Positions 1 to 58,054 of a stretch of DNA of 58,054 nt are shown in pieces (position 1 is the stretch's first letter; each line of letters starts with the position of its first letter). Position numbers and translations under genes: made by a program. Under the pieces are notes generated by a model. That model worked only from the letters and a program-made list of their open reading frames with translations. It did no database searches and had not been told where the DNA came from. Source of the stretch: Bacillota bacterium (lineage in GTDB: Bacteria > Bacillota_I > Bacilli_A > RF39 > UBA660); assembly GCA_015059425.1 (NCBI GenBank), contig SVAM01000010.1:1-58054 (forward strand), given 5' to 3'.

Positions 1-2
1 TA

Positions 3-650
3 AATTCTAATATAAATGTCCAATATAGTGAAGTAGATGCCATATATGAAAATAATACATCAATAATAAATATTGAAATAAATTATCGTAATTATATTGG
101 ATTAGATGTAAAGAATATGAAGTATGTTTGTCATTTAATGTTAAAGCAAACAAAGATAAATGATAAATATCCAAAGCTAAAACCAATATATCAAATAAAT
201 ATAAATAACTTTGATGTATTTGATGAAAATAAGTTTATATATCGAAGTTATATAATGGAAGAAACAATACATAAGAAGAGAAATGATTTTATTTCGATAA
301 TAGATATAAATGTAGATTTTTTAAATAATATTGATTATAATAAAATCATGGAGGAAGAAGAATATAGTTTAGAGCGAATGTTATATATATTTGTATGTGA
401 TAATAAGAATATATTAGATAAACTATATTTAGAGAATGAAATAATGGAAAAAGTAAGAGAAAAGATAAGTGCATTAACAGAAGATTTTTTAGATGATTTA
501 TATTATAACAAAGAAGAAATAATAAATGAGTATTCATTTTTAGAAGGTAAAAAAGAAGTTGCTAAAAATTTACTTAATTTAAACATGGATATTAATGATA
601 TATCGAAAGCTACTGGTTTATCAATAGAAGAAATAAAAGAATTAAAATAA
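3..650 (+). CDS. Rpn-family PD-(D/E)XK nuclease/transposase, C-terminal part (5' truncated by window)
   Basis: The frame is open from the first bases of the window, so the start lies upstream; about 215 codons are visible. The segment around INIEINYRNY (residues ~25-34 of the visible part) followed by a KNMKYVCHLMLKQ-like stretch resembles the end of the nuclease core of the Rpn/PD-(D/E)XK transposase family. The C-terminus (AKNLLNLNMDINDISKATGL, then SIEEIKEL) is the small helix-turn-helix-like tail typical of these proteins. Such proteins are linked to recombination-promoting nuclease activity. The catalytic residues are upstream or only partly visible, so activity cannot be judged. A hairpin terminator follows directly. 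Confidence 0.7.
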   Translation, partial: NSNINVQYSEVDAIYENNTSIINIEINYRNYIGLDVKNMKYVCHLMLKQTKINDKYPKLKPIYQININNFDVFDENKFIYRSYIMEETIHKKRNDFISIIDINVDFLNNIDYNKIMEEEEYSLERMLYIFVCDNKNILDKLYLENEIMEKVREKISALTEDFLDDLYYNKEEIINEYSFLEGKKEVAKNLLNLNMDINDISKATGLSIEEIKELK

Positions 651-651
651 T

Positions 652-680
652 AAAGGGATGATTAAAACAATCATTCCTTT
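652..680 (+). terminator. Intrinsic terminator after Rpn-like gene
   Basis: A 12-bp stem (AAAGGGATGATT / AATCATTCCTTT) with a 5-nt loop lies immediately after the stop codon. The U tract is short because it is shared with the stem. Confidence 0.75.
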
Positions 681-692
681 ATAAATGTTTAT

Positions 693-721
693 TTGATTAT
701 AAATTTATGATATTATATTAT
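693..721 (+). promoter_or_regulatory. Promoter for HD-domain gene
   Basis: TTGATT (693-698), a 17-nt spacer and TATTAT (716-721). It overlaps the longest possible ORF start at 707, so translation must begin further down, at ATG 734. The predicted mRNA leader is only about 6 nt. Confidence 0.6.
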
Positions 722-733
722 CTGGTGATTTTG

Positions 734-1645
734 ATGTTTGAATATATAAATTTATTTGAATTTCCTGATTTTTTAAACAAATATTTAGAATTAGATATAT
801 TAAAGAGATTACAAAAAGTAGGATATTTTTGTGGTATGGATTATGCCTCGAAAGATATTTATGATTTTCCAATATATATAAGTAGATATGATCATTCACT
901 TACAACAGCTTTATTAACATATAAATATACAAAAGATAAAAAAGCTACTATAGCTGCTTTATTTCATGATATATCTACTCCTTGTTTTTCTCATGTAATA
1001 GATTATATGAATAAAGATTTTGAAGAGCAAGAATCTACTGAAGAAAAAACGGAAGAAATATTATTTAATGATTTAAAATTAAAAGAATTATTAAAAGAAG
1101 ATGATATAGATGTAAAAGACATAATAGAATTTAAAAAATATTCTGTAGTTGATAATAATAGACCTAAATTATGTGCAGATAGAATTGATGGAATAATTTT
1201 AACAAGTATAGCGTGGACTAAAGAATTAAGAATAGAAAATATAAAAGAAATAATAAACGATATAAAAGTATATACTAATGAAGATAATGAATTGGAATTA
1301 GGTTTTAAAACTACTGAGATAGCTTTAAAAGTAATAAGATTAAATAATATTATAAATGAATATTGTCATTCTAATTATGATACATACATGATGATGTTAT
1401 TAGCAGATATAACTAAATATTTATTAGATAATAATATTATTATATATAATAATTTATATACTTATAACGAAGATGAATTAATTAATATATGTAAAAATTA
1501 TAGTTTAAAAGATAATAATTTTAAAAAATTATTAAATAAGTTTTTATATATAAAACAAAATGAAATACCTAATATAGAGATTCCAAATATTAAAAATAGG
1601 TATATAGAACCATTAGTAAATAATAAAAGAATTATTTTTAAATAA
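734..1645 (+). CDS. HD-domain phosphohydrolase-like protein
   Basis: A 303-aa soluble protein. It carries an HD-type metal site: a His in YDHSLTTALL (about residue 55), then the ALFHDIS pair (about residues 76-82), followed by helical sequence, as in HD-superfamily nucleotide phosphohydrolases. A later Asp (CADRIDG) fits the distal metal ligand. The substrate is unknown; deoxynucleotides or (p)ppGpp-like nucleotides are possible for the superfamily. The start is placed at ATG 734 because the promoter covers the upstream in-frame ATG at 707 and GGTGAT sits just ahead of 734. Codons are extremely A/T-rich, like the neighbours. It stands alone between a terminator and the next promoter. Confidence 0.75.
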   Translation: MFEYINLFEFPDFLNKYLELDILKRLQKVGYFCGMDYASKDIYDFPIYISRYDHSLTTALLTYKYTKDKKATIAALFHDISTPCFSHVIDYMNKDFEEQESTEEKTEEILFNDLKLKELLKEDDIDVKDIIEFKKYSVVDNNRPKLCADRIDGIILTSIAWTKELRIENIKEIINDIKVYTNEDNELELGFKTTEIALKVIRLNNIINEYCHSNYDTYMMMLLADITKYLLDNNIIIYNNLYTYNEDELINICKNYSLKDNNFKKLLNKFLYIKQNEIPNIEIPNIKNRYIEPLVNNKRIIFK

Positions 1646-1669
1646 GATGTAAAAATATCTCTAAAATAT

Positions 1670-1698
1670 TTGACTAAAAATATATTTAAGTTTATAAT
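1670..1698 (+). promoter_or_regulatory. Strong sigma-A-type promoter of surface protein gene
   Basis: TTGACT (1670-1675), 17 nt, TATAAT (1693-1698): near-consensus. An AGAGGTGA ribosome binding site follows at 1726-1732, four bases before ATG 1736. Confidence 0.8.
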
Positions 1699-1735
1699 TT
1701 ATATATATAATAGAAAAATATAATAGAGGTGACTT

Positions 1736-3439
1736 ATGGGAAATAAAAAGAAGTTATTAATTTTAGTAGGAGTATTACTATTAGGAGTTGGTATATCTTT
1801 TGCTTTCTTTGCAATACAAGCTATTTTTGAAGGTGAAGGATCAAAAATAGATACACAGACTGCATTAATAGGTAATGCCACTATAGAAGTAACTGGCTCA
1901 ATAGATTTAAATGAATCAGAAACAGAAACTGGAGTTTTACCGGGACATAAAAGTATATCGAAAATAAAAGTTACAGCGGATAACAATGGATATGCAAGTG
2001 ATTTTGATGTTGGTTTTAAACTAGTATGGAATGGAATAAACCCTTTAGCAACAGATTTAAAATTTACTATATATAAAACAACAGATGCTGATGCAGTAAT
2101 AAATAAAACATGTACAAGAAAAACAAAAACAGCAGGTAAATATATTTATTATAGTGAAGAATGTGAATTAACAAGTGATAAAATAGATTTAAATTCACCA
2201 TTAGTAGAAGATGGAACAATAGCAGGAAATAGTACAGTGTCAACTAAAGAAATATTGTTACCTGAAGAGGTAATGACAGCAACTAATAATCCGGAAGCTA
2301 ACGCAGTATATTATTATATAGTAATAGAATTTCCAAATACTACCGTAAATCAAAATGCAGATATGACTGTAGGTAGTGATTTAAAATCATTTAGTGGTGT
2401 AATAAAGGCAGAAAAAGTTATTGATGATGCTACTGGTAGTGAGTATATTTTAGCTAATACTCCATTACAAACAGATGATCCAGATTTTTCAAAAACAAGC
2501 TGTACAAAAGGAACAAACGAAGGTGGAGATTGTGGAGAAGAAACAGTAGGTCTGTATAAATGTATAATAAAAGAGGATGGCGAATGTGCTAAACAAGAAG
2601 AGTTAAGTAGTTTGGATACAACAAATTTAAAAACAACATATTATTATCGTGGAGACGTAAATGATAACTATGTAAAATTTGCAGGTTTTTATTGGAGAAT
2701 TATAAGAATCAACGAAAATGGTTCAATTAGAATGATATATCAAGGAAGAACCAAAGATGAAAATGGTAATGAATTAGAAATACAAAATTTCGGAGATGAA
2801 ACTCAACTTGCTGAAACAAGTTCATTTAATACAGATTACAACCGAGCAGAATATGTAGGATTTAAATATGAATTGGAAAATGCACATGGAACAGATGATA
2901 AGTCGACTATATTAAGTGCATTAGAAACATGGTATGCAAAAGAAGATAATGAACTACAAAATTATGAAGAATACTTAGATACAGAATCAGGTTTCTGTGG
3001 AGATAGAACTTCATATACAGATTATAGCGGAATAACCGCAGGTGGAGGTACAGGAACAACTACAACTTATTATGGAGCATATATAAGAAATGTAACAAAT
3101 AAAGCACCATCATTTAAGTGTTCAGATAATGAAAATGATTTATACAAAACAAAGATAGGCTTAATAACAGCAGATGAAGTTGCATATGCTGGAGGGGTAG
3201 ATGGTGTTAATAATTATAGCTATTACTTATATACATGTACTTGGTATTGGACGCTTTCGCCGGGCCTCTTCAATGGAACGATTGCGTATGTGTTTGGCGT
3301 GTACTGGGATGGTTTCTTGGGCGACGACAACCTCGTTGACGACCCGGATGGTGGTGTCCGCCCAGTTATAAATCTGAGGGCTGATAACCTGATAATTTCA
3401 GGAAGTGGTACAGAAACTGATCCTTATGTCATTTCATAA
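1736..3439 (+). CDS. Secreted surface protein with TasA/SipW-type signal and a candidate DGR variable C-terminal domain
   Basis: 567 aa. The N-terminus (KKKLLILVGVLLLGVGISFA, then FFA) resembles the signal peptides of SipW-dependent, TasA/CalY-type secreted proteins. Residues ~30-230 are Thr/Asn-rich beta sequence. Residues ~300-567 form a C-terminal domain (FYWRIIRINENGSIRMIY ... GLITADEVAYAGG ... YWTLSP ... GVRPVINL) of the kind often annotated DUF6273, a frequent carrier of C-type-lectin-like variable regions. The last part, about codons 500-550, switches abruptly from A/T-ending to C/G-ending codons. A paralogue at 21484 shares the architecture but not the G+C-rich cassette. Likely exported and cell-surface or matrix associated, with ligand binding through the C-terminus (inference). 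A terminator follows. Confidence 0.75.
   Translation: MGNKKKLLILVGVLLLGVGISFAFFAIQAIFEGEGSKIDTQTALIGNATIEVTGSIDLNESETETGVLPGHKSISKIKVTADNNGYASDFDVGFKLVWNGINPLATDLKFTIYKTTDADAVINKTCTRKTKTAGKYIYYSEECELTSDKIDLNSPLVEDGTIAGNSTVSTKEILLPEEVMTATNNPEANAVYYYIVIEFPNTTVNQNADMTVGSDLKSFSGVIKAEKVIDDATGSEYILANTPLQTDDPDFSKTSCTKGTNEGGDCGEETVGLYKCIIKEDGECAKQEELSSLDTTNLKTTYYYRGDVNDNYVKFAGFYWRIIRINENGSIRMIYQGRTKDENGNELEIQNFGDETQLAETSSFNTDYNRAEYVGFKYELENAHGTDDKSTILSALETWYAKEDNELQNYEEYLDTESGFCGDRTSYTDYSGITAGGGTGTTTTYYGAYIRNVTNKAPSFKCSDNENDLYKTKIGLITADEVAYAGGVDGVNNYSYYLYTCTWYWTLSPGLFNGTIAYVFGVYWDGFLGDDNLVDDPDGGVRPVINLRADNLIISGSGTETDPYVIS
3239..3382 (+). other. Candidate DGR variable region (G+C-rich cassette)
   Basis: Within the surface protein gene, bases 3241-3360 contain 67 G/C of 120 by my count, against about a quarter in the flanks. 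Between the framework words YWTLSP and GVRPVINL many codons end in C: GGC, CTC, TTC, GGC, TAC, TTC, GGC, GAC, GAC, AAC, CTC, GAC, GAC. That is what results when AAC codons of an adenine-rich template are randomised at A positions by a retroelement. The paralogue keeps the same framework (YWTISP ... VRPVINL) in ordinary A/T-rich codons. No reverse transcriptase or template repeat is visible in this window, so the assignment is inferential. Confidence 0.5.
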
Positions 3440-3464
3440 ATAATAGGTATAAAATTATAAATCA

Positions 3465-3493
3465 AAAAGTTCTCATTAGCGAGAGCTTTTTAT
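3465..3493 (+). terminator. Intrinsic terminator after surface protein gene
   Basis: AAAAGTTCTC / GAGAGCTTTT stem with one G-U pair and a 6-nt loop, followed by TTTATTT. Confidence 0.75.
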
Positions 3494-3504
3494 TTACAAT
3501 TTTA

Positions 3505-3533
3505 TTGCAATTTAAAAATTAATAACGTATAAT
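3505..3533 (+). promoter_or_regulatory. Promoter of nfeD-stomatin operon
   Basis: TTGCAA (3505-3510), 17 nt, TATAAT (3528-3533); GGTGG ribosome binding site at 3541 precedes ATG 3553. Confidence 0.75.
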
Positions 3534-3552
3534 TAAATTAGGTGGTAAATAT

Positions 3553-3978
3553 ATGGATATGTGGATGTTATGGTTAATCGTAATAGTATTATTAACTATA
3601 TTAGAAATAAGTACAGTAAATTTAGTGTGCGTTTGGTTTATTGTTGGTGCTTTAATAAGTTTAGTAATGTCATTCTTTATTGAAACATTTTATATACAGT
3701 TTGCTGTATTTGTATGTTTAGGGTTAATATTAATGTTAATCACAAGACCGATACTTATTAAAAAGTTAGTTAAAAAAGATGTTAAAACTAATTTAGATAG
3801 AGTAATTGGAATGGAAGCAGTAGTAACAGAAGAGATAACTCGTTTTAAAATAGGTGAAGTAAAAGTAGATGGCAAAAAATGGAGTGCTACTTCCGATAAA
3901 AAAATAGAGGTTGGGACTACAGTTATTGTAGAGTCAATAGATGGCGTAAAGCTAGTGGTAAGAAAGGGTGAGAAGTAA
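3553..3978 (+). CDS. NfeD family membrane protein (short form)
   Basis: 141 aa. Two or three hydrophobic segments occupy residues ~4-70 and are followed by a C-terminal OB-fold-like beta domain (~80-138: IGMEAVVTEEI ... GEVKVDGKKWSATSD ... VGTTVIVESIDGVKLVV), the hallmark of short NfeD proteins. NfeD proteins partner with stomatin-type SPFH proteins in membrane microdomains. The next gene is exactly such a protein and overlaps by one base (stop TAA, start ATG), so the two are translationally coupled. It has its own promoter and a GGTGG site 8 bases before the ATG. Confidence 0.88.
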   Translation: MDMWMLWLIVIVLLTILEISTVNLVCVWFIVGALISLVMSFFIETFYIQFAVFVCLGLILMLITRPILIKKLVKKDVKTNLDRVIGMEAVVTEEITRFKIGEVKVDGKKWSATSDKKIEVGTTVIVESIDGVKLVVRKGEK

Positions 3979-4865
3979 TGGAAATATTTATTGTTTTATT
4001 AATATTAGCAATTATTTTAATAATTCCTAATATTAAAATAGTTCCACAAGCAAGAGCTTATGTTATAGAAAGGTTAGGAAGTTATCAAGAAACTTGGGGT
4101 AATGGATTACATTTTAAAATACCATTTATAGATAGAATATCTAAAATAGTAAGTTTAAAAGAAACCGTTAAAGATTTTGCACCACAACCAGTTATTACAA
4201 AAGATAATGTTACAATGCAAATAGATACAGTTGTTTATTATCAAATAACAGATCCTAAGTTATATACTTATGGAGTAGATGCACCAGTAAGTGCAATTGA
4301 AAATTTAACAGCTACAACATTACGTAATATAATTGGTGATTTAGAACTTGATGAAACACTTACAAGTAGAGATATTATTAATAGTAAAATGCGTGCTATT
4401 CTTGATGAAGCAACAGATCCATGGGGAATTAAAGTAAATCGTGTTGAAGTTAAGAATATTATACCTCCACATGATATTCAAGAAGCTATGGAAAAACAAA
4501 TGCGTGCTGAAAGAGAAAGACGTGAAAAAATATTACAAGCTGAAGGTGAAAAGAAAAGTAGTATCTTAATCGCTGAAGGTGAAAAAGAAAGTGCAATATT
4601 ACGTGCTGAAGCACAAATGATGAGCCAAATTAAAATAGCTGAAGGTGAAGCAGAAGCGTTACTTAAAGTAAAAGAAGCAGAAGCTAAGGGAATTGAATTA
4701 TTAAAAGCAGCTAAAGCTGATAGTGCAGTATTAACATTAAAAAGTTATGAAGCTTTATCTAAAGTTGCGGATGGACAATCTACAAAATTAATTATACCTG
4801 CTAATTTAGGAAATGTTGCAACATTTGGTTCAACTATAGCAGAAGTTATGAAAGATAAGAAGTAA
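3978..4865 (+). CDS. SPFH/stomatin-like (slipin/QmcA-type) membrane protein
   Basis: 295 aa. One N-terminal membrane segment (residues 2-18), then the SPFH/Band-7 domain (VPQARAYVIERLGSYQETWG ... ALYTYG-type segment ... TLRNIIGDLELDETLTSRD ... WGIKVNRVEVKNIIPP), then an Ala/Glu-rich coiled coil (~165-235, repeated ILRAEGE-like units) and a short C-terminal oligomerisation tail. Stomatins assemble into large membrane-bound rings and are usually paired with NfeD, as here. Possible roles are membrane quality control and organisation of fluidity domains. It is the second gene of the operon; a terminator begins within the last codons. Confidence 0.93.
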   Translation: MEIFIVLLILAIILIIPNIKIVPQARAYVIERLGSYQETWGNGLHFKIPFIDRISKIVSLKETVKDFAPQPVITKDNVTMQIDTVVYYQITDPKLYTYGVDAPVSAIENLTATTLRNIIGDLELDETLTSRDIINSKMRAILDEATDPWGIKVNRVEVKNIIPPHDIQEAMEKQMRAERERREKILQAEGEKKSSILIAEGEKESAILRAEAQMMSQIKIAEGEAEALLKVKEAEAKGIELLKAAKADSAVLTLKSYEALSKVADGQSTKLIIPANLGNVATFGSTIAEVMKDKK

Positions 4866-4880
4866 TCTTATCTTTTATAT
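4851..4880 (+). terminator. Intrinsic terminator overlapping stomatin stop codon
   Basis: 10-bp stem AAAGATAAGA / TCTTATCTTT around the loop AGTAA, which contains the TAA stop, followed by TATAT. Confidence 0.7.
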
Positions 4881-4890
4881 TTGAATGATT

Positions 4891-5367
4891 ATGGAAAAAC
4901 ATACTTTAGAACCGTTTTATAACGAAGATTCAGAAATATTAATTCTAGGCTCATTTCCAAGTGTTAAATCTAGAGATGACGGCTTTTATTATGCTCATCC
5001 TAAAAATCGTTTTTGGCAAATTTTAAGTGTTATTTATAATGAAGAATTAATAGATATAGAAACTAAAAAGACATTTTTAATCAAACATAAAATTGCTTTG
5101 TATGATGTATGTGCAAGTTGTGACATAGAAAAATCAAAAGATGCTAGTATAAAAAATGTTAAACCAAATAATATCGGAAATATTATAAAAAAATCTAATA
5201 TCAAAAAAATATATGTAAATGGGAAAACTGCTTATAATTTATACAATAAATTAATAAGAGATAAAATAAATATAGATGCAATATATTTACCTAGTACAAG
5301 TCCTGCTAATGCAAAATTTAAATTAGAAGATTTAGTGCAAGAATATAGTCAAATTAAGGATAATTAA
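4891..5367 (+). CDS. DNA-deoxyinosine/hypoxanthine glycosylase-like protein (UDG superfamily, family 6 type)
   Basis: 158 aa from ATG 4891 (an in-frame ATG also sits at 4885; neither has a strong ribosome binding site). Two superfamily motifs are visible: ILGSFPSVKSR near the N-terminus (motif 1) and LPSTSPANA near the C-terminus (motif 2), plus RFWQIL and ALYDVC. This combination is typical of the hypoxanthine-DNA/mismatch-specific glycosylase branch of the uracil-DNA glycosylase fold, which removes deaminated bases. The motif-1 GSFPS arrangement favours the HDG branch over classical Ung. Cytoplasmic, base-excision repair. It lies after the stomatin terminator and before a separately promoted pilin-like gene. 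Confidence 0.85.
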   Translation: MEKHTLEPFYNEDSEILILGSFPSVKSRDDGFYYAHPKNRFWQILSVIYNEELIDIETKKTFLIKHKIALYDVCASCDIEKSKDASIKNVKPNNIGNIIKKSNIKKIYVNGKTAYNLYNKLIRDKINIDAIYLPSTSPANAKFKLEDLVQEYSQIKDN

Positions 5368-5405
5368 TTTTGGAAAATATTGTGCTTTTAACTTATTCTT
5401 TTATG

Positions 5406-5414
5406 TGTTATACT
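5406..5414 (+). promoter_or_regulatory. Extended -10 promoter of pilin-like gene
   Basis: TGT-TATACT (extended -10) with only a weak -35 upstream; AAGGTGAG ribosome binding site at 5423 precedes ATG 5439. Confidence 0.5.
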
Positions 5415-5438
5415 TATTAAGTAAGGTGAGTAAAGAAG

Positions 5439-5810
5439 ATGGAAAAATTAAATAAATTAGGATATACAAAAGTTGAATTATTAATAGTAATTGCTTTGTT
5501 AGGAATAGTAGCATTTATAGCAATAAATAAGACATCATATGCTTTTTCAATTAATAATAGTAGTGCTATACAAGAGGTTATAAATTTAATTGAAAAACAA
5601 GCGGAAGAATATGCTTTAGATAATAAAGATATATTTAATGATAGTGATACAACATATATTAGTGTTGAAGATTTGATAAATAATAAATATTTAATACCAA
5701 ATGAAAAAGGATTAATTATTAGTCCAGAAAATCCTGATAAAAGTTATAATAAAAATAAAATTAAATTAGAATATAAGAATAACAAAGTTATTGCAAGTTT
5801 TATTTTATAA
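5439..5810 (+). CDS. Type IV pilin-like (pseudopilin) protein
   Basis: 123 aa. A short basic leader ends in Gly before YTKVELLIVIALLGIVAFIA: prepilin cleavage after G8, the conserved Glu at position +5 and a hydrophobic alpha-1 helix. The C-terminal region (VEDLINNKYLIPN ... SPENPDKSYN) is the 'DLxxxGYL ... NP' module seen in many Gram-positive pseudopilin-like proteins, and the shorter protein at 21084 shares it. It should be a membrane-inserted pilin subunit or prepilin-peptidase substrate. No assembly ATPase or prepilin peptidase lies in the window, so its partners must be elsewhere. Single-gene unit between an extended -10 promoter and a terminator. Confidence 0.75.
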   Translation: MEKLNKLGYTKVELLIVIALLGIVAFIAINKTSYAFSINNSSAIQEVINLIEKQAEEYALDNKDIFNDSDTTYISVEDLINNKYLIPNEKGLIISPENPDKSYNKNKIKLEYKNNKVIASFIL

Positions 5811-5834
5811 ATCAAGTCTGGAACTTGATTTTAA
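5809..5834 (+). terminator. Intrinsic terminator after pilin-like gene
   Basis: ATCAAGT / ACTTGAT stem, 5-nt loop, TTTT tail. Its 3' side overlaps the -35 box of the next promoter. Confidence 0.65.
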
Positions 5835-5853
5835 TTGTTATAAATAGTATAAT
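5825..5853 (+). promoter_or_regulatory. Promoter of membrane thioredoxin gene
   Basis: TTGATT (5825-5830), 17 nt, TATAAT (5848-5853); AGGAGG ribosome binding site about 7 bases before ATG 5878. Confidence 0.75.
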
Positions 5854-5877
5854 AAAAGCATATTTTAGGAGGAAATT

Positions 5878-6429
5878 ATGGAAGATAATGTAAAGAAAAT
5901 TGAGACAAAATTAAATACTTTAATGTATATAGTAATATCTGGCTTTGTAATTATAGGGTTGCTTGTTATTGGGCTATATTTTACTAATAATGGAACAAGT
6001 GTAAGTGAAGAGCCAAAAACAACAGAAAGTGATACAAATTATGATGTTAGCAAAATGAATACTGTTACAGGTAAAGAAGCAACTGAATTATTTGATAAAA
6101 AAGGTACACATTTCTTATATATAGGTAGACCAACTTGTGGTGTATGTGTAAATTTAGTTCCAAATTTAAATGCTACAATTGAAGAATTGGATGTTACAAT
6201 AAACTATTTGGAACTTGAAAGTACATTTAGAGATGATTTTGGGGACTTATTTGACCATTTAGATATTAAAACTAAAATTAATGGCGAAGAAGGAACATTT
6301 GGCGAATTATTAGAAACATATGGATACACTCCATTAGTAATAATTATTAAAGATGGTAAAATGATTGAAGGCTTTGTGGGTTCTAGAGATAGTGAAACAA
6401 TAATTGAATTATTTAAAAAATATATTTAA
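5878..6429 (+). CDS. Membrane-anchored thioredoxin-like protein (CGVC active site)
   Basis: 183 aa. One membrane segment (residues ~17-38), a short Ser/Thr/Glu linker, then a thioredoxin fold with redox motif C-G-V-C in FLYIGRPTCGVCVNLVP (about residues 80-95) and the cis-Pro segment YGYTPLVIIIKDGK (~150-163). The GRPTC context resembles proteins annotated as bacteriocin-transport accessory or PedC-like thioredoxins. It is predicted to face the outside and to reduce or isomerise thiols in exported proteins. A related protein without the cysteines sits at 50146. Single-gene unit with a strong promoter and terminator. Confidence 0.85.
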   Translation: MEDNVKKIETKLNTLMYIVISGFVIIGLLVIGLYFTNNGTSVSEEPKTTESDTNYDVSKMNTVTGKEATELFDKKGTHFLYIGRPTCGVCVNLVPNLNATIEELDVTINYLELESTFRDDFGDLFDHLDIKTKINGEEGTFGELLETYGYTPLVIIIKDGKMIEGFVGSRDSETIIELFKKYI

Positions 6430-6436
6430 TTAGTAT

Positions 6437-6470
6437 AGGAATGAGAAAAAATAAATCTCATTCCTTTTTT
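6437..6470 (+). terminator. Intrinsic terminator after thioredoxin gene
   Basis: 10-bp stem AGGAATGAGA / TCTCATTCCT with an A-rich loop and a TTTTT tail. Confidence 0.85.
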
Positions 6471-6536
6471 CGACAATTTTTTTAATATTTATATGTTATT
6501 ATAGCAAGCATTCTTCAAAAAGAAAGGATGTATATA

Positions 6537-7280
6537 ATGAATGAAGATTTAAAGAAATTAAAAAAAGAATTTATTAGAATAAAAAATATGGGTTATGTAG
6601 AAGCTAGTAGAAGTGGTACAACAGGGATTGGAAAAACATTTGAAGATCTTTTGGGAAAGAAAGACGATAGATTAGGTAGCCCAGACTATAATGGTATCGA
6701 AATTAAAACAAAAAGAAGTTATAGTAGGGCATATATTACTTTATTTAATGCAACACCTAATGGTAATGATGAATATGAAATTAAAAGACTAAGAAATGAT
6801 TTTGGATATCCAGATAAAATATTGAAAAACAAAAAAGTATTAAATGTTTCAGTACAAGGAAATTGTTCTACACTTGTAGCAGATAGATATTTATTTAAAT
6901 TAGAGATTAATTATGATGAAAGTAAAATATATTTAGTAATTTATGATAAATATATGAATTTTATTGAAAAAGAAAGTTTTTGGGAATTTAATATACTAAA
7001 AGATAAATTAGAAATTAAATTTAAATATTTAGCTTTAATTAAAGCATGGCCTCAAAATATTAATAATAAAGAATATTATAAATATTATGATATTGAATTT
7101 TATAAATTAAAGTCATTTGAAGATTTTTTATATTTAATTGAAGATGGAACTATTAGAGTAACATTTAAAATAGGAGTTTTTAGAAAAGGAACAAGAATTG
7201 GTGATATTCACGACAGAGGTACAGGCTTTGAAATACAGGAAATTGATTTATATAAACTATTTGATAATTTAATAGTATAA
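6537..7280 (+). CDS. MvaI/BcnI-like restriction endonuclease, orphan
   Basis: 247 aa from ATG 6537; AGAAAGG lies 9 bases before it, whereas the in-frame ATG at 6528 would leave no spacing. Residues D50, E55 and K57 in SPDYNGIEIKTKR form the D-x(n)-E-x-K nuclease core of the MvaI/BcnI/MutH-like group, and GKTFEDLLG upstream is also typical. The C-terminal VFRKGTRIGDIHDRGTGFEI resembles the DNA-contacting end of this family. Family members nick or cut CC-containing sites. No cognate DNA methyltransferase is present nearby, which is odd for a restriction enzyme; repair nicking or a remote methylase are alternatives. Confidence 0.8.
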   Translation: MNEDLKKLKKEFIRIKNMGYVEASRSGTTGIGKTFEDLLGKKDDRLGSPDYNGIEIKTKRSYSRAYITLFNATPNGNDEYEIKRLRNDFGYPDKILKNKKVLNVSVQGNCSTLVADRYLFKLEINYDESKIYLVIYDKYMNFIEKESFWEFNILKDKLEIKFKYLALIKAWPQNINNKEYYKYYDIEFYKLKSFEDFLYLIEDGTIRVTFKIGVFRKGTRIGDIHDRGTGFEIQEIDLYKLFDNLIV

Positions 7281-7330
7281 AATTTATAAGGTATTTTAAA
7301 AGTTTGGGCCATAGGGGAGTTGCAAGTATG

Positions 7331-7361
7331 AAAAAAAGTCATCTAACAAAGATGGCTTTTT
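7331..7361 (-). terminator. Bidirectional terminator between nuclease gene and tRNA pair
   Basis: Stem AGTCATCT / AGATGGCT with loop AACAA, flanked by A7 on the left (U tract for the minus-strand tRNAs) and T5 on the right (plus strand). Confidence 0.75.
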
Positions 7362-7372
7362 GAATTCAAAAC

Positions 7373-7449
7373 TGGTCGAGAAGACAGGATTTGAACCTGC
7401 AACCCCTTGGTCCCAAACCAAGTGCACTGCCAAATTGTGCTACTTCTCG
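7373..7449 (-). tRNA. tRNA-Pro (anticodon UGG)
   Basis: On the minus strand a full cloverleaf: acceptor CGAGAAG/CTTCTCG, anticodon loop TTTGGGA (anticodon TGG) on stem CTTGG/CCAAG, T-arm with GGTTCAAATCC, and an encoded CCA (7373-7375). It is the distal member of a two-tRNA transcript with tRNA-Arg. Confidence 0.95.
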
Positions 7450-7455
7450 ATATTA

Positions 7456-7532
7456 TGGTGCGCCCTAAGGGAGTCGAACCCCTAACCTTTAGATCCGTAG
7501 TCTAACGCTCTATCCAATTGAGCTAAGGGCGC
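7456..7532 (-). tRNA. tRNA-Arg (anticodon ACG)
   Basis: Minus strand: acceptor GCGCCCT/AGGGCGC, D-arm TAGCTCAATTGGATAGAGC, anticodon loop CTACGGA (anticodon ACG, wobble A expected to be deaminated to inosine), GGTTCGACTCC T-arm, CCA encoded. Six bases separate it from tRNA-Pro. Confidence 0.96.
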
Positions 7533-7568
7533 ATCCTTTCAGTGCACTTGTTTTTAAAATGCATAATC

Positions 7569-7597
7569 ATTATATTATAAATAAATGCAAAAATCAA
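7569..7597 (-). promoter_or_regulatory. Promoter of tRNA-Arg/tRNA-Pro unit
   Basis: On the minus strand TTGATT (7597-7592), 17 nt, TATAAT (7574-7569), about 37 bases ahead of the tRNA-Arg 5' end. Confidence 0.8.
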
Positions 7598-7632
7598 GCA
7601 TTTTCTATTCTAATATATGAAAAAACTCTGAT

Positions 7633-8079
7633 TTAGTTATCAGAATCTTTATCTTTACCTAAAATTTTATCTATTGAATAGTTATATTTTTTAGCTAATT
7701 CTACTAATGTGACTGTTAAAATTAGATTTTTACTATTTTCATATCTATTCCATGTAGGTTGATTAATATTTAATGCATCTGAAATTTGGACTTGCGTTAA
7801 ACCTTTTTTGTTACGTATCTTCTTTAAATTTTCACCAGTAACTTTGATTTTAATATCAGGTTTAGCGTTTGCATATTTTCTTTTGTTACTAAAACCTACA
7901 GTATAATCAATTGAAACATCAAATAAATTGCAAAATTGATTAAGTCTTTTAAGTGGAATAGTATCACTGCCGCATTCCCACATACTATATGAACCTTTGC
8001 TAACTTTTAAAGCATTAGCAACATCTTTTTGTTTTAAACCAGCTTCTTCTCTAATCTCTTTCATTCTTGGAAATTGCAT
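7633..8079 (-). CDS. XRE-family regulator with two HTH domains
   Basis: 148 aa. Two Cro/C1-type helix-turn-helix units in tandem: residues ~5-60 (LKQKDVANALKVSKGSYSMW) and ~82-140 (LTQVQISDALNINQPTWNRY), each followed by a segment containing the IDY/IDK-type ending (VSIDYTVGFS, YSIDKILGK). A basic linker separates them. The same double-HTH layout occurs in the regulator at 53274. GGTGAG precedes the ATG. It is transcribed divergently from the unknown gene at 8256 across a 176-base gap and may control it or itself (inference). No phage genes are adjacent. Confidence 0.85.
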   Translation of the reverse strand: MQFPRMKEIREEAGLKQKDVANALKVSKGSYSMWECGSDTIPLKRLNQFCNLFDVSIDYTVGFSNKRKYANAKPDIKIKVTGENLKKIRNKKGLTQVQISDALNINQPTWNRYENSKNLILTVTLVELAKKYNYSIDKILGKDKDSDN

Positions 8080-8255
8080 AACATCTCACCAATATTAATT
8101 TTCTCAAAAATAATATCTATATTCTGATTTTGGAGTTTATATGTATAGGTTTTACAATTTGTTATTAAATTTTAAAATATATATATTATAATAATAGAGT
8201 TAATTGAGATTGATTATCTGGAGTATTACAAGTATAATAAGAGTAGGTGGTTAAC

Positions 8256-8963
8256 ATGAAATATTATTTAGCAGTTGATAAAGGAAATTTTAGAAATTTA
8301 GATGATAGATATAAGATTTTAGATTTATCTCAGATTAATCCAGAATTAGGTAATGATGATAATTTAAAATTATTAGTTAAATTTACAACAACTTTTGAAA
8401 CCAAAAAAACATTAAAAGACTTATTGATTGCAAAAGGGGTATTAGCTGCCAATAATGCTTATTATGATATAGTAATGTATTATGAGCATTCATATCCAAA
8501 AACTTTAGATGTAGCTTATAAAGTTGATGAGGAATATTTAGATATAGGAAGATTAAGTAATATTATATATGATAAATTAAAAAACAAAGTTTTTTTTGAC
8601 ACCTTTTTAAATTACTATGAACAAAACTCTTTTTTAGAAGATGAAATAGGTTTAATTCGTGAGTATGCAGGAGATATTTATGCTAACCATAGATATTATG
8701 AAGCTATTAGAAGGCTAATAAATAAAATTTGTTATAAAAAAAATTCTGCAGGAAAAACTGTATTAAATTATAGACAATTATATGATTTAGGTATGTTTGT
8801 ATCTAAATTAGCTAATAAAGGTCGTAATATTGTTATAAATAGAGTAGAAAAAGAATCAATAAAAGCTAATTCTATAGTTCCAGAAGAAGGCACTGCAGAA
8901 CGTGATAAATGGGATGAATTGTATGGAAAAGAAATTGATGATGATCAAATAAAATTATTTTAA
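8256..8963 (+). CDS. Uncharacterised protein, KYYLA family member 1
   Basis: 235 aa from ATG 8256 with TAGGTGG ahead of it; the longer frame begins at a GTG inside that ribosome binding site. No recognised domain. The N-terminus (MKYYLAVDKGNFRNL ... ILDLSQINPEL) and the stretch from LVKFTTTFETKKTLKDLL to YYDIVMYYE align with the protein at 40673 (NKYYLAIETKPKN ... TLKFTKQEIINSIKEANLL ... LVVIYYEK), so the two are paralogues. This copy has a further ~100 aa of mostly helical sequence and an acidic tail. It is predicted cytoplasmic and sits opposite a double-HTH regulator. Function unknown. Confidence 0.7.
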   Translation: MKYYLAVDKGNFRNLDDRYKILDLSQINPELGNDDNLKLLVKFTTTFETKKTLKDLLIAKGVLAANNAYYDIVMYYEHSYPKTLDVAYKVDEEYLDIGRLSNIIYDKLKNKVFFDTFLNYYEQNSFLEDEIGLIREYAGDIYANHRYYEAIRRLINKICYKKNSAGKTVLNYRQLYDLGMFVSKLANKGRNIVINRVEKESIKANSIVPEEGTAERDKWDELYGKEIDDDQIKLF

Positions 8964-9049
8964 ATGTAAAAACATTGTCAATAAAATATGTAATAACTTC
9001 ATAATTGTGTAAATATTTAGTATTATAATATTGTAAAGGGAGTGAAGAT

Positions 9050-9244
9050 ATGTTATATCCTTCAATAGACAAAATATTAAATATTGTAGATTCTAAGTAT
9101 ATTTTAGTGCATGTTTCTTCTAGAAGAAGTAAACAAATGCTTGAGAATCGTCATTTTCAATTGAAAGAAAAAGATTATTTGAATAAGAAGGAATTAGGAA
9201 GAGCATTAGAAGAAATTGAAAAGGGTTTAGTAAAAATTAAATAA
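9050..9244 (+). CDS. rpoZ: RNA polymerase omega subunit
   Basis: 64 aa. MLYPSIDKILNIVDSKYILV followed by a Ser-Ser-Arg-Arg-Ser-Lys-Gln segment matches the N-terminal conserved core of omega (YPSID..L....KY.LV..ASKRARQ), and the C-terminus ELGRALEEIEKG matches the usual ending. Omega helps beta-prime assembly. In many Bacillota rpoZ lies between gmk and coaBC/priA; here it stands alone between an unknown gene and a tRNA. GGGAGTGA precedes the ATG. Confidence 0.88.
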   Translation: MLYPSIDKILNIVDSKYILVHVSSRRSKQMLENRHFQLKEKDYLNKKELGRALEEIEKGLVKIK

Positions 9245-9260
9245 TTTTTCAAAAAAAGTC

Positions 9261-9293
9261 TTGATTTTAACTATCTCATATGATAAGATAGTT
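9261..9293 (+). promoter_or_regulatory. Promoter of tRNA-Ala with an overlapping inverted repeat
   Basis: TTGATT (9261-9266), 17 nt, TAAGAT (9284-9289). The spacer and -10 form an inverted repeat, AACTATCT ... AGATAGTT (9269-9293), which could be an operator or cruciform. Confidence 0.6.
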
Positions 9294-9302
9294 ATGTTCT
9301 TT

Positions 9303-9379
9303 GGGGAATTAGCTCAGCTGGCTAGAGCACCACGCTTGCACCGTGGGGGTCAAGGGTTCGAATCCCTTATTCTCCACCA
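9303..9379 (+). tRNA. tRNA-Ala (anticodon UGC)
   Basis: Acceptor GGGGAAT/ATTCTCC (one G-U pair), D-arm TAGCTCAGCTGGCTAGAGC, anticodon loop CTTGCAC (TGC) on stem CCACG/CGTGG, T-arm GGGTTCGAATCCC, encoded CCA. This sequence type is normally found in rRNA operon spacers; here it is free-standing. Confidence 0.96.
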
Positions 9380-9390
9380 AATTAAAAATT

Positions 9391-9411
9391 AAAGCCAATT
9401 TGGCTTTTTTT
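9391..9411 (+). terminator. Intrinsic terminator after tRNA-Ala
   Basis: AAAGCCAA / TTGGCTTT stem followed by T7. Confidence 0.8.
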
Positions 9412-9439
9412 GTTGTTATAAATATGTGTCTGTATTTGT

Positions 9440-9468
9440 AAAACTATAAGATAATTATAGTTTTTTTT
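9440..9468 (+). terminator. Second hairpin with U tract ahead of phosphoketolase
   Basis: 10-bp stem AAAACTATAA / TTATAGTTTT, loop GATAA, then a run of T. It lies upstream of the -10 box at 9481, so it acts as a back-up terminator rather than an attenuator of xfp. Confidence 0.6.
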
Positions 9469-9477
9469 ATGTGATTT

Positions 9478-9486
9478 TGTTATAAT
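9478..9486 (+). promoter_or_regulatory. Extended -10 promoter of phosphoketolase operon
   Basis: TGT-TATAAT at 9478-9486 with no clear -35; GAGTGAT about 24 bases later precedes ATG 9510. Confidence 0.5.
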
Positions 9487-9509
9487 AAATAATAGAATAG
9501 AGTGATAGT

Positions 9510-11864
9510 ATGGAAAGAGTATTAAAAGCAGAAGAATTAGAAAAAATGGATGCTTATTTTAGAGCAAGCAACTATCTTGCAGCTTGTGAATTATATTTGA
9601 AAGATAATCCATTGCTTAAAGAACCTCTTAAAATGGAACATATTAAATCGAAATTAGTCGGGCATTGGGGGACAACTCCAACTCAAAACTTTTGTTATGT
9701 TCATTTAAATAGAGTAATAAAAAAATATGACCTTAATATGCTTTATATTTCTGGCCCAGGGCATGGAGGTGGAGCAGCATATTCTAATGTTTATTTAGAA
9801 GGAACTTATAGCAAGACTTATCCAGAAATAACTTATGATGAGGATGGTTTAAGAAAATTATTTAAACGCTTTAGTTTTCCAGGAGGTACATCAAGCCATG
9901 TAGCTCCAGAAATACCAGGAAGTATAAATGAAGGCGGAGAATTAGGCTATAGTTTAGCACATGCTTTTGGCGCAGTTTTAGATAATCCTGATTTATGGGC
10001 AGCAACAATTGTTGGCGATGGTGAAGCGGAGACAGGCCCTTTAGCGGCTTCATGGCAATTAAATAAATTTATAAATCCTATTACTGATGGAGTAGTTTTA
10101 CCTATATTAAATTTAAATGGTTACAAAATAGCTAACCCAACAATTTTGGCGCGTATTAGTAAAGAAGAACTTCTTAATTATTTTAAGGGTATGGGATGGG
10201 AACCAATATATGTTGAATATATAGACAATGAACAAATTCATGAAGATATGGCTGGTGCTTTAGACTTAGCTATAGAAAAAATAAAAGTTATTAAAACAAA
10301 CGCTAAAATAAATAAAGATACTACAAGACCTATGTGGCCAATGATAATTTTAAAAACACCAAAAGGGTGGACTGGGCCTAAAATAGTCGAAGAAAAAATA
10401 GTTGAAGGAACATTTAGAGCACATCAAGTTCCTATCGCGGTTGATGAGAATCATAAAGAAAATTTAAAATTACTAGAAGAATGGTTAAAAAGTTATCGCT
10501 CTTGGGAATTATTTGATAGCAATGGAACATTAAAAAGAGGCTTACAAGAGCTAATTCCAGATAATAAAATGGGTGCAAATCCACATGCAAATGGTGGGCT
10601 ATTATTAAAAGAATTAAATGTTCCAAATTTTATAGATTACATGATTGAAGTAAAAACGCCAGGTGTAGAAAAAAATAGTGATATGATGATGCTTGGACAT
10701 TTTATAAGAGATATTGTTAAAAATAATCCAAATAATTATAAAATATTTGGCCCTGATGAAGCACTATCAAATCGCTTAAATCATGTATTTGAAGTTACGA
10801 ATCGAAAATGGAATGGTGAAACAGTAAAAGGTGATGAATATTTAAATACGGATGGAGCTATAATTGATACAATATTATCAGAACATGCTTGTGAAGGTAT
10901 GTTAGAAGGGTATTTACTTACTGGAAGACATGGGTTTATTCATACATATGAAGCATTTAGTAGAATAATTGATTCTATGGTTAGTCAGCATGCTAAATGG
11001 TTAAAAATAAGTAAAGAATTACCTTGGCGTAAAGATATATCTAGTTTGAATATAATCCTTTCTAGTCATGTATGGCAACAAGATCACAATGGATATACAC
11101 ATCAAGATCCAGGTTTCTTAAATCATATAGTAACTAAAAAAGCTGATACAGTTCGTGTATATTTGCCAATAGATGTTAATACATTAATTTCTACGTTCAA
11201 TCATATTACAAAAACTAAAAATTATGTAAATGTAGTTGTAGCTAGTAAACATCCATCGTTACAATGGCTTAATAAAGAAGAAGCTATAGCACATTGTACT
11301 AAAGGTGTTGGAAGACTAGACTTTGCTAGTAATGATACTAAGGATGATGTTGATATAGTTTTAGCAAGTGCTGGAGATACTCCTAACTTAGAAATTATCG
11401 CAGCTTCACAAATTATGAGAGAATATTTACCTAATTTAAAGGTTAGAGTAGTAAATGTTGTTGATTTAATGAAACTAGTAAGTAATGATGAGCATCCTCA
11501 TGGACTAACAGATAAAGAATATGATGATTTATTTACAAAAAATAAACCAATAATATTTGCTTTCCACGGATATCCAAACTTAATACATGAATTAACATAT
11601 AAAAGAACTAATGATAATTTACATGTTAGAGGATACATTGAAGAAGGTGCAATTACAACATCATTTGATATGAGAGTATTAAATAAAATAGATAGATATA
11701 ATTTGATATTATTAGCATTAAAACATTTAGATATAGATACACAAGAAGCTAAAAAATTAGAAAAGTATTGTAAGTCTATGCTTTCAAAACATAAAGAATA
11801 TATTGTAGAACATGGGTTAGACATACCAGAAGTAGTTGAATTTAAATTTGAAAAGGGTGAATAA
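9510..11864 (+). CDS. xfp: Xylulose-5-phosphate/fructose-6-phosphate phosphoketolase
   Basis: 784 aa, the normal length for the family. The N-terminal TPP-binding half shows GPGHGGGAAYSNVYLEGTYS (H85 region) and the cofactor/Mg motif GDGEAETGP (residues 169-177). The middle and C-terminal halves carry HGFIHTYEAF, SSHVWQQDHNGYTHQDPG and NVVDLMKL, all characteristic. It cleaves xylulose-5-P (and usually fructose-6-P) with phosphate to acetyl-P plus glyceraldehyde-3-P (or erythrose-4-P): the key step of heterofermentative and bifid-type sugar catabolism, giving ATP through acetate kinase. Cytoplasmic. The next gene starts 3 bases after the stop codon, so it heads a multi-gene unit with redox enzymes. 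Confidence 0.97.
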   Translation: MERVLKAEELEKMDAYFRASNYLAACELYLKDNPLLKEPLKMEHIKSKLVGHWGTTPTQNFCYVHLNRVIKKYDLNMLYISGPGHGGGAAYSNVYLEGTYSKTYPEITYDEDGLRKLFKRFSFPGGTSSHVAPEIPGSINEGGELGYSLAHAFGAVLDNPDLWAATIVGDGEAETGPLAASWQLNKFINPITDGVVLPILNLNGYKIANPTILARISKEELLNYFKGMGWEPIYVEYIDNEQIHEDMAGALDLAIEKIKVIKTNAKINKDTTRPMWPMIILKTPKGWTGPKIVEEKIVEGTFRAHQVPIAVDENHKENLKLLEEWLKSYRSWELFDSNGTLKRGLQELIPDNKMGANPHANGGLLLKELNVPNFIDYMIEVKTPGVEKNSDMMMLGHFIRDIVKNNPNNYKIFGPDEALSNRLNHVFEVTNRKWNGETVKGDEYLNTDGAIIDTILSEHACEGMLEGYLLTGRHGFIHTYEAFSRIIDSMVSQHAKWLKISKELPWRKDISSLNIILSSHVWQQDHNGYTHQDPGFLNHIVTKKADTVRVYLPIDVNTLISTFNHITKTKNYVNVVVASKHPSLQWLNKEEAIAHCTKGVGRLDFASNDTKDDVDIVLASAGDTPNLEIIAASQIMREYLPNLKVRVVNVVDLMKLVSNDEHPHGLTDKEYDDLFTKNKPIIFAFHGYPNLIHELTYKRTNDNLHVRGYIEEGAITTSFDMRVLNKIDRYNLILLALKHLDIDTQEAKKLEKYCKSMLSKHKEYIVEHGLDIPEVVEFKFEKGE

Positions 11865-11866
11865 AA

Positions 11867-13351
11867 GTGGTATATGATTATATTATAATTGGTTCAGGAT
11901 TAGGAGGGTTAAGTGCTGGAATAAATCTAGCACTTAATAATAAAAAAGTTTTAATTTTAGAAAAAAATAGCTTGCCAGGTGGTTTAGTTACAACATTCAA
12001 AAGAGGCAGATTTGAATTTGATACTTCATTATATGATTTATATGATTATGGTAGTGAAGAAAATAGTGGAACTATAAAAAATTTATTTAAAAAATATGAT
12101 ATAGATATTGAAACAATACAAGCTCCTTTAAATTTTAAAGTTAAAACAGAAAATAATGAAGATTATGAAGTAAAAGGAAATATAGAAGATTTTATACTTG
12201 AATTAGAAAATTTAAAAAATGGTTCTACTGAATCTTTAAAAGAATTTATTGCTATAACTAAAGAAGTACATGAAGCATTAAATAAATTAAAAAATAATTT
12301 TTCTATTAATGAAGAAGAGTATCCTAGATTTAATAAATATCTTCGTATGAATGTTATTGATGCTTTAACTGATATAAATATGCCTAAAGAAACAATTCAT
12401 CGTTTAGGATATTTATGGTTATATATAGGTAGTCCTTTAAACAAACTTAATTTTATAGATTTTGCAGAATTTATGTATAAATTTATATTTAAAAAAACTT
12501 ATGTACTAAGAAATAAGAATTTAGATTTAATTTTAAAAATGGTAAATAAATTTAAAGAATATAATGGTAATATTTATTATAATGAAGAAGTAATAAATAT
12601 TAGTGATATTAATGACTTAAAATTAATTATTACTAAAACTGGTAATGAATATAAATGTAAACATGTTATTTGTAATTTATCTCAAAGATATGTGTATAAA
12701 AATTTATTTAAAGAACCAAATCTTGAAGTAAATAAATTAGAGAATGCTAGAACTCTTTCTATGAATGGAGTTGTTGTATATTTAGGTTTAAATAAAAATC
12801 ATAGTAATATTGGACTAAATAATTATAAATATTATCATTTTAATAATATAAATAGTCTATTAAATATTAAAAATATGAATAGTTTATATCATAATATTTG
12901 GGAAGCAACTGTACCAAATGTAGTTAACATGAATGCAAGTCCTAATAATACAACTATATTAGTATTAAAAACTAATTACTATGATAAAACATTTAATATT
13001 ACCAATATAAATGACTATAAAAAAATTAAAGAAGATATTGCTTTAGATTTAATTAATCAATTTGAAGAAACATTTAATATTGATATTAGAGAATATATAG
13101 AAGAAATTGAGATAGCAACGCCACTTACTTTTAGTAGATATACAAATAACGTTAATGGAAGTATGTTGGGATATATGCGTTTAGGATATGATAATAGTAT
13201 TCACCGTTTAATATCATATAAAGATGAAATTCAACCTAAAATAAGTTTTGTTGGTGGAAGTAGTTTATTTGGTGGTGGGGCTGATAATGCTATTTACAGT
13301 GGATATTATATTTCTAAAATGTTGCTGAAAGTGGGTGATAATAATGAATAA
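11867..13351 (+). CDS. FAD-dependent oxidoreductase (phytoene desaturase/CrtI-like)
   Basis: 494 aa, GTG start at 11867 with AAAGGGTGA in the end of xfp as ribosome binding site. The N-terminus YIIIGSGLGGLSAGINLA plus LILEKNSLPGGLVTTF is the dinucleotide-binding GxGxxG and the following Glu/PGG signature of the CrtI/amine-oxidase-like flavoproteins. The C-terminus FVGGSSLFGGGADNAIYSGY is the second FAD contact. The substrate is not evident: no carotenoid genes are near, and the partners are a flavin/2Fe-2S reductase and phosphoketolase, so a general NAD(P)H- or ferredoxin-linked redox role is as likely. Overlaps the next gene by 8 bases. Confidence 0.85.
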   Translation: MVYDYIIIGSGLGGLSAGINLALNNKKVLILEKNSLPGGLVTTFKRGRFEFDTSLYDLYDYGSEENSGTIKNLFKKYDIDIETIQAPLNFKVKTENNEDYEVKGNIEDFILELENLKNGSTESLKEFIAITKEVHEALNKLKNNFSINEEEYPRFNKYLRMNVIDALTDINMPKETIHRLGYLWLYIGSPLNKLNFIDFAEFMYKFIFKKTYVLRNKNLDLILKMVNKFKEYNGNIYYNEEVINISDINDLKLIITKTGNEYKCKHVICNLSQRYVYKNLFKEPNLEVNKLENARTLSMNGVVVYLGLNKNHSNIGLNNYKYYHFNNINSLLNIKNMNSLYHNIWEATVPNVVNMNASPNNTTILVLKTNYYDKTFNITNINDYKKIKEDIALDLINQFEETFNIDIREYIEEIEIATPLTFSRYTNNVNGSMLGYMRLGYDNSIHRLISYKDEIQPKISFVGGSSLFGGGADNAIYSGYYISKMLLKVGDNNE

Positions 13352-14465
13352 TATTGAATTTTTAAGACAAGAAAGAAAGGACATTATCAAAGATTATCCT
13401 TCTAAGGAAATACCAAATACTATTGTTGATGACTTAGTTAAAAGTATTAATGAGATTCAGTATGTTATAGTTAAAGAAATAATTGAAGAAACTAAAGATA
13501 CTAAATCTTTTATCTTAATCCCAGACAAGTCAAAAGGAACAAATACATTAGAACCATTTAAAGCAGGGCAATATATTAGTATAAAAATGTTTATAGGAGA
13601 CACTTATGTAACAAGAGCATATTCTTTATCATCATCTCCAAAAGATGCAATAAATGGAATTTACAGAATAACTATTAAAAGAGTAGAAAAGGGTTTAGTA
13701 AGTAATGCTTTATTAGATGATATGAAAGTGGGGGATGGACTTGCAATTTCAAAACCAACTGGTATATTTACATATAATAAAATAAGAGATGAAGAAAATG
13801 TGATAGCAATCGCTGGCGGATGCGGAATTACACCTTTTATGTCTTTAGCAAAATCTATAATAGATGGAATAGAAGATTGCTATTTAACAGTATTTTATAG
13901 TGTTAAAACTGAAAATGATATTATTTTTAAAAAAGATATTGAATTAATAAATAAAAAAAGTAAAAAAGTTAAATTTATAATTACCCTTACTAGGGAAGAT
14001 AAAAATGATTATTTAAATGGTCATATTACCAAAGATATGATAGAACCTTATTTAAAAGATTTTAATACTATATTTATGTGTGGGCCAAAAGAGTTATATA
14101 AAAGTATGAATGAAATATTAAATGAATTAAACATACCAAGAAAATCCGTTCATTACGAAAATTTTTATACAGAATATACTCCATTAGAAATAAATACATA
14201 TGAACTTAAAATATTAATGAAAAATAAAACAGAAGTTATTACTTGTAAAAGTAATGAAACACTATTAGTTTCTTTAGAAAAAGCTGGTATAAAAGCACCA
14301 TCATTATGTAGAGTAGGGACTTGTGGTTTTTGTAGAAGTATTTTAATTGATGGTAAAATAAAAACCGTTGGTGAAAGTAAACCCAAAGCATTAACTATTA
14401 ATGATTATATTCATCCATGTGTAACATATCCAGAAAGTGATATAGTAATAAGAATAGATATATAA
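13344..14465 (+). CDS. Ferredoxin-NADP reductase-type oxidoreductase with C-terminal 2Fe-2S domain
   Basis: 373 aa from ATG 13344 (GGGTGAT overlaps the end of the previous gene). Order of domains: a ~40-aa N-terminal helix, an FAD-binding barrel with RAYSLSSSP (~95-103) and GLVSNALLDD, an NAD(P)-binding domain with IAGGCGITPFMSLAKS (~155-170) and FMCGPKELYKSM, then a plant-type ferredoxin domain with cysteines in CRVGTCGFC (~325-333) and a final Cys in HPCVTYPES. This is the HCR/VanB-type electron-transfer layout: NAD(P)H to FAD to 2Fe-2S to an acceptor. The tight overlap suggests the upstream flavoprotein is its partner (inference). Confidence 0.92.
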   Translation: MNNIEFLRQERKDIIKDYPSKEIPNTIVDDLVKSINEIQYVIVKEIIEETKDTKSFILIPDKSKGTNTLEPFKAGQYISIKMFIGDTYVTRAYSLSSSPKDAINGIYRITIKRVEKGLVSNALLDDMKVGDGLAISKPTGIFTYNKIRDEENVIAIAGGCGITPFMSLAKSIIDGIEDCYLTVFYSVKTENDIIFKKDIELINKKSKKVKFIITLTREDKNDYLNGHITKDMIEPYLKDFNTIFMCGPKELYKSMNEILNELNIPRKSVHYENFYTEYTPLEINTYELKILMKNKTEVITCKSNETLLVSLEKAGIKAPSLCRVGTCGFCRSILIDGKIKTVGESKPKALTINDYIHPCVTYPESDIVIRIDI

Positions 14466-14466
14466 T

Positions 14467-14709
14467 ATGAATAAAGTAGTAAAAATATGTTTAGTAAGTA
14501 TAATTATAATATTGTTAATATTTGTTTTCTATTTATTTAATATAAAATCATATATTACTGGAAATTACGTACAAAACACTAATGATTGTAAAATAGGATA
14601 CGATTGTGTATGTATAAAAGAATCATGTATATGCAAATTTAAAAAATATTGGGTTGAAAATAAAATAACATGTCAGAAAAATATATTAAATAATGAACAA
14701 ATTAATTAA
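14467..14709 (+). CDS. Small Cys-rich membrane-anchored protein
   Basis: 80 aa starting one base after the reductase stop codon, with no good ribosome binding site of its own. One hydrophobic segment (residues 5-27), then a short external or periplasm-like domain with six cysteines (CKIGYDCVCIKESCICKF ... KITC). The spacing does not match a known Fe-S or zinc motif that I can name; disulphides or metal binding are possible. Its position as last gene of the phosphoketolase/redox operon suggests it may be an anchor or electron acceptor for the reductase (inference). The operon terminator follows. Confidence 0.6.
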   Translation: MNKVVKICLVSIIIILLIFVFYLFNIKSYITGNYVQNTNDCKIGYDCVCIKESCICKFKKYWVENKITCQKNILNNEQIN

Positions 14710-14714
14710 TAAAT

Positions 14715-14750
14715 AAAACCACTATTAATATAATTTAATGGTGGTTTTTA
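14715..14750 (+). terminator. Operon terminator whose 3' arm carries the next gene's ribosome binding site
   Basis: 13-bp stem (14715-14727 with 14736-14748), 8-nt loop, TTTT tail. GGTGG at 14740-14744, inside the 3' arm, is the only ribosome binding site for ATG 14752. Confidence 0.7.
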
Positions 14751-14751
14751 T

Positions 14752-15345
14752 ATGCTTATTGCACATCGTGGAATAGTAAATAATGTAGTTAAAGAAAACA
14801 CAATACCGGCTTTTTTAGGTGCTATTAATAATAGTGATTATGTAGGTTTTGAACTAGATATATATATGAGTAAAGATAAGGAATTTATTATATATCATGA
14901 TTTATTATTAGATAATAAATTTATATGGAAATATTCTTATAAAGAATTAAAAAGAAAGGGTATAATAAGATTAGAAGATGTACTAAAATTAAAAACAAAT
15001 AAATTAATATTAATAGATATTAAAGACGTAAATTTAGATATTGATAAACTAAGTAATCTTTTAAATAAATATAAAAAGAAAAACATTTATGTAATGTCTT
15101 TCTTTAACAGCGTAATAAAGAAATTTAAAAATAAAACTTTTAAAGTAGGGTTATTAAATTATGTATTAAATTCTAATAAAGAATATAGTTATAATTTTAT
15201 AGGATTGTTATATGATGTAGCAAGTACATCTTTAATAACCAAATTTAAAGAAAAAGGAATAGAAGTATTTATATATAATGTTAATAAAAAAGATAAATTT
15301 ATATATAATGATGTTTATTACATAGTTGATAGTACTAATTATTAG
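14752..15345 (+). CDS. Short glycerophosphodiester phosphodiesterase-family protein
   Basis: 197 aa, shorter than the usual ~240. The catalytic layout is visible: AHRG (residues 4-7), ENTIPAF (~17-23), FELDIYMSKD (~36-45, Glu/Asp metal ligands) and YHD (~50-52), then the barrel strand LILIDIK (~86-92). The family hydrolyses glycerophosphodiesters to glycerol-3-P and an alcohol. No signal peptide, so cytoplasmic. The C-terminal strands are compressed, but EVFIYNVNKK and the final IVDST match the barrel end. Translation may be linked to read-through of the terminator hairpin that covers its ribosome binding site. It converges on, and overlaps by 11 bases, the gerAB gene. Confidence 0.82.
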   Translation: MLIAHRGIVNNVVKENTIPAFLGAINNSDYVGFELDIYMSKDKEFIIYHDLLLDNKFIWKYSYKELKRKGIIRLEDVLKLKTNKLILIDIKDVNLDIDKLSNLLNKYKKKNIYVMSFFNSVIKKFKNKTFKVGLLNYVLNSNKEYSYNFIGLLYDVASTSLITKFKEKGIEVFIYNVNKKDKFIYNDVYYIVDSTNY

Positions 15346-16360
15346 TTTTTTTTCTAACTAAATATATTAAAGGTATTATTAATGTAATTGGAATTAATAC
15401 TGCCACATATGGTAATGCATAATATATACGAAGTTCATTTATATAATTTTGAGCAAAAACTTTACTTATAACAAACATAATTATAATCAATACTATCGAT
15501 ATAGTAATTTTACTATTTTTTGGTGGTAGTAATTCTTTAATGGAATAAGTTGCCATAGAAGCAGTTATAAATAAATCAAAGCACCAAGCTATAGATAAAA
15601 TATTTTCTACTTTTTCAATAAAGTTCAATAGTTTTAATTGTTTTAAAACCATATATTCTGGAAATCTAAAAGCTTTAACTAATACTTCTCCAAATACTCC
15701 ATTAATGCATATTATAGCAATAATTAAGGTTAAAGCTGACAAACAATATGTTAGTATATGATTTTTAACAGGGCCTTTAGAATGTAATATCAATATATTG
15801 GGAAGTGTACTTATACCAGCAAAAGTAATCGCTGATTTAAATATATTAAGGGGAGTAGTATCTATAATTGGCAAGAAATTAATAACTTCAAAGTATCCAA
15901 CTAAACTAAATATAGATGATATTACAAGTACAATGCTTATTGGTAGCAAACAACTGGCAACTCTACTTATAATTTTTATTCCTTTAAAAGTTAAAGCTAA
16001 AATTAAAATTATATATGGTATTAATATATATATTTCAGGAGTATTAACAAGTAAGAAGCTAACCACAAATATTTTATATATAACTAATACATAAATTAAA
16101 ATAATAAAACTTGCAATAATCATTAGTATTTTAGTGATAAAACCAAATTTTTTATTTCTATCAAATAATTCTTTTAAAGTTATATTTCCTTTTTTTTCAA
16201 GAATATAATTATAAATAAAAGTAATTAATAATCCTATTAATAAACCTATTAAAGCACCTATATATGAGTCTTTACCGCTTGGATAAAATGTAAGTGATAA
16301 ACCAAAACCTAAAAATAATGCACGTGTTAAAAAATATACTACACTAGTATTTATTTTCAT
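15335..16360 (-). CDS. gerAB: Spore germination protein, GerAB/GerKB-type permease
   Basis: 341 aa with about ten hydrophobic segments along its whole length and a short basic C-terminus, matching the amino-acid/polyamine permease-like B subunit of Ger receptors (usual length 360-370). Characteristic start TSVVYFLTRALFLGFG. The B subunit binds the germinant in the spore inner membrane. It is the third gene of gerAA-gerAC-gerAB, and its ATG overlaps the gerAC stop. Confidence 0.9.
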   Translation of the reverse strand: MKINTSVVYFLTRALFLGFGLSLTFYPSGKDSYIGALIGLLIGLLITFIYNYILEKKGNITLKELFDRNKKFGFITKILMIIASFIILIYVLVIYKIFVVSFLLVNTPEIYILIPYIILILALTFKGIKIISRVASCLLPISIVLVISSIFSLVGYFEVINFLPIIDTTPLNIFKSAITFAGISTLPNILILHSKGPVKNHILTYCLSALTLIIAIICINGVFGEVLVKAFRFPEYMVLKQLKLLNFIEKVENILSIAWCFDLFITASMATYSIKELLPPKNSKITISIVLIIIMFVISKVFAQNYINELRIYYALPYVAVLIPITLIIPLIYLVRKKTNN

Positions 16361-17436
16361 TTTTTCACCTCAAATATTAAACCTTTTTTATTTATTTTTA
16401 AATTAATTTCATATTTAAATTCTTTATTTATCCATGAATAATAATTATTATTACGAAATTTTATATGTTCGTATAACCCTGTTTTTAAAACATTAGATTC
16501 ATTACTTTTGAGAATATTTATTACTTTATCCATTTCGTTTTTAATAACTTTAATAAATTCTTTTTCTAACTCTTTATATGTGTCTACTTCTCTTAGTGAA
16601 CCATTACAATTATCTTCATGAATACGGGCATTTAAATCTGCTTTGACAGTTATATAATTAGCATTAGGTTCATATTTAACTTTTCCTTCATAAATACTTA
16701 TAACTATTTTTTTATTATCGCTACAAGTAGATTCATATAATATGTTTTGAATATTAAAATTATTAAGTAAATTAATAGTTGGGGCATATTTATTTTCAAG
16801 TATAGTTTTTAATTTGTAATCTTTAAAAATGCCCATACCATCTAAAACAATTTTATCTTCTTTAACAGTAAAAGCAGAAAGTATAGCATCTTCACCATTA
16901 GTTAAAATATTACTTAAGGTTTCTGTAAAAGGGACATAATAACCGGCACTATCAGCATCATTATTATGTTCAAGTAAATCTATCATAAAACTACTTGCTA
17001 AAGGCTTTTCTTTTGATGTTGTATTAAGTAATTTTTTAGCAGTAGTATCTTTGGCTAATGCTAAATAAAATTCATTGCGTAGTTTAGGACTTCTTATTAA
17101 AAATTCCGATACTTCAACCATTTTGTTTTTAGCTATTTTTTCGTCAATAACAACCATTTCAATATGGTCATAATAAGCAACTTTATCTAAACTATTGCCA
17201 ATTTTTAAAAAAGCCTCAGTTATAGTACTAGCTTCGCTTGAAACCGTATAAGAACTAGATGATCCTGATGTATCTCCTGTTTTTTTAGTGCTTATAATTT
17301 CAAATGTTACATTATATTTTTCATTATTATAATCAATTCCAACTCCACTAACGATAGCTATGTCATTAAGTTCATTATAGTCATAGCAACCACTTAATAA
17401 AAAGGGAATAATTATTAATACTATAATTTTTTTCAT
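16357..17436 (-). CDS. gerAC: Spore germination lipoprotein, Ger(x)C family
   Basis: 359 aa lipoprotein. The lipobox LLSGC puts the acylated cysteine at residue 17. It is followed by the family signature NELNDIAIVSGVGID (~21-35) and FEIISTKK. The C-terminal domain (~200-359) includes the conserved segment VDTYKELEKEFIKVIKNEM. It is the C subunit of a nutrient-germinant receptor. It overlaps gerAA by 4 bases (ATGA) and gerAB by 4 bases, so translation of the three is coupled. Confidence 0.93.
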   Translation of the reverse strand: MKKIIVLIIIPFLLSGCYDYNELNDIAIVSGVGIDYNNEKYNVTFEIISTKKTGDTSGSSSSYTVSSEASTITEAFLKIGNSLDKVAYYDHIEMVVIDEKIAKNKMVEVSEFLIRSPKLRNEFYLALAKDTTAKKLLNTTSKEKPLASSFMIDLLEHNNDADSAGYYVPFTETLSNILTNGEDAILSAFTVKEDKIVLDGMGIFKDYKLKTILENKYAPTINLLNNFNIQNILYESTCSDNKKIVISIYEGKVKYEPNANYITVKADLNARIHEDNCNGSLREVDTYKELEKEFIKVIKNEMDKVINILKSNESNVLKTGLYEHIKFRNNNYYSWINKEFKYEINLKINKKGLIFEVKK

Positions 17437-18866
17437 GAGTTTTCTCCTTGTCTAGTTTTATTTTTAGTAGTTAGCATTGAACTTCTTAATTTATCTTCTT
17501 TAGCGGGTTTTTTTATTAATACTTTATAAAAGTATGTTTTATCAAACGGCATTAGAGGATAAAAATAAGGTTTGCCAAATGAATATACATCATTAATTCT
17601 TATTAAGAAATAAAATCCTGCAAAAATAAGGCCTAAAATACCAAAAAATGCTGCTGATAATAAAAATACAAATCTAAAATGTCTTAAAGCATTAGATACT
17701 TCTATTTCTGTAAATATTAAACTTGCAATAAAAGTTAAAGCAATTACAATAATCATTATAGGACTAACAATACCAGCTGAAACTGCAGCATCTCCTAGAA
17801 TTAAAGCTCCAAGGATTGAAACCGCACTTCCAAATGTAGTAGGGAATCTTAAATCGCTTTCTCGTAGCATTTCACAAACTAAAAGCATGATAATAGCTTC
17901 AACCATGGCAGGGAATGGCACTCCATCTCTTTGAATACTAAAACTTACTAATAAATCAGTTGGTATTGTTTCAATATTATAATTAGTAAGTGCAATATAT
18001 ATAGCCGGAACAGTCATAGATAAAAAGAAACAAGCAAATCTAATTATTTTTAAAAAGTTAACATTTTTACTTTTGTGATATCTATCTACACCCGGGTTAA
18101 TAAAATCAGCAAAGAATGCTGGTAGGACAATAGCGAAAGGTGAAGTATCAACTAGTAAAACTATTTTTCCTTCTAATAAGGCTTTAGATACATTATCAGG
18201 TCTTTCAGTTATTAAATATGTCGGAAAATGTATTTTGCCTTCATCAGTTATTAATTGACCTATATTACTAGAATCAATAATACCATCGATATCAATTTTT
18301 TCTAATTTATCTTTGATATTATTAATTAATTTATCTTCAGCAATGTCTTCAAAATATAATAAACCAACCTTAGTCTTAGTTTTTCTTCCTATAATATATT
18401 CATCTGTTTTTAAAGTATTAGATTTTAATCTTCTTTTAATTAAACCTAAATTAATTTGATAAGATTCGGTAAAAGCATCTTTTGGCCCATTAGTGGCTGG
18501 TTCAGAGTCAGGTGTAGATACACTTCTATTTATGTCTGCTTTAGTTTCTACAGCAAGTATTTTATTATTTCTAATAATAATGGTAAAACCACTAGTTAAA
18601 TAGAATTCTATTTCATCTTCATTTTTAATATCTACTGTATTTGGACCGGGAATAATACTATTTAAATTATTATTTTTTTTACTTTTGGTAGTACTTAAAT
18701 TACTTAAATTTTTTAATATATAATCATTTACTTTATCACCTGAACTAACTGATTCTAAGTATATTACATATATCGTTTCTATTAATGATATTTTTACTTT
18801 TTTAATAGTTAAATCAGGAGTTTTAGTAAATTCTTTTTGTATTCTTTTTACTATTTTATTTTCCAC
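17433..18866 (-). CDS. gerAA: Spore germination protein, GerAA/GerKA type
   Basis: 477 aa from a GTG start at 18866 with AGGTGAAT ahead of it. A soluble N-terminal half (~1-225) containing ITDEGKIHFPTYLITERPDN precedes the signature LLEGKIVLLVDTSPFAIVLP (~232-251) and then 4-5 membrane segments (~270-435), with a polar C-terminus. It is the A subunit of a germinant receptor and shows that the organism, or a recent ancestor, makes endospores. Upstream on the minus strand a CATAATA element (18911-18905) resembles the -10 of forespore sigma-G promoters, but I see no good -35, so that is weak. Confidence 0.94.
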   Translation of the reverse strand: MENKIVKRIQKEFTKTPDLTIKKVKISLIETIYVIYLESVSSGDKVNDYILKNLSNLSTTKSKKNNNLNSIIPGPNTVDIKNEDEIEFYLTSGFTIIIRNNKILAVETKADINRSVSTPDSEPATNGPKDAFTESYQINLGLIKRRLKSNTLKTDEYIIGRKTKTKVGLLYFEDIAEDKLINNIKDKLEKIDIDGIIDSSNIGQLITDEGKIHFPTYLITERPDNVSKALLEGKIVLLVDTSPFAIVLPAFFADFINPGVDRYHKSKNVNFLKIIRFACFFLSMTVPAIYIALTNYNIETIPTDLLVSFSIQRDGVPFPAMVEAIIMLLVCEMLRESDLRFPTTFGSAVSILGALILGDAAVSAGIVSPIMIIVIALTFIASLIFTEIEVSNALRHFRFVFLLSAAFFGILGLIFAGFYFLIRINDVYSFGKPYFYPLMPFDKTYFYKVLIKKPAKEDKLRSSMLTTKNKTRQGENS

Positions 18867-18983
18867 ATATATTCACCTAAAATTATTATTGGTAAATTTT
18901 AGAATATTATGTTATCTTTTTATATTTTATAAATATTAATATATCTGTTATGCTTATATATAAAGACTATGTTATAAAAAATC

Positions 18984-19012
18984 TTGACTTCGTATCTCTT
19001 TTATTGTAGAAT
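18984..19012 (+). promoter_or_regulatory. Promoter of tRNA-Ser
   Basis: TTGACT (18984-18989), 17 nt, TAGAAT (19007-19012), 16 bases before the tRNA. Confidence 0.8.
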
Positions 19013-19028
19013 TAAGAAGTAGTCAAGT

Positions 19029-19121
19029 GGAGTAGTACTCAAGAGGCTGAAGAGGGGTCCCTGCTAAGGATCTAGGTCGGCGAATGCTGGCGCGGAGGTT
19101 CAAATCCTCTCTACTCCGCCA
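19029..19121 (+). tRNA. tRNA-Ser (anticodon GCU)
   Basis: Class II tRNA of 93 nt: acceptor GGAGTAG/CTACTCC, discriminator G, anticodon loop CTGCTAA (GCT), a long variable arm (GGTCGGCGAATGCTGGCGC region), T-arm GGTTCAAATCC, CCA encoded. Confidence 0.96.
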
Positions 19122-19131
19122 TTATGAATTT

Positions 19132-19155
19132 AAACTCGAACAATCGAGTTTTTCT
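19132..19155 (+). terminator. Intrinsic terminator after tRNA-Ser
   Basis: AAACTCGA / TCGAGTTT stem with loop ACAA, then TT and a pyrimidine-rich tail. Confidence 0.8.
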
Positions 19156-19163
19156 TTTGCTAT

Positions 19164-19192
19164 TTGCTTTTTTCAAATGAATGTGTTATTAT
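19164..19192 (+). promoter_or_regulatory. Promoter of beta-helix-like gene
   Basis: TTGCTT (19164-19169), 17 nt, TATTAT (19187-19192); GAGGAG ribosome binding site before ATG 19220. Confidence 0.65.
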
Positions 19193-19219
19193 ATAATTCC
19201 TAAAAAAGAGGAGATAAAA

Positions 19220-19900
19220 ATGAATATTAAAGAAAATATATATTATATAGTTAGAAATTATGTAAAAAAATATTTAACAGGTAATTTAGGTGAAGTTGTT
19301 GAAGATGAAGATAAATTAGTTTGTTATGTCGAGTATAATAAATCTAAAAAAATAAATGGTACTGAGACTTTTTCTTGTTTTGGAATAAACGAAAGAAACG
19401 AAGAATTAGCAAAATCCTATAATCTTAATAAACCAATTTATTATGTATTCAGTGATTTAGACGAGTTTATAAAACCAATTAATATATTTGGATATAATTG
19501 TAATGTTTATATTAAAGATTGCGAGTTTTATAGAGGGCTACATGTTAGAGTAGTAGGTGGAAAATGTTCAATTGAAGCAACAGATATTAGAGCATTACAT
19601 AATTTAATGCTAAGTGCTCATGAATTAGTATTGCAAGACTTATATTTAAATAATGAATATTGGTATTCAACAAATTTAAATTTACATATTAGCGCTAATG
19701 ATATATTAAAAATAGATGGATGTACAATTGGTTCTGAAAATAGAAGACTTAATATAAACTTAGCATCAGGTAATGAATTAATTATTAATGGTTCAACTAT
19801 TACTGGTGATACAGTAAATTGTAAAGCAAAAAGTATTTGTTACAGTGGTAATTCTGTAATTAATAGAGAAAAACCGATGAGAAGAGTTTTAGAAAAATAG
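19220..19900 (+). CDS. Uncharacterised protein with beta-helix-like repeats
   Basis: 226 aa from ATG 19220 (GAGGAG ahead; the longer frame starting at 19181 overlaps the promoter). The N-terminal ~75 residues are mixed. From ~90 on there are short strands with alternating hydrophobics and turns (VYIKDCEFY ... LHVRVVGGKCSIEATDI ... LNLHISANDILKIDGCTIGS ... NELIINGSTITGD), the look of a right-handed beta-helix or bactofilin-like ladder. No signal peptide or membrane segment. No named family recognised. It is a single-gene unit bounded by its own promoter and terminator. Confidence 0.65.
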   Translation: MNIKENIYYIVRNYVKKYLTGNLGEVVEDEDKLVCYVEYNKSKKINGTETFSCFGINERNEELAKSYNLNKPIYYVFSDLDEFIKPINIFGYNCNVYIKDCEFYRGLHVRVVGGKCSIEATDIRALHNLMLSAHELVLQDLYLNNEYWYSTNLNLHISANDILKIDGCTIGSENRRLNINLASGNELIINGSTITGDTVNCKAKSICYSGNSVINREKPMRRVLEK

Positions 19901-19922
19901 AAATCCAGAAATGGATTTTTAA
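19901..19922 (+). terminator. Intrinsic terminator after beta-helix-like gene
   Basis: AAATCCA / TGGATTT with a GAAA tetraloop and a TTT tail, directly after the stop codon. Confidence 0.75.
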
Positions 19923-19923
19923 T

Positions 19924-19952
19924 TTGCTATTTAAAGATAAAAAAGATATAAT
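19924..19952 (+). promoter_or_regulatory. Promoter of tgt unit
   Basis: TTGCTA (19924-19929), 17 nt, TATAAT (19947-19952); GGTGAAG before ATG 19970 leaves a leader of about 10 nt. Confidence 0.7.
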
Positions 19953-19963
19953 TAGTGTGGTGA

Positions 19964-21385
<1,422 letters not shown>

Positions 21386-21386
<1 letters not shown>

Positions 21387-21412
21387 ACTTGTAAATTATA
21401 CAAGTTTTTTTA
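21386..21412 (+). terminator. Intrinsic terminator after tgt unit
   Basis: AACTTGTA / TACAAGTT stem, 5-nt loop, T7 run. Confidence 0.85.
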
Positions 21413-21433
21413 TGTAAACTTTCTTTATAAACA

Positions 21434-21462
21434 TTGCAGTTAATTCTTAATTGTTATATTAT
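21434..21462 (+). promoter_or_regulatory. Promoter of second surface protein
   Basis: TTGCAG (21434-21439), 17 nt, TATTAT (21457-21462); GAGGTG precedes ATG 21484. Confidence 0.65.
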
Positions 21463-21483
21463 TAAAGTAGAGGTGTATGAACA

Positions 21484-23157
21484 ATGGAGAACAAAAAGAA
21501 GCTATTTTTGATAATTGGTGCACTTTTGGTAATAGTTGGAATATCATTTGCTTATTTTACAATGAAAATAAAAGTAGAACAGAACAGTTCTGGAATTACT
21601 GTTACCACTAAAGAAATAGGTAATGTTAGTGTATTAATTGAAGGGAATTTATCATTTAATGATAAAGATATATTGCCAGGCTATAAGAATATATCAGCAA
21701 TTAAATTAACAGCAAAAGTTGATAAAGGTTCGCCAAAAGTAAAATATTATGATTTGATATGGAATGGGTCAAATACTTTATCAAGTTCTTTAGATTATAA
21801 AGTTTATAAAGCAGATGCTCCCGGAAAATTAAGTGTAAATTGTACTCCGAGAGAACAATTTTTAACTGAAGGAATAAGATATTTTCATGATTGTATTATG
21901 ACAAATGAAGATAAATTAGAACCAATATCGAGTGGGACAATAGGAATAAATGAGGATACAACAAAAGTGGTTTTAAAAGAACAAGAGAGTATACTTGCTA
22001 CAAATACTGGGACAGTACAATATTATTATGTAGTATTAGAATTTCCTAATAAAGATGAAGAACAAATACAAGTAGAAAATGGTAAGTTTAAAGGTGAAGT
22101 AACAATAGATCCTGCACAACCATTAACGCCAACTGAAGAAATACTTGCTAATATGACTAGTATAGTTGAGGAAGATCCATCAAAAGATTTTAGTGTTGTT
22201 TCAACAGAAGAGACAGAAGGTGTAATTTATGAAAAAGTTGTAGAAGATACAACAACTACTTTAACAAATACTACTTCATCAAATGTTAAAGCAACATTAT
22301 TATCTGAAATACAAGAAAGAAAAACATATTACTTTTCAGGAGCTCCTAAAGATAATTATGTTATATTTGCAGACCATTATTGGAGAATAATAAGAATAAA
22401 TGAAAATGGTTCAATTAGGATGATTTATAGTGGTAATGTAAATAGAATAGGGTCAAATAAAAAGACAGTTCTTGCCAATGGATATAATGATTCAATAAAT
22501 AAATATACAAGTTATACTACTAGTGAATTTAATAAATCAACTAATGATAATGCTTATGTAGGATTTAAATATGAAAAAAATAAATTAAGAGGAACAATAA
22601 ATAATTCAACTATGTTTAATGTATTAACTTCATGGTATCAAACAAATATAGCGAATAAAGGCTATGATGAATATATAGATGCTGATGCTGGCTTTTGCGG
22701 TGATAGAACAGCTTATGATAATAAAGAAGGTACTAAAACTAGTACAAGTTCAGGCATTGGTAATCATGTCACCTATTATGGAGCATATATAAGAAATTAT
22801 ACTAATAAGACCCCAACATTTAATTGTGCCCATAGTGATGACTTATATAAAACAAAAGTAGGATTAATAACAGCAGATGAAGTAGCATATGCAGGGGGAG
22901 TATTTTATAAAGCTAATACTAGCTATTATTTATATACTGGTTATAGATATTGGACTATTTCTCCGAGTTATTATGATTCAAATGAAGAGGAGCCAATTAA
23001 AGCAAGATTAGTTGATGTAAATGTAGATGGAGGAATGGGATATGGTAACACGTATGATTCTAATGAATCAGTACGTCCTGTTATAAACTTAAAATCAACT
23101 GTAATATTATATGGTTCGGGAACAATACAAGATCCTTATATAGTAAGTTTAAATTAA
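21484..23157 (+). CDS. Secreted surface protein, undiversified paralogue of the 1736 protein
   Basis: 557 aa. Same plan as the protein at 1736: SipW-type signal (KKKLFLIIGALLVIVGISFA, then YFT), a Thr-rich middle, and a C-terminal domain from ~residue 280 with DNYVIFADHYWRIIRINENG, GLITADEVAYAGG, YWTISPSYYDSNEE and SVRPVINLKS. In the segment matching the G+C-rich cassette of the first copy, codons here are ordinary A/T-ending ones (AGT TAT TAT GAT TCA AAT GAA). It is therefore either not a retroelement target or has lost that status. Predicted exported; role unknown. Confidence 0.75.
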   Translation: MENKKKLFLIIGALLVIVGISFAYFTMKIKVEQNSSGITVTTKEIGNVSVLIEGNLSFNDKDILPGYKNISAIKLTAKVDKGSPKVKYYDLIWNGSNTLSSSLDYKVYKADAPGKLSVNCTPREQFLTEGIRYFHDCIMTNEDKLEPISSGTIGINEDTTKVVLKEQESILATNTGTVQYYYVVLEFPNKDEEQIQVENGKFKGEVTIDPAQPLTPTEEILANMTSIVEEDPSKDFSVVSTEETEGVIYEKVVEDTTTTLTNTTSSNVKATLLSEIQERKTYYFSGAPKDNYVIFADHYWRIIRINENGSIRMIYSGNVNRIGSNKKTVLANGYNDSINKYTSYTTSEFNKSTNDNAYVGFKYEKNKLRGTINNSTMFNVLTSWYQTNIANKGYDEYIDADAGFCGDRTAYDNKEGTKTSTSSGIGNHVTYYGAYIRNYTNKTPTFNCAHSDDLYKTKVGLITADEVAYAGGVFYKANTSYYLYTGYRYWTISPSYYDSNEEEPIKARLVDVNVDGGMGYGNTYDSNESVRPVINLKSTVILYGSGTIQDPYIVSLN

Positions 23158-23159
23158 AG

Positions 23160-23188
23160 AATTAGCTATTTTTTAGCTAATTTTTTAA
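23160..23188 (+). terminator. Terminator between convergent genes
   Basis: ATTAGCTA / TAGCTAAT stem with a T5 loop and T6 tail. It overlaps the last codons of the minus-strand gene. Confidence 0.7.
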
Positions 23189-23543
23189 TATTAAAGTTTT
23201 TACCAAAAGAGCCACCTAAAATACTGCTTGCTAAAAGTATTATATAATATATAATTCTGTCTAGATTTATAGGGCTTTTAAAGAATATTAAATTAGTAAT
23301 TATAAGAAATAATATAAATATTATACTTAATTTAATACCTAATAAATATCCTTTTTCTTTACTATTTTGGCTAGCTTTGGTGCTTATTAAAAAGAAAGAT
23401 ACAGCCGTTAAAATAATAGATAACTTATTAACAAATTTAGTGTTTATTCCAGTTAAATTAATTAATGAAGCTATAACAGCAATACCAATAACAAATAATA
23501 TAAATATCCCTAAATATTTTATATAATTTAAAATTTTATACAT
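23166..23543 (-). CDS. TIGR04086/DUF3792-type small membrane protein
   Basis: 125 aa with four hydrophobic segments (~10-30, 37-55, 67-88, 95-115). GYLLGIKLSIIF and the Gly-rich ending LASSILGGSFGKN are the usual landmarks of the YrzE/TIGR04086 family of four-helix membrane proteins found in Bacillota, often near yajC or spoVB. Function unknown. It is transcribed divergently from the DUF421 gene at 23615, and CACC on the plus strand marks a GGTG ribosome binding site before its ATG. Confidence 0.75.
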   Translation of the reverse strand: MYKILNYIKYLGIFILFVIGIAVIASLINLTGINTKFVNKLSIILTAVSFFLISTKASQNSKEKGYLLGIKLSIIFILFLIITNLIFFKSPINLDRIIYYIILLASSILGGSFGKNFNIKKLAKK

Positions 23544-23614
23544 AATATCACCTAATAATATATATTATTTGATTAAAAAAATATGAATAGTTACATAATA
23601 AAAATGGTGATTGT

Positions 23615-24265
23615 ATGGAATTATTTAATGTTGTATTTAGAACGTTATTCTTTTATTTCTTTGTAACTTTAGCGTATCGTATAATGGGGAAAAGAGAAAT
23701 AGGTCAACTTGGAGTAATAGATTTAATAGTATCAATACTAATCGCTGAGCTGGTTGCTATAAGTATTGAAAATATAAATGATTCAATTTTTATGACAATC
23801 TTACCAATTTGTATTTTAGTAGTTTTAGAACTTACTCTGGGTTATTTATCAGTTAAATCCCGTACATTTAGAACTGTTTTTGGTGGGAAACCTTCTTTAA
23901 TAATAATTGATGGTAAAATTAATTATCATGAGATGGTGAAACAAAGATATAGTTTAGACGATTTATTATTAAGTTTAAGACAAAAAGAAATAAGAAATAT
24001 TGAAGATATAGAATATGCATTTTTAGAACCAAATGGGAAATTATCTATTTTTAAATACAATTTCTTTAGAATAAAAAGTGCATACCCAATGCCTTTAATT
24101 GTAGATGGTAATATTCAAGATAAAGCTTTAAAATATATTCATAAAACTAAAGCGTGGTTAGAAAGAGAATTAAAAATGAAAAATCTAGAAGTTAAAGATG
24201 TTTTTTATGCTTTTTATAAAAAAAATCAGATTTATTTAGTTAAAAGAAATGAAACTTTGAAATAA
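23615..24265 (+). CDS. DUF421 (YetF-type) membrane protein
   Basis: 216 aa. Three N-terminal membrane segments (~5-80) with YRIMGKREIGQLGVIDLIVS, the defining motif of DUF421/YetF proteins. A soluble alpha/beta domain follows (~85-210) with PSLIIIDGKINYHEMVKQRY and LRQKEIRNIEDIEYAFLEPNG. Members occur in spore formers as well as other bacteria; YetF/YrbG proteins have been associated with spore membranes and stress. GGTGATTGT directly precedes the ATG. A weak TTGATT at 23569 may be the -35. Divergent neighbour is another membrane protein. Confidence 0.88.
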   Translation: MELFNVVFRTLFFYFFVTLAYRIMGKREIGQLGVIDLIVSILIAELVAISIENINDSIFMTILPICILVVLELTLGYLSVKSRTFRTVFGGKPSLIIIDGKINYHEMVKQRYSLDDLLLSLRQKEIRNIEDIEYAFLEPNGKLSIFKYNFFRIKSAYPMPLIVDGNIQDKALKYIHKTKAWLERELKMKNLEVKDVFYAFYKKNQIYLVKRNETLK

Positions 24266-24279
24266 AGTATTATTTCTTT

Positions 24280-24308
24280 TTGACTTTGATTTTAAAATAA
24301 GTTAATAT
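24280..24308 (+). promoter_or_regulatory. Promoter of giant sigma-like gene pair
   Basis: TTGACT (24280-24285), 17 nt, TAATAT (24303-24308); GGTGAT ribosome binding site before ATG 24328. Confidence 0.65.
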
Positions 24309-24327
24309 TATTAATTGGTGATTCATC

Positions 24328-26991
24328 ATGAGCATAGAAGAAGTATTAAAACTATTTTATAATAACAAAATTACTTTAAATGAATTAATTAATTATTTAA
24401 AACCGATTATAAATAAAATTATAGATAAATATCCTTTAATTAATTTTGAAGAATATGATTATTTATTTATAGAAACATTAAATATATGTTTGAATAATTA
24501 TAATGAAAATGAAGATTTTGTTAAATATTATTATAACAACTTAAACCAGATTTTTAAAAAAATAAATAGAGAAAAAAATAGTAATGATGAATTGTTAACT
24601 AAAGATGAATTTAAAATGTTATTTTATAAATATAAAAATGGCAATATAAAAGCTAGAGATGAAATAATAATACGAAATCATAGATTGATTTCATCTATAG
24701 CTGGAGCTTATCTATCTAAATGTAGTTTATTTACATATGATGATTTATTTCAAGAAGGGGTAATTGGGGTAATAAAAGCATTAGAGAAATTTGATTTTAA
24801 TATAGGTGATAATTTTTCTACATATGTTGTATGGCACATTAGAGCTCAAATAGAAAGAAGTATTTTATATAATGATAAAGCAATTAAAATACCTTTGAAA
24901 ATTGTTTGGAAAATGAAAAACTTAGAGGAAGCAAAACAAAAATTAAAAAGCAAATTAAATAGAGAAGCAACTATTGAAGAGCTTGCTGAGAACTTAGGTG
25001 TAACTGAAGAAGAAATAATATACTACATGTTAATTAGACAACAACCTATGTCTTTAAATGTTAAAACAGATGACGATGATGAATTAGAATTAATAAATGC
25101 TATTAAAAGTGATTATAATTTAGAAGAAAAAGTAATATCAAATAATATCTCTATGTCAAATAAATTAAGTTGTCTAACTGAAAGAGAACAATTAATAATG
25201 AAAATGATTATTGGTATAGAAGATAATAGAAGATATACTTTAGAAGAAATTGGCGCATGTTTAAATATGTCAAAGCAAGCTGTTGAAACAATTAAAAAGA
25301 AAGCTATAGTTAAACTACTTCAATTAGGGTTAGATGAAGAAAATTTAGAACCTGTAAAACTTTCTACTGCTTTAATAAAAGTTAAATTTAATGATTATTT
25401 TTTAGGAATAAAAACTAAAGATTTAATAAACTATGTTTATGAATTACCTGAAAATTATCAAAATATAATATGGGAATATTATAATGATAATTTTTATTTA
25501 ATTTCTCCAAAACCGTTTAAAAAAGAAATGTTTGAATTTATAATACCATATTTGTTTAATACAATTTATGTAATAGATAAAAATAAAAATATTAATAATT
25601 TTATGAATGTCTTCTTAAATATAGATAGAAAAACTTTGTTAAAAAAAGTAGAAAAAATGGCATTAATCTTGAAAAGATATGGAAGTAACTTAAATGAAAT
25701 AAATGTTTTAACTATAGATGAATTAAAAAAACTATATTATAAAGATTTACCTAACTTATATAATTTTTATTTAGATAATAGAATTAGCGAAAATATGTAT
25801 AGCATACCCTTAAAAGTGAAATATACTTCTTTAGAATTTACTGAATTAGTACAATGTATTAAAAAATTAACTAAACAAGAACAAGCTGTAATTTATTCTA
25901 TATATGGTAACGCACTAAATGAGTATAATAAAAGTAATTTAAATATTGAAATTACAAACAAATTATATGCAATTATTAAAGAATATACTATTAATAAACA
26001 AAAATTAGATATGTCAAAAAGCAATTCAGAAGTAACTATTATTTCTAAAAGAAAAACATTTTTAGAAAAATATAATAATTATGATTATATAACATTAATC
26101 GAATTGATTGAAATGTTAGATGAAAAAGATTTGTTATTTTATAGATATGGTTACAATTTAAGTGAGTTTAATGAAATTAATATGACGAATATGAAAAGGA
26201 TAGTTAAAGCATTAAATGATTTAGAAGATAAAATGCTAAAATTAAACAATAATGAATTAGTTTTAAAAAGAAGATCTTTATTAGAAATATTAGGTATAAC
26301 TAAAGAAAAGCTTTTAGATATCACTAGTGTTGAAGAACAAAGTATTTTATATTTAGTTTATGATCACGAATTTAATTTTTTAAAAGAATGCCCAAAAAAA
26401 TATATTAAAAAGTTTAATAGGGTAGTATTAAATATAAGTAAAAAGTTAAATTTAATGAGCAAAGAAAATAAAGTCAAAACTGCTATAAAAAAACAAGAAG
26501 TTAGAAGTATGACATTGAAAGAGAAATTTAATAAAATTGACCCATATATATTGCATTTATTTATAAAACACTTATATTATGACCAATCATATATTATATA
26601 TAAAGTAAGTGGCATAAATTTAAATGAATTTAATAAAGAGTATAATAATTTAAGCTTTTATTATAATACAGTAACTAAATTGAAAAAAATGATTAAAGGA
26701 CAAATAACAATTAAAAGCTTAAAGAAAAAACATACTATAAAAACTATTAAAGTTAATGATTCGGATTATTATACTTTAGCGAATGAAATAGATTCAATAT
26801 TTGATGATATACTTATAAGAGATTATATAATTTATGGTTTAATTGATGAAATATATGATGTAAATTATAATACTCAAGAAATAGCTTTTATGTTTGAAAT
26901 GAATATTAACGATGTAGAAAATATATATAATAATGTAAAAAACATTACAAATAGCAATAAAATATCTTTATCTCGAAATAGGAAAATTTGA
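24328..26991 (+). CDS. Giant sigma-70-like protein with long C-terminal repeat extension (copy 1)
   Basis: 887 aa, about two to three times a normal sigma factor. Residues 1-90: helical N-domain (MSIEEVLKLFYNNKITLNEL). ~95-180: sigma region 2 (RNHRLISSIAGAYL, TYDDLFQEGVIGVIKALEKF, STYVVWHIRAQIERSI). ~185-245: region 3 (KLNREATIEELAENLGVTEE). ~280-340: region 4 (LTEREQLIMKMIIG ... YTLEEIGACLNMSKQAVETI). Residues ~350-887 are a low-complexity-free helical extension with repeated words such as LTKQEQAVIYSIYGNALNEYN, LDEKDLLFYRYGYNLSEFNE and ILKRYGSNLNEINVL, reminiscent of degenerate region-4 helices. It has a paralogue immediately downstream. Probably DNA/RNA-polymerase interacting; promoter specificity and the role of the tail are unknown. 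Confidence 0.8.
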   Translation: MSIEEVLKLFYNNKITLNELINYLKPIINKIIDKYPLINFEEYDYLFIETLNICLNNYNENEDFVKYYYNNLNQIFKKINREKNSNDELLTKDEFKMLFYKYKNGNIKARDEIIIRNHRLISSIAGAYLSKCSLFTYDDLFQEGVIGVIKALEKFDFNIGDNFSTYVVWHIRAQIERSILYNDKAIKIPLKIVWKMKNLEEAKQKLKSKLNREATIEELAENLGVTEEEIIYYMLIRQQPMSLNVKTDDDDELELINAIKSDYNLEEKVISNNISMSNKLSCLTEREQLIMKMIIGIEDNRRYTLEEIGACLNMSKQAVETIKKKAIVKLLQLGLDEENLEPVKLSTALIKVKFNDYFLGIKTKDLINYVYELPENYQNIIWEYYNDNFYLISPKPFKKEMFEFIIPYLFNTIYVIDKNKNINNFMNVFLNIDRKTLLKKVEKMALILKRYGSNLNEINVLTIDELKKLYYKDLPNLYNFYLDNRISENMYSIPLKVKYTSLEFTELVQCIKKLTKQEQAVIYSIYGNALNEYNKSNLNIEITNKLYAIIKEYTINKQKLDMSKSNSEVTIISKRKTFLEKYNNYDYITLIELIEMLDEKDLLFYRYGYNLSEFNEINMTNMKRIVKALNDLEDKMLKLNNNELVLKRRSLLEILGITKEKLLDITSVEEQSILYLVYDHEFNFLKECPKKYIKKFNRVVLNISKKLNLMSKENKVKTAIKKQEVRSMTLKEKFNKIDPYILHLFIKHLYYDQSYIIYKVSGINLNEFNKEYNNLSFYYNTVTKLKKMIKGQITIKSLKKKHTIKTIKVNDSDYYTLANEIDSIFDDILIRDYIIYGLIDEIYDVNYNTQEIAFMFEMNINDVENIYNNVKNITNSNKISLSRNRKI

Positions 26992-27004
26992 CAATAAAGA
27001 AAAA

Positions 27005-27029
27005 ATCGGTTATTATAACTAACCGGTGG
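27005..27029 (+). promoter_or_regulatory. Hairpin covering the ribosome binding site of the second sigma-like gene
   Basis: Stem 27005-27012 / 27020-27027 (ATCGGTTA with TAACCGGT, one G-U pair), 7-nt loop, no U tract. GGTGG at 27025-27029, the ribosome binding site for ATG 27036, is partly inside the stem. Confidence 0.55.
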
Positions 27030-27035
27030 TTAACT

Positions 27036-29597
27036 ATGTGTATTGAAGAAATACTAGAAAAATATTATAAAAATGAACTAAATACTAGAAAAGTATTGGA
27101 ATTTTTAGAATTAAAAACTAAAATAAAAAAAAGATTTCCTTTAATTGATTATGATTTATACAAAGAATTATTAGAATATATATTAAAGAAATGCTTGGAT
27201 AATTATGACTTTAAAGAAGATTTTATTAAATACATTTTTAAAGAAATAGATATAGTATTATTAGAGGCTAACAGGCAAGAAGAATTAAAAGTTGCTAATA
27301 ATTATCTTTTAAATGTGTTTATATATGATACAAAAGAAGTTAAAATAATTATAAAAGAAATAAATGATTTTATAACATTTTTGATGTGTAATAATATAGT
27401 TGTTAATAGTGCCTTCTTAGAAAGTTTATTTATAGAAAATAAAAATATATTTAACTCTATTAAAGATATATTTCAAAAAAATAATATTACTTTAGATTAT
27501 ATAAACAAAATAAGTAGTGATGATAATGTATTAAATTTTTATGAAATTATTTTTGATTTATTAAATTTGAATTCTGATTATGATTATGAAGAAAGTTCAT
27601 TAAAAACTAAAAATATTTTGAAACATGATCTTTCTACTAAAGAAGAAATTGAAGAGTTATTCAAAAGATATCAAGATGGGGATTTAGATGCAAGACAAGA
27701 AATTTTGTCTAAAAATTATAGATTAGTTGGAGATATTGCAAATAAATTCTATTATAAATTACATTCTTTTACATATGATGATTTATTTCAAGAAGGTATT
27801 AGAGGTTTAATAAAAGCTGCTGAAAAATTTGATAGTAATAAAGGATATAGATTTACTACTTATGCAACATTTTGGATTGCAGAATACATTCGTAGATCTA
27901 TAATAAATTATGATAAAATGATAAGAATTTCAGAAAAATCTAGTAACATGGGTAAAGAAATAAGTGAGACTAAAAGAATTTTAGAAACAGAGTTAGGTAG
28001 AGAAGCTACTATTGAAGAAATAGCTAAAGAATTAAATACAGATAGTAATACAATACTTAATTATATGAATATATCATATGGAGTAGAGTCTTTAAATCAA
28101 CCAGTAATTAATGAAGATTATGATGAATTAGAAAAAATTATACCAAGCGATTATGATTTAGAAAATGAAATTATTATAACTGATAGAGATAGAATAGTTT
28201 ATGAAACTATAAAAACATTAACGGAAAGAGAACAACAAGTAATTTTAATGCGTGCCGGAATTGGTTATAATAGAAGTTATACTTTAGAAGAAATAAGTAA
28301 AATATTTGATTTATCTCACGAAAGAATAAGACAATTAGAATTTGAAATAGGGGTTAAATTAAATAGAAAAGGTTTATTGAATTATGATACTAATGGCTAT
28401 AAATTATCTATCAATACAAAAAAATTAAAATTGAATGATTATTTTTTAGGGATATCTACAGTAAAATTAATTAGAGTTATTAATACTATACCAGAAGAAT
28501 ATCGTAAAATAATAAATCATTATTATAATGGAAATTTACAATTAATAGAATTATATAAAATAAATGATATTTTTTATGAAGAAGTAATCCCGTTTATATT
28601 TAATATTTTATATGAACAAACGCCAACTGGTAAAATTAATCCTTTAATAAACCATTTTTCAGGTATAGATTTAAAAACATTACAGTCTTATATTAACGAA
28701 TATAAACTTAGTTTGATTTATAAAAGATATGGTGAAAATTTAAATGAACTTAAACCATTATCTAAGAGGGAATATAAAAAATTATACACTAAAGAAATTC
28801 CTTATTTATATAACTATTATATGATTAAGAAAAAATCTTCTATAGCATTTAATGTACCTTTAAAAGCAAAATATAACTATTTAAGTTTAAATGAGCTTAA
28901 TGATTGTATTAATGAATTAAAAGAAAAAGATAGAAATATTGTATATAAAATATATGGAGAACAATTAGACTTGTTTAATTATGAATATTATAACAAAAAA
29001 GTAATAGATGCATTAGATTCAAAAATATCTAAATATTTAGATTGTAAAAAAAGAAATAACTATCGTCAAAAATCTAATGGTAAAGTAATAATAGTTAGTA
29101 AAGCTAAAAGTTTTAGAGAAAAGTATCCTCAATATGATGTTACTATATTAAAAGATATAATAAATAACATGCCTAAATATAAAAATATCATATATTTAAG
29201 ATATGGTGAGTTTTTAAATGAACAAAATGAAATTAATGTATATGATCGTAAATTATTATTAGAAGGTTTAAAATCATTTGAAGAAAACTTAGGGAAATTT
29301 AAGAATAATGAATTATTATTGAAAAGATCAAGTTTATTAGAAATATATTATATGTTTACTAAAGATGAATTAAAAGGATATATAGAAATATTAGATTTAG
29401 AAAGTCAAAAAATAATATATGATGTATACAGTCTAAATTTAAATAAAACAAATTATTGTTTATATGAAGATTTAGAGAAATTTAATAAAGCTATGATAAA
29501 GTTGAATAGTATATTAATGCCTATTATAAATAAATTAAATGAACAAGAAAAACAACAAGCAATGACGCTAAAAAGAATAAAACCAATAACTTATTAA
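27036..29597 (+). CDS. Giant sigma-70-like protein with long C-terminal repeat extension (copy 2)
   Basis: 853 aa from ATG 27036, chosen because GGTGG precedes it and MCIEEILEKYYKNELN then lines up with the start of copy 1. An extra helical block (~95-200) separates the N-domain from region 2 (~215-295: NYRLVGDIANKFYYKL, TYDDLFQEGIRGLIKAAEKF, TTYATFWIAEYIRRSI). Region 3 at ~300-355 (LGREATIEEIAKELNT), region 4 at ~395-450 (LTEREQQVILMRAGIGYNRS ... LEEISKIFDLSHERIRQLE) is closer to consensus than in copy 1. The tail (~455-853) repeats KRYGENLNELKPL, LKEKDRNIVYKIYGEQLDLF and MPKYKNIIYLRYGEFLNEQN. A tandem duplication that has diverged strongly; probably co-transcribed with copy 1. Confidence 0.8.
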   Translation: MCIEEILEKYYKNELNTRKVLEFLELKTKIKKRFPLIDYDLYKELLEYILKKCLDNYDFKEDFIKYIFKEIDIVLLEANRQEELKVANNYLLNVFIYDTKEVKIIIKEINDFITFLMCNNIVVNSAFLESLFIENKNIFNSIKDIFQKNNITLDYINKISSDDNVLNFYEIIFDLLNLNSDYDYEESSLKTKNILKHDLSTKEEIEELFKRYQDGDLDARQEILSKNYRLVGDIANKFYYKLHSFTYDDLFQEGIRGLIKAAEKFDSNKGYRFTTYATFWIAEYIRRSIINYDKMIRISEKSSNMGKEISETKRILETELGREATIEEIAKELNTDSNTILNYMNISYGVESLNQPVINEDYDELEKIIPSDYDLENEIIITDRDRIVYETIKTLTEREQQVILMRAGIGYNRSYTLEEISKIFDLSHERIRQLEFEIGVKLNRKGLLNYDTNGYKLSINTKKLKLNDYFLGISTVKLIRVINTIPEEYRKIINHYYNGNLQLIELYKINDIFYEEVIPFIFNILYEQTPTGKINPLINHFSGIDLKTLQSYINEYKLSLIYKRYGENLNELKPLSKREYKKLYTKEIPYLYNYYMIKKKSSIAFNVPLKAKYNYLSLNELNDCINELKEKDRNIVYKIYGEQLDLFNYEYYNKKVIDALDSKISKYLDCKKRNNYRQKSNGKVIIVSKAKSFREKYPQYDVTILKDIINNMPKYKNIIYLRYGEFLNEQNEINVYDRKLLLEGLKSFEENLGKFKNNELLLKRSSLLEIYYMFTKDELKGYIEILDLESQKIIYDVYSLNLNKTNYCLYEDLEKFNKAMIKLNSILMPIINKLNEQEKQQAMTLKRIKPITY

Positions 29598-29612
29598 TTA
29601 TTGGTTTTTTCT
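29579..29612 (+). terminator. Intrinsic terminator after sigma-like pair
   Basis: AACCAATAA / TTATTGGTT stem spanning the stop codon, followed by TTTT. Confidence 0.8.
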
Positions 29613-29656
29613 AGATTTTATAATACAAATTTGGTACAATTATAATGGTGATAAAA

Positions 29657-30583
29657 ATGATTAACGTAATATTTATGGGTACACCAGATTTTGCTGTACC
29701 TATTCTTGAAAAATTAATAAAACATACTAATGTTATAATGGTAGTTACTCAACCAGATCGTTATGTGGGTAGAAAAAAAGAATTAACATATTCTCCTATT
29801 AAAAATAAAGCTTTAGAAAATAATATTCCAGTATTTCAACCCGATAAAATAAGAACTGATTATGAAGAAATAAAAAAATATAACCCTGATTTAATAGTTA
29901 CATGTGCTTATGGTCAGATAGTGCCTAAAGAAGTTTTAAATATACCAAGACTTGGATGTATTAATGTGCATGCATCTATTTTACCTAAATACCGAGGTGG
30001 GGCACCAATTCATTATGCGGTTATTAATGGTGAAGAAGAAACTGGTATTACAATCATGTATATGGACGAAGGAATGGATACTGGAGATATTATCAAAATA
30101 GAAAAAATTAAAATAGAAAATAATGATACAGTTGAAACTATGCATGATAAGTTAAGCGTTCTAGGTGCTAATTTATTAGAAAAAGTATTACCTGATATAA
30201 TAAACGGAACTAATAATAGAATTAAACAAAATGATGAAGAAGCAACATATGCACCAACTATAAAAAGAGAAGATGAACATTTAGATTTTAGTGAATGTGC
30301 AATAAAAGTGTATAACAAAGTACGTGGTTTAAATTCATGGCCTTTAGCTAACATGATATTAGATAATGAAGAAATAAAAGTTATTGAAGGATATATTGGA
30401 GAAGAAACAAATGAATTACCTGGTAAAATTGTTAATATTTTAAAAGATGCAATTGGTGTAGCTTGTAAAGATAAAATGTTTTATATAACTAAAATAAAAC
30501 CTTTTGGCAAGAAAAGTATGTTAGTAAAAGATTATTTAAATGGTATAAATAAAGAAGATTTATTAAAAAGAAAAATTAAGTAG
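29657..30583 (+). CDS. fmt: Methionyl-tRNA formyltransferase
   Basis: 308 aa from ATG 29657 with GGTGAT ahead of it. Landmarks: VIFMGTPDFAVPILEKL at the N-terminus, the Asn-His-Asp catalytic set in INVHASILPKYRGGAPIHYA and MDEGMDTGDI, and a C-terminal OB-like domain from ~205 with VRGLNSWPLA. It formylates initiator Met-tRNA using 10-formyl-THF. It opens the housekeeping operon fmt-(unknown)-rlmN-prpC-prkC-rsgA-rpe; the usual preceding def/priA genes are absent here. Confidence 0.97.
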   Translation: MINVIFMGTPDFAVPILEKLIKHTNVIMVVTQPDRYVGRKKELTYSPIKNKALENNIPVFQPDKIRTDYEEIKKYNPDLIVTCAYGQIVPKEVLNIPRLGCINVHASILPKYRGGAPIHYAVINGEEETGITIMYMDEGMDTGDIIKIEKIKIENNDTVETMHDKLSVLGANLLEKVLPDIINGTNNRIKQNDEEATYAPTIKREDEHLDFSECAIKVYNKVRGLNSWPLANMILDNEEIKVIEGYIGEETNELPGKIVNILKDAIGVACKDKMFYITKIKPFGKKSMLVKDYLNGINKEDLLKRKIK

Positions 30584-30590
30584 GTGTTTT

Positions 30591-31280
30591 ATGAGTAAAA
30601 ATAAAATGAAAAAGGAAAGTAAATTAAAGAAAAAAATAAGAGAAATGAAAGAAACTACTAAAGGTAAAGCAATATTAAAGCTAATTGGCTGGGGGATATT
30701 TTTCTTTGTTTTATTTATATTTTTAGTAATTAGTTCAATAGTCTCTGTAGAATCTAATAATTTGAATGATAATAAAGAACCTGAGGTGAATGTAAACGAA
30801 AGCTTTGATGAAAAAAAGGTTATCAAAGAATTACGCGATAATTTATTAAATAGTAATTATGATTATAATTTTGAAATAATAGATGACGCAGAAAAGTATG
30901 TTTTTGAGGGTAATAAAAATAATACTATAAATCAAGGTTATAAAACAACTAAAGATGGTATAGTTAAATATTACATCCAAGATGGAATTATTTATGAATT
31001 ATTAAATGGTGAAAAAGTTCTTAATGAAAATTTGTTAGATGAAAATGAAAAAAACTATATTAATGTAGAATATTTTTTAAATCTTATTGATATATCAAAA
31101 CTAAATAATATTCCTTGTAATTGCTTATATGATATATATAATTATAAAGATGATTTAATTAATTGTACGATTTATTTTGCTAAATTTTTAGAAGAGGCAG
31201 ATAATTCCATAACTAATATAACTATTACAAGTGAAAATTATTCTTATACTTTAACTTTTAGAAATGTGGGTAGTAATTAA
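30591..31280 (+). CDS. Uncharacterised single-span membrane protein
   Basis: 229 aa. A highly basic Lys-rich head (~1-28), one membrane helix (~32-52, GWGIFFFVLFIFLVIS), then an acidic extracytoplasmic domain with two close cysteines (IPCNCLYD) and a third (LINCTIYF). No family recognised. It occupies the place between fmt and rlmN where rsmB (sun) is often found, seven bases after fmt and overlapping rlmN's start by one base, so it is part of the operon. Confidence 0.65.
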   Translation: MSKNKMKKESKLKKKIREMKETTKGKAILKLIGWGIFFFVLFIFLVISSIVSVESNNLNDNKEPEVNVNESFDEKKVIKELRDNLLNSNYDYNFEIIDDAEKYVFEGNKNNTINQGYKTTKDGIVKYYIQDGIIYELLNGEKVLNENLLDENEKNYINVEYFLNLIDISKLNNIPCNCLYDIYNYKDDLINCTIYFAKFLEEADNSITNITITSENYSYTLTFRNVGSN

Positions 31281-32299
31281 TGAAACAAAATTTATTTAGT
31301 ATTACTCGTGAAGAGTTAGAAAATTATTTTTTATCTATAGGTGAAAAAAAGTTTAAAGCATTGCAAGTATATGAATGGCTGTATCAAAAAAGAGAATTTG
31401 ATATAAATAATTTTTCAAATATAAAAAAAGAAATAAGAGATAAATTATTAAATGATTTTAATACAAGCTTTATAAAAATAGAAAAGAAACAAGAAGATGA
31501 ATTAGTTAAGAAGTATTTATTTAGATTAGTAGATAACAATTTTATTGAAGCGGTAGTTATGTATCATGATTATGGTATTTCTGTGTGTGTTTCTAGCCAA
31601 GTTGGCTGTAATATGGGTTGTAAGTTTTGCGAATCTGGGCGTCAAAAAAAAGTTAGAAATTTAAATACTTATGAAATAGTTGAGCAAATACTTGTAATTG
31701 AACAAGATTTAAATGTTAGAATTAGTAGTGTAGTTATAATGGGTATTGGAGAACCTTTAGATAATTATGATAATATAATTAATTTTATTAAAATAATTAA
31801 TGATCCAAAAGGTATTGCAATAGGAGCTCGTCATATTACTTTATCTACTTGTGGATTGGTTCCTAAAATTTATGAGTTATCAAAATTATCATTGCAAATT
31901 AATTTAGCAATATCTTTTCATGCTCCAACTAATGAAATAAGAAATAAGATAATGCCTGTAAATAAAGTGTATAGTTTAGATGAATTAGTTCCAGCAATTA
32001 AAGACTATTTGGAAGTTACGAGTAGACGAGTAACTATAGAATATGTTATGCTAGATAGTGTAAACGATAGTAAAGAGTGTGCTTTAGAATTAGCAAAATT
32101 ATTTAAAGGTGTTAATGTTTATATAAATTTAATTCCTTATAATGAAACTAATCATTTAGATTTTAAAAGAAGCAGTAAAAATAAGATAATGGCTTTTTAT
32201 GATACGTTGAAAAAAGAAGGCATAAATTGTACTATAAGACGTGAATTTGGTTCAAAAATAGATGCGGCTTGTGGACAATTAAGAGGGAAAGTGAATTAA
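31280..32299 (+). CDS. rlmN: 23S rRNA (adenine-2503-C2)-methyltransferase, radical SAM
   Basis: 339 aa. The radical-SAM 4Fe-4S motif CxxxCxxC is visible in GCNMGCKFCESG (~110-120). Further landmarks are VVIMGIGEPLDNYDN, HITLSTCGLVPKI and LAISFHAPTNE, and the C-terminal catalytic cysteine in DAACGQLRG. It methylates A2503 of 23S rRNA (and A37 of some tRNAs in the family). The start overlaps the previous stop codon by one base; prpC follows without a gap. Confidence 0.96.
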   Translation: MKQNLFSITREELENYFLSIGEKKFKALQVYEWLYQKREFDINNFSNIKKEIRDKLLNDFNTSFIKIEKKQEDELVKKYLFRLVDNNFIEAVVMYHDYGISVCVSSQVGCNMGCKFCESGRQKKVRNLNTYEIVEQILVIEQDLNVRISSVVIMGIGEPLDNYDNIINFIKIINDPKGIAIGARHITLSTCGLVPKIYELSKLSLQINLAISFHAPTNEIRNKIMPVNKVYSLDELVPAIKDYLEVTSRRVTIEYVMLDSVNDSKECALELAKLFKGVNVYINLIPYNETNHLDFKRSSKNKIMAFYDTLKKEGINCTIRREFGSKIDAACGQLRGKVN

Positions 32300-33049
32300 A
32301 TGAAATCATTTTATTTAACTGATACGGGTAAAGTAAGAACTCATAATGAAGATTCTGTTACAATACTTAAAAATGCTAATAATGAGTATTTAATGATAGT
32401 ATGTGATGGAATGGGTGGACATAGAAAAGGTGAAGTAGCATCTTCTATGGCTATTAGAGCACTAGGTACAAGATTTAATAAAATATCAAGTATTGGTTCT
32501 AAATTAGATGCAGTTAATTGGTTAAATGATAGTATTAGTGAAATAAATAAAAATATATTGGAGTATGCAAATAGTAATGAAGATTCTATTGGTATGGGAA
32601 CCACTATAGTGGTAGCTTTACTTACTCATGATTATTTAATATTTGGTAATATTGGTGATTCATCAGGCTATGTTTTAAAAAATGGAGTATTACATAAAGT
32701 AACAAAAGATCATACATTAGTAAATTTACTTGTACAAGCGGGTAATTTAACTGAAGAAGAAGCTAAATTTCATCCTAAGAAAAATGTTTTAATGAAAGCT
32801 TTAGGAGCTGCAGAAAAATGTGAATTAGATATATTTGATGTAGATATGACTATTGATGGAATCTTATTATGTAGTGATGGTTTAACTAATATGTTAACTA
32901 ATGAACAAATAGAAAAAGTATTAATTGAAGAAGAAATAAATATTGAAGAAAAAGTAAGTAAATTAATTAGAAAGTGCAATGCTAGGGGTGGCACTGATAA
33001 TATTTCCATCGCTTATTTAAGTATTAATGAAGGGAGTAATGGAAAATGA
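32300..33049 (+). CDS. prpC: PP2C-type protein serine/threonine phosphatase
   Basis: 249 aa. Metal-binding Asp residues appear in DTGKVRTHNEDS (~8-19), VCDGMGGHRKGEVAS (~34-48), ILLCSDGLTNML (~192-203) and GGTDNISIAY (~229-238), the standard PPM/PP2C order. GNIGDSSGYVL is also typical. It dephosphorylates targets of the kinase encoded next, whose start overlaps its stop codon. Together they form the Stp/PrkC signalling pair that controls cell-wall growth and, in spore formers, germination in response to muropeptides. Confidence 0.96.
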   Translation: MKSFYLTDTGKVRTHNEDSVTILKNANNEYLMIVCDGMGGHRKGEVASSMAIRALGTRFNKISSIGSKLDAVNWLNDSISEINKNILEYANSNEDSIGMGTTIVVALLTHDYLIFGNIGDSSGYVLKNGVLHKVTKDHTLVNLLVQAGNLTEEEAKFHPKKNVLMKALGAAEKCELDIFDVDMTIDGILLCSDGLTNMLTNEQIEKVLIEEEINIEEKVSKLIRKCNARGGTDNISIAYLSINEGSNGK

Positions 33050-34794
33050 TAATGAAAGGGCAAAAGATTAGTGATAGATACCAAATTATAAAAGCTATTG
33101 GTGAAGGTGGAATGGCTAATGTATATTTAGCACATGATACAATACTAGATAGAGATGTAGCAGTAAAAATATTACGTGGTGATCTAGCTAATGACGAAAA
33201 ATTTGTAAGGCGCTTTCAAAGAGAAGCATTGTCAGCTAGTAGTTTAAGCCATACAAATATTGTAGAGGTTTATGATGTTGGTGAAGATAATGGTAACTAC
33301 TATATAGTAATGGAATATGTAGATGGGAAACATTTAAAAAATCTAGTTAAAAAACGTGGTAAATTAACATTAAGCGAAGCAGTGGATATAATGCTTCAAA
33401 TAACAGATGGTATGAGTATTGCTCATGATTCATATATTATTCACCGTGATATTAAACCACAAAATATAATGATTCTTGAAAATGGCTTAATAAAAATAAC
33501 AGATTTTGGAATTGCAATGGCAATGAATGCAACTCAACTTACGCAAACAAATTCAGTTATGGGTAGTGTTCATTATTTACCACCAGAACAAGCAAGTGGA
33601 CAAGGTTCAACATTGCAAAGTGATATTTATTCAATGGGAATTGTTATGTATGAGCTTCTTACTGGAGAACTACCTTTTAAAGGTGATAATGCTGTTGAAA
33701 TAGCACTTAAACATTTAAAAGAACCACTACCTGATATAAAAGAAAAATTAGGTAATGTTCCAAACAGTATTATAAATATAATTAAAAAAAGTACTGCTAA
33801 GAATCCTAAAAACAGGTATAGTGATGCTAGAGTAATGCATGAAGATTTAAAAACTTGTTTAGATAAATCTAGAATAGAAGAACCAATCATTAAATATAAG
33901 TATCCAGAAGATGACAATAATGATGCTGGGATAACAAAAATAGCTAAAGTAAAAAAAGAAGAAAAGAAAAATGAACCTAAAGAAGAGGTAATAGCTAAAA
34001 AGATAACGGGTGATGATTTGAAAAAGCAAAATAAATTATTAATAGTACTAGCCTTTATATTTACAGGTTTAGTAGTAGGAATTACATCTGTTGTAGTATT
34101 AATGCCAACTCTAACTAATAGTGGTAAGCAAGCAACTATACCGGATGTAAAAGGTATGAGTGTAACAGAAGCAATAACCGAACTTCAAAACGAAGGTTTT
34201 GTGGTATTAGACGAAAAAGAAGAAATATCATCTACTGATGTAGAAGAGGGTAAAGTTGTAAAAACTAATCCAGAAATTGGTTCAAAAAGAAAAACTGGAA
34301 CAGAAGTAAAATTATATATTTCTTTAGGAGATACTCAAATTACAATAGATGATTATACAGGTAAAAGTTATTTAGAAATTAAAGGAAAGTTAGAAGCTTT
34401 AGGATTATATGTATTAATTGAAAAACAAGATGTTGAAGAAGGTACGGAAACTGATTATGAAGATGGTAAAATTATAGATCAGTCAGTTAAGGATAGAGAA
34501 AAACTTTCTTTAGGAGATACTATTACGTTATATATACCTAATGTAGTTAGTAGATATCCTGATTTTACTGATGGAACATATACAGTATCAGATGTTGAAG
34601 ATTTTGCCGAAAATTATGAATTAACTGTAGAAGTTGAATATGTAAGTACAGATGATCATGAAGCTGGCTCAATATTTTATCAATCAAAATATGAAGGTTA
34701 TCAAATTGTTGCAGGTCAATCATTTAAAATAAAAGTTGCTCAAGCTGTTGAAGAAATTCCAGATGAAGAAGATGACTGTGGAGGGTTATGTTAA
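33046..34794 (+). CDS. prkC: PASTA-domain Ser/Thr protein kinase
   Basis: 582 aa. Kinase domain ~10-270: GEGGMANVYLAHD (P-loop), VAVKILRG (Lys), HRDIKPQN (catalytic Asp) and DFGIAMA; a Lys/Glu-rich juxtamembrane region; one membrane helix ~327-350 (LLIVLAFIFTGLVVGI). Three extracellular PASTA repeats follow (~362-435, 436-502, 503-570), the first starting IPDVKGMSVTEAITEL. The tail ends in EEDDCGGLC. PASTA modules bind muropeptides or lipid II. In a genome with gerA receptors this kinase could provide a second germination route (inference). Overlaps rsgA by 7 bases. Confidence 0.96.
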   Translation: MIMKGQKISDRYQIIKAIGEGGMANVYLAHDTILDRDVAVKILRGDLANDEKFVRRFQREALSASSLSHTNIVEVYDVGEDNGNYYIVMEYVDGKHLKNLVKKRGKLTLSEAVDIMLQITDGMSIAHDSYIIHRDIKPQNIMILENGLIKITDFGIAMAMNATQLTQTNSVMGSVHYLPPEQASGQGSTLQSDIYSMGIVMYELLTGELPFKGDNAVEIALKHLKEPLPDIKEKLGNVPNSIINIIKKSTAKNPKNRYSDARVMHEDLKTCLDKSRIEEPIIKYKYPEDDNNDAGITKIAKVKKEEKKNEPKEEVIAKKITGDDLKKQNKLLIVLAFIFTGLVVGITSVVVLMPTLTNSGKQATIPDVKGMSVTEAITELQNEGFVVLDEKEEISSTDVEEGKVVKTNPEIGSKRKTGTEVKLYISLGDTQITIDDYTGKSYLEIKGKLEALGLYVLIEKQDVEEGTETDYEDGKIIDQSVKDREKLSLGDTITLYIPNVVSRYPDFTDGTYTVSDVEDFAENYELTVEVEYVSTDDHEAGSIFYQSKYEGYQIVAGQSFKIKVAQAVEEIPDEEDDCGGLC

Positions 34795-35612
34795 AAGGAC
34801 GGATTATAAAAAACGTAAGTAATGATTATACAGTTTTATCAAATAAAGAGTTATATGTTTGTAAACCAAGGGGTAAGTTCCGTGAATTAGGGCTTACTCC
34901 TCTTGTTGGTGATATAGTAGAATTTGATGATGAAAATAATTATATTTTAAATATTTTTGATAGAATTAATGAACTTGATAGGCCTAGTATTAGTAATGTT
35001 GATGTCGCATTAATAATTACAAGTTTAAAAAAACCAGACTTATCTTTAAATCTATTAGATAAAGAAATATCTAGTATAATACTTTCTAATATTGAACCTG
35101 TAATATGTTTTACTAAATTAGATTTAGTTAATAAAGAAGAAATAAAAGAATTAAAAAAATTAATTAAATACTATGAAAATATTGGAATAAAAGTATTTAC
35201 AAATAATAAGTTAAAAAAATTAGTTAAATATTTAAAAGGCAAGTATGTTGTTTTAACTGGTCAAACTGGTGCAGGTAAGTCAAGTTTAATAAATTTACTT
35301 GATCCAAAAAAAGATTTAAAAGTTGGTGGTATTAGTGAAGCTTTAGGAAGAGGAAAACATACTACTAGACATACTGAGTTTTATGAAGTTAAAAATATCT
35401 TTTTTGCAGATACTCCAGGTTTTTCTTCGTTAGATTTAAGTAAATATTCAAACGAAGAAATAAGAGATTCATTTTTTGAATTTAAAAATGGGAATTGTGA
35501 ATTTAAAAATTGTATGCATATAAAAGAAGTAAATTGTGAAGTTAAAGAAAAATTAGAAAAAAATAAAATTTTAAAATCAAGATATGAAAATTATATAAAT
35601 TTTATTAAGTAG
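34788..35612 (+). CDS. rsgA: Ribosome small-subunit-dependent GTPase A
   Basis: 274 aa. N-terminal OB fold (~1-60, PLVGDIVEFDDE), then a circularly permuted GTPase: G4 TKLDLV (~108-113) precedes G1 GQTGAGKSSLIN (~157-168), then the G2-like region GRGKHTTRHTE and G3 DTPGFSSLDL. The C-terminal zinc finger shows CEFKNCMHIKEVNC. It acts late in 30S subunit maturation. It starts inside the kinase gene and is followed 7 bases later by rpe, the conserved Bacillus order; the usual downstream thiN is missing. Confidence 0.96.
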   Translation: MLKGRIIKNVSNDYTVLSNKELYVCKPRGKFRELGLTPLVGDIVEFDDENNYILNIFDRINELDRPSISNVDVALIITSLKKPDLSLNLLDKEISSIILSNIEPVICFTKLDLVNKEEIKELKKLIKYYENIGIKVFTNNKLKKLVKYLKGKYVVLTGQTGAGKSSLINLLDPKKDLKVGGISEALGRGKHTTRHTEFYEVKNIFFADTPGFSSLDLSKYSNEEIRDSFFEFKNGNCEFKNCMHIKEVNCEVKEKLEKNKILKSRYENYINFIK

Positions 35613-35619
35613 GTGACTT

Positions 35620-36249
35620 ATGGAAATTGCAGTATCTTATTTATCAAGTTATTATAGTAAAGAAAAAACTATAGAATTAATTGAAAATACAAGTGCTAAT
35701 TACATTCATGTAGATTTAATGGATGGAGGCTTTGTAGCCAATAAAAATTTTACAACAGAAGAAGTAATAGAACTTTTAAAGGAACATAAAAAGCCATTAG
35801 ATATTCATCTAATGACCTTTGACCCAATTATATATATAGAAGAGTTATCTGGTTTAAATCCAGAATATATAACTTTTCATTTAGAAGCTACAAAAGAAGT
35901 AATTAAAACAATTGAATGTATTAAAAGAAGAAATATAAAAGTAGGCATAAGTATAAAACCAAATACTAATATATTAGAGTTAATGCCTTATTTACCTTTA
36001 ATAGACTTAGTATTAATTATGAGTGTAGAACCAGGAGCAGGAGGACAAAGTTTTATTAAAGATTCTATAAAAAGATTAGAAGAATTAGTTAAAATTAGAA
36101 TTGATAATAATTTAAACTTTAAAATATCTATGGATGGTGGAATTAATAATGAAACAATTAAATTAGTACCTAATTTAGATATTGCAGTATCAGGTTCATA
36201 TGTATGTAAATCAAATGATTACGAAACACAAATAAAAACATTAAAATAA
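35620..36249 (+). CDS. rpe: Ribulose-phosphate 3-epimerase
   Basis: 209 aa TIM barrel. Family markers: HVDLMDGGFVANKNF (~27-41, metal ligands His and Asp), LDIHLM, SVEPGAGGQSFI (~130-141) and SMDGGINNETI (phosphate and metal site). It interconverts ribulose-5-P and xylulose-5-P, supplying the substrate for the phosphoketolase at 9510, although the genes are far apart. Last gene of the fmt-rpe unit; AGGTGAC precedes the ATG. Confidence 0.95.
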   Translation: MEIAVSYLSSYYSKEKTIELIENTSANYIHVDLMDGGFVANKNFTTEEVIELLKEHKKPLDIHLMTFDPIIYIEELSGLNPEYITFHLEATKEVIKTIECIKRRNIKVGISIKPNTNILELMPYLPLIDLVLIMSVEPGAGGQSFIKDSIKRLEELVKIRIDNNLNFKISMDGGINNETIKLVPNLDIAVSGSYVCKSNDYETQIKTLK

Positions 36250-36287
36250 TATTTATTGTATTTATGCAATTAAAAATAGAAGATAAA

Positions 36288-37073
36288 CTATCCTCTATTA
36301 ATATTAATTAAATTAGATGGAATGCGTTGTAATATTGCATTCTTTTCTATTTGTTCTAAATCAATATCACTATTTCTAGAACTTTGTAAAAATTTAGTTG
36401 CCATTTTATCATCATTTATACCAAAATAAATAGGAAGAACATATTTGCCAAATTCATTATTACTTAATAAAGTATTTGCAATTATAGGAACTCTATTTGG
36501 TGCTATAAATTCACCCAATAACATTAAGTTGTATGTTTCTGTATCAGTAATATCTCTTTCATCTATTTTAAACTTTTCTTTTTTTGCTTCATATATATCA
36601 TTTTTGGTATATGGTTGATTATTTAAAAATAATTTAATTATAATATCTAAATTCACTTGATAAATATTATTAAAAGTATTCAAATACTCTAATAATAATC
36701 TAAATCTTTTAATCTCATGTTTTAATTGATAATTTGTATTTACAGATAATATTAATTTATATAAACATTCAAAAAGTATATATTTAACACTATTATGAGA
36801 ATTATTAATAATTGTTATTAAGTTTAATACTTCTTCTTTATATAAATATTTTTGTTTGAGTAAATTTAAAGTGTTAACAATTCCTTCATTAATATATTTC
36901 TTTTGCTTATTTTCTAATGTTTGTTGTTTATTATTATTCCAAGGAGTATAGTTTAAAGAACCGTCATATCCCATAGATACTTCATCAGTATTAAAGCCAA
37001 AATCATTGTAACTAATCATTTTTTCTTTATAAAATTTAACTGTTTTATCTTTTAAAGAACCACTAATATACAT
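36288..37073 (-). CDS. Uncharacterised protein, coupled to ttcA-like gene
   Basis: 261 aa, no signal peptide or membrane segment, no family recognised. The N-terminal ~60 residues are polar with aromatic clusters (DGSLNYTPWNNNKQ). The remainder is helical (IVNTLNLLKQKYLYKEEVLN ... EIKRFRLLLEYLN) with a C-terminal LPIYFGINDDKMATKFLQ. Its ATG abuts the stop of the TtcA-like gene, sharing one base, so the two are translationally coupled, and it may act with that enzyme. There is no clear terminator between it and the convergent rpe. Confidence 0.65.
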   Translation of the reverse strand: MYISGSLKDKTVKFYKEKMISYNDFGFNTDEVSMGYDGSLNYTPWNNNKQQTLENKQKKYINEGIVNTLNLLKQKYLYKEEVLNLITIINNSHNSVKYILFECLYKLILSVNTNYQLKHEIKRFRLLLEYLNTFNNIYQVNLDIIIKLFLNNQPYTKNDIYEAKKEKFKIDERDITDTETYNLMLLGEFIAPNRVPIIANTLLSNNEFGKYVLPIYFGINDDKMATKFLQSSRNSDIDLEQIEKNAILQRIPSNLININRG

Positions 37074-37903
37074 TATTTATCTCCTTCATAATCATCTAAG
37101 AATGAATATTTATATTCATCTTTTTTATAGCCTAAAATTTGAGTTAAATTGATATTTTCCATACTTTTAAAAATATTATATTCAATATATGGATTAATTT
37201 TTCTTAAATCATTTATTAATCTTTTTATTTCTCTACGTTTACTTTTATCTTCATCTATTATATTTGTATCAGTCATTTTACATGCACAATTTATAAATTC
37301 TAAATTATTATATTTAGCCCATGATTTAATATCTTCTTCTTTTATATAATACATAGGTCTAATAAGTTCTAAACCTTCAAAATTTTCACTATGAAGTTTA
37401 GGCATCATAGTTTTTATTTCTGCTCCATATAACATACTAAGTAAATTAGTTTCAATTACATCATCAAAATGATGACCTAATGCTATTTTATTACAACCTA
37501 ACTCTTTAGCTTTATTATAAAGATGTCCTCTACGCATTCGAGCACACATATAACAAGGGCTTTTAGCATTCATTACTTCAACGGATTCAAATATATCACT
37601 ATTAAATATTTCTATAGGTACATTTAAAGTATGTGCTAAATCTTTAATTTGATTTAAATGTTTATCAGTATACCCAGGATTCATAACAACAAAATTACAA
37701 TCAAATCTAATTTTACCATGACGCATAATCTCTTGAAAACATTTGGCCATAATAAATGAATCTTTGCCACCACTTATACATACCATAATTTTATCATTAT
37801 CTTGTATTAATTTATAATCTCTTATAGCTTTAGTAAATTTGCACCATATTTCTTTACGATATTTTTTTATGATACTTCTTTCAATTTCTTGATATTTTTC
37901 CAT
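37073..37903 (-). CDS. ttcA: TtcA-family tRNA 2-thiocytidine-type sulfurtransferase
   Basis: 276 aa from ATG 37903; GAGGG lies 7 bases ahead of it but directly against the alternative ATG at 37909. PP-loop ISGGKDSFIMAKC (~45-57) binds ATP. CYMCARMRRG (~115-124) holds the CxxC cysteines, and a later Cys (INCACKMTDT) completes the set used for a 4Fe-4S cluster in TtcA. KIALGHHFDDVIETNLL is also diagnostic. TtcA thiolates C32 of some tRNAs; TtcA-like paralogues can have other substrates, so specificity is inferred. First gene of a two-gene minus-strand unit. Confidence 0.85.
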   Translation of the reverse strand: MEKYQEIERSIIKKYRKEIWCKFTKAIRDYKLIQDNDKIMVCISGGKDSFIMAKCFQEIMRHGKIRFDCNFVVMNPGYTDKHLNQIKDLAHTLNVPIEIFNSDIFESVEVMNAKSPCYMCARMRRGHLYNKAKELGCNKIALGHHFDDVIETNLLSMLYGAEIKTMMPKLHSENFEGLELIRPMYYIKEEDIKSWAKYNNLEFINCACKMTDTNIIDEDKSKRREIKRLINDLRKINPYIEYNIFKSMENINLTQILGYKKDEYKYSFLDDYEGDK

Positions 37904-37926
37904 AGTCATCCCTCAAATATGTGTGT

Positions 37927-37955
37927 ATTATAATATAAAAGTCAGTTTATTGCAA
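37927..37955 (-). promoter_or_regulatory. Minus-strand promoter of ttcA-like unit, sharing its -35 box
   Basis: On the minus strand TTGCAA (37955-37950), 17 nt, TATAAT (37932-37927). The palindromic TTGCAA is also the -35 of the plus-strand promoter. Confidence 0.8.
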
Positions 37956-37978
37956 TATTTTATTTTTTATGTTAAAAT
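37950..37978 (+). promoter_or_regulatory. Plus-strand promoter of TPR-like gene, sharing its -35 box
   Basis: TTGCAA (37950-37955), 17 nt, TAAAAT (37973-37978); GGTGAGGG before ATG 37999. Confidence 0.75.
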
Positions 37979-37998
37979 AGCAAGCCAGGTGAGGGATT

Positions 37999-39324
37999 AT
38001 GGACTTAAAAGATACTAATGCGTATGAATTATACTGGAGTATGGAAAAATATTACTGTAAAGAAAAACATGATAAGTTTATCAATAAATTTAGAAACTAT
38101 ATTGAAATACCAGGAGTTGGTATTAATAAATTAATGTTATTTAAATATGTTTATGCTTTAATTGACACTGATCAGGTTGAAGTAGCATTAAGAATATTAA
38201 ACATTATTTTCAAAGATAAAAAATTTTTAGAAAGCGATCAAATATCAAATAGAAAATTGTATTTAATAGGTAGAATGCTTTATGATAAAGAATATTATAG
38301 TGAAGCTAAAGAAGTTTTAAAGAAGTATCTAGAATTAGTAAATGATGGCGATTATAAATATTATAAATCTGTTCAAAGACTTTTAGTAGAAATTAAACGT
38401 CATGAAGAAGGTTATTTTAATAAAATTTATGCTGAACAATATTTAAAAAATAAAAATTTAGAACCGGGACTTATAGTATTTTTAAAATTTAATACTAAAT
38501 TAAGTACCTGTGATAGAAAAAATGTTCATAAAAGACCATATTTAATATGGAAAGTAGAAGGTAATATAGTTTATGCTTTTCCTATAACAGCGATAAATAC
38601 TTCTAGAATTAATGATATAAATATTTCAAAAGATGATACTCCAAAATTTTTGGAAACAGAAATAGTTATATTTAATAAATTTGATATTGAAACAATATAT
38701 AGAAAATTAAACCCTGAATTTTTAAATGAAATATTAGAAAAACAATATTATAGATATTGTCATAGTTATGAAAAAAATGATTTTGTTTTAGATTATGAAA
38801 AGAAATTTAATATTAATTTGTTTGATGTAATAGTAGTGAGTGATAATAATAATCTTCAAAAAAGTTATATTATTACAGATATTGATAGCAATAAACAATT
38901 ATATAAAGTTAGGGAAGTTATTGCTGAAGATACAAAATATATAGGTTTAAGTAGTAATGAAGAAACAATTAGTTTTGATGAATTTGTATATACACGCATA
39001 ACATTCAAAAACTTTTTTAACCTTAATAAAAATAATTTGTTTAATGAAAATGATTTTGAACGTTATTTATATATAACTAATGATTCATTAATGCAGATTC
39101 AATATAAAGGATTAAATTATATAGTCTTAGAATTAATTGATGGCTTTTATGTATGTATTTGTGAAGAAGCTAAATCAAACGAAAAACTAATTTATATAAG
39201 CGAATTTGAAGATATTAAATTTTTAAAATTAATAAATATAAATATTGTAAAAGAAAGAATGAAAAGAATTATAGTTAATGATTTAATTAAAAAGTCAGAA
39301 ACATTAAAGCTAGAAAGAAAATAA
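37999..39324 (+). CDS. Uncharacterised protein with TPR-like N-domain and possible PemK/MazF-like middle
   Basis: 441 aa, soluble. Residues ~15-150 are helical and pair up like TPR units (VEVALRILNIIFKDKKFLE, SEAKEVLKKYLELVNDGDYK). From ~160 a beta-rich segment reads EPGLIVFLKFNTKLSTCDRK, then KRPYLIWKVEGNIVYAFPIT, which is reminiscent of the N-terminal strands of PemK/MazF-type ribonuclease toxins. A second, similar beta block follows at ~255-330. No adjacent antitoxin is seen. The resemblance is by eye only, so the function should be treated as unknown. Own promoter shared head-to-head with the ttcA-like unit. Confidence 0.6.
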   Translation: MDLKDTNAYELYWSMEKYYCKEKHDKFINKFRNYIEIPGVGINKLMLFKYVYALIDTDQVEVALRILNIIFKDKKFLESDQISNRKLYLIGRMLYDKEYYSEAKEVLKKYLELVNDGDYKYYKSVQRLLVEIKRHEEGYFNKIYAEQYLKNKNLEPGLIVFLKFNTKLSTCDRKNVHKRPYLIWKVEGNIVYAFPITAINTSRINDINISKDDTPKFLETEIVIFNKFDIETIYRKLNPEFLNEILEKQYYRYCHSYEKNDFVLDYEKKFNINLFDVIVVSDNNNLQKSYIITDIDSNKQLYKVREVIAEDTKYIGLSSNEETISFDEFVYTRITFKNFFNLNKNNLFNENDFERYLYITNDSLMQIQYKGLNYIVLELIDGFYVCICEEAKSNEKLIYISEFEDIKFLKLININIVKERMKRIIVNDLIKKSETLKLERK

Positions 39325-39326
39325 AT

Positions 39327-39353
39327 AAAAACGACTTGTTTAAGTCGTTTTAA
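39327..39353 (+). terminator. Intrinsic terminator after TPR-like gene
   Basis: AAAACGACTT / AAGTCGTTTT stem with a GTTT loop. Confidence 0.75.
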
Positions 39354-39361
39354 AATATTAC

Positions 39362-39389
39362 AAAAATAAAAACTCTACATAAGTAGAGT
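39362..39389 (-). terminator. Terminator of minus-strand tRNA pair
   Basis: Stem ACTCTAC / GTAGAGT with loop ATAA; on the minus strand it is followed by TTTTTATTTTT. Confidence 0.8.
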
Positions 39390-39400
39390 GATTTAAGTAC

Positions 39401-39485
39401 TGGTGCACGTGGAGGGACTTGAACCCCCATGGAACTAACCGCTAGATCCTAAGTCTAGTGCGTCTACCAATTCCGCCACACGTGC
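39401..39485 (-). tRNA. tRNA-Leu (anticodon UAG)
   Basis: Minus strand class II tRNA of 85 nt: acceptor GCACGTG/CACGTGC, anticodon loop CTTAGGA (TAG) on stem CTAGA/TCTAG, long variable arm, T-arm GGTTCAAGTCC, CCA encoded. Confidence 0.95.
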
Positions 39486-39488
39486 AGA

Positions 39489-39565
39489 TGGTGGACCTCG
39501 TAGGACTCGAACCTACGACCGCCCGGTTATGAGCCGGATGCTCTAACCAACTGAGCTAGAGGTCC
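39489..39565 (-). tRNA. tRNA with CAU anticodon, probably tRNA-Ile2 (lysidine type)
   Basis: Minus strand: acceptor GGACCTC/GAGGTCC, D-arm TAGCTCAGTTGGTTAGAGC, anticodon loop CTCATAA (CAT), T-arm GGTTCGAGTCC, CCA encoded. It is not an initiator tRNA (the acceptor starts with a paired G1). C4-G69 and C5-G68 in the acceptor stem match TilS recognition in E. coli tRNA-Ile2, so AUA-reading tRNA-Ile is favoured over elongator tRNA-Met. Confidence 0.85.
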
Positions 39566-39576
39566 ATCGCTTTTTA

Positions 39577-39605
39577 ATAATAACACAATATTATGTTTGT
39601 TTCAA
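39577..39605 (-). promoter_or_regulatory. Promoter of tRNA-Ile2/tRNA-Leu unit
   Basis: On the minus strand TTGAAA (39605-39600), 17 nt, TATTAT (39582-39577), 11 bases before the first tRNA. Confidence 0.7.
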
Positions 39606-39623
39606 GAAGTTTTTTTTAAAAAT

Positions 39624-39652
39624 TTGCAAAAGTTGCAAAAACATTATATAAT
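39624..39652 (+). promoter_or_regulatory. Promoter of HTH-like gene
   Basis: TTGCAA (39624-39629), 17 nt, TATAAT (39647-39652). A second TTGCAA lies inside the spacer (39633-39638). Confidence 0.75.
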
Positions 39653-39684
39653 AATCTTCCTTGTTAGCACGAGGAGGGGAAATT

Positions 39685-40254
39685 ATGAGTAATGTTACAG
39701 CTTACATATATGCACTAATTATATTAGAAAGCCGTATGTCTATTGATGTTGCAAGTAAACTTTTTAATGTAGATGAAGTTATTTTGCTAAACAGTGTAAT
39801 TTATCAAAATTTTAGTTGTGAAAAGTTAAGAGCTATAAAATTTTGCATATATGAAAATGAAGCTGGATATGTAAATATTAAAAAAAGTATTTTTATTGGT
39901 AAATTATTATTTGAAAGATATAAAAAAATATTAAGGTCCGATGATAAAAAGAATAAATTAATTTTATTTATAAAAGAATTAGAAGGTAAAGAAAAAATTG
40001 ATGCTTTATTTGAAAAAAATATTTCATTTTGGACTTTAGAAGATAAAGAACAATTTTTTAAATATAAAATTAAATTTGCAATAGACAATCATGAATTACC
40101 AAAGAGGTTTCCTGTTACTCGCCAAACTATAAGTAGGTGGGTATCTAATCATCCAGAAGGAAATATAAAAGATGAACTTTTAGCATTAAATGGTTTTGTG
40201 GGTAAAATTTACGCAGATAAATTGAAAGGAAGAAAAATAAGAAAAATAAAATAA
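39685..40254 (+). CDS. Uncharacterised, probably DNA-binding helical protein
   Basis: 189 aa from ATG 39685 with GGAGGGG ahead of it. All-helical. Two helix-turn-helix-like stretches are visible: MSIDVASKLFNVDEVILLNS (~18-37) and FPVTRQTISRWVSNHPEGN (~148-166). A basic C-terminus (KLKGRKIRKIK) fits nucleic-acid binding. No named family recognised; transposase-type or phage-type regulators are possible. A degraded tandem copy follows at 40257. It begins next to a tRNA cluster, a common place for mobile DNA. Confidence 0.6.
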   Translation: MSNVTAYIYALIILESRMSIDVASKLFNVDEVILLNSVIYQNFSCEKLRAIKFCIYENEAGYVNIKKSIFIGKLLFERYKKILRSDDKKNKLILFIKELEGKEKIDALFEKNISFWTLEDKEQFFKYKIKFAIDNHELPKRFPVTRQTISRWVSNHPEGNIKDELLALNGFVGKIYADKLKGRKIRKIK

Positions 40255-40256
40255 TT

Positions 40257-40616
40257 TTAGTTTATATAATTTTAGAAAGTCGTTTGTCGTTTGATGATGT
40301 ATTTTACTTTTAAAGTGATGAAGATGAAAGAAAAGAAAAATTAAATTTATTTATAAGAGATATATCTGGAAGTAAAATGGAATCTTTAAGAGATAAAAAT
40401 AAAAGATATTTCACTATTGAAGAAAAAGAATTAGTATTTAAACATCAAATAAAATTTGCTTTAACTTTTAGAGATTTAGAATATTTTTATAATATACATT
40501 CTCAAATTTTATTAAAATGGAAAAGTGAATTGCGAGATGAGCAATTAAAAAATCATTTAAAGTGTTTAGATGAATATAATATGAGTTATTTTAGCGTTTA
40601 CAGTTTTAGACACTAA
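40257..40616 (+). pseudogene. Decayed tandem copy of the 39685 gene
   Basis: In one frame the segment reads YIILESRLSFDDVFYF, then a TAA stop at 40311, then SDEDERKEKLNLFIRDISGS, KNKRYFTIEEKELVFKHQIK and so on to a stop at 40614-40616. These match LIILESRMSIDVAS, RSDDKKNKLILFIKELEG and FWTLEDKEQFFKYKIK of the intact upstream protein, in order. The copy has no proper start or ribosome binding site, an internal stop and an internal deletion of roughly 50 codons. The 79-codon ORF from 40377 is only its remnant. Confidence 0.75.
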
Positions 40617-40643
40617 TTTTTTCTTTATAAAAATAATTTAAAA

Positions 40644-40652
40644 TGATATACT
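40644..40652 (+). promoter_or_regulatory. Extended -10 promoter ahead of KYYLA-family gene 2
   Basis: TGA-TATACT (40644-40652) with TTTATA 17 nt upstream (40624-40629). Confidence 0.5.
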
Positions 40653-40672
40653 TAAGTATAAGGAGTGATACG

Positions 40673-41143
40673 ATGGAAAATAAATATTATTTAGCTATAG
40701 AAACTAAACCTAAAAATTATTTTCCAATAAATTTATTAGATTTAAAAATAGCTAATAAATATAATACATTTAGTTTAGAAGAATTAGATAAATTTACTTT
40801 AAAATTTACAAAACAGGAAATAATTAATTCTATTAAAGAAGCAAATTTATTAGATGTAACTAATAATATGCCTTTGGTAGTTATTTATTATGAAAAAGAT
40901 ATGGTGCGTAAAATAGATGCATTAACTAAAGATATTAATTTTGATATGTGGCAAAATATAAAAGATAATTTTGATAACAAGAATTATTTAAATAAAATAT
41001 ATAATTTTTTAAATAATAAAATAAGTAGTGAAGAATTATTAGAAATAAAAGCATGTAATGATTTAAAAGAGTTTTTTAATAAAATAAGTTATTTACCATA
41101 TTTAGTTCAAAGAAAGTTGTATTTATATTTATATGAAAAATAG
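40673..41143 (+). CDS. Uncharacterised protein, KYYLA family member 2
   Basis: 156 aa from ATG 40673, AAGGAGTGAT ahead of it. Its N-terminal ~75 residues are similar to the protein at 8256: NKYYLAIETKPKN, LLDLKIANKYN, TLKFTKQEIINSIKEANLL and LVVIYYEKD align with KYYLAVDKGN, ILDLSQINPEL, KFTTTFETKKTLKDLL and DIVMYYEHS. The C-terminal half is helical and does not match. Predicted cytoplasmic. It overlaps the start of the recombinase gene by 11 bases, suggesting co-translation. Function unknown. Confidence 0.65.
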   Translation: MENKYYLAIETKPKNYFPINLLDLKIANKYNTFSLEELDKFTLKFTKQEIINSIKEANLLDVTNNMPLVVIYYEKDMVRKIDALTKDINFDMWQNIKDNFDNKNYLNKIYNFLNNKISSEELLEIKACNDLKEFFNKISYLPYLVQRKLYLYLYEK

Positions 41144-42041
41144 TTATGAAAGTTATGTAAATTCATTTTTGGAGTATTTATTATATGAACTTAATTATTC
41201 TAATAAAACGACATTAACATATAAAAATGCTTTAAAAGAGTATGGTGAATTTTTAAATTTAAAAAAATTAAACTTTTTAAATATTACTAGTGATAATGCA
41301 AATAGTTATAAAGCTCATTTAATAGCAAGTAATTATGAAAATAAAACTTCATCTCTACATTTAAGCACGGTAAGAAGTTTTTATAATTATTTAATTGAAA
41401 TTAATGTTTTAAAAAATAATGTTTTTTCTAATATAAAAAATCCTAAAGTCGAAAAGAAATTACCTAATTTTTTAAATAATAGTGAAACTGATAGAATGTT
41501 TAATGATATAAAATGGGATAATGATTTAGATGTTCGTAATAACTTAATTATAGAATTTTTATATGCTACAGGTTTAAGAGTAAGTGAATTATGTAATATC
41601 AAGCTAAAAGATTTAAATTCATCTAATAAAAGTATAAAAGTTTTAGGTAAAGGTAGTAAAGAAAGAATAGTATTTTATAAAGCGTGTAATGAATACTTAT
41701 TTGATTATTATTTAAATACAAGTAGAATAAATATTTTAAATGGTATATCTAGTGAGTATTTATTTACAAGTAAAAGTGGTAAATCATTAACTACTAGAAC
41801 AGTTGAAGAAATAGTAAAAAAATATTCTATAAAAAATAATATAAAAAGTAAAGTTACACCACATACTTTAAGACATACTTATGCAACAGATTTACTTAAT
41901 AATGATGCTGATATAAGATCAGTGGGTGAATTATTAGGCCATGAATCATTGAGTACAACGCAAATATATACTCATGTAACTAGTGATAGATTAAAAGAAG
42001 TATATAAAAAAACACATCCAAGAGGGAAAATGCAAAAATAA
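41133..42041 (+). CDS. Tyrosine recombinase, XerC/XerD-like
   Basis: 302 aa. N-terminal SAM-like core-binding domain (~5-90, YVNSFLEYLLYELNYSNKTT), then a catalytic domain with all active residues in view: Arg in TGLRVSELCN (~149-158), a Lys in LGKGSKERIV (~175), HxxR in HTLRHTYATDLL (~245-256), His in LLGHESLSTTQ and the nucleophile Tyr in IYTHVT. The length and the ending of the protein suit a chromosomal dimer-resolution XerC/XerD; which of the two cannot be told. No integrase-type attachment repeats were seen around it. Confidence 0.9.
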   Translation: MKNSYESYVNSFLEYLLYELNYSNKTTLTYKNALKEYGEFLNLKKLNFLNITSDNANSYKAHLIASNYENKTSSLHLSTVRSFYNYLIEINVLKNNVFSNIKNPKVEKKLPNFLNNSETDRMFNDIKWDNDLDVRNNLIIEFLYATGLRVSELCNIKLKDLNSSNKSIKVLGKGSKERIVFYKACNEYLFDYYLNTSRINILNGISSEYLFTSKSGKSLTTRTVEEIVKKYSIKNNIKSKVTPHTLRHTYATDLLNNDADIRSVGELLGHESLSTTQIYTHVTSDRLKEVYKKTHPRGKMQK

Positions 42042-42042
42042 C

Positions 42043-42071
42043 TTGTCATTTTCTTTTTTATTATTTATAAT
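42043..42071 (+). promoter_or_regulatory. Promoter of 42092 gene
   Basis: TTGTCA (42043-42048), 17 nt, TATAAT (42066-42071); GGGAGTGG before ATG 42092. Confidence 0.75.
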
Positions 42072-42091
42072 TTAAATAGGGAGTGGTAAAG

Positions 42092-42838
42092 ATGAATAAA
42101 AAAATAAGAATAGCGCTTATTGCTATAGGATCATTATTATTTTTAGGTTTATTAATTTTTATTAGTACTCATAAATTTGATGATTCACATTTAAGAATAG
42201 AAGGAATTAGGGTTAGACTTCAAGATCAGTATGCTTTATTAATTGATGGTTGTGATGAAGAAACAAAAAATATTGCTTATTGCGAAAAAACGGTTAAAGT
42301 GAAAGATAAAGAAGAAAAAGTTGTTTTTCAATTTAAAGATTTTATGAAAGATGGTTATCCAAGTGCTTTAATTGGAACTATCAATGGTAAAGAATTTTAT
42401 AAAAGAGAAGGATTAGATTTAAAGAATAATCCTCAAGCTAATTACACAATAGTTTTAAATATAGAAGTAATTGAGGATGTAATTGTATTTACAATAACTG
42501 AAGGTGCTAGTGGTAGGGGAACAACACTTTATGCAATTGATGTAAATGGCAATGTAATACTAAAAGAATTTACTTTAGATGAAGAAGATATGCTAATTAA
42601 AGATTATATAGATTTTATAAAAATCGAAAATAATAAAATCAAAGTATATGCTTCTAGATTAGATACTACAGGTAATTATAAGGGTAAATCAGTTTGTGAA
42701 GCTAAATCTAAAGATGTAGTAGAAGCTTATTATACTTATACATATAAAGATGGTAAGTTTACTAAAAAACAAACTGATACTATAACTGCTAAAGAATATA
42801 TTAAAGAAAATGAAGTTACATGTGAAAACGAGAAATAG
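42092..42838 (+). CDS. Uncharacterised membrane-anchored extracellular protein
   Basis: 248 aa from ATG 42092 with GGGAGTGG ahead of it. One membrane helix (~6-27, RIALIAIGSLLFLGLLIFIS), then a ~220-aa mixed beta domain rich in Lys/Asp/Glu (QFKDFMKDGYPSALIGTING, VIVFTITEGASGRGTTLYAI). Three or four cysteines (IDGCDEE, AYCEKT, SVCEAKS, EVTCENE) could form disulphides. No family recognised. A single-gene unit with a clear promoter and a terminator overlapping its last codons. Confidence 0.65.
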   Translation: MNKKIRIALIAIGSLLFLGLLIFISTHKFDDSHLRIEGIRVRLQDQYALLIDGCDEETKNIAYCEKTVKVKDKEEKVVFQFKDFMKDGYPSALIGTINGKEFYKREGLDLKNNPQANYTIVLNIEVIEDVIVFTITEGASGRGTTLYAIDVNGNVILKEFTLDEEDMLIKDYIDFIKIENNKIKVYASRLDTTGNYKGKSVCEAKSKDVVEAYYTYTYKDGKFTKKQTDTITAKEYIKENEVTCENEK

Positions 42839-42853
42839 AATTCTCGTTTTTTA
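42825..42853 (+). terminator. Terminator shared by convergent genes
   Basis: AAAACGAGAA / TTCTCGTTTT stem spanning the stop codon at 42836-42838, with TT tail; lies against the end of yidD. Confidence 0.75.
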
Positions 42854-43069
42854 CTTTTTAGGTGGCACTAAGTCTATACCACTTTTTTTATTAAAAGGGT
42901 TACATCTTAATAATCTTTTGATAGTAAGTATAATTCCTCTAATTGAACCATGAATCTCTATTGCCTCTATCGCATAATTACTACATGTTGGATAATATCT
43001 ACATGCACTATGTGAATGAAGTGGCATACTTTGATATATTTTTATTAATTTTATTAAAATTCTTTTCAT
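42851..43069 (-). CDS. yidD: Membrane protein insertion efficiency factor YidD
   Basis: 72 aa from ATG 43069. The diagnostic pattern is present: [20 protein letters not shown] (amphipathic helix and first Cys), [13 protein letters not shown], and the Cys-containing [19 protein letters not shown]. YidD helps YidC insert proteins into the membrane. In most Bacillota it is near rnpA-yidC at the origin; here it stands alone. A GTGAT just before the ATG serves as ribosome binding site, while the longer frame begins at that GTG. Confidence 0.93.
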
Positions 43070-43135
43070 AAATATCACATATATATATTAACACAAAAAT
43101 AGTGTCATATAAATATCAAGTTAAAGCTTAAATTA

Positions 43136-43164
43136 TTGAGTTTAATTTTTAAGTATTATATAAT
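43136..43164 (+). promoter_or_regulatory. Promoter of signal peptidase gene
   Basis: TTGAGT (43136-43141), 17 nt, TATAAT (43159-43164). Confidence 0.75.
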
Positions 43165-43188
43165 TTAGTTAATAGAGTAGGTGTTAAA

Positions 43189-43713
43189 ATGGATTTGCGT
43201 GATATAAAAGAGTTTTTAATTGATTCATTTAAAGTAATTATATTAATAGTTGTAGTATTGTTCTTAATGGTATTTGTTTTTTCGGTAACTCAAGTGGTTG
43301 GTAACTCAATGAACCCAACATTAAAAGATGGTGAAGTATTATTATTAAATAAATTTATATATAGGTTTAGTGATGTAAAAAGAGGAGATATAATATCACT
43401 TGATTATGACGACACTAAATATTTAATTAAAAGAGTTATTGGATTACCAGGCGATACAATTAATATTAAAAACAATAAAGTATATATTAATAATCAAGTT
43501 TATGAAGAAGACTATTTGCCTGATTATGAATATGAAGATTTTTACTTGAGTAGTTTAGGATATAATACTATTCCAGAGGATATGTATTTTGTTATTGGTG
43601 ATAATAGAGAAGACTCACTTGACAGTAGAAAAATAGGTTTAATAAATAAAGATGACATAAACGGAAAAATATCTTTTAGATTCTGGCCTTTAAATAAGCT
43701 AAAGTTTTACTAA
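43189..43713 (+). CDS. lepB: Signal peptidase I
   Basis: 174 aa. One N-terminal membrane anchor (~13-34), catalytic Ser40 in VVGNSMNPTL and catalytic Lys81 in YLIKRVIGLPGD, then GDNREDSLDSRKIG near the C-terminus: all type I signal peptidase boxes of the P-type (Ser/Lys dyad). It removes signal peptides of Sec-exported proteins. It is not the ER-type SipW enzyme that the TasA-like signal peptides at 1736 and 21484 would require. The gene just precedes a very large exported protein but is separated from it by a terminator and a new promoter. Confidence 0.95.
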   Translation: MDLRDIKEFLIDSFKVIILIVVVLFLMVFVFSVTQVVGNSMNPTLKDGEVLLLNKFIYRFSDVKRGDIISLDYDDTKYLIKRVIGLPGDTINIKNNKVYINNQVYEEDYLPDYEYEDFYLSSLGYNTIPEDMYFVIGDNREDSLDSRKIGLINKDDINGKISFRFWPLNKLKFY

Positions 43714-43721
43714 AAATTTCT

Positions 43722-43751
43722 AAAAAGTAATGTCGAAAGATGTTGCTTTTT
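43722..43751 (+). terminator. Intrinsic terminator after lepB
   Basis: 13-bp stem from AAAAAGTAATGTC to GATGTTGCTTTTT (several G-U pairs) with a GAAA tetraloop; overlaps the next -35 box. Confidence 0.75.
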
Positions 43752-43772
43752 GTTTGAATTTTATTATATAAT
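43743..43772 (+). promoter_or_regulatory. Promoter of large surface protein
   Basis: TTGCTT (43743-43748), 18 nt, TATAAT (43767-43772); AAGGAGGG before ATG 43802. Confidence 0.65.
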
Positions 43773-43801
43773 AAATCTAAGCTCAAGGAGGGAAAAGGTT
43801 T

Positions 43802-46800
43802 ATGGATAAAAAAAGAGCGATAATTATTGCAGTTATCTTATTCTTGCTTATTGGTTTAGGCTCATTTGTATTCGCTGGTTCTGATAACGAGCCTAATAGC
43901 GGAAACAATAATTCTGAAAACATAAATCAAGAAGAAAATAAAGGCAATCAAAATGATGAAGAAATTTCATCAACAGAAGGGGAAGGAGGAAACGAAAGTA
44001 CAACAGTATCAAAAGTAGATAATTCTTATACAAAAGCTTTAGAAGCTGTAGTAAAAGCAGAACAAAATCTTACTTTAGAAGATATAAAAAATGCTAAAGA
44101 ATTAATAGATAAAGTAACTAATGGTAAAGATACAAAAGAATTAGTTGAACGTATAGAAACAGTTGAAAATTTACTTGAAGTAACATCTTTAGTTGAAGAA
44201 TTAGCTAGTAAAACTGATAATGCAAAAGTGTTAGCAGATTTAACAACCGCTCGTAAATTAAGAACACCTGAATTAATAGAAGCAGTTAAAGTATTAGTTG
44301 ATACAATTACTAATGAAACTTTAAAAGATGAAGTTACTAAATTAGAAGAAGAACTTACAAGATTAGCAGTAGTTCTTGATGATACAACTGCACCAGTAAT
44401 TGATGGTGTTAAAGATAAAGATGTTGCACAAGAAGTAAGTGCTAAATTATCTGAAGATGATCTTATTATTTTATTAAATGATAAAGAAGTAGAAGCTGAA
44501 GACTTACTTTCTATTAAAGAAGAAGACACTTATACTTTAAAAGTTAGTGATAAAGCATTTAATGAAACAGTAATAACATTTACAGTTGATAGAACAAATC
44601 CATCAATTTCAGATGTTCCGGAAATTTTAACTAATAAAGACGTTCAACCAAAAGTTGAAGAAGCCAATTTAGATAATATTAAATTAACTAAAAATGGTGA
44701 AGAAGTTAAAGATTATAATTTAACTAAACTTACTGAAGATGGAGTTTATGTATTAACTGCTAATGATTTAGCTGGGAATACAGCAAGCGCAACATTTGAG
44801 ATTGATAAAACAGCACCAACTGCAGAAGTAGAATACAGTACAACTGATTGGACAAATGGCGATGTTATTGCAACATTAGTTAACGCATCTGAAACAATAA
44901 CAATTACAAACAATAATGGTTCAAAGAAATATATATTTACAGAAAACGGAACGTTTACATTTGAATTTGTAGATCGTGCCGGTAATGAAGGTACTGCAAC
45001 TGCAACAGTAGAAAATATTGATAAAACGCCTGGTGTAGCATCAATTGGTGGTAATACAATTAGTGACGGTGACTTTACTAAACCACAAACTTTCGATATT
45101 ACTATAACTGAAGAAAATCTGGAATATGTTATTTATGCATGGTCTAATAAAGGAAGTGCTTCTGGTAAACAAAATGCATTAAAATCCGGAACTAAATTAT
45201 TACCAAGCGATATGATTGATAATGGAAATGGAACATACACATTTACAGTTTCAACTGATTTTGAAGGAGAAAGAATGCTTTATATCAGAATTGTTGATAA
45301 AGCAGGAAACGTAAATGAACCTCAAAAAGGATGGTATCGTATTGATGGAATTAATCCAGAAATCAGCGATTTAGATAATACAGATACATTCACGGTAAGT
45401 GATGCTAATTTAGAAAGTGTTACAATAAATGGTGAAGAACAAGTATTAACAGGAACAAGCTTTAGTCATACATTTATTGAAGATGGATATTATACAATAA
45501 TAGCTGTTGATAGAGCTAATACTAGTGTTACAAAAACACTAGTAGTAGATAATACTCCACCAGAATTTATCAATTTAGATAACGGAATATTCTATTTAGA
45601 TGATATCCAAGTAAATGTCGAAGAACTTCATTTAGATAGAATAGAAGTTGTAGTATATGCAGATGCATACAATACAATTGAAATAAACAATGGGGATACA
45701 TTATCAAAAGAATCAATATATAAAATAACTGCTTATGATAAATATGGAAACTCAAATTACATTTCTGTTGCAGTAGATAAAACTGCACCTATATTTACAG
45801 ATGTAGAAAATGGACATCAATATCCACAAGCTGTATTAAATGTCGAAGACTTAAAAGTTAAATCAATTTCTGTTTACAACTATGGAGACGGAACTACAAC
45901 AGAAGTAGCAAATGGAACAGTATTAACTGAAAACGGAAAATACGCTGTAATAGCAACTGATTATGCAGGTAGAAGTACAAAAGTGTATGTACAAGTTGAT
46001 AAAGACGCTCCAACAATTTCAGGATTGGATGATGGTTTATATGTAAATGAAAATGAGACTATAACAATAACTGATGATTTCTTAAAAACAGTTACTATAA
46101 ACGGAGTAGAAAAAACTCATGATGGACATACATATACGGAAGAATTAACTGAAGGAAGATATGATATTGTCGCAGTAGATAGAGCTGGTAATCCAACAAC
46201 TGCAACTGTAATAATTGACAAAACTTTTCCAATATTTGATGGATTATCAAATGGACTATATTCTACTGAGAATCTAACAATTAATGTAACAGAAGAAAAC
46301 TTAGCTAAAATTGAAGCCGTAGTATATGAAGATAATTATGCGACAATAGAATTACATAACGGCGATATATTAGATAAAGAATCAGTATACAAATTAACAG
46401 CAACAGATTTAGCAGGTAACTCAACAATTATTCATGTAGCAGTAGATAAAACTGCACCAATATTTACTGATGTAGAAAATGGACATCAATACAAAGAAGC
46501 GGTATTAAATGTTAAAGATGTTAAATTAAAATCATTATCGGTTTATAGCTATAATGATAGAACTACAATAGAAGTTGCAAATGGAACAGTATTAACTGAA
46601 AACGGAAAATACGCTGTAATAGCAAAAGATTATGTAGGTAAGGAAACAAAGGTATATATAACTATTGATGAAGATGCACCTGAAGTAATTGGTGTAGCAA
46701 ATAATGGTTTATATACTGAAGTTACAATAACAGCAACAGATGCAAATGCGATTACTGCTAAAATTGATGGCGAAGTATATACATTAGGAACTTTATACAA

Positions 46801-47548
46801 TACTGTTGGTGAACATGAATTAATAGTATCTGATAAAGCAGGAAACGAAACTAAAATTAAATTCTCAATTGGAGATTATGTTACAACTAATGCAACTGAA
46901 TTAAAAAATGCTATAGCAAATGCTACAGATAATGATGTAATATTAGTAAAAGATGGAACATATGATGTAGGTCATTTAGAAATTAGAAAAAATATTACTT
47001 TAAAAGGTGAATCTAAATCAGCAGTTATAAATGTAACTGGTGATGGAGAAGCAGGTATGTATATTCATTCTGCATCAGTTATAGAAAATTTAAAAGTAGT
47101 ATTAACTAGTGGAAGTGGAGATGCAATAAAAGTATCTAACATAAGCCCATCTGTAAAAGATATAATTAGCACATTTAAAGCAAAAAATATTGAAGTTAGT
47201 GGTGGAAACCACGGAATTAATATTCATGGTGTAGCAAACGCAAAAATAGATAATGCTACAGTAACTAATTCAAGTAAATTATCACTTGCTGTATCTAGTT
47301 CAAATGTAACTTTAACTAACTCTAACTTAGCAGTTGGTGGTTGGGGAAGAAGTGCAGGAATAATGCATGGTTCACCTGAATATCACTTTGGTGATACAAC
47401 AGTTACAATTGGTGCGGGGAATACACTAGCAAGTGTATATGCTGAAGGTAATCAATTAGCAAACAATGACTTTGTATTTAGTGATGGTAACAATTGGACA
47501 TCAACTTATTATGATGCATTAGATACTGTTGTATATGAAATGCAATAA
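43802..47548 (+). CDS. Large surface protein with Ig-like repeats and C-terminal beta-helix
   Basis: 1248 aa. Signal sequence or anchor ~5-24 (IIIAVILFLLIGLGSFVFAG), an Asn/Glu-rich low-complexity stretch (~26-75), a helical FIVAR-like segment (~78-190: YTKALEAVVKAEQNLTLEDI). About nine bacterial Ig-like units (~195-1015) follow, each around 80-90 aa and ending in DKTAPIF-like or VDKDAPTISG-like linkers. The C-terminus (~1020-1248) is a pectate-lyase-like beta-helix (ELKNAIANATDNDVILVKDG ... NGTYDVGHLEIRKNITLKG-type ladder). No LPXTG motif, transmembrane tail or SLH domain was seen. Probably an adhesin or polysaccharide-binding protein held by its N-terminus (inference). Confidence 0.82.
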   Translation: MDKKRAIIIAVILFLLIGLGSFVFAGSDNEPNSGNNNSENINQEENKGNQNDEEISSTEGEGGNESTTVSKVDNSYTKALEAVVKAEQNLTLEDIKNAKELIDKVTNGKDTKELVERIETVENLLEVTSLVEELASKTDNAKVLADLTTARKLRTPELIEAVKVLVDTITNETLKDEVTKLEEELTRLAVVLDDTTAPVIDGVKDKDVAQEVSAKLSEDDLIILLNDKEVEAEDLLSIKEEDTYTLKVSDKAFNETVITFTVDRTNPSISDVPEILTNKDVQPKVEEANLDNIKLTKNGEEVKDYNLTKLTEDGVYVLTANDLAGNTASATFEIDKTAPTAEVEYSTTDWTNGDVIATLVNASETITITNNNGSKKYIFTENGTFTFEFVDRAGNEGTATATVENIDKTPGVASIGGNTISDGDFTKPQTFDITITEENLEYVIYAWSNKGSASGKQNALKSGTKLLPSDMIDNGNGTYTFTVSTDFEGERMLYIRIVDKAGNVNEPQKGWYRIDGINPEISDLDNTDTFTVSDANLESVTINGEEQVLTGTSFSHTFIEDGYYTIIAVDRANTSVTKTLVVDNTPPEFINLDNGIFYLDDIQVNVEELHLDRIEVVVYADAYNTIEINNGDTLSKESIYKITAYDKYGNSNYISVAVDKTAPIFTDVENGHQYPQAVLNVEDLKVKSISVYNYGDGTTTEVANGTVLTENGKYAVIATDYAGRSTKVYVQVDKDAPTISGLDDGLYVNENETITITDDFLKTVTINGVEKTHDGHTYTEELTEGRYDIVAVDRAGNPTTATVIIDKTFPIFDGLSNGLYSTENLTINVTEENLAKIEAVVYEDNYATIELHNGDILDKESVYKLTATDLAGNSTIIHVAVDKTAPIFTDVENGHQYKEAVLNVKDVKLKSLSVYSYNDRTTIEVANGTVLTENGKYAVIAKDYVGKETKVYITIDEDAPEVIGVANNGLYTEVTITATDANAITAKIDGEVYTLGTLYNTVGEHELIVSDKAGNETKIKFSIGDYVTTNATELKNAIANATDNDVILVKDGTYDVGHLEIRKNITLKGESKSAVINVTGDGEAGMYIHSASVIENLKVVLTSGSGDAIKVSNISPSVKDIISTFKAKNIEVSGGNHGINIHGVANAKIDNATVTNSSKLSLAVSSSNVTLTNSNLAVGGWGRSAGIMHGSPEYHFGDTTVTIGAGNTLASVYAEGNQLANNDFVFSDGNNWTSTYYDALDTVVYEMQ
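45770..46650 (+). repeat. Near-identical Ig-like repeat units inside the large surface gene
   Basis: Two units, about 45773-45990 and 46433-46650, are nearly identical at the DNA level, including AATGGACATCAATA and the run coding for TVLTENGKYAVIA. Spacing is 660 bases, so the repeat period is a multi-domain block. They are substrates for recombination that would change repeat number. Confidence 0.7.
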
Positions 47549-47555
47549 TCATTAG

Positions 47556-47586
47556 AGAAGGTGTAAAAAACATCTTCTTTTTTTAT
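47556..47586 (+). terminator. Intrinsic terminator after large surface gene
   Basis: AGAAGGTG / CATCTTCT stem, 7-nt loop, T7 run. Confidence 0.8.
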
Positions 47587-47625
47587 GTAAATAATGTTAA
47601 AATGATAATAGAAGGAGTATACGTT

Positions 47626-48018
47626 ATGTCATATATTAAATTTAAAGAATTAGCAAAATATTTTGATTTTAAAACAGAAGTGCCAGTAGATAAATTACCT
47701 GAATATGCTTTGGAATATGTAAGCAAGAAAGAAAGTGTTATTCTAGCGTATAAGAATTTAAAAGATTATATAGTATTTACTGATAAAAAAATAATATTAT
47801 TTGATAGAGATACTTTAGCAGTATATTATAAAAAAATTCATTATATACCATATAAATCAATTTCAACTAGTGCAATAAACTTTAAGCCTGGTAAAGTAGA
47901 ATTATTATTTAGTTTAGATAGTGGCTATCAATTACATATAAATTTCATTGATATGAACCATGATAAGAAAGAAAGTTTAAAAAAAGCTTATAAAATTATG
48001 ATGGATGCTATTATTTAG
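47626..48018 (+). CDS. Bacterial PH-domain (YokE-like) protein
   Basis: 130 aa from ATG 47626 (GAAGGAG ahead). Small beta-rich domain: LKDYIVFTDKKIILFDRDT, VYYKKIHYIPYKSISTSAIN, VELLFSLDSGYQLHINF and a C-terminal helix ESLKKAYKIMMDAI. This is the seven-strand-plus-helix pattern of bacterial pleckstrin-homology domains (bPH/YokE family). Function unknown, possibly membrane-stress linked. No membrane segment. It precedes the ribosomal protein S2 promoter. Confidence 0.75.
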   Translation: MSYIKFKELAKYFDFKTEVPVDKLPEYALEYVSKKESVILAYKNLKDYIVFTDKKIILFDRDTLAVYYKKIHYIPYKSISTSAINFKPGKVELLFSLDSGYQLHINFIDMNHDKKESLKKAYKIMMDAII

Positions 48019-48020
48019 AC

Positions 48021-48049
48021 TTGTTAAATCATAAATTATATAGTAAAAT
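48021..48049 (+). promoter_or_regulatory. Promoter of rpsB-tsf operon
   Basis: TTGTTA (48021-48026), 17 nt, TAAAAT (48044-48049). It opens a leader of about 115 nt. Confidence 0.75.
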
Positions 48050-48059
48050 ACTAGTTGGC

Positions 48060-48145
48060 AAATAAATTGCAAATACGCATTAGTGTATAGTGATATCCCT
48101 AGTGCCGCGAAGAGTGGTGGGATATTATGTTTGACTACACTAAGA
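48060..48145 (+). ncRNA. Structured 5' leader of rpsB (ribosomal protein S2 leader-like)
   Basis: The outer stem TAGTGTA (48081-48087) pairs with TACACTA (48136-48142); the inner stem ATATCCC (48093-48099) pairs with GGGATAT (48119-48125). The inner loop holds a more G+C-rich AGTGCCGCGAAGAGTGGT. A long, G+C-enriched, nested-hairpin leader directly ahead of rpsB matches the S2-binding autoregulatory leaders described in Bacillota. I cannot confirm the covariance model. Confidence 0.65.
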
Positions 48146-48172
48146 GGTAAAAACGAAAGGATGGGATGATTT

Positions 48173-49138
48173 ATGGCCGTTGTTTCTATGAGTTATTTAT
48201 TAGAAGCAGGAGTTCATTTTGGACATCAAACAAAAAGATGGAATCCTAAAATGAAAGAGTACATTTTTGGTACTAGAGAAGATATTTATATTATCGATCT
48301 TGAAAAAACAACAAAAAAAATGGAGGAAGCTTATACTGAAATTAAAGCTATCGCTGATAATGGAGGTACATTCCTATTTGTAGGAACTAAAAAGCAAGCT
48401 CAAGAAGTAGCTAAAGAAGAAGCTGCAAGAAGTAATTCTTACTATGTAACTGAACGTTGGTTAGGTGGTACTTTAACAAACTTCAGAACTATTAGAAGAA
48501 GAGTTAGAAGATTAGAAGAAATCGAAAAAATGGAAGCAGATGGTAAATTTGATGTTTTACCTAAAAAAGAAGTAATTGGTCTTAAAAAAGAATACGAAAA
48601 ATTAAACAAAATTTTAAGTGGTATTCGTGAAATGGCTAAACTTCCAAATGCTTTAATTATAGTTGATCCTAAAAAGGAAATTAATGCTATTAGAGAAGCT
48701 AGAAAATTAAGAATTCCAGTATTTGGTATCGTAGATACTAACTGTGATCCAGACGATGTGGATTTTGTAATTCCAGGTAATGATGACGCTGTAAGAAGTG
48801 TTAAAGTAATTCTTGGAGTATTAAACAATGCTATTTGTGAATCTCGTAATTTAGAAATGGTTGATTATGTTACAGAAGAAGATAAAAAAACAAAAGCTGA
48901 AACTAAAACTATGGATGAATTAATTAAAGAAGAAAAAACTGAAGAAAAAGTTGAAGTTAAAGAAACTAAAAAAGAAGTTAAAGAAGAAAAAGTAGAAGAA
49001 ACTGTTGTTGAAACAAAAGAGGAAGCTAAAGATTATAGCAAAATGACTTTAGCAGAATTAAAAACTGTTGCAAAAGAGCAAGGTATTAAAGGTTATTCTA
49101 CAATGAAAAAAGACGAATTAATTTCAAATTTAAAATAA
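48173..49138 (+). CDS. rpsB: 30S ribosomal protein S2 with C-terminal SAP/Rho-N-like extension
   Basis: 321 aa, against ~230-260 in most bacteria. The core (1-~230) is standard: [82 protein letters not shown] and [10 protein letters not shown]. After ~232 comes a Lys/Glu-rich coil (~235-288) and a terminal 30-residue module [33 protein letters not shown], which has the helix-turn-helix pattern of SAP/Rho-N domains. The ribosome core function is certain; the tail may bind nucleic acid. First gene of rpsB-tsf. Confidence 0.95.
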
Positions 49139-49161
49139 ATTATAAATTAGGAGGATATATT

Positions 49162-50040
49162 ATGGAAGTTACTGCAAGTATGGTAAAAGAACTTCGTGAA
49201 ACCACTGGAGCAGGCATGATGGATTGTAAAAAAGCTTTAGCAGAATGTAATGGAGATATGCAAGCAAGCATTGATTGGTTACGTGAAAAAGGTATTGCTA
49301 AAAGTGCTAAAAAAGAATCTAGAATTGCAGCTGAAGGTTTAGCAAATATTTATGTTAATGGAAATCGTGCTGTTATCTTAGAAGTTAATAGTGAAACAGA
49401 TTTCGTTAGTAAAAATGAAGAATTTACAGGTATGATTGATACTATTGGAAATACTATTTTAAATAGTACAGTTAATACTTTAGAAGATGCTTTTGAACTT
49501 GAATGTGGTGAAGGAACTATTAAAGATTTAATAGTTGCTAAAACTGCAAAAATAGGTGAAAAATTATCTTTAAGAAGAATTGAAGTAGTAGAAAAAAATG
49601 ATGATGAATCATTTGGTGCTTACTTACATATGGGTGGTAAAATTGCTGTTTTAACTGTAGTTAAAGGTGCAAATGAAGCAGTTGCTAAAGATGTTGCAAT
49701 GCAAAGTGCTGCAATGAAACCATTATATGTGTTTGAAAAAGATGTTCCAGCAGATGTAGTTGAAAGAGAATCTGCTGTTCAAAAAGAAATAGCGATGTCA
49801 GAAGGTAAACCTGCTGAAATTGCTGAAAAAATGGTTCAAGGAAGAATTAAAAAATACTTCAAAGAAATATGTTTAGCAGAACAACCATTTATTAAAGATG
49901 GAGATATAAGTGTTGCTACTTATGTTAAAAACAATAATGGTGAAATTATAAGTATGGTAAGATACGAAGTAGGCGAAGGAATGGAAAAGAGAAGTGAAAA
50001 CTTTGCTGAAGAAGTAATGAACCAAATTAAAGGAAACTAA
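49162..50040 (+). CDS. tsf: Elongation factor Ts
   Basis: 292 aa. TMVKELRETTGAGMMDCKKA-type N-terminus (UBA domain: VKELRETTGAGMMDCKKALA), the nucleotide-exchange core EVNSETDFVSKNEEF (~73-87), and YLHMGGKIAVL (~155). It exchanges GDP on EF-Tu. AGGAGGAT precedes the ATG, 23 bases after rpsB. A terminator follows, so the usual pyrH-frr genes are not in this transcript. Confidence 0.97.
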   Translation: MEVTASMVKELRETTGAGMMDCKKALAECNGDMQASIDWLREKGIAKSAKKESRIAAEGLANIYVNGNRAVILEVNSETDFVSKNEEFTGMIDTIGNTILNSTVNTLEDAFELECGEGTIKDLIVAKTAKIGEKLSLRRIEVVEKNDDESFGAYLHMGGKIAVLTVVKGANEAVAKDVAMQSAAMKPLYVFEKDVPADVVERESAVQKEIAMSEGKPAEIAEKMVQGRIKKYFKEICLAEQPFIKDGDISVATYVKNNNGEIISMVRYEVGEGMEKRSENFAEEVMNQIKGN

Positions 50041-50061
50041 TTCGAAAGAATTAGTTTTTTA
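50034..50061 (+). terminator. Intrinsic terminator after tsf
   Basis: AAACTAATTC / GAATTAGTTT stem, GAAA tetraloop, TTT tail; overlaps the stop codon. Confidence 0.85.
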
Positions 50062-50145
50062 TATACATTGATTTAACGTTTTTTTAGGTTTTTTCTTTAA
50101 TATTAAATATTATAAATGTTATAATATAAACAAGTGGTGAATGAT

Positions 50146-50724
50146 ATGAATAAGAATATAAAAAGATTATTACAAGGCCTATTATTTGTTTTGATAATTA
50201 TAGGTTTTATATATATTGGTAAACAAGATTTTACTAAAGAAATAGTAGACAACGAAAAGTTTGATTCAGAATATGTAAATGTAAATAGTGATAATGTATT
50301 TAAATATGTTAATGCTCAAGATGTTTATACAAAAATGAAGAATGGAAATATAATATTATTTATGGGGTTTCCAAGCAATAAATGGTCTGGATATTATGCT
50401 AATATTTTAAATCAGGCTGCTAAGGAATCTGGTATAAATGAAATATTATATTATGATTTTAAAACAGATAGAGATAATAAAAATGCTACATATCAAAGTA
50501 TAGTTTTAAAATTATCTAATTATGTTTCAACTTTAGATGATGGTACGCAAGATATTTTTGCACCAACTTTAGTTATAATTAAGAAAGGTAAAATAATTGC
50601 GTTTGATAATGAAACTGCAATAAATATTGGAAATATTAAACCTGATGATTATTGGAATGAATATAGAAGTGGAATTAAATTAAATAATTTTAAAACAATG
50701 TTTAATGAATATTTGAATAATTAG
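50146..50724 (+). CDS. Membrane-anchored thioredoxin-fold protein lacking the CxxC motif
   Basis: 192 aa from ATG 50146 (GGTGAATGAT ahead). N-terminal membrane helix (~6-24, LLQGLLFVLIIIGFIYIG). From ~60 a thioredoxin-like order: NGNIILFMGFPSNKWSGYYA (where the redox motif would be, GFPSNKWSG has no Cys), INEILYYDFKTD, and APTLVIIKKGKIIAFD (cis-Pro strand), then a C-terminal helix. The fold resembles that of the cysteine-containing protein at 5878, so this is probably a redox-dead paralogue acting as an adaptor (inference). Confidence 0.7.
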   Translation: MNKNIKRLLQGLLFVLIIIGFIYIGKQDFTKEIVDNEKFDSEYVNVNSDNVFKYVNAQDVYTKMKNGNIILFMGFPSNKWSGYYANILNQAAKESGINEILYYDFKTDRDNKNATYQSIVLKLSNYVSTLDDGTQDIFAPTLVIIKKGKIIAFDNETAINIGNIKPDDYWNEYRSGIKLNNFKTMFNEYLNN

Positions 50725-50735
50725 GAGTGATAATA

Positions 50736-51545
50736 GTGGATGATACAAGGAATGGAATAGTATATGGTGCTTTATTTCTTTTCTTTATAGTTATTTTAAT
50801 AGTAGGAGGTTATGTCTTAACAGTTAAAGTAACTAAAGAAGATAGTAGTGATAAAATTAATACAAATAATAATGAAAAAACTGAAGAAAATGTTGTAATA
50901 TCTGATAAGTATAAAATTGATAAAACGAAAGAATATATATATTTTGATAATATAGACAGTAAAAGTTTAGAACATGAAATAATATTTCAAGACATAATTA
51001 TTAATATAAATAGTAATGATGCTAAAAATTTGGAAACTAAATTAAATAATGATATGGCAGAGTTAAGAAAAACATATAAAAAAATAAGTGATCAAGAATT
51101 ATCAGAAGAAGATAAAGAAAGAATACTATATAAAGAAGATGATATATATAGTACATTATTTAAAAAATATACTAAATACTTTTATAAAAATTATACTTCA
51201 TTATTAGTTGATTCGTTTGATTATGATTGTTATAACGGTTCTACTTATAAAAATAGTATATCTTATGTATTTGATACTAATACTGGTAAGATTTTAACTA
51301 AAAAAGAAATACTGAATATATATAACAAAAATTTAGATAATTTAAAATTAAAAGTAGAAGAAGCATTAGAAAGTGAACAAACAGAAGTTGAAGGAACTAA
51401 TTTAATAGATATAACTTCAACAATAAATAGTTTTGATAATGATGATAATTATGCATTATATATAAATAAAAGTGGTTTTTTAGTAGTTAGTTTTCTTGTA
51501 AAAACTACACAAATTGATTATAATGATGTTATAATATTAAATTAA
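50736..51545 (+). CDS. Uncharacterised membrane-anchored protein, DUF4163/RsiV-like outer domain
   Basis: 269 aa from GTG 50736; AGGAGTGA is 5 bases upstream. One membrane helix (~6-28), an Asn/Lys/Glu linker, then a domain (~70-269) with YIYFDNIDSK, IIININSNDAKNLETKLNND and SYVFDTNTGKILTKKEIL, and an alternating-strand end. The order resembles the DUF4163/DUF3298 pair of PdaC/RsiV-type proteins, but this is by eye only. It lies 11 bases after the thioredoxin-like gene and ends 11 bases before frr. Confidence 0.6.
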   Translation: MDDTRNGIVYGALFLFFIVILIVGGYVLTVKVTKEDSSDKINTNNNEKTEENVVISDKYKIDKTKEYIYFDNIDSKSLEHEIIFQDIIININSNDAKNLETKLNNDMAELRKTYKKISDQELSEEDKERILYKEDDIYSTLFKKYTKYFYKNYTSLLVDSFDYDCYNGSTYKNSISYVFDTNTGKILTKKEILNIYNKNLDNLKLKVEEALESEQTEVEGTNLIDITSTINSFDNDDNYALYINKSGFLVVSFLVKTTQIDYNDVIILN

Positions 51546-51556
51546 GGAGGAATAAT

Positions 51557-52087
51557 ATGGATAATGCAGAATTAAAAATGCAAAAAACAATAGAAAGTTT
51601 AGAAACAAGATTATTAAATATTAGAGCGGGTAGAGCAAATCCTGCGATGTTAAATGGTATTAATGCTGTTTATTATGGCACACCAACACCAATTCAATCA
51701 TTAGCAAATATAACAGTGCCAGAAGCAAGAAGTTTAATGATTAAACCATTTGATAGAAGTACATTAAAAGATATAGAAAGAGCTATTAACGAGGCTAATT
51801 TAGGTATTACACCTGTAAATAATGGAGAAATGATTATTTTAACTGTTCCAGAACTTACAGAAGAAAAAAGAAGAGATTATGTTAAACAAGCTAAAGCTAC
51901 ATGTGAAGAAGCTAGAGTAGCGCTTCGTAATATTAGACAAGATGCTAATAATGAAATTAAAAAATCAGAAATGCCTGAAGATGAACAAAAAATGTATTTA
52001 GAAGAAATACAAGACTTAATTAATACATATAATAAAAAGATAGATGATATTTTTAAAGATAAAGAAACAGAATTAATGAGGGTTTAA
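51557..52087 (+). CDS. frr: Ribosome recycling factor
   Basis: 176 aa, slightly shorter than the usual 185. LETRLLNIRAGRANPAMLNG (~14-33), YYGTPTPIQSLANITVPEAR (~38-57), IKPFDRSTLKDIERAI, LTEEKRRDYVKQAK and VALRNIRQDANNEIKK are all diagnostic. With EF-G it splits post-termination ribosomes. In most Bacillota it follows pyrH; here two envelope-protein genes stand in that place. AAGGAGGAAT precedes the ATG. Confidence 0.97.
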   Translation: MDNAELKMQKTIESLETRLLNIRAGRANPAMLNGINAVYYGTPTPIQSLANITVPEARSLMIKPFDRSTLKDIERAINEANLGITPVNNGEMIILTVPELTEEKRRDYVKQAKATCEEARVALRNIRQDANNEIKKSEMPEDEQKMYLEEIQDLINTYNKKIDDIFKDKETELMRV

Positions 52088-52088
52088 T

Positions 52089-53249
52089 ATGGAAAAGAAA
52101 ACTAAAGGTATTGATAATAAAGAAGTAAATGACGTAGTTACACTTGCAAAAAAAATATTAAAAATATTATATGTTGTAATGATTGCAGCTATTATATTAT
52201 TTGGAACAATTATTTTAAAGCAATTAAATATTTGGAATCTTCTTTTAACGTTCCTTAAAGTTTTATCGCCATTATTTATTGGTTTTGTTATTGCTTGGTT
52301 ATTTAATCCGTTAGTAAAAAAATTAAATAATAAAGGCATTCCAAGAATATGGGGTAGCTTATTAGTATATGCTATATTCTTATTTCTTATATATTTATTT
52401 TTAAGAGTTTTAATACCTACTTTTTATACTCAAATTAATGATTTAATTGGGATGTTACCAGCGATATTTGATAAATTTAAAGTAGTTGCTACTAATTTTA
52501 TTGATCAAATAGCAATTAGTGGGATAGATTTAACAACATTTAAAGATAATTTGTTTAATGGCACAAATGATATTTTAATTAATTTTACTAATTCGCTTCC
52601 TAACTCAATTATGAATATTTTAGGTAGTTTATTTTCTGGGTTGGGAACTATTTTAATAAGTTTGGTAGTTGGACTTTATATGTTATTTGATTTTGATGCA
52701 ATTACTAAACATTTTATAAAATTAGTGCCAAATAAAAATAAATATGAAATAGAAGTACTAATTACTGATATTGGTAAGGAAGTTAGAAAAACTGTTAGTG
52801 GCACATTATTAGTAGCTTTAATGGTATTTATATGCGATACAATTGGTTTTGCTATAGTGGGATTAAATGCTCCATTGTTATTTGGTGCATTATGTGGTTT
52901 AACTGATTTAATACCTTATGTTGGACCATATATAGGTGGAGCTGCCGCAGTTATAGTAGCATTTTCTCAAGGTACAATTACAGGAGTAGCAGTATTAATT
53001 GTTTGCATAATTGTACAATTAATTGAAAATTATATTTTACAACCTGTAGTTATGAGTAAAACTACTAAATTACATCCCGTAACTATAATGATAGGGTTAT
53101 TGGTTTTTGGCCATTTCTTTGGTATCTTAGGAATGATTATTGCAACACCTTGTATTGCTTTATTAAAAGTTATATTTAGATTTATAGTTAAAAAATATGA
53201 TTTATTTAAAAATGATGAAGTTTTTATTAAAGAAGTATTAGAAGATTAG
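52089..53249 (+). CDS. AI-2E family transporter (PerM-type)
   Basis: 386 aa with about eight membrane segments: two near residues 25-75, one at ~85-110, a polar insertion (~115-185), and four or five more from ~195 to 365. Typical words are LSPLFIGFVIAWLFNPLVKK (~58-77), LIPYVGPYIGG (~275-285) and QLIENYILQPVVMSKTTKLH (~310-329). The family includes exporters of autoinducer-2 as well as Na+/H+ antiporters, so the substrate is unknown. Only one base separates it from frr. Confidence 0.9.
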   Translation: MEKKTKGIDNKEVNDVVTLAKKILKILYVVMIAAIILFGTIILKQLNIWNLLLTFLKVLSPLFIGFVIAWLFNPLVKKLNNKGIPRIWGSLLVYAIFLFLIYLFLRVLIPTFYTQINDLIGMLPAIFDKFKVVATNFIDQIAISGIDLTTFKDNLFNGTNDILINFTNSLPNSIMNILGSLFSGLGTILISLVVGLYMLFDFDAITKHFIKLVPNKNKYEIEVLITDIGKEVRKTVSGTLLVALMVFICDTIGFAIVGLNAPLLFGALCGLTDLIPYVGPYIGGAAAVIVAFSQGTITGVAVLIVCIIVQLIENYILQPVVMSKTTKLHPVTIMIGLLVFGHFFGILGMIIATPCIALLKVIFRFIVKKYDLFKNDEVFIKEVLED

Positions 53250-53276
53250 AATGTTTTATACATTCTTTTTTTTTTA
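53248..53276 (+). terminator. Intrinsic terminator after AI-2E gene
   Basis: AGAATG / CATTCT stem with T9 run; lies against the end of the minus-strand regulator. Confidence 0.75.
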
Positions 53277-53726
53277 AGCAATTTCTTTTTTTAAACTTTT
53301 GCCACATAAATAATCAATAGATATATTAAATTTTTTAGCGAATAAATATAGATATAAAATATTTACAGTTGAAGCATCTTTTTCATATTTAATAATCGAA
53401 TATACTGATGTATTAAATTCTTTTGCTAGATCTTTTTGAGTTAATCTATGTAATCTTCTAAAATATCTTAAACTAAATTTTAAATATTTATAATCAATAC
53501 TTCTTCTAAAATTATTAGTTATATTTTTTTTACTAACATTTAATAAATAATTTAAAGATATGTTATAATAGTTACTTAAAAAATTTAATTCTTCTAATTT
53601 CATAGGTAATATTCCTGCTTCATACATTTTATAAGTTGATAAACCAATATTAAGTAAGTCTGCCATATCTTTCTGGGTTAAATTATTTTTGGTTCTAAAA
53701 CTTGCTAAAATTACATTGTTTTGCAT
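53274..53726 (-). CDS. XRE-family regulator with two HTH domains, beside the peptide-export operon
   Basis: 150 aa from ATG 53726, chosen because GAAAGGAGAATAAT lies directly upstream; the longer frame reaches into the promoter region. Two Cro/C1 HTH units: ~8-62 (LTQKDMADLLNIGLSTYKMY) and ~88-140 (LTQKDLAKEFNTSVYSIIKY), each followed by a YNIS/FNIS-type segment (NISLNYLLN, NISIDYLCG). Same double-HTH layout as the protein at 7633, so they are paralogues. It is divergent from the C39-type exporter across 154 bases and is the likely regulator of peptide production (inference). Confidence 0.85.
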   Translation of the reverse strand: MQNNVILASFRTKNNLTQKDMADLLNIGLSTYKMYEAGILPMKLEELNFLSNYYNISLNYLLNVSKKNITNNFRRSIDYKYLKFSLRYFRRLHRLTQKDLAKEFNTSVYSIIKYEKDASTVNILYLYLFAKKFNISIDYLCGKSLKKEIA

Positions 53727-53880
53727 ATTATTCTCCTTTCTTGAGTTGTTAGTATACATAAAAAAAATAAAAACTTTGTCGATTGATGTCACAGAACTTG
53801 ATAATCTTGGCCTAAATGTCAAAATTGCTAGTTTTTTCTTTTAAAATATGCGATAAATAAAGCGAAGGGAGAAAAAATAA

Positions 53881-55938
53881 ATGGCAAAAATTAATGTAAT
53901 AAAACAGCAAGATTTAAAAGATTGTGGAGCATGTTCATTAGCTTGTATCATTGATTATTATGATGGGTATGTTCCTCTTGAAAAAATAAGAGAAGATACA
54001 TGCACAAATTTAACTGGGACTACAGCATATCATTTAATTACATGTGCAGAAAGTTATGGATTTGATGCAATGGGTGTTAAAGCAAAAAGTTTAGATGATG
54101 AAAATATATATTTACCTGCTATAGCTCACGTTGTATTAAATAATGGTCTTAACCATTTCGTAGTTATTTATAAAATAAATAAAAATTATGTATGGTTAAT
54201 GGACCCTGCTAGAGGAAAAGTGAAATTATCAAGAAACGAATTTTTGGCTATTTGGGATAATGTATTAATACTAATGACGCCAAAAGGATCAATAATTCAC
54301 TATGACAAAAAAATAACTATTATCTCTTTATTACTTAAACTAATTTCAAAAAATAAAGGTATTTTTACTAAAATCTGTTTAATAAATATTCTATTAACGT
54401 TTTTAACTATATTAGGTAGTTTTTATTTCCAAGTAGCAATTTCTTCAGTAGAAAAAGGACATGACACTAACTTATTAAAAATAATAATAGTATTATTTTT
54501 AATAATATTTTTATTCAAAGTATTAATTAGTTACATTAAAAATTATTATATAAATTATTTTCATAAAAATCTTGATGCTGAATTATTTGTTGATTTTATT
54601 AAACATATATTTAATCTTCCTTTAAAGTTTATGCAAAATCGAACTACTGGTGAAATAGTTTCACGGGTTCAAGAATTAAGTGAAATAAAAGATTTGTTAT
54701 CGGAGTTTTTTACTAATATTCTTTTAAATTCGATTTTGATAATAGCTTCGATAGTTGCTCTTTATATTATAAATGATAATTTGTTTTTAATTCTTTGTTT
54801 AATAATTATTATTTATATAATAATTGGTATTTTATTTAGTAAAGTAATTTATAAAAAAGTAAAAGAAAGTCTAGAGGTAGCAACCGAATTTAATTCACAT
54901 CTAGTAGAAAATATAGAAATGAATAATAGTATTAAAAATTTAAACTTATCAAACAAGTTTATGAATAACTTAGAAAACAAACTTATATTAATGTTAAAAT
55001 GCAATTTTAATTTAACTAATATATTAAATGAAATAGAATTTTTAAAAAATTTTATTTATGAAATTGGTTTATTTATAGTTATGACTTTTGGAATAATACT
55101 AGTTTATAAAAACAACCTAGATATCTTAAGTTTAGTAACATTTAATAGTATTATGTTATATTTATTTAATCCTATCAAAGAAATAATAGACTTAATTCCA
55201 AAGTATAATTATATTAAAGCATCTTTTAATAAAATAACCGAATTTATTAATATAGAAATAGATAATTTTAATAACGGATTAAAAAATATAGGAAATCCTT
55301 TAATTGAATTTAAAAATGTAAGCTATTCTTATAATAAATATAAAAATGTTTTAACTAATGTTAATTTTTTAATAGAACCAAATAAAAAAGTTTTAATAAC
55401 TGGTAATTCAGGAAAAGGTAAAAGCACTATTTGTAAATTATTATATGGATATATTAGGGAATATAAAGGAATAATTAAACTTAATAATACGAGTGAACAT
55501 GATTATAGTTTAGAGGCATTAAGAACTAATATAGTATATATTAATCAAACAGAAAAACTATTTACAGGAACTATTAAAGAAAATATAATTTGTTTTAGAG
55601 ACATACCCGAAAGTGATTTTTTAGATATAGTTAAAATATGTAAATTAGAAGATATTGTAAGTAATAGACCAAATAGATATAACACAATGATTAATGCTTC
55701 TATAAATAATTTAAGCGGAGGCGAAAAACAAAGAATAATACTTGCCAGAGGATTACTCAAAAAAGCTAAGATTATAATAATTGATGAAGCATTAAGCGAA
55801 GTAAATCTAAGTTTAGAAAAAGAAATAATAGATAATATAAAAGAACATTTTCAAAAAAGTACTTTAATTTATATTTCTCATAAAAATGTTAATGATAAAT
55901 TTGAAAAGATTATAAATATAGGTGATATAAATGAGTGA
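53881..55938 (+). CDS. Peptidase-containing (C39) ABC exporter for double-glycine peptides
   Basis: 685 aa. C39 peptidase ~5-130: Q10, catalytic Cys15 in QDLKDCGACSLACI, His92 in GLNHFVVIYK and Asp108 in LMDPARGK. Membrane domain ~155-440 with five to six helices. ATPase ~470-685: Walker A GNSGKGKST (~505), signature NLSGGEKQRIILARG (~609) and Walker B IIIIDEALSE (~630). All residues needed for leader cleavage and transport are present. It cuts after Gly-Gly and exports the peptide. Three peptides with such leaders lie just downstream. GAAGGGAG precedes the ATG. The transport accessory gene overlaps its end by 8 bases. Confidence 0.95.
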   Translation: MAKINVIKQQDLKDCGACSLACIIDYYDGYVPLEKIREDTCTNLTGTTAYHLITCAESYGFDAMGVKAKSLDDENIYLPAIAHVVLNNGLNHFVVIYKINKNYVWLMDPARGKVKLSRNEFLAIWDNVLILMTPKGSIIHYDKKITIISLLLKLISKNKGIFTKICLINILLTFLTILGSFYFQVAISSVEKGHDTNLLKIIIVLFLIIFLFKVLISYIKNYYINYFHKNLDAELFVDFIKHIFNLPLKFMQNRTTGEIVSRVQELSEIKDLLSEFFTNILLNSILIIASIVALYIINDNLFLILCLIIIIYIIIGILFSKVIYKKVKESLEVATEFNSHLVENIEMNNSIKNLNLSNKFMNNLENKLILMLKCNFNLTNILNEIEFLKNFIYEIGLFIVMTFGIILVYKNNLDILSLVTFNSIMLYLFNPIKEIIDLIPKYNYIKASFNKITEFINIEIDNFNNGLKNIGNPLIEFKNVSYSYNKYKNVLTNVNFLIEPNKKVLITGNSGKGKSTICKLLYGYIREYKGIIKLNNTSEHDYSLEALRTNIVYINQTEKLFTGTIKENIICFRDIPESDFLDIVKICKLEDIVSNRPNRYNTMINASINNLSGGEKQRIILARGLLKKAKIIIIDEALSEVNLSLEKEIIDNIKEHFQKSTLIYISHKNVNDKFEKIINIGDINE

Positions 55939-56341
55939 TATTTACAATAATAAAGAAGCATTTATAAAATTAAAACCCAAAGGTTTATTTACGGTATTTA
56001 TATTTTTAACTATAATATTATTTGCATTATTTATAAGTACTTTTAAAATTAAAATATATGACAACTATCAAGCTAGAGGATATGTTAATAATGATGGAAT
56101 AACACTAATTACAACTTTTATTCCAACAAATATTAATGTAGAAAAAATTCAAATTAATAATAAAAATATTGATTATGAAATTATAGAAAATGAAGTAATA
56201 ATAGATGAAGAAAACTATTTAAGCTATTTAAAAGTAGTTTTAAAAACCGACACTTCTTATGAAAATAAAAGTATAGTCAGTATAAATTTTTATTATAATA
56301 AACAAAGATTAATAGAAAAAATAAAAGAAAAAATGTTTTAG
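55931..56341 (+). CDS. Small HlyD-like accessory/membrane protein of the exporter
   Basis: 136 aa. One membrane helix (~18-38, GLFTVFIFLTIILFALFIS), then a beta-rich part (~45-118: YQARGYVNNDGITLITTFIP, INVEKIQINNKNIDYEII) and a basic tail. The position, directly after a C39 exporter with overlapping frames, is where an HlyD/LcnD-type adaptor (usually 400+ aa) is found. The N-terminal helix and the first beta-barrel-like strands fit, but the coiled-coil hairpin is absent. It may be a minimal adaptor, or an immunity protein. Confidence 0.6.
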   Translation: MSDIYNNKEAFIKLKPKGLFTVFIFLTIILFALFISTFKIKIYDNYQARGYVNNDGITLITTFIPTNINVEKIQINNKNIDYEIIENEVIIDEENYLSYLKVVLKTDTSYENKSIVSINFYYNKQRLIEKIKEKMF

Positions 56342-56355
56342 AAAAGGAAGAAAGA

Positions 56356-56487
56356 ATGGAAAAAATAAGTAGAGAAAATTTAATTTTATGTGAAGGTGGT
56401 TCTTTATTTAATTCTTTTACTAGAGTACTTAAAAATATAATAGGAATTATTGTATTAAATACTTTATATAGAAAGGTAGTTAAATAA
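56356..56487 (+). CDS. Double-glycine leader peptide 1 (putative bacteriocin/pheromone precursor)
   Basis: 43 aa, too short for routine ORF calling. Leader MEKISRENLILCEGG with the classical pattern (Leu, Glu/Asn, Leu/Ile and GG), then a 28-residue mature part SLFNSFTRVLKNIIGIIVLN, ending TLYRKVVK: cationic and amphipathic. GGAAGAAAG ahead of ATG 56356. It lies 14 bases after the accessory gene. The stop overlaps the start of peptide 2 (TAATG), so translation is coupled. Confidence 0.75.
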   Translation: MEKISRENLILCEGGSLFNSFTRVLKNIIGIIVLNTLYRKVVK

Positions 56488-56621
56488 TGACAAATTTATC
56501 AAATGAAGAATTATCAAATATAATCGGAGGGATATCCAAAACTTTACTAGTAGGGCTAGGTTTTGGTTTAACATTTGTAGTATCAATTATTTACGGGTTT
56601 ATTTATCCGAATAAATGCTAG
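56487..56621 (+). CDS. Double-glycine leader peptide 2
   Basis: 44 aa. Leader MTNLSNEELSNIIGG is a textbook ComC/class II bacteriocin leader (LSxxELxxIxGG). The mature 29-residue part ISKTLLVGLGFGLTFVVSII continues to YGFIYPNKC: very hydrophobic, Gly-rich, with a single terminal Cys. It would be membrane-active or could insert in the membrane. Its start shares one base with the stop of peptide 1. Confidence 0.78.
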   Translation: MTNLSNEELSNIIGGISKTLLVGLGFGLTFVVSIIYGFIYPNKC

Positions 56622-56629
56622 GAGGGAAT

Positions 56630-56785
56630 ATGAAATTAAAAAAAGAAGATTTATTAATGGTTGTAGGAGGATCTATAACCGCAACTTTCTTAAATTCTAT
56701 AGCTAGACTACTTACTACAGTAATAGATGTTGGCAAAATGATTGGCTCATCACTTAGAAGAATATCACATAAAAATTATTGTTAA
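56630..56785 (+). CDS. Double-glycine leader peptide 3
   Basis: 51 aa. Leader MKLKKEDLLMVVGG, then a 37-residue mature part SITATFLNSIARLLTTVIDV, then GKMIGSSLRRISHKNYC: amphipathic, cationic near the C-terminus, one Cys at the end. GGAGGGAAT is an excellent ribosome binding site. Its mature start (S-I-T-A-T-F) resembles that of peptide 1 (S-L-F-N-S-F). Last gene before the operon terminator. Confidence 0.75.
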   Translation: MKLKKEDLLMVVGGSITATFLNSIARLLTTVIDVGKMIGSSLRRISHKNYC

Positions 56786-56786
56786 G

Positions 56787-56817
56787 AAAAAGGGTTTAAA
56801 TAGAACCCTTTTTTTGA
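56787..56817 (+). terminator. Terminator of peptide-export operon
   Basis: AAAAAGGGTT / AACCCTTTTT stem with a 7-nt loop and T7 run. Confidence 0.85.
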
Positions 56818-56823
56818 TATAAT
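56815..56823 (+). promoter_or_regulatory. Extended -10 promoter of small membrane protein gene
   Basis: TGA-TATAAT at 56815-56823, TTTAAA 17 nt upstream lies in the terminator loop; GGTGAT precedes ATG 56839. Confidence 0.45.
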
Positions 56824-56838
56824 TAATATGGTGATAAA

Positions 56839-57048
56839 ATGAAAAAATATGGTTTTGCATCAATGTATATGGTTTACTCTATGTTTATAATATTTATTAT
56901 TATGATGTTTTCAGTATTAATGATAAATAATTATAAAAAGACTTTTTTAAATTTATTAAAAAATGATATTAAAGAAAATTTAATGAATTATAAATTAGAA
57001 AAAAATGGAATAAAAATTGAGGAAAATGAGGAAGAAATTATAGAATAA
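56839..57048 (+). CDS. Small membrane protein, pilin-leader-like
   Basis: 69 aa. MKKYGFASMYMVYSMFIIFI has a basic start, a Gly-Phe pair and a long hydrophobic helix (~8-30), as in class III or ComG-type prepilins, but no Glu at +5. The C-terminal half is charged (NYKKTFLNLLKNDIKEN ... EENEEEIIE). It has its own weak promoter after the peptide operon terminator. No named family; function unknown. Confidence 0.55.
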   Translation: MKKYGFASMYMVYSMFIIFIIMMFSVLMINNYKKTFLNLLKNDIKENLMNYKLEKNGIKIEENEEEIIE

Positions 57049-57061
57049 TGCTTTAATTTAC

Positions 57062-57090
57062 TTGATATTAAAAAATATTGGTGTTATACT
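57062..57090 (+). promoter_or_regulatory. Promoter of rpsU-yqeY
   Basis: TTGATA (57062-57067), 17 nt, TATACT (57085-57090); GGGAGGGAAT before ATG 57123. Confidence 0.75.
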
Positions 57091-57122
57091 ATAAAGCGAT
57101 GTATGAAGGGAGGGAATTATAA

Positions 57123-57308
57123 ATGACTAAAGTTGTAGTTCAAAATGGAAACGTTGATGGTGCATTAAAGAAATTTAAAGCAAAAGTTGCTCGTAGCGGT
57201 GTCCCTTCTGAGTTAAAGAAAAGAAAACATTACGAAAAACCTGGCGTACGTAGAAGAAATGAAAAGAAAGAACAATTAAGAAACGCTAAGAAAAATAGAA
57301 ATTATTAA
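57123..57308 (+). CDS. rpsU: 30S ribosomal protein S21
   Basis: 61 aa. VVVQNGNVDGALKKFKAKVA (~4-23), SGVPSELKKRKHYEKPGVRR (~25-44, with the invariant H-Y-E-K-P) and a basic tail: standard bacterial S21, absent from some reduced lineages. It is followed after 12 bases by yqeY, the common Bacillota pair. Confidence 0.96.
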   Translation: MTKVVVQNGNVDGALKKFKAKVARSGVPSELKKRKHYEKPGVRRRNEKKEQLRNAKKNRNY

Positions 57309-57320
57309 GGGGAATAAATA

Positions 57321-57755
57321 ATGAATGATAAAATAGCAATAGAACTTAAAGATGCTATGAAAAGCGGCGATAAGTTTAAATTATCAGTATTAAGAATGTT
57401 AAAAAGTGCTATACAACTTGAAAGTATTAGTAAAAAACATGACTTAACTGATGAAGAAGTTATTGCAGTTATAAAAAAACAAGTTAAAACTAGAAAAGAC
57501 AGTATTACGGAATTCGAAAAATATAATAGACTTGATGAAGTTGAAAAATTACAACAAGAAATAGAAATATTGAATGTTTATTTACCAGAAGAAATGACTG
57601 AAGAAGAAATTACTAAAGTTATTGATGAAGTATTTGATATTGTTAAACCAACAAGTATGAAAGACATGGGTTTAATAATGAAAGAATTAAATGGAAAATT
57701 AACTAATGCTGATATGTCTTTAGTAAGTAAACTTGTAAAAGAAAGATTAAGTTAG
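57321..57755 (+). CDS. yqeY: GatB/YqeY domain protein
   Basis: 144 aa. Landmarks: AMKSGDKFKLSVLRMLKSAI (~13-32), VIKKQVKTRKDSITEFEK (~50-67), EIEILNVYLPEEMTEEEI (~79-96) and MGLIMKELNGKL near the end: the stand-alone YqeY form of the GatB C-terminal domain, predicted to bind tRNA. Usually linked to rpsU, as here. Exact function unknown. AAGGGGAAT precedes the ATG. Confidence 0.94.
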   Translation: MNDKIAIELKDAMKSGDKFKLSVLRMLKSAIQLESISKKHDLTDEEVIAVIKKQVKTRKDSITEFEKYNRLDEVEKLQQEIEILNVYLPEEMTEEEITKVIDEVFDIVKPTSMKDMGLIMKELNGKLTNADMSLVSKLVKERLS

Positions 57756-57780
57756 AATAGTGTAAAAACTATTCTTTTAT
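57754..57780 (+). terminator. Intrinsic terminator after yqeY
   Basis: AGAATAGT / ACTATTCT stem, 6-nt loop, TTTTAT tail; overlaps the stop codon. Confidence 0.8.
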
Positions 57781-57781
57781 A

Positions 57782-57810
57782 TTGTCAAAATATTAATAAT
57801 ATTGTATACT
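57782..57810 (+). promoter_or_regulatory. Promoter upstream of G10-interrupted ORF
   Basis: TTGTCA (57782-57787), 17 nt, TATACT (57805-57810). GGAAGGAAG ribosome binding site before ATG 57841. Confidence 0.75.
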
Positions 57811-57840
57811 GATAGTAATGATAGGAAGGAAGTTTAAGAA

Positions 57841-57976
57841 ATGAAAGAATTATTTAAGAACTTCCCAACAGTTGCCGAAAAAGCTTCTGGGGGGGGGGTT
57901 ATTTAAGTTAATAAGCCCAGAATTAAATAGGCAAAACAACTTTAAGTTACCTTTAGTAGTAGAGGTGACAAAATGA
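57841..57976 (+). pseudogene. Short ORF out of frame at a G10 tract (phase-variable or sequencing error)
   Basis: With ten Gs (57889-57898) the frame gives MKELFKNFPTVAEKASGGGV, I and stop: 21 aa. With nine Gs it runs on as LFKLISPELNRQNNFKLPLV, then VEVTK, a 44-aa peptide whose TGA (57974-57976) overlaps the ATG of the next gene (ATGA). That makes the nine-G frame the likely real one. Eight or eleven Gs give an early stop too. The function of the peptide is unknown. Confidence 0.55.
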
Positions 57977-58054
57977 AATTTGAAACTATAAGAAGTAAAA
58001 AGAAAATATTATTAATTGGAATAATATTATTTTGCGTTAGTGTAACTTTAATAT
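57973..58054 (+). CDS. Membrane or secreted protein, 5' end only
   Basis: The frame is open to the window end (27 codons visible): MKFETIRSKKKILLIGIILF, then CVSVTLI. A basic N-terminus and a hydrophobic helix look like a signal anchor. GAGGTGAC (57962-57969) is a good ribosome binding site. It is probably translationally coupled to the upstream short ORF when that ORF is in frame. No further identity can be given. Confidence 0.6.
   Translation, partial: MKFETIRSKKKILLIGIILFCVSVTLI

Follow-up and report, generated by a model that had tools for sequence, protein, structure and literature searches.

Target genes that have outlived the diversity-generating retroelement (DGR) that served them are known from Treponema denticola, of which isolates without reverse transcriptase (RT) and template repeat (TR) keep target genes that are regarded as what remains of lost DGRs; when such a leftover variable region (VR) was compared with the template of another strain type, 19 of 21 mutations were located at A (PMC4891356). 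The DGR of Bordetella phage BPP-1 (brt, avd, TR, and VR/mtd) consists of one TR adjoining the RT and one target. The targets of Faecalibacterium prophage DGRs carry their variable region at the C terminus of a DUF6273 domain (PMC11792537), while Thiohalocapsa PB-PSB1 has multiple DGR loci in one genome, some of them degenerate, and targets that are diversified in trans (PMC10907252). A large survey found a single template in most DGRs with multiple VRs and reported one DGR with six templates (PMC6642488), and there are DGR surveys that search for repeats in the vicinity of the RT gene (e.g., PMC8144416).

Here, we analyzed a stretch of 58,054 nucleotides from a Bacillota bacterium (contig SVAM01000010.1 of assembly GCA_015059425.1), referred to as the window. 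With a probability of roughly 0.88, it contains the VR of a target gene the DGR of which was lost from the genome (Table 1). The tips of surface-type genes were once scrambled by an RT-based diversification system that has since been deleted from the same genome. The locus is thus of a known kind, an orphan VR as in T. denticola, where target genes were likewise orphaned by the loss of the DGR. Unlike the cassette-type DGR of T. denticola, the lost system was encoded by an operon with a fixed place in the chromosome, and the templates of the sister species are separate RNA genes. With BPP-1 it has in common a GxxxSQ RT, an Avd-type partner, the A-directed transfer from TR to VR, and a GC-rich 3′ end of the VR, but the sister species have as many as 25 unlinked templates along with tens of targets, and their operon additionally encodes a protein with MutS domain I. 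Many members of the present target family match DUF6273, the domain of the Faecalibacterium targets, yet the Faecalibacterium DGRs are phage-borne cassettes, whereas the present system is chromosomal and no close viral relative of it was found. In Thiohalocapsa PB-PSB1, RT, TR, and accessory gene lie together in each class, in contrast to the intact RT operon of the sister species, which has no template nearby. The system of the sister species, with autonomous template-RNA genes unlinked from the RT, is a variant for which we found no published equivalent in the open-access literature searched.

A GC-rich variable region in a family of target genes

The preliminary description of the window had pointed to a GC-rich island at 3239-3382, rich in C-ending codons and placed between the motifs YWTLSP and GVRPVINL, and had read it as the VR of a DGR. 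The island is real, with a G+C content of 0.558 at 3241-3360 (67 of 120 bases) against a window average of 24.7%, and it lies between the two motifs as described. The excess of C-ending codons was confirmed as well, given that C occupies 33% of third codon positions at 3239-3375 and 5% of those farther upstream in the same open reading frame. Only the 3′ bound had to be moved, since the effective end is formed by the CGCCCA codons at ∼3364, slightly inside the end given earlier; the ungapped match to a sister-species template (see below) begins at 3257. All other stretches of the window with 50% G+C over 120 bp (7373-7532, 19029-19121, and 39401-39565) contain tRNA genes, so that 3239-3382 is the sole protein-coding island of at least 50% G+C over 120 bp in the window. 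The GC-rich 3′ end of the VR is a candidate homing-initiation site.

Table 1. Target-type genes and variable region in the window
Feature	Coordinates	Strand	Remarks
Target-type gene	1736..3439	+	567 aa; N-terminal hydrophobic segment; C-terminal domain ends in variable region
Variable region (VR), probably of DGR origin	3251..3364	+	GC-rich, C3-rich; YWTLSP to shared 3′ end GGTGTCCGCCCA
GC-rich 3′ end of VR	3353..3364	+	Matches GGTGTGCGCCCA, the 3′ end of most sister-species templates
Second target-domain paralog in window	22318..23148	+	51% identity; no GC/C3-rich island

The target gene belongs to a family with roughly 20 paralogs, itself included, in the genome of the window (1.148 Mb, 18 contigs). 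The island is present in three of them, namely, the window gene and the genes at C14:22252 and C14:12671, and these two homologous islands in the same genome lend further support to the VR claim. In the remaining paralogs, as far as the tail was read, the share of third-position C (C3) at the island position is 0.03 to 0.13. The second paralog in the window is either old or was never diversified. Elsewhere in the genus, over 20 homologous tails of other species contain an island of this kind, and the two genomes in which target genes were counted have ∼40 (G017) and ∼60 (G020) of them. The Pfam model DUF6273 matched 12 of 25 aligned family members (best value, 4e-6), and no Pfam family matched the protein of the window gene itself. 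An AlphaFold prediction of the target domain from two window sequences reached a mean pLDDT of 30, a profile search of the family against PDB sequences gave chance-level matches only, and a search of IMG/VR with the target domain found nothing.

Adenine-directed differences, template-RNA genes, and the RT operon of the sister species

The best template for the window VR was found in a sister species (G020:C44; L124/L242), and a closely similar one is located in G019:C20. Over 84 nt aligned without gaps, the window VR mismatches the G020:C44 template at 20 of 31 A but only 10 of 53 non-A positions (Fisher p = 3e-5). Seven of these 10 non-A differences fall on third codon positions, and when only the first two positions of each codon are compared, which removes the effect of synonymous drift, the mismatches amount to 20 of 31 A versus 3 of 25 non-A positions (p = 7e-5). 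As the template comes from a sister species and not from the same species, differences at 10 of 53 non-A positions remain, and they count against the lost-DGR reading. The window VR and its paralog at C14:22252 differ at 24 of 31 template-A positions versus 10 of 53 others (p = 1.5e-7). As a positive control, the target on G020:C44 was compared with the template on the same contig, yielding mismatches at 23 of 41 A versus 2 of 74 non-A positions; a target on another contig of this genome (G020:C4) differs from the G020:C44 template at 27 of 41 A versus 4 of 74 non-A positions. Among 37 template-target pairs from G017 and G020, aligned with neutral scoring that did not favor A, the mismatch rate is 0.43 to 0.44 at A versus 0.07 to 0.18 at other bases. 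Weak pairs are to be expected in this set, because the same-genome pairing covered a subset of the templates, 7 of 11 from G017 and 8 from G020. Cognate-type templates in sister species, together with differences concentrated at template A, strongly support the DGR origin of the VR that had been proposed for the island.

The templates are carried by separate genes, located on contigs other than that of the MutS-like/Avd/RT operon. A search for AAY-rich template patterns yielded 35 sites in 21 of 36 genomes (2 in the reversed control), and a covariance model detected the template RNA in 32 of the 36 genus genomes, with 2 to 25 copies each. From 5′ to 3′, a unit comprises a TATAAT-like box (in 41 of 54 units, within 3 to 10 nt), GGTTAATCT, a short segment that varies, the template repeat, in most cases GGTGTGCGCCCA, and a conserved, structured 3′ region that ends in a hairpin, after which a T-run usually follows. 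A 9-bp closing stem between the 5′ and 3′ parts, in which GGTTAATCT is paired with the downstream AGATTAATC, is complete in 51 of 54 units. The 3′ region contains 22 pairs with 98.9% of the cells paired, 14 of the 22 showing compensatory changes on both sides, and pairing falls to 36 to 48% when the partner is slid by 1 to 3 columns as a control. Units are solitary or arranged in tandem, with a spacing of mostly ∼260 to 410 nt. Four template-RNA loci had no match in Rfam at E ≤ 1, and a family-level scan showed that the RNA is almost confined to the genus, with weak matches in three other genera. Template copies differ among themselves at AAY codons, and the machinery that rewrites targets may also rewrite one template from another. 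In the tandem arrays L129, L137, L140, L244, and L246, it is likewise at AAY codons that the template repeats vary, e.g., CAATGTG, CCGTGTG, CTATGTG, and CATTGTG.

The main RT of the genus has ∼372 amino acids and the motifs GLPIGNMTSQ and YVRYMDDF, and ∼20 genus genomes contain a copy of nearly full length with at least 70% identity. It is preceded by an Avd-type protein (phrog_3206, “Avd protein of DGR,” E = 2.3e-15; Pfam bAvd, 40.3 bits at a cutoff of 40), and the operon includes a MutS-like protein of 135 amino acids with MutS domain I (MutS_I, 1e-5). MutS-like accessory genes are known from DGR surveys; in the open-access literature that we searched, no MutS-like protein was found in a DGR context. 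No AAC-rich TR lies beside the operon in the flanks examined (up to ∼5 kb), and templates flanking the RT were rejected for the main RT class; the pattern search located the AAY-rich templates elsewhere. A search of IMG/VR with the main RT yielded relatives of only 25 to 31% identity, and given that the target domain had no match there either, a phage origin of the system is unsupported.

When we compared the occurrence of template RNA with that of the main RT or a fragment of it across the 36 genomes (25/0/7/4; Fisher p = 0.006), both were present in 25 genomes, seven had template RNAs with no close RT detectable, and the four without template RNA (the window genome, G015, G023, and G029) all lacked the main RT class. 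The presence of one is therefore correlated with that of the other, but the correlation is not obligate. In four genomes, RT genes are broken by stops or frameshifts while template RNAs are still present (G006:C43, G008:C6, G012:C50, and G001:C47). In these draft metagenome-assembled genomes (MAGs), the engine seems to decay before the templates, and to do so repeatedly, and the interrupted RTs of the relatives suggest that the system may have been lost more than once. Overall, the sister species probably possess a multitemplate DGR, in which a single MutS-like/Avd/RT operon that lacks its own template uses at most ∼25 autonomous template-RNA genes, each with a −10 box, closing stem, and terminator, for the rewriting of tens of targets. 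In such a system, template genes and target genes would evolve as two separate multigene families.

Probable loss of the engine from the window genome

The preliminary description had placed the RT and TR elsewhere in the genome, acting in trans, and this part of its claim is unsupported. The window genome is represented by one MAG, 95.7% complete, in which we found neither a DGR RT nor a template RNA. Of the two outcomes that had been named as speaking against a DGR, namely, a complete genome with no TR or RT and a lack of sequence variation across strains, the first is thus what this near-complete genome presents. Neither the DGR RT of the genus, used as a query at E ≤ 10, nor the Avd part of a composite query matched the window genome, and the AAY-rich template pattern and the template-RNA covariance model had 0 matches each. 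A DNA search of the genome for a template of the VR returned only other VRs and short matches. The sole RVT_1 protein in the genome (G000:C9:52770-53312; L008) is a retron-type RT of 316 amino acids, Ec107-like/III-A according to PADLOC, and was rejected as a DGR RT; the rewriting of target genes is not known from retrons. Its gene lies between genes for a transporter-like protein and a YchF-like GTPase, and related copies exist in several members of the genus.

The site from which the engine is missing could be located. In the relatives, the gene order UPF0160, MutS-like, Avd, RT, DUF378, and lipoprotein is conserved, while in the window genome the end of the UPF0160 match (C9:65639) is separated from the start of the DUF378 match (C9:65684) by 45 bp that contain no gene. 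This junction is an assembled empty site and not an assembly gap. Moreover, the RT-operon leader TATCTTAGTTATG..AGTATTATCTTAAC, which many RT-positive relatives have upstream of the MutS-like gene, lies in the window genome downstream of the target C14:22252, where it is followed by a MutS-like gene (C14:22713) cut to ∼100 amino acids, and a slightly diverged copy lies downstream of the target C14:12671. The simplest reading of the empty site and the leader copies is that the ancestral system was lost and left relics behind.

A DGR that is still active, with RT and template in the unassembled 4% of the genome or on an unbinned element from which the window VR continues to be rewritten, appears unlikely. 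Although a second, unlinked RT or a template could lie in the part missing from a MAG of 95.7% completeness, the chromosomal RT locus is covered by the assembly and is empty, and of the template RNAs, multicopy and dispersed in the relatives, none is present in the window genome. Trans-acting DGRs are documented in Thiohalocapsa PB-PSB1 (PMC10907252), and the window VR is hardly ameliorated, with a third-position C of still 33%; on the other hand, relics of the operon adjoin two targets, and the distant RT relatives in IMG/VR (25 to 31% identity) likewise argue against such an activity in trans.

Even less probable is a GC-rich fragment that was acquired horizontally or by gene conversion with no A-directed mutagenesis. 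It would account for a G+C content and codon usage sharply unlike those of the rest of the gene, but not for the ungapped alignment of the island to a template found within the genus, from which it differs mainly at A, nor for the recurrence of the same island at the same place in many targets of the genus, many of which are explained by templates from the same genome. Ordinary positive selection, or a quirk of codon usage, in a ligand-binding tip can hardly be credited: while the position of the island coincides with a plausible binding face, positive selection neither restricts differences to template adenines nor yields C-ending codons, and the paralogs of the same genome that have no island show a C3 of 0.03 to 0.13 at this place.

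If the island is the VR of a lost DGR, the ancestor, like most sister species, would have had an operon encoding a DGR-type RT together with an Avd-type protein and a protein with MutS domain I, and this operon would have served many separately transcribed template RNAs, each of ∼290 nt with its own 5′/3′ stem and one AAY-rich template repeat. The unlinked template RNAs are presumably used by the RT operon, and RT and Avd would recognize them via the closing stem and the 3′ structure. Template adenines would then be miscopied during reverse transcription, leaving random bases opposite A in the cDNA, which would replace the 3′ end of any of dozens of chromosomal targets sharing the GC-rich 3′ end; homing presumably works as in BPP-1. 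Since the miscopying of A leaves NNC and NNT codons, a GC- and C3-rich island would arise in an AT-rich gene, and with the operon and all recognizable template RNAs gone from the window genome, the last written VR sequence would be frozen and most likely no longer varies.

The consequence for the window itself is modest, given that a frozen VR has a precedent in T. denticola. RT operons without a nearby template, combined with independent template-RNA genes, would be missed by surveys that look for repeats around the RT. If our reading of the sister species is true, it adds a modular, many-to-many layout to the DGRs and provides a naturally occurring collection of template RNAs, conserved in their 5′ and 3′ structure, for working out recognition by RT and Avd. 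The active, interrupted-RT, and fully deleted states form a series in which the cost of ending the scrambling of surface proteins can be asked.

Additionally, a hairpin (GTTGCAAAATG-ACTCCT-CATTTTGCAAC) with no T-run is located ∼50 bp past both the L002 and the L003 targets on G000:C14 (∼14505-14535 and 4930-4960 in L409), with a single stem-base change in the second copy; it may function in homing or as a terminator. The genus also harbors a second, classical DGR type, with an IGNLTSQF RT and an AAC-rich template close by, upstream or downstream (L091 in G014:C2, L092 in G013:C73, L093 in G002:C32, L094 in G029:C26, and L095 in G011:C18). The templates adjoining these RTs were rejected as a source of the window VR, none being among its best matches. 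A further RT class, with the motifs IGN[YF]TSQWFAN and YIRYMDDMVLF (L099 in G031:C25, L100 in G027:C36, and L102 in G016:C174), is ∼40% identical to the main DGR-type RT over the best-matching part.
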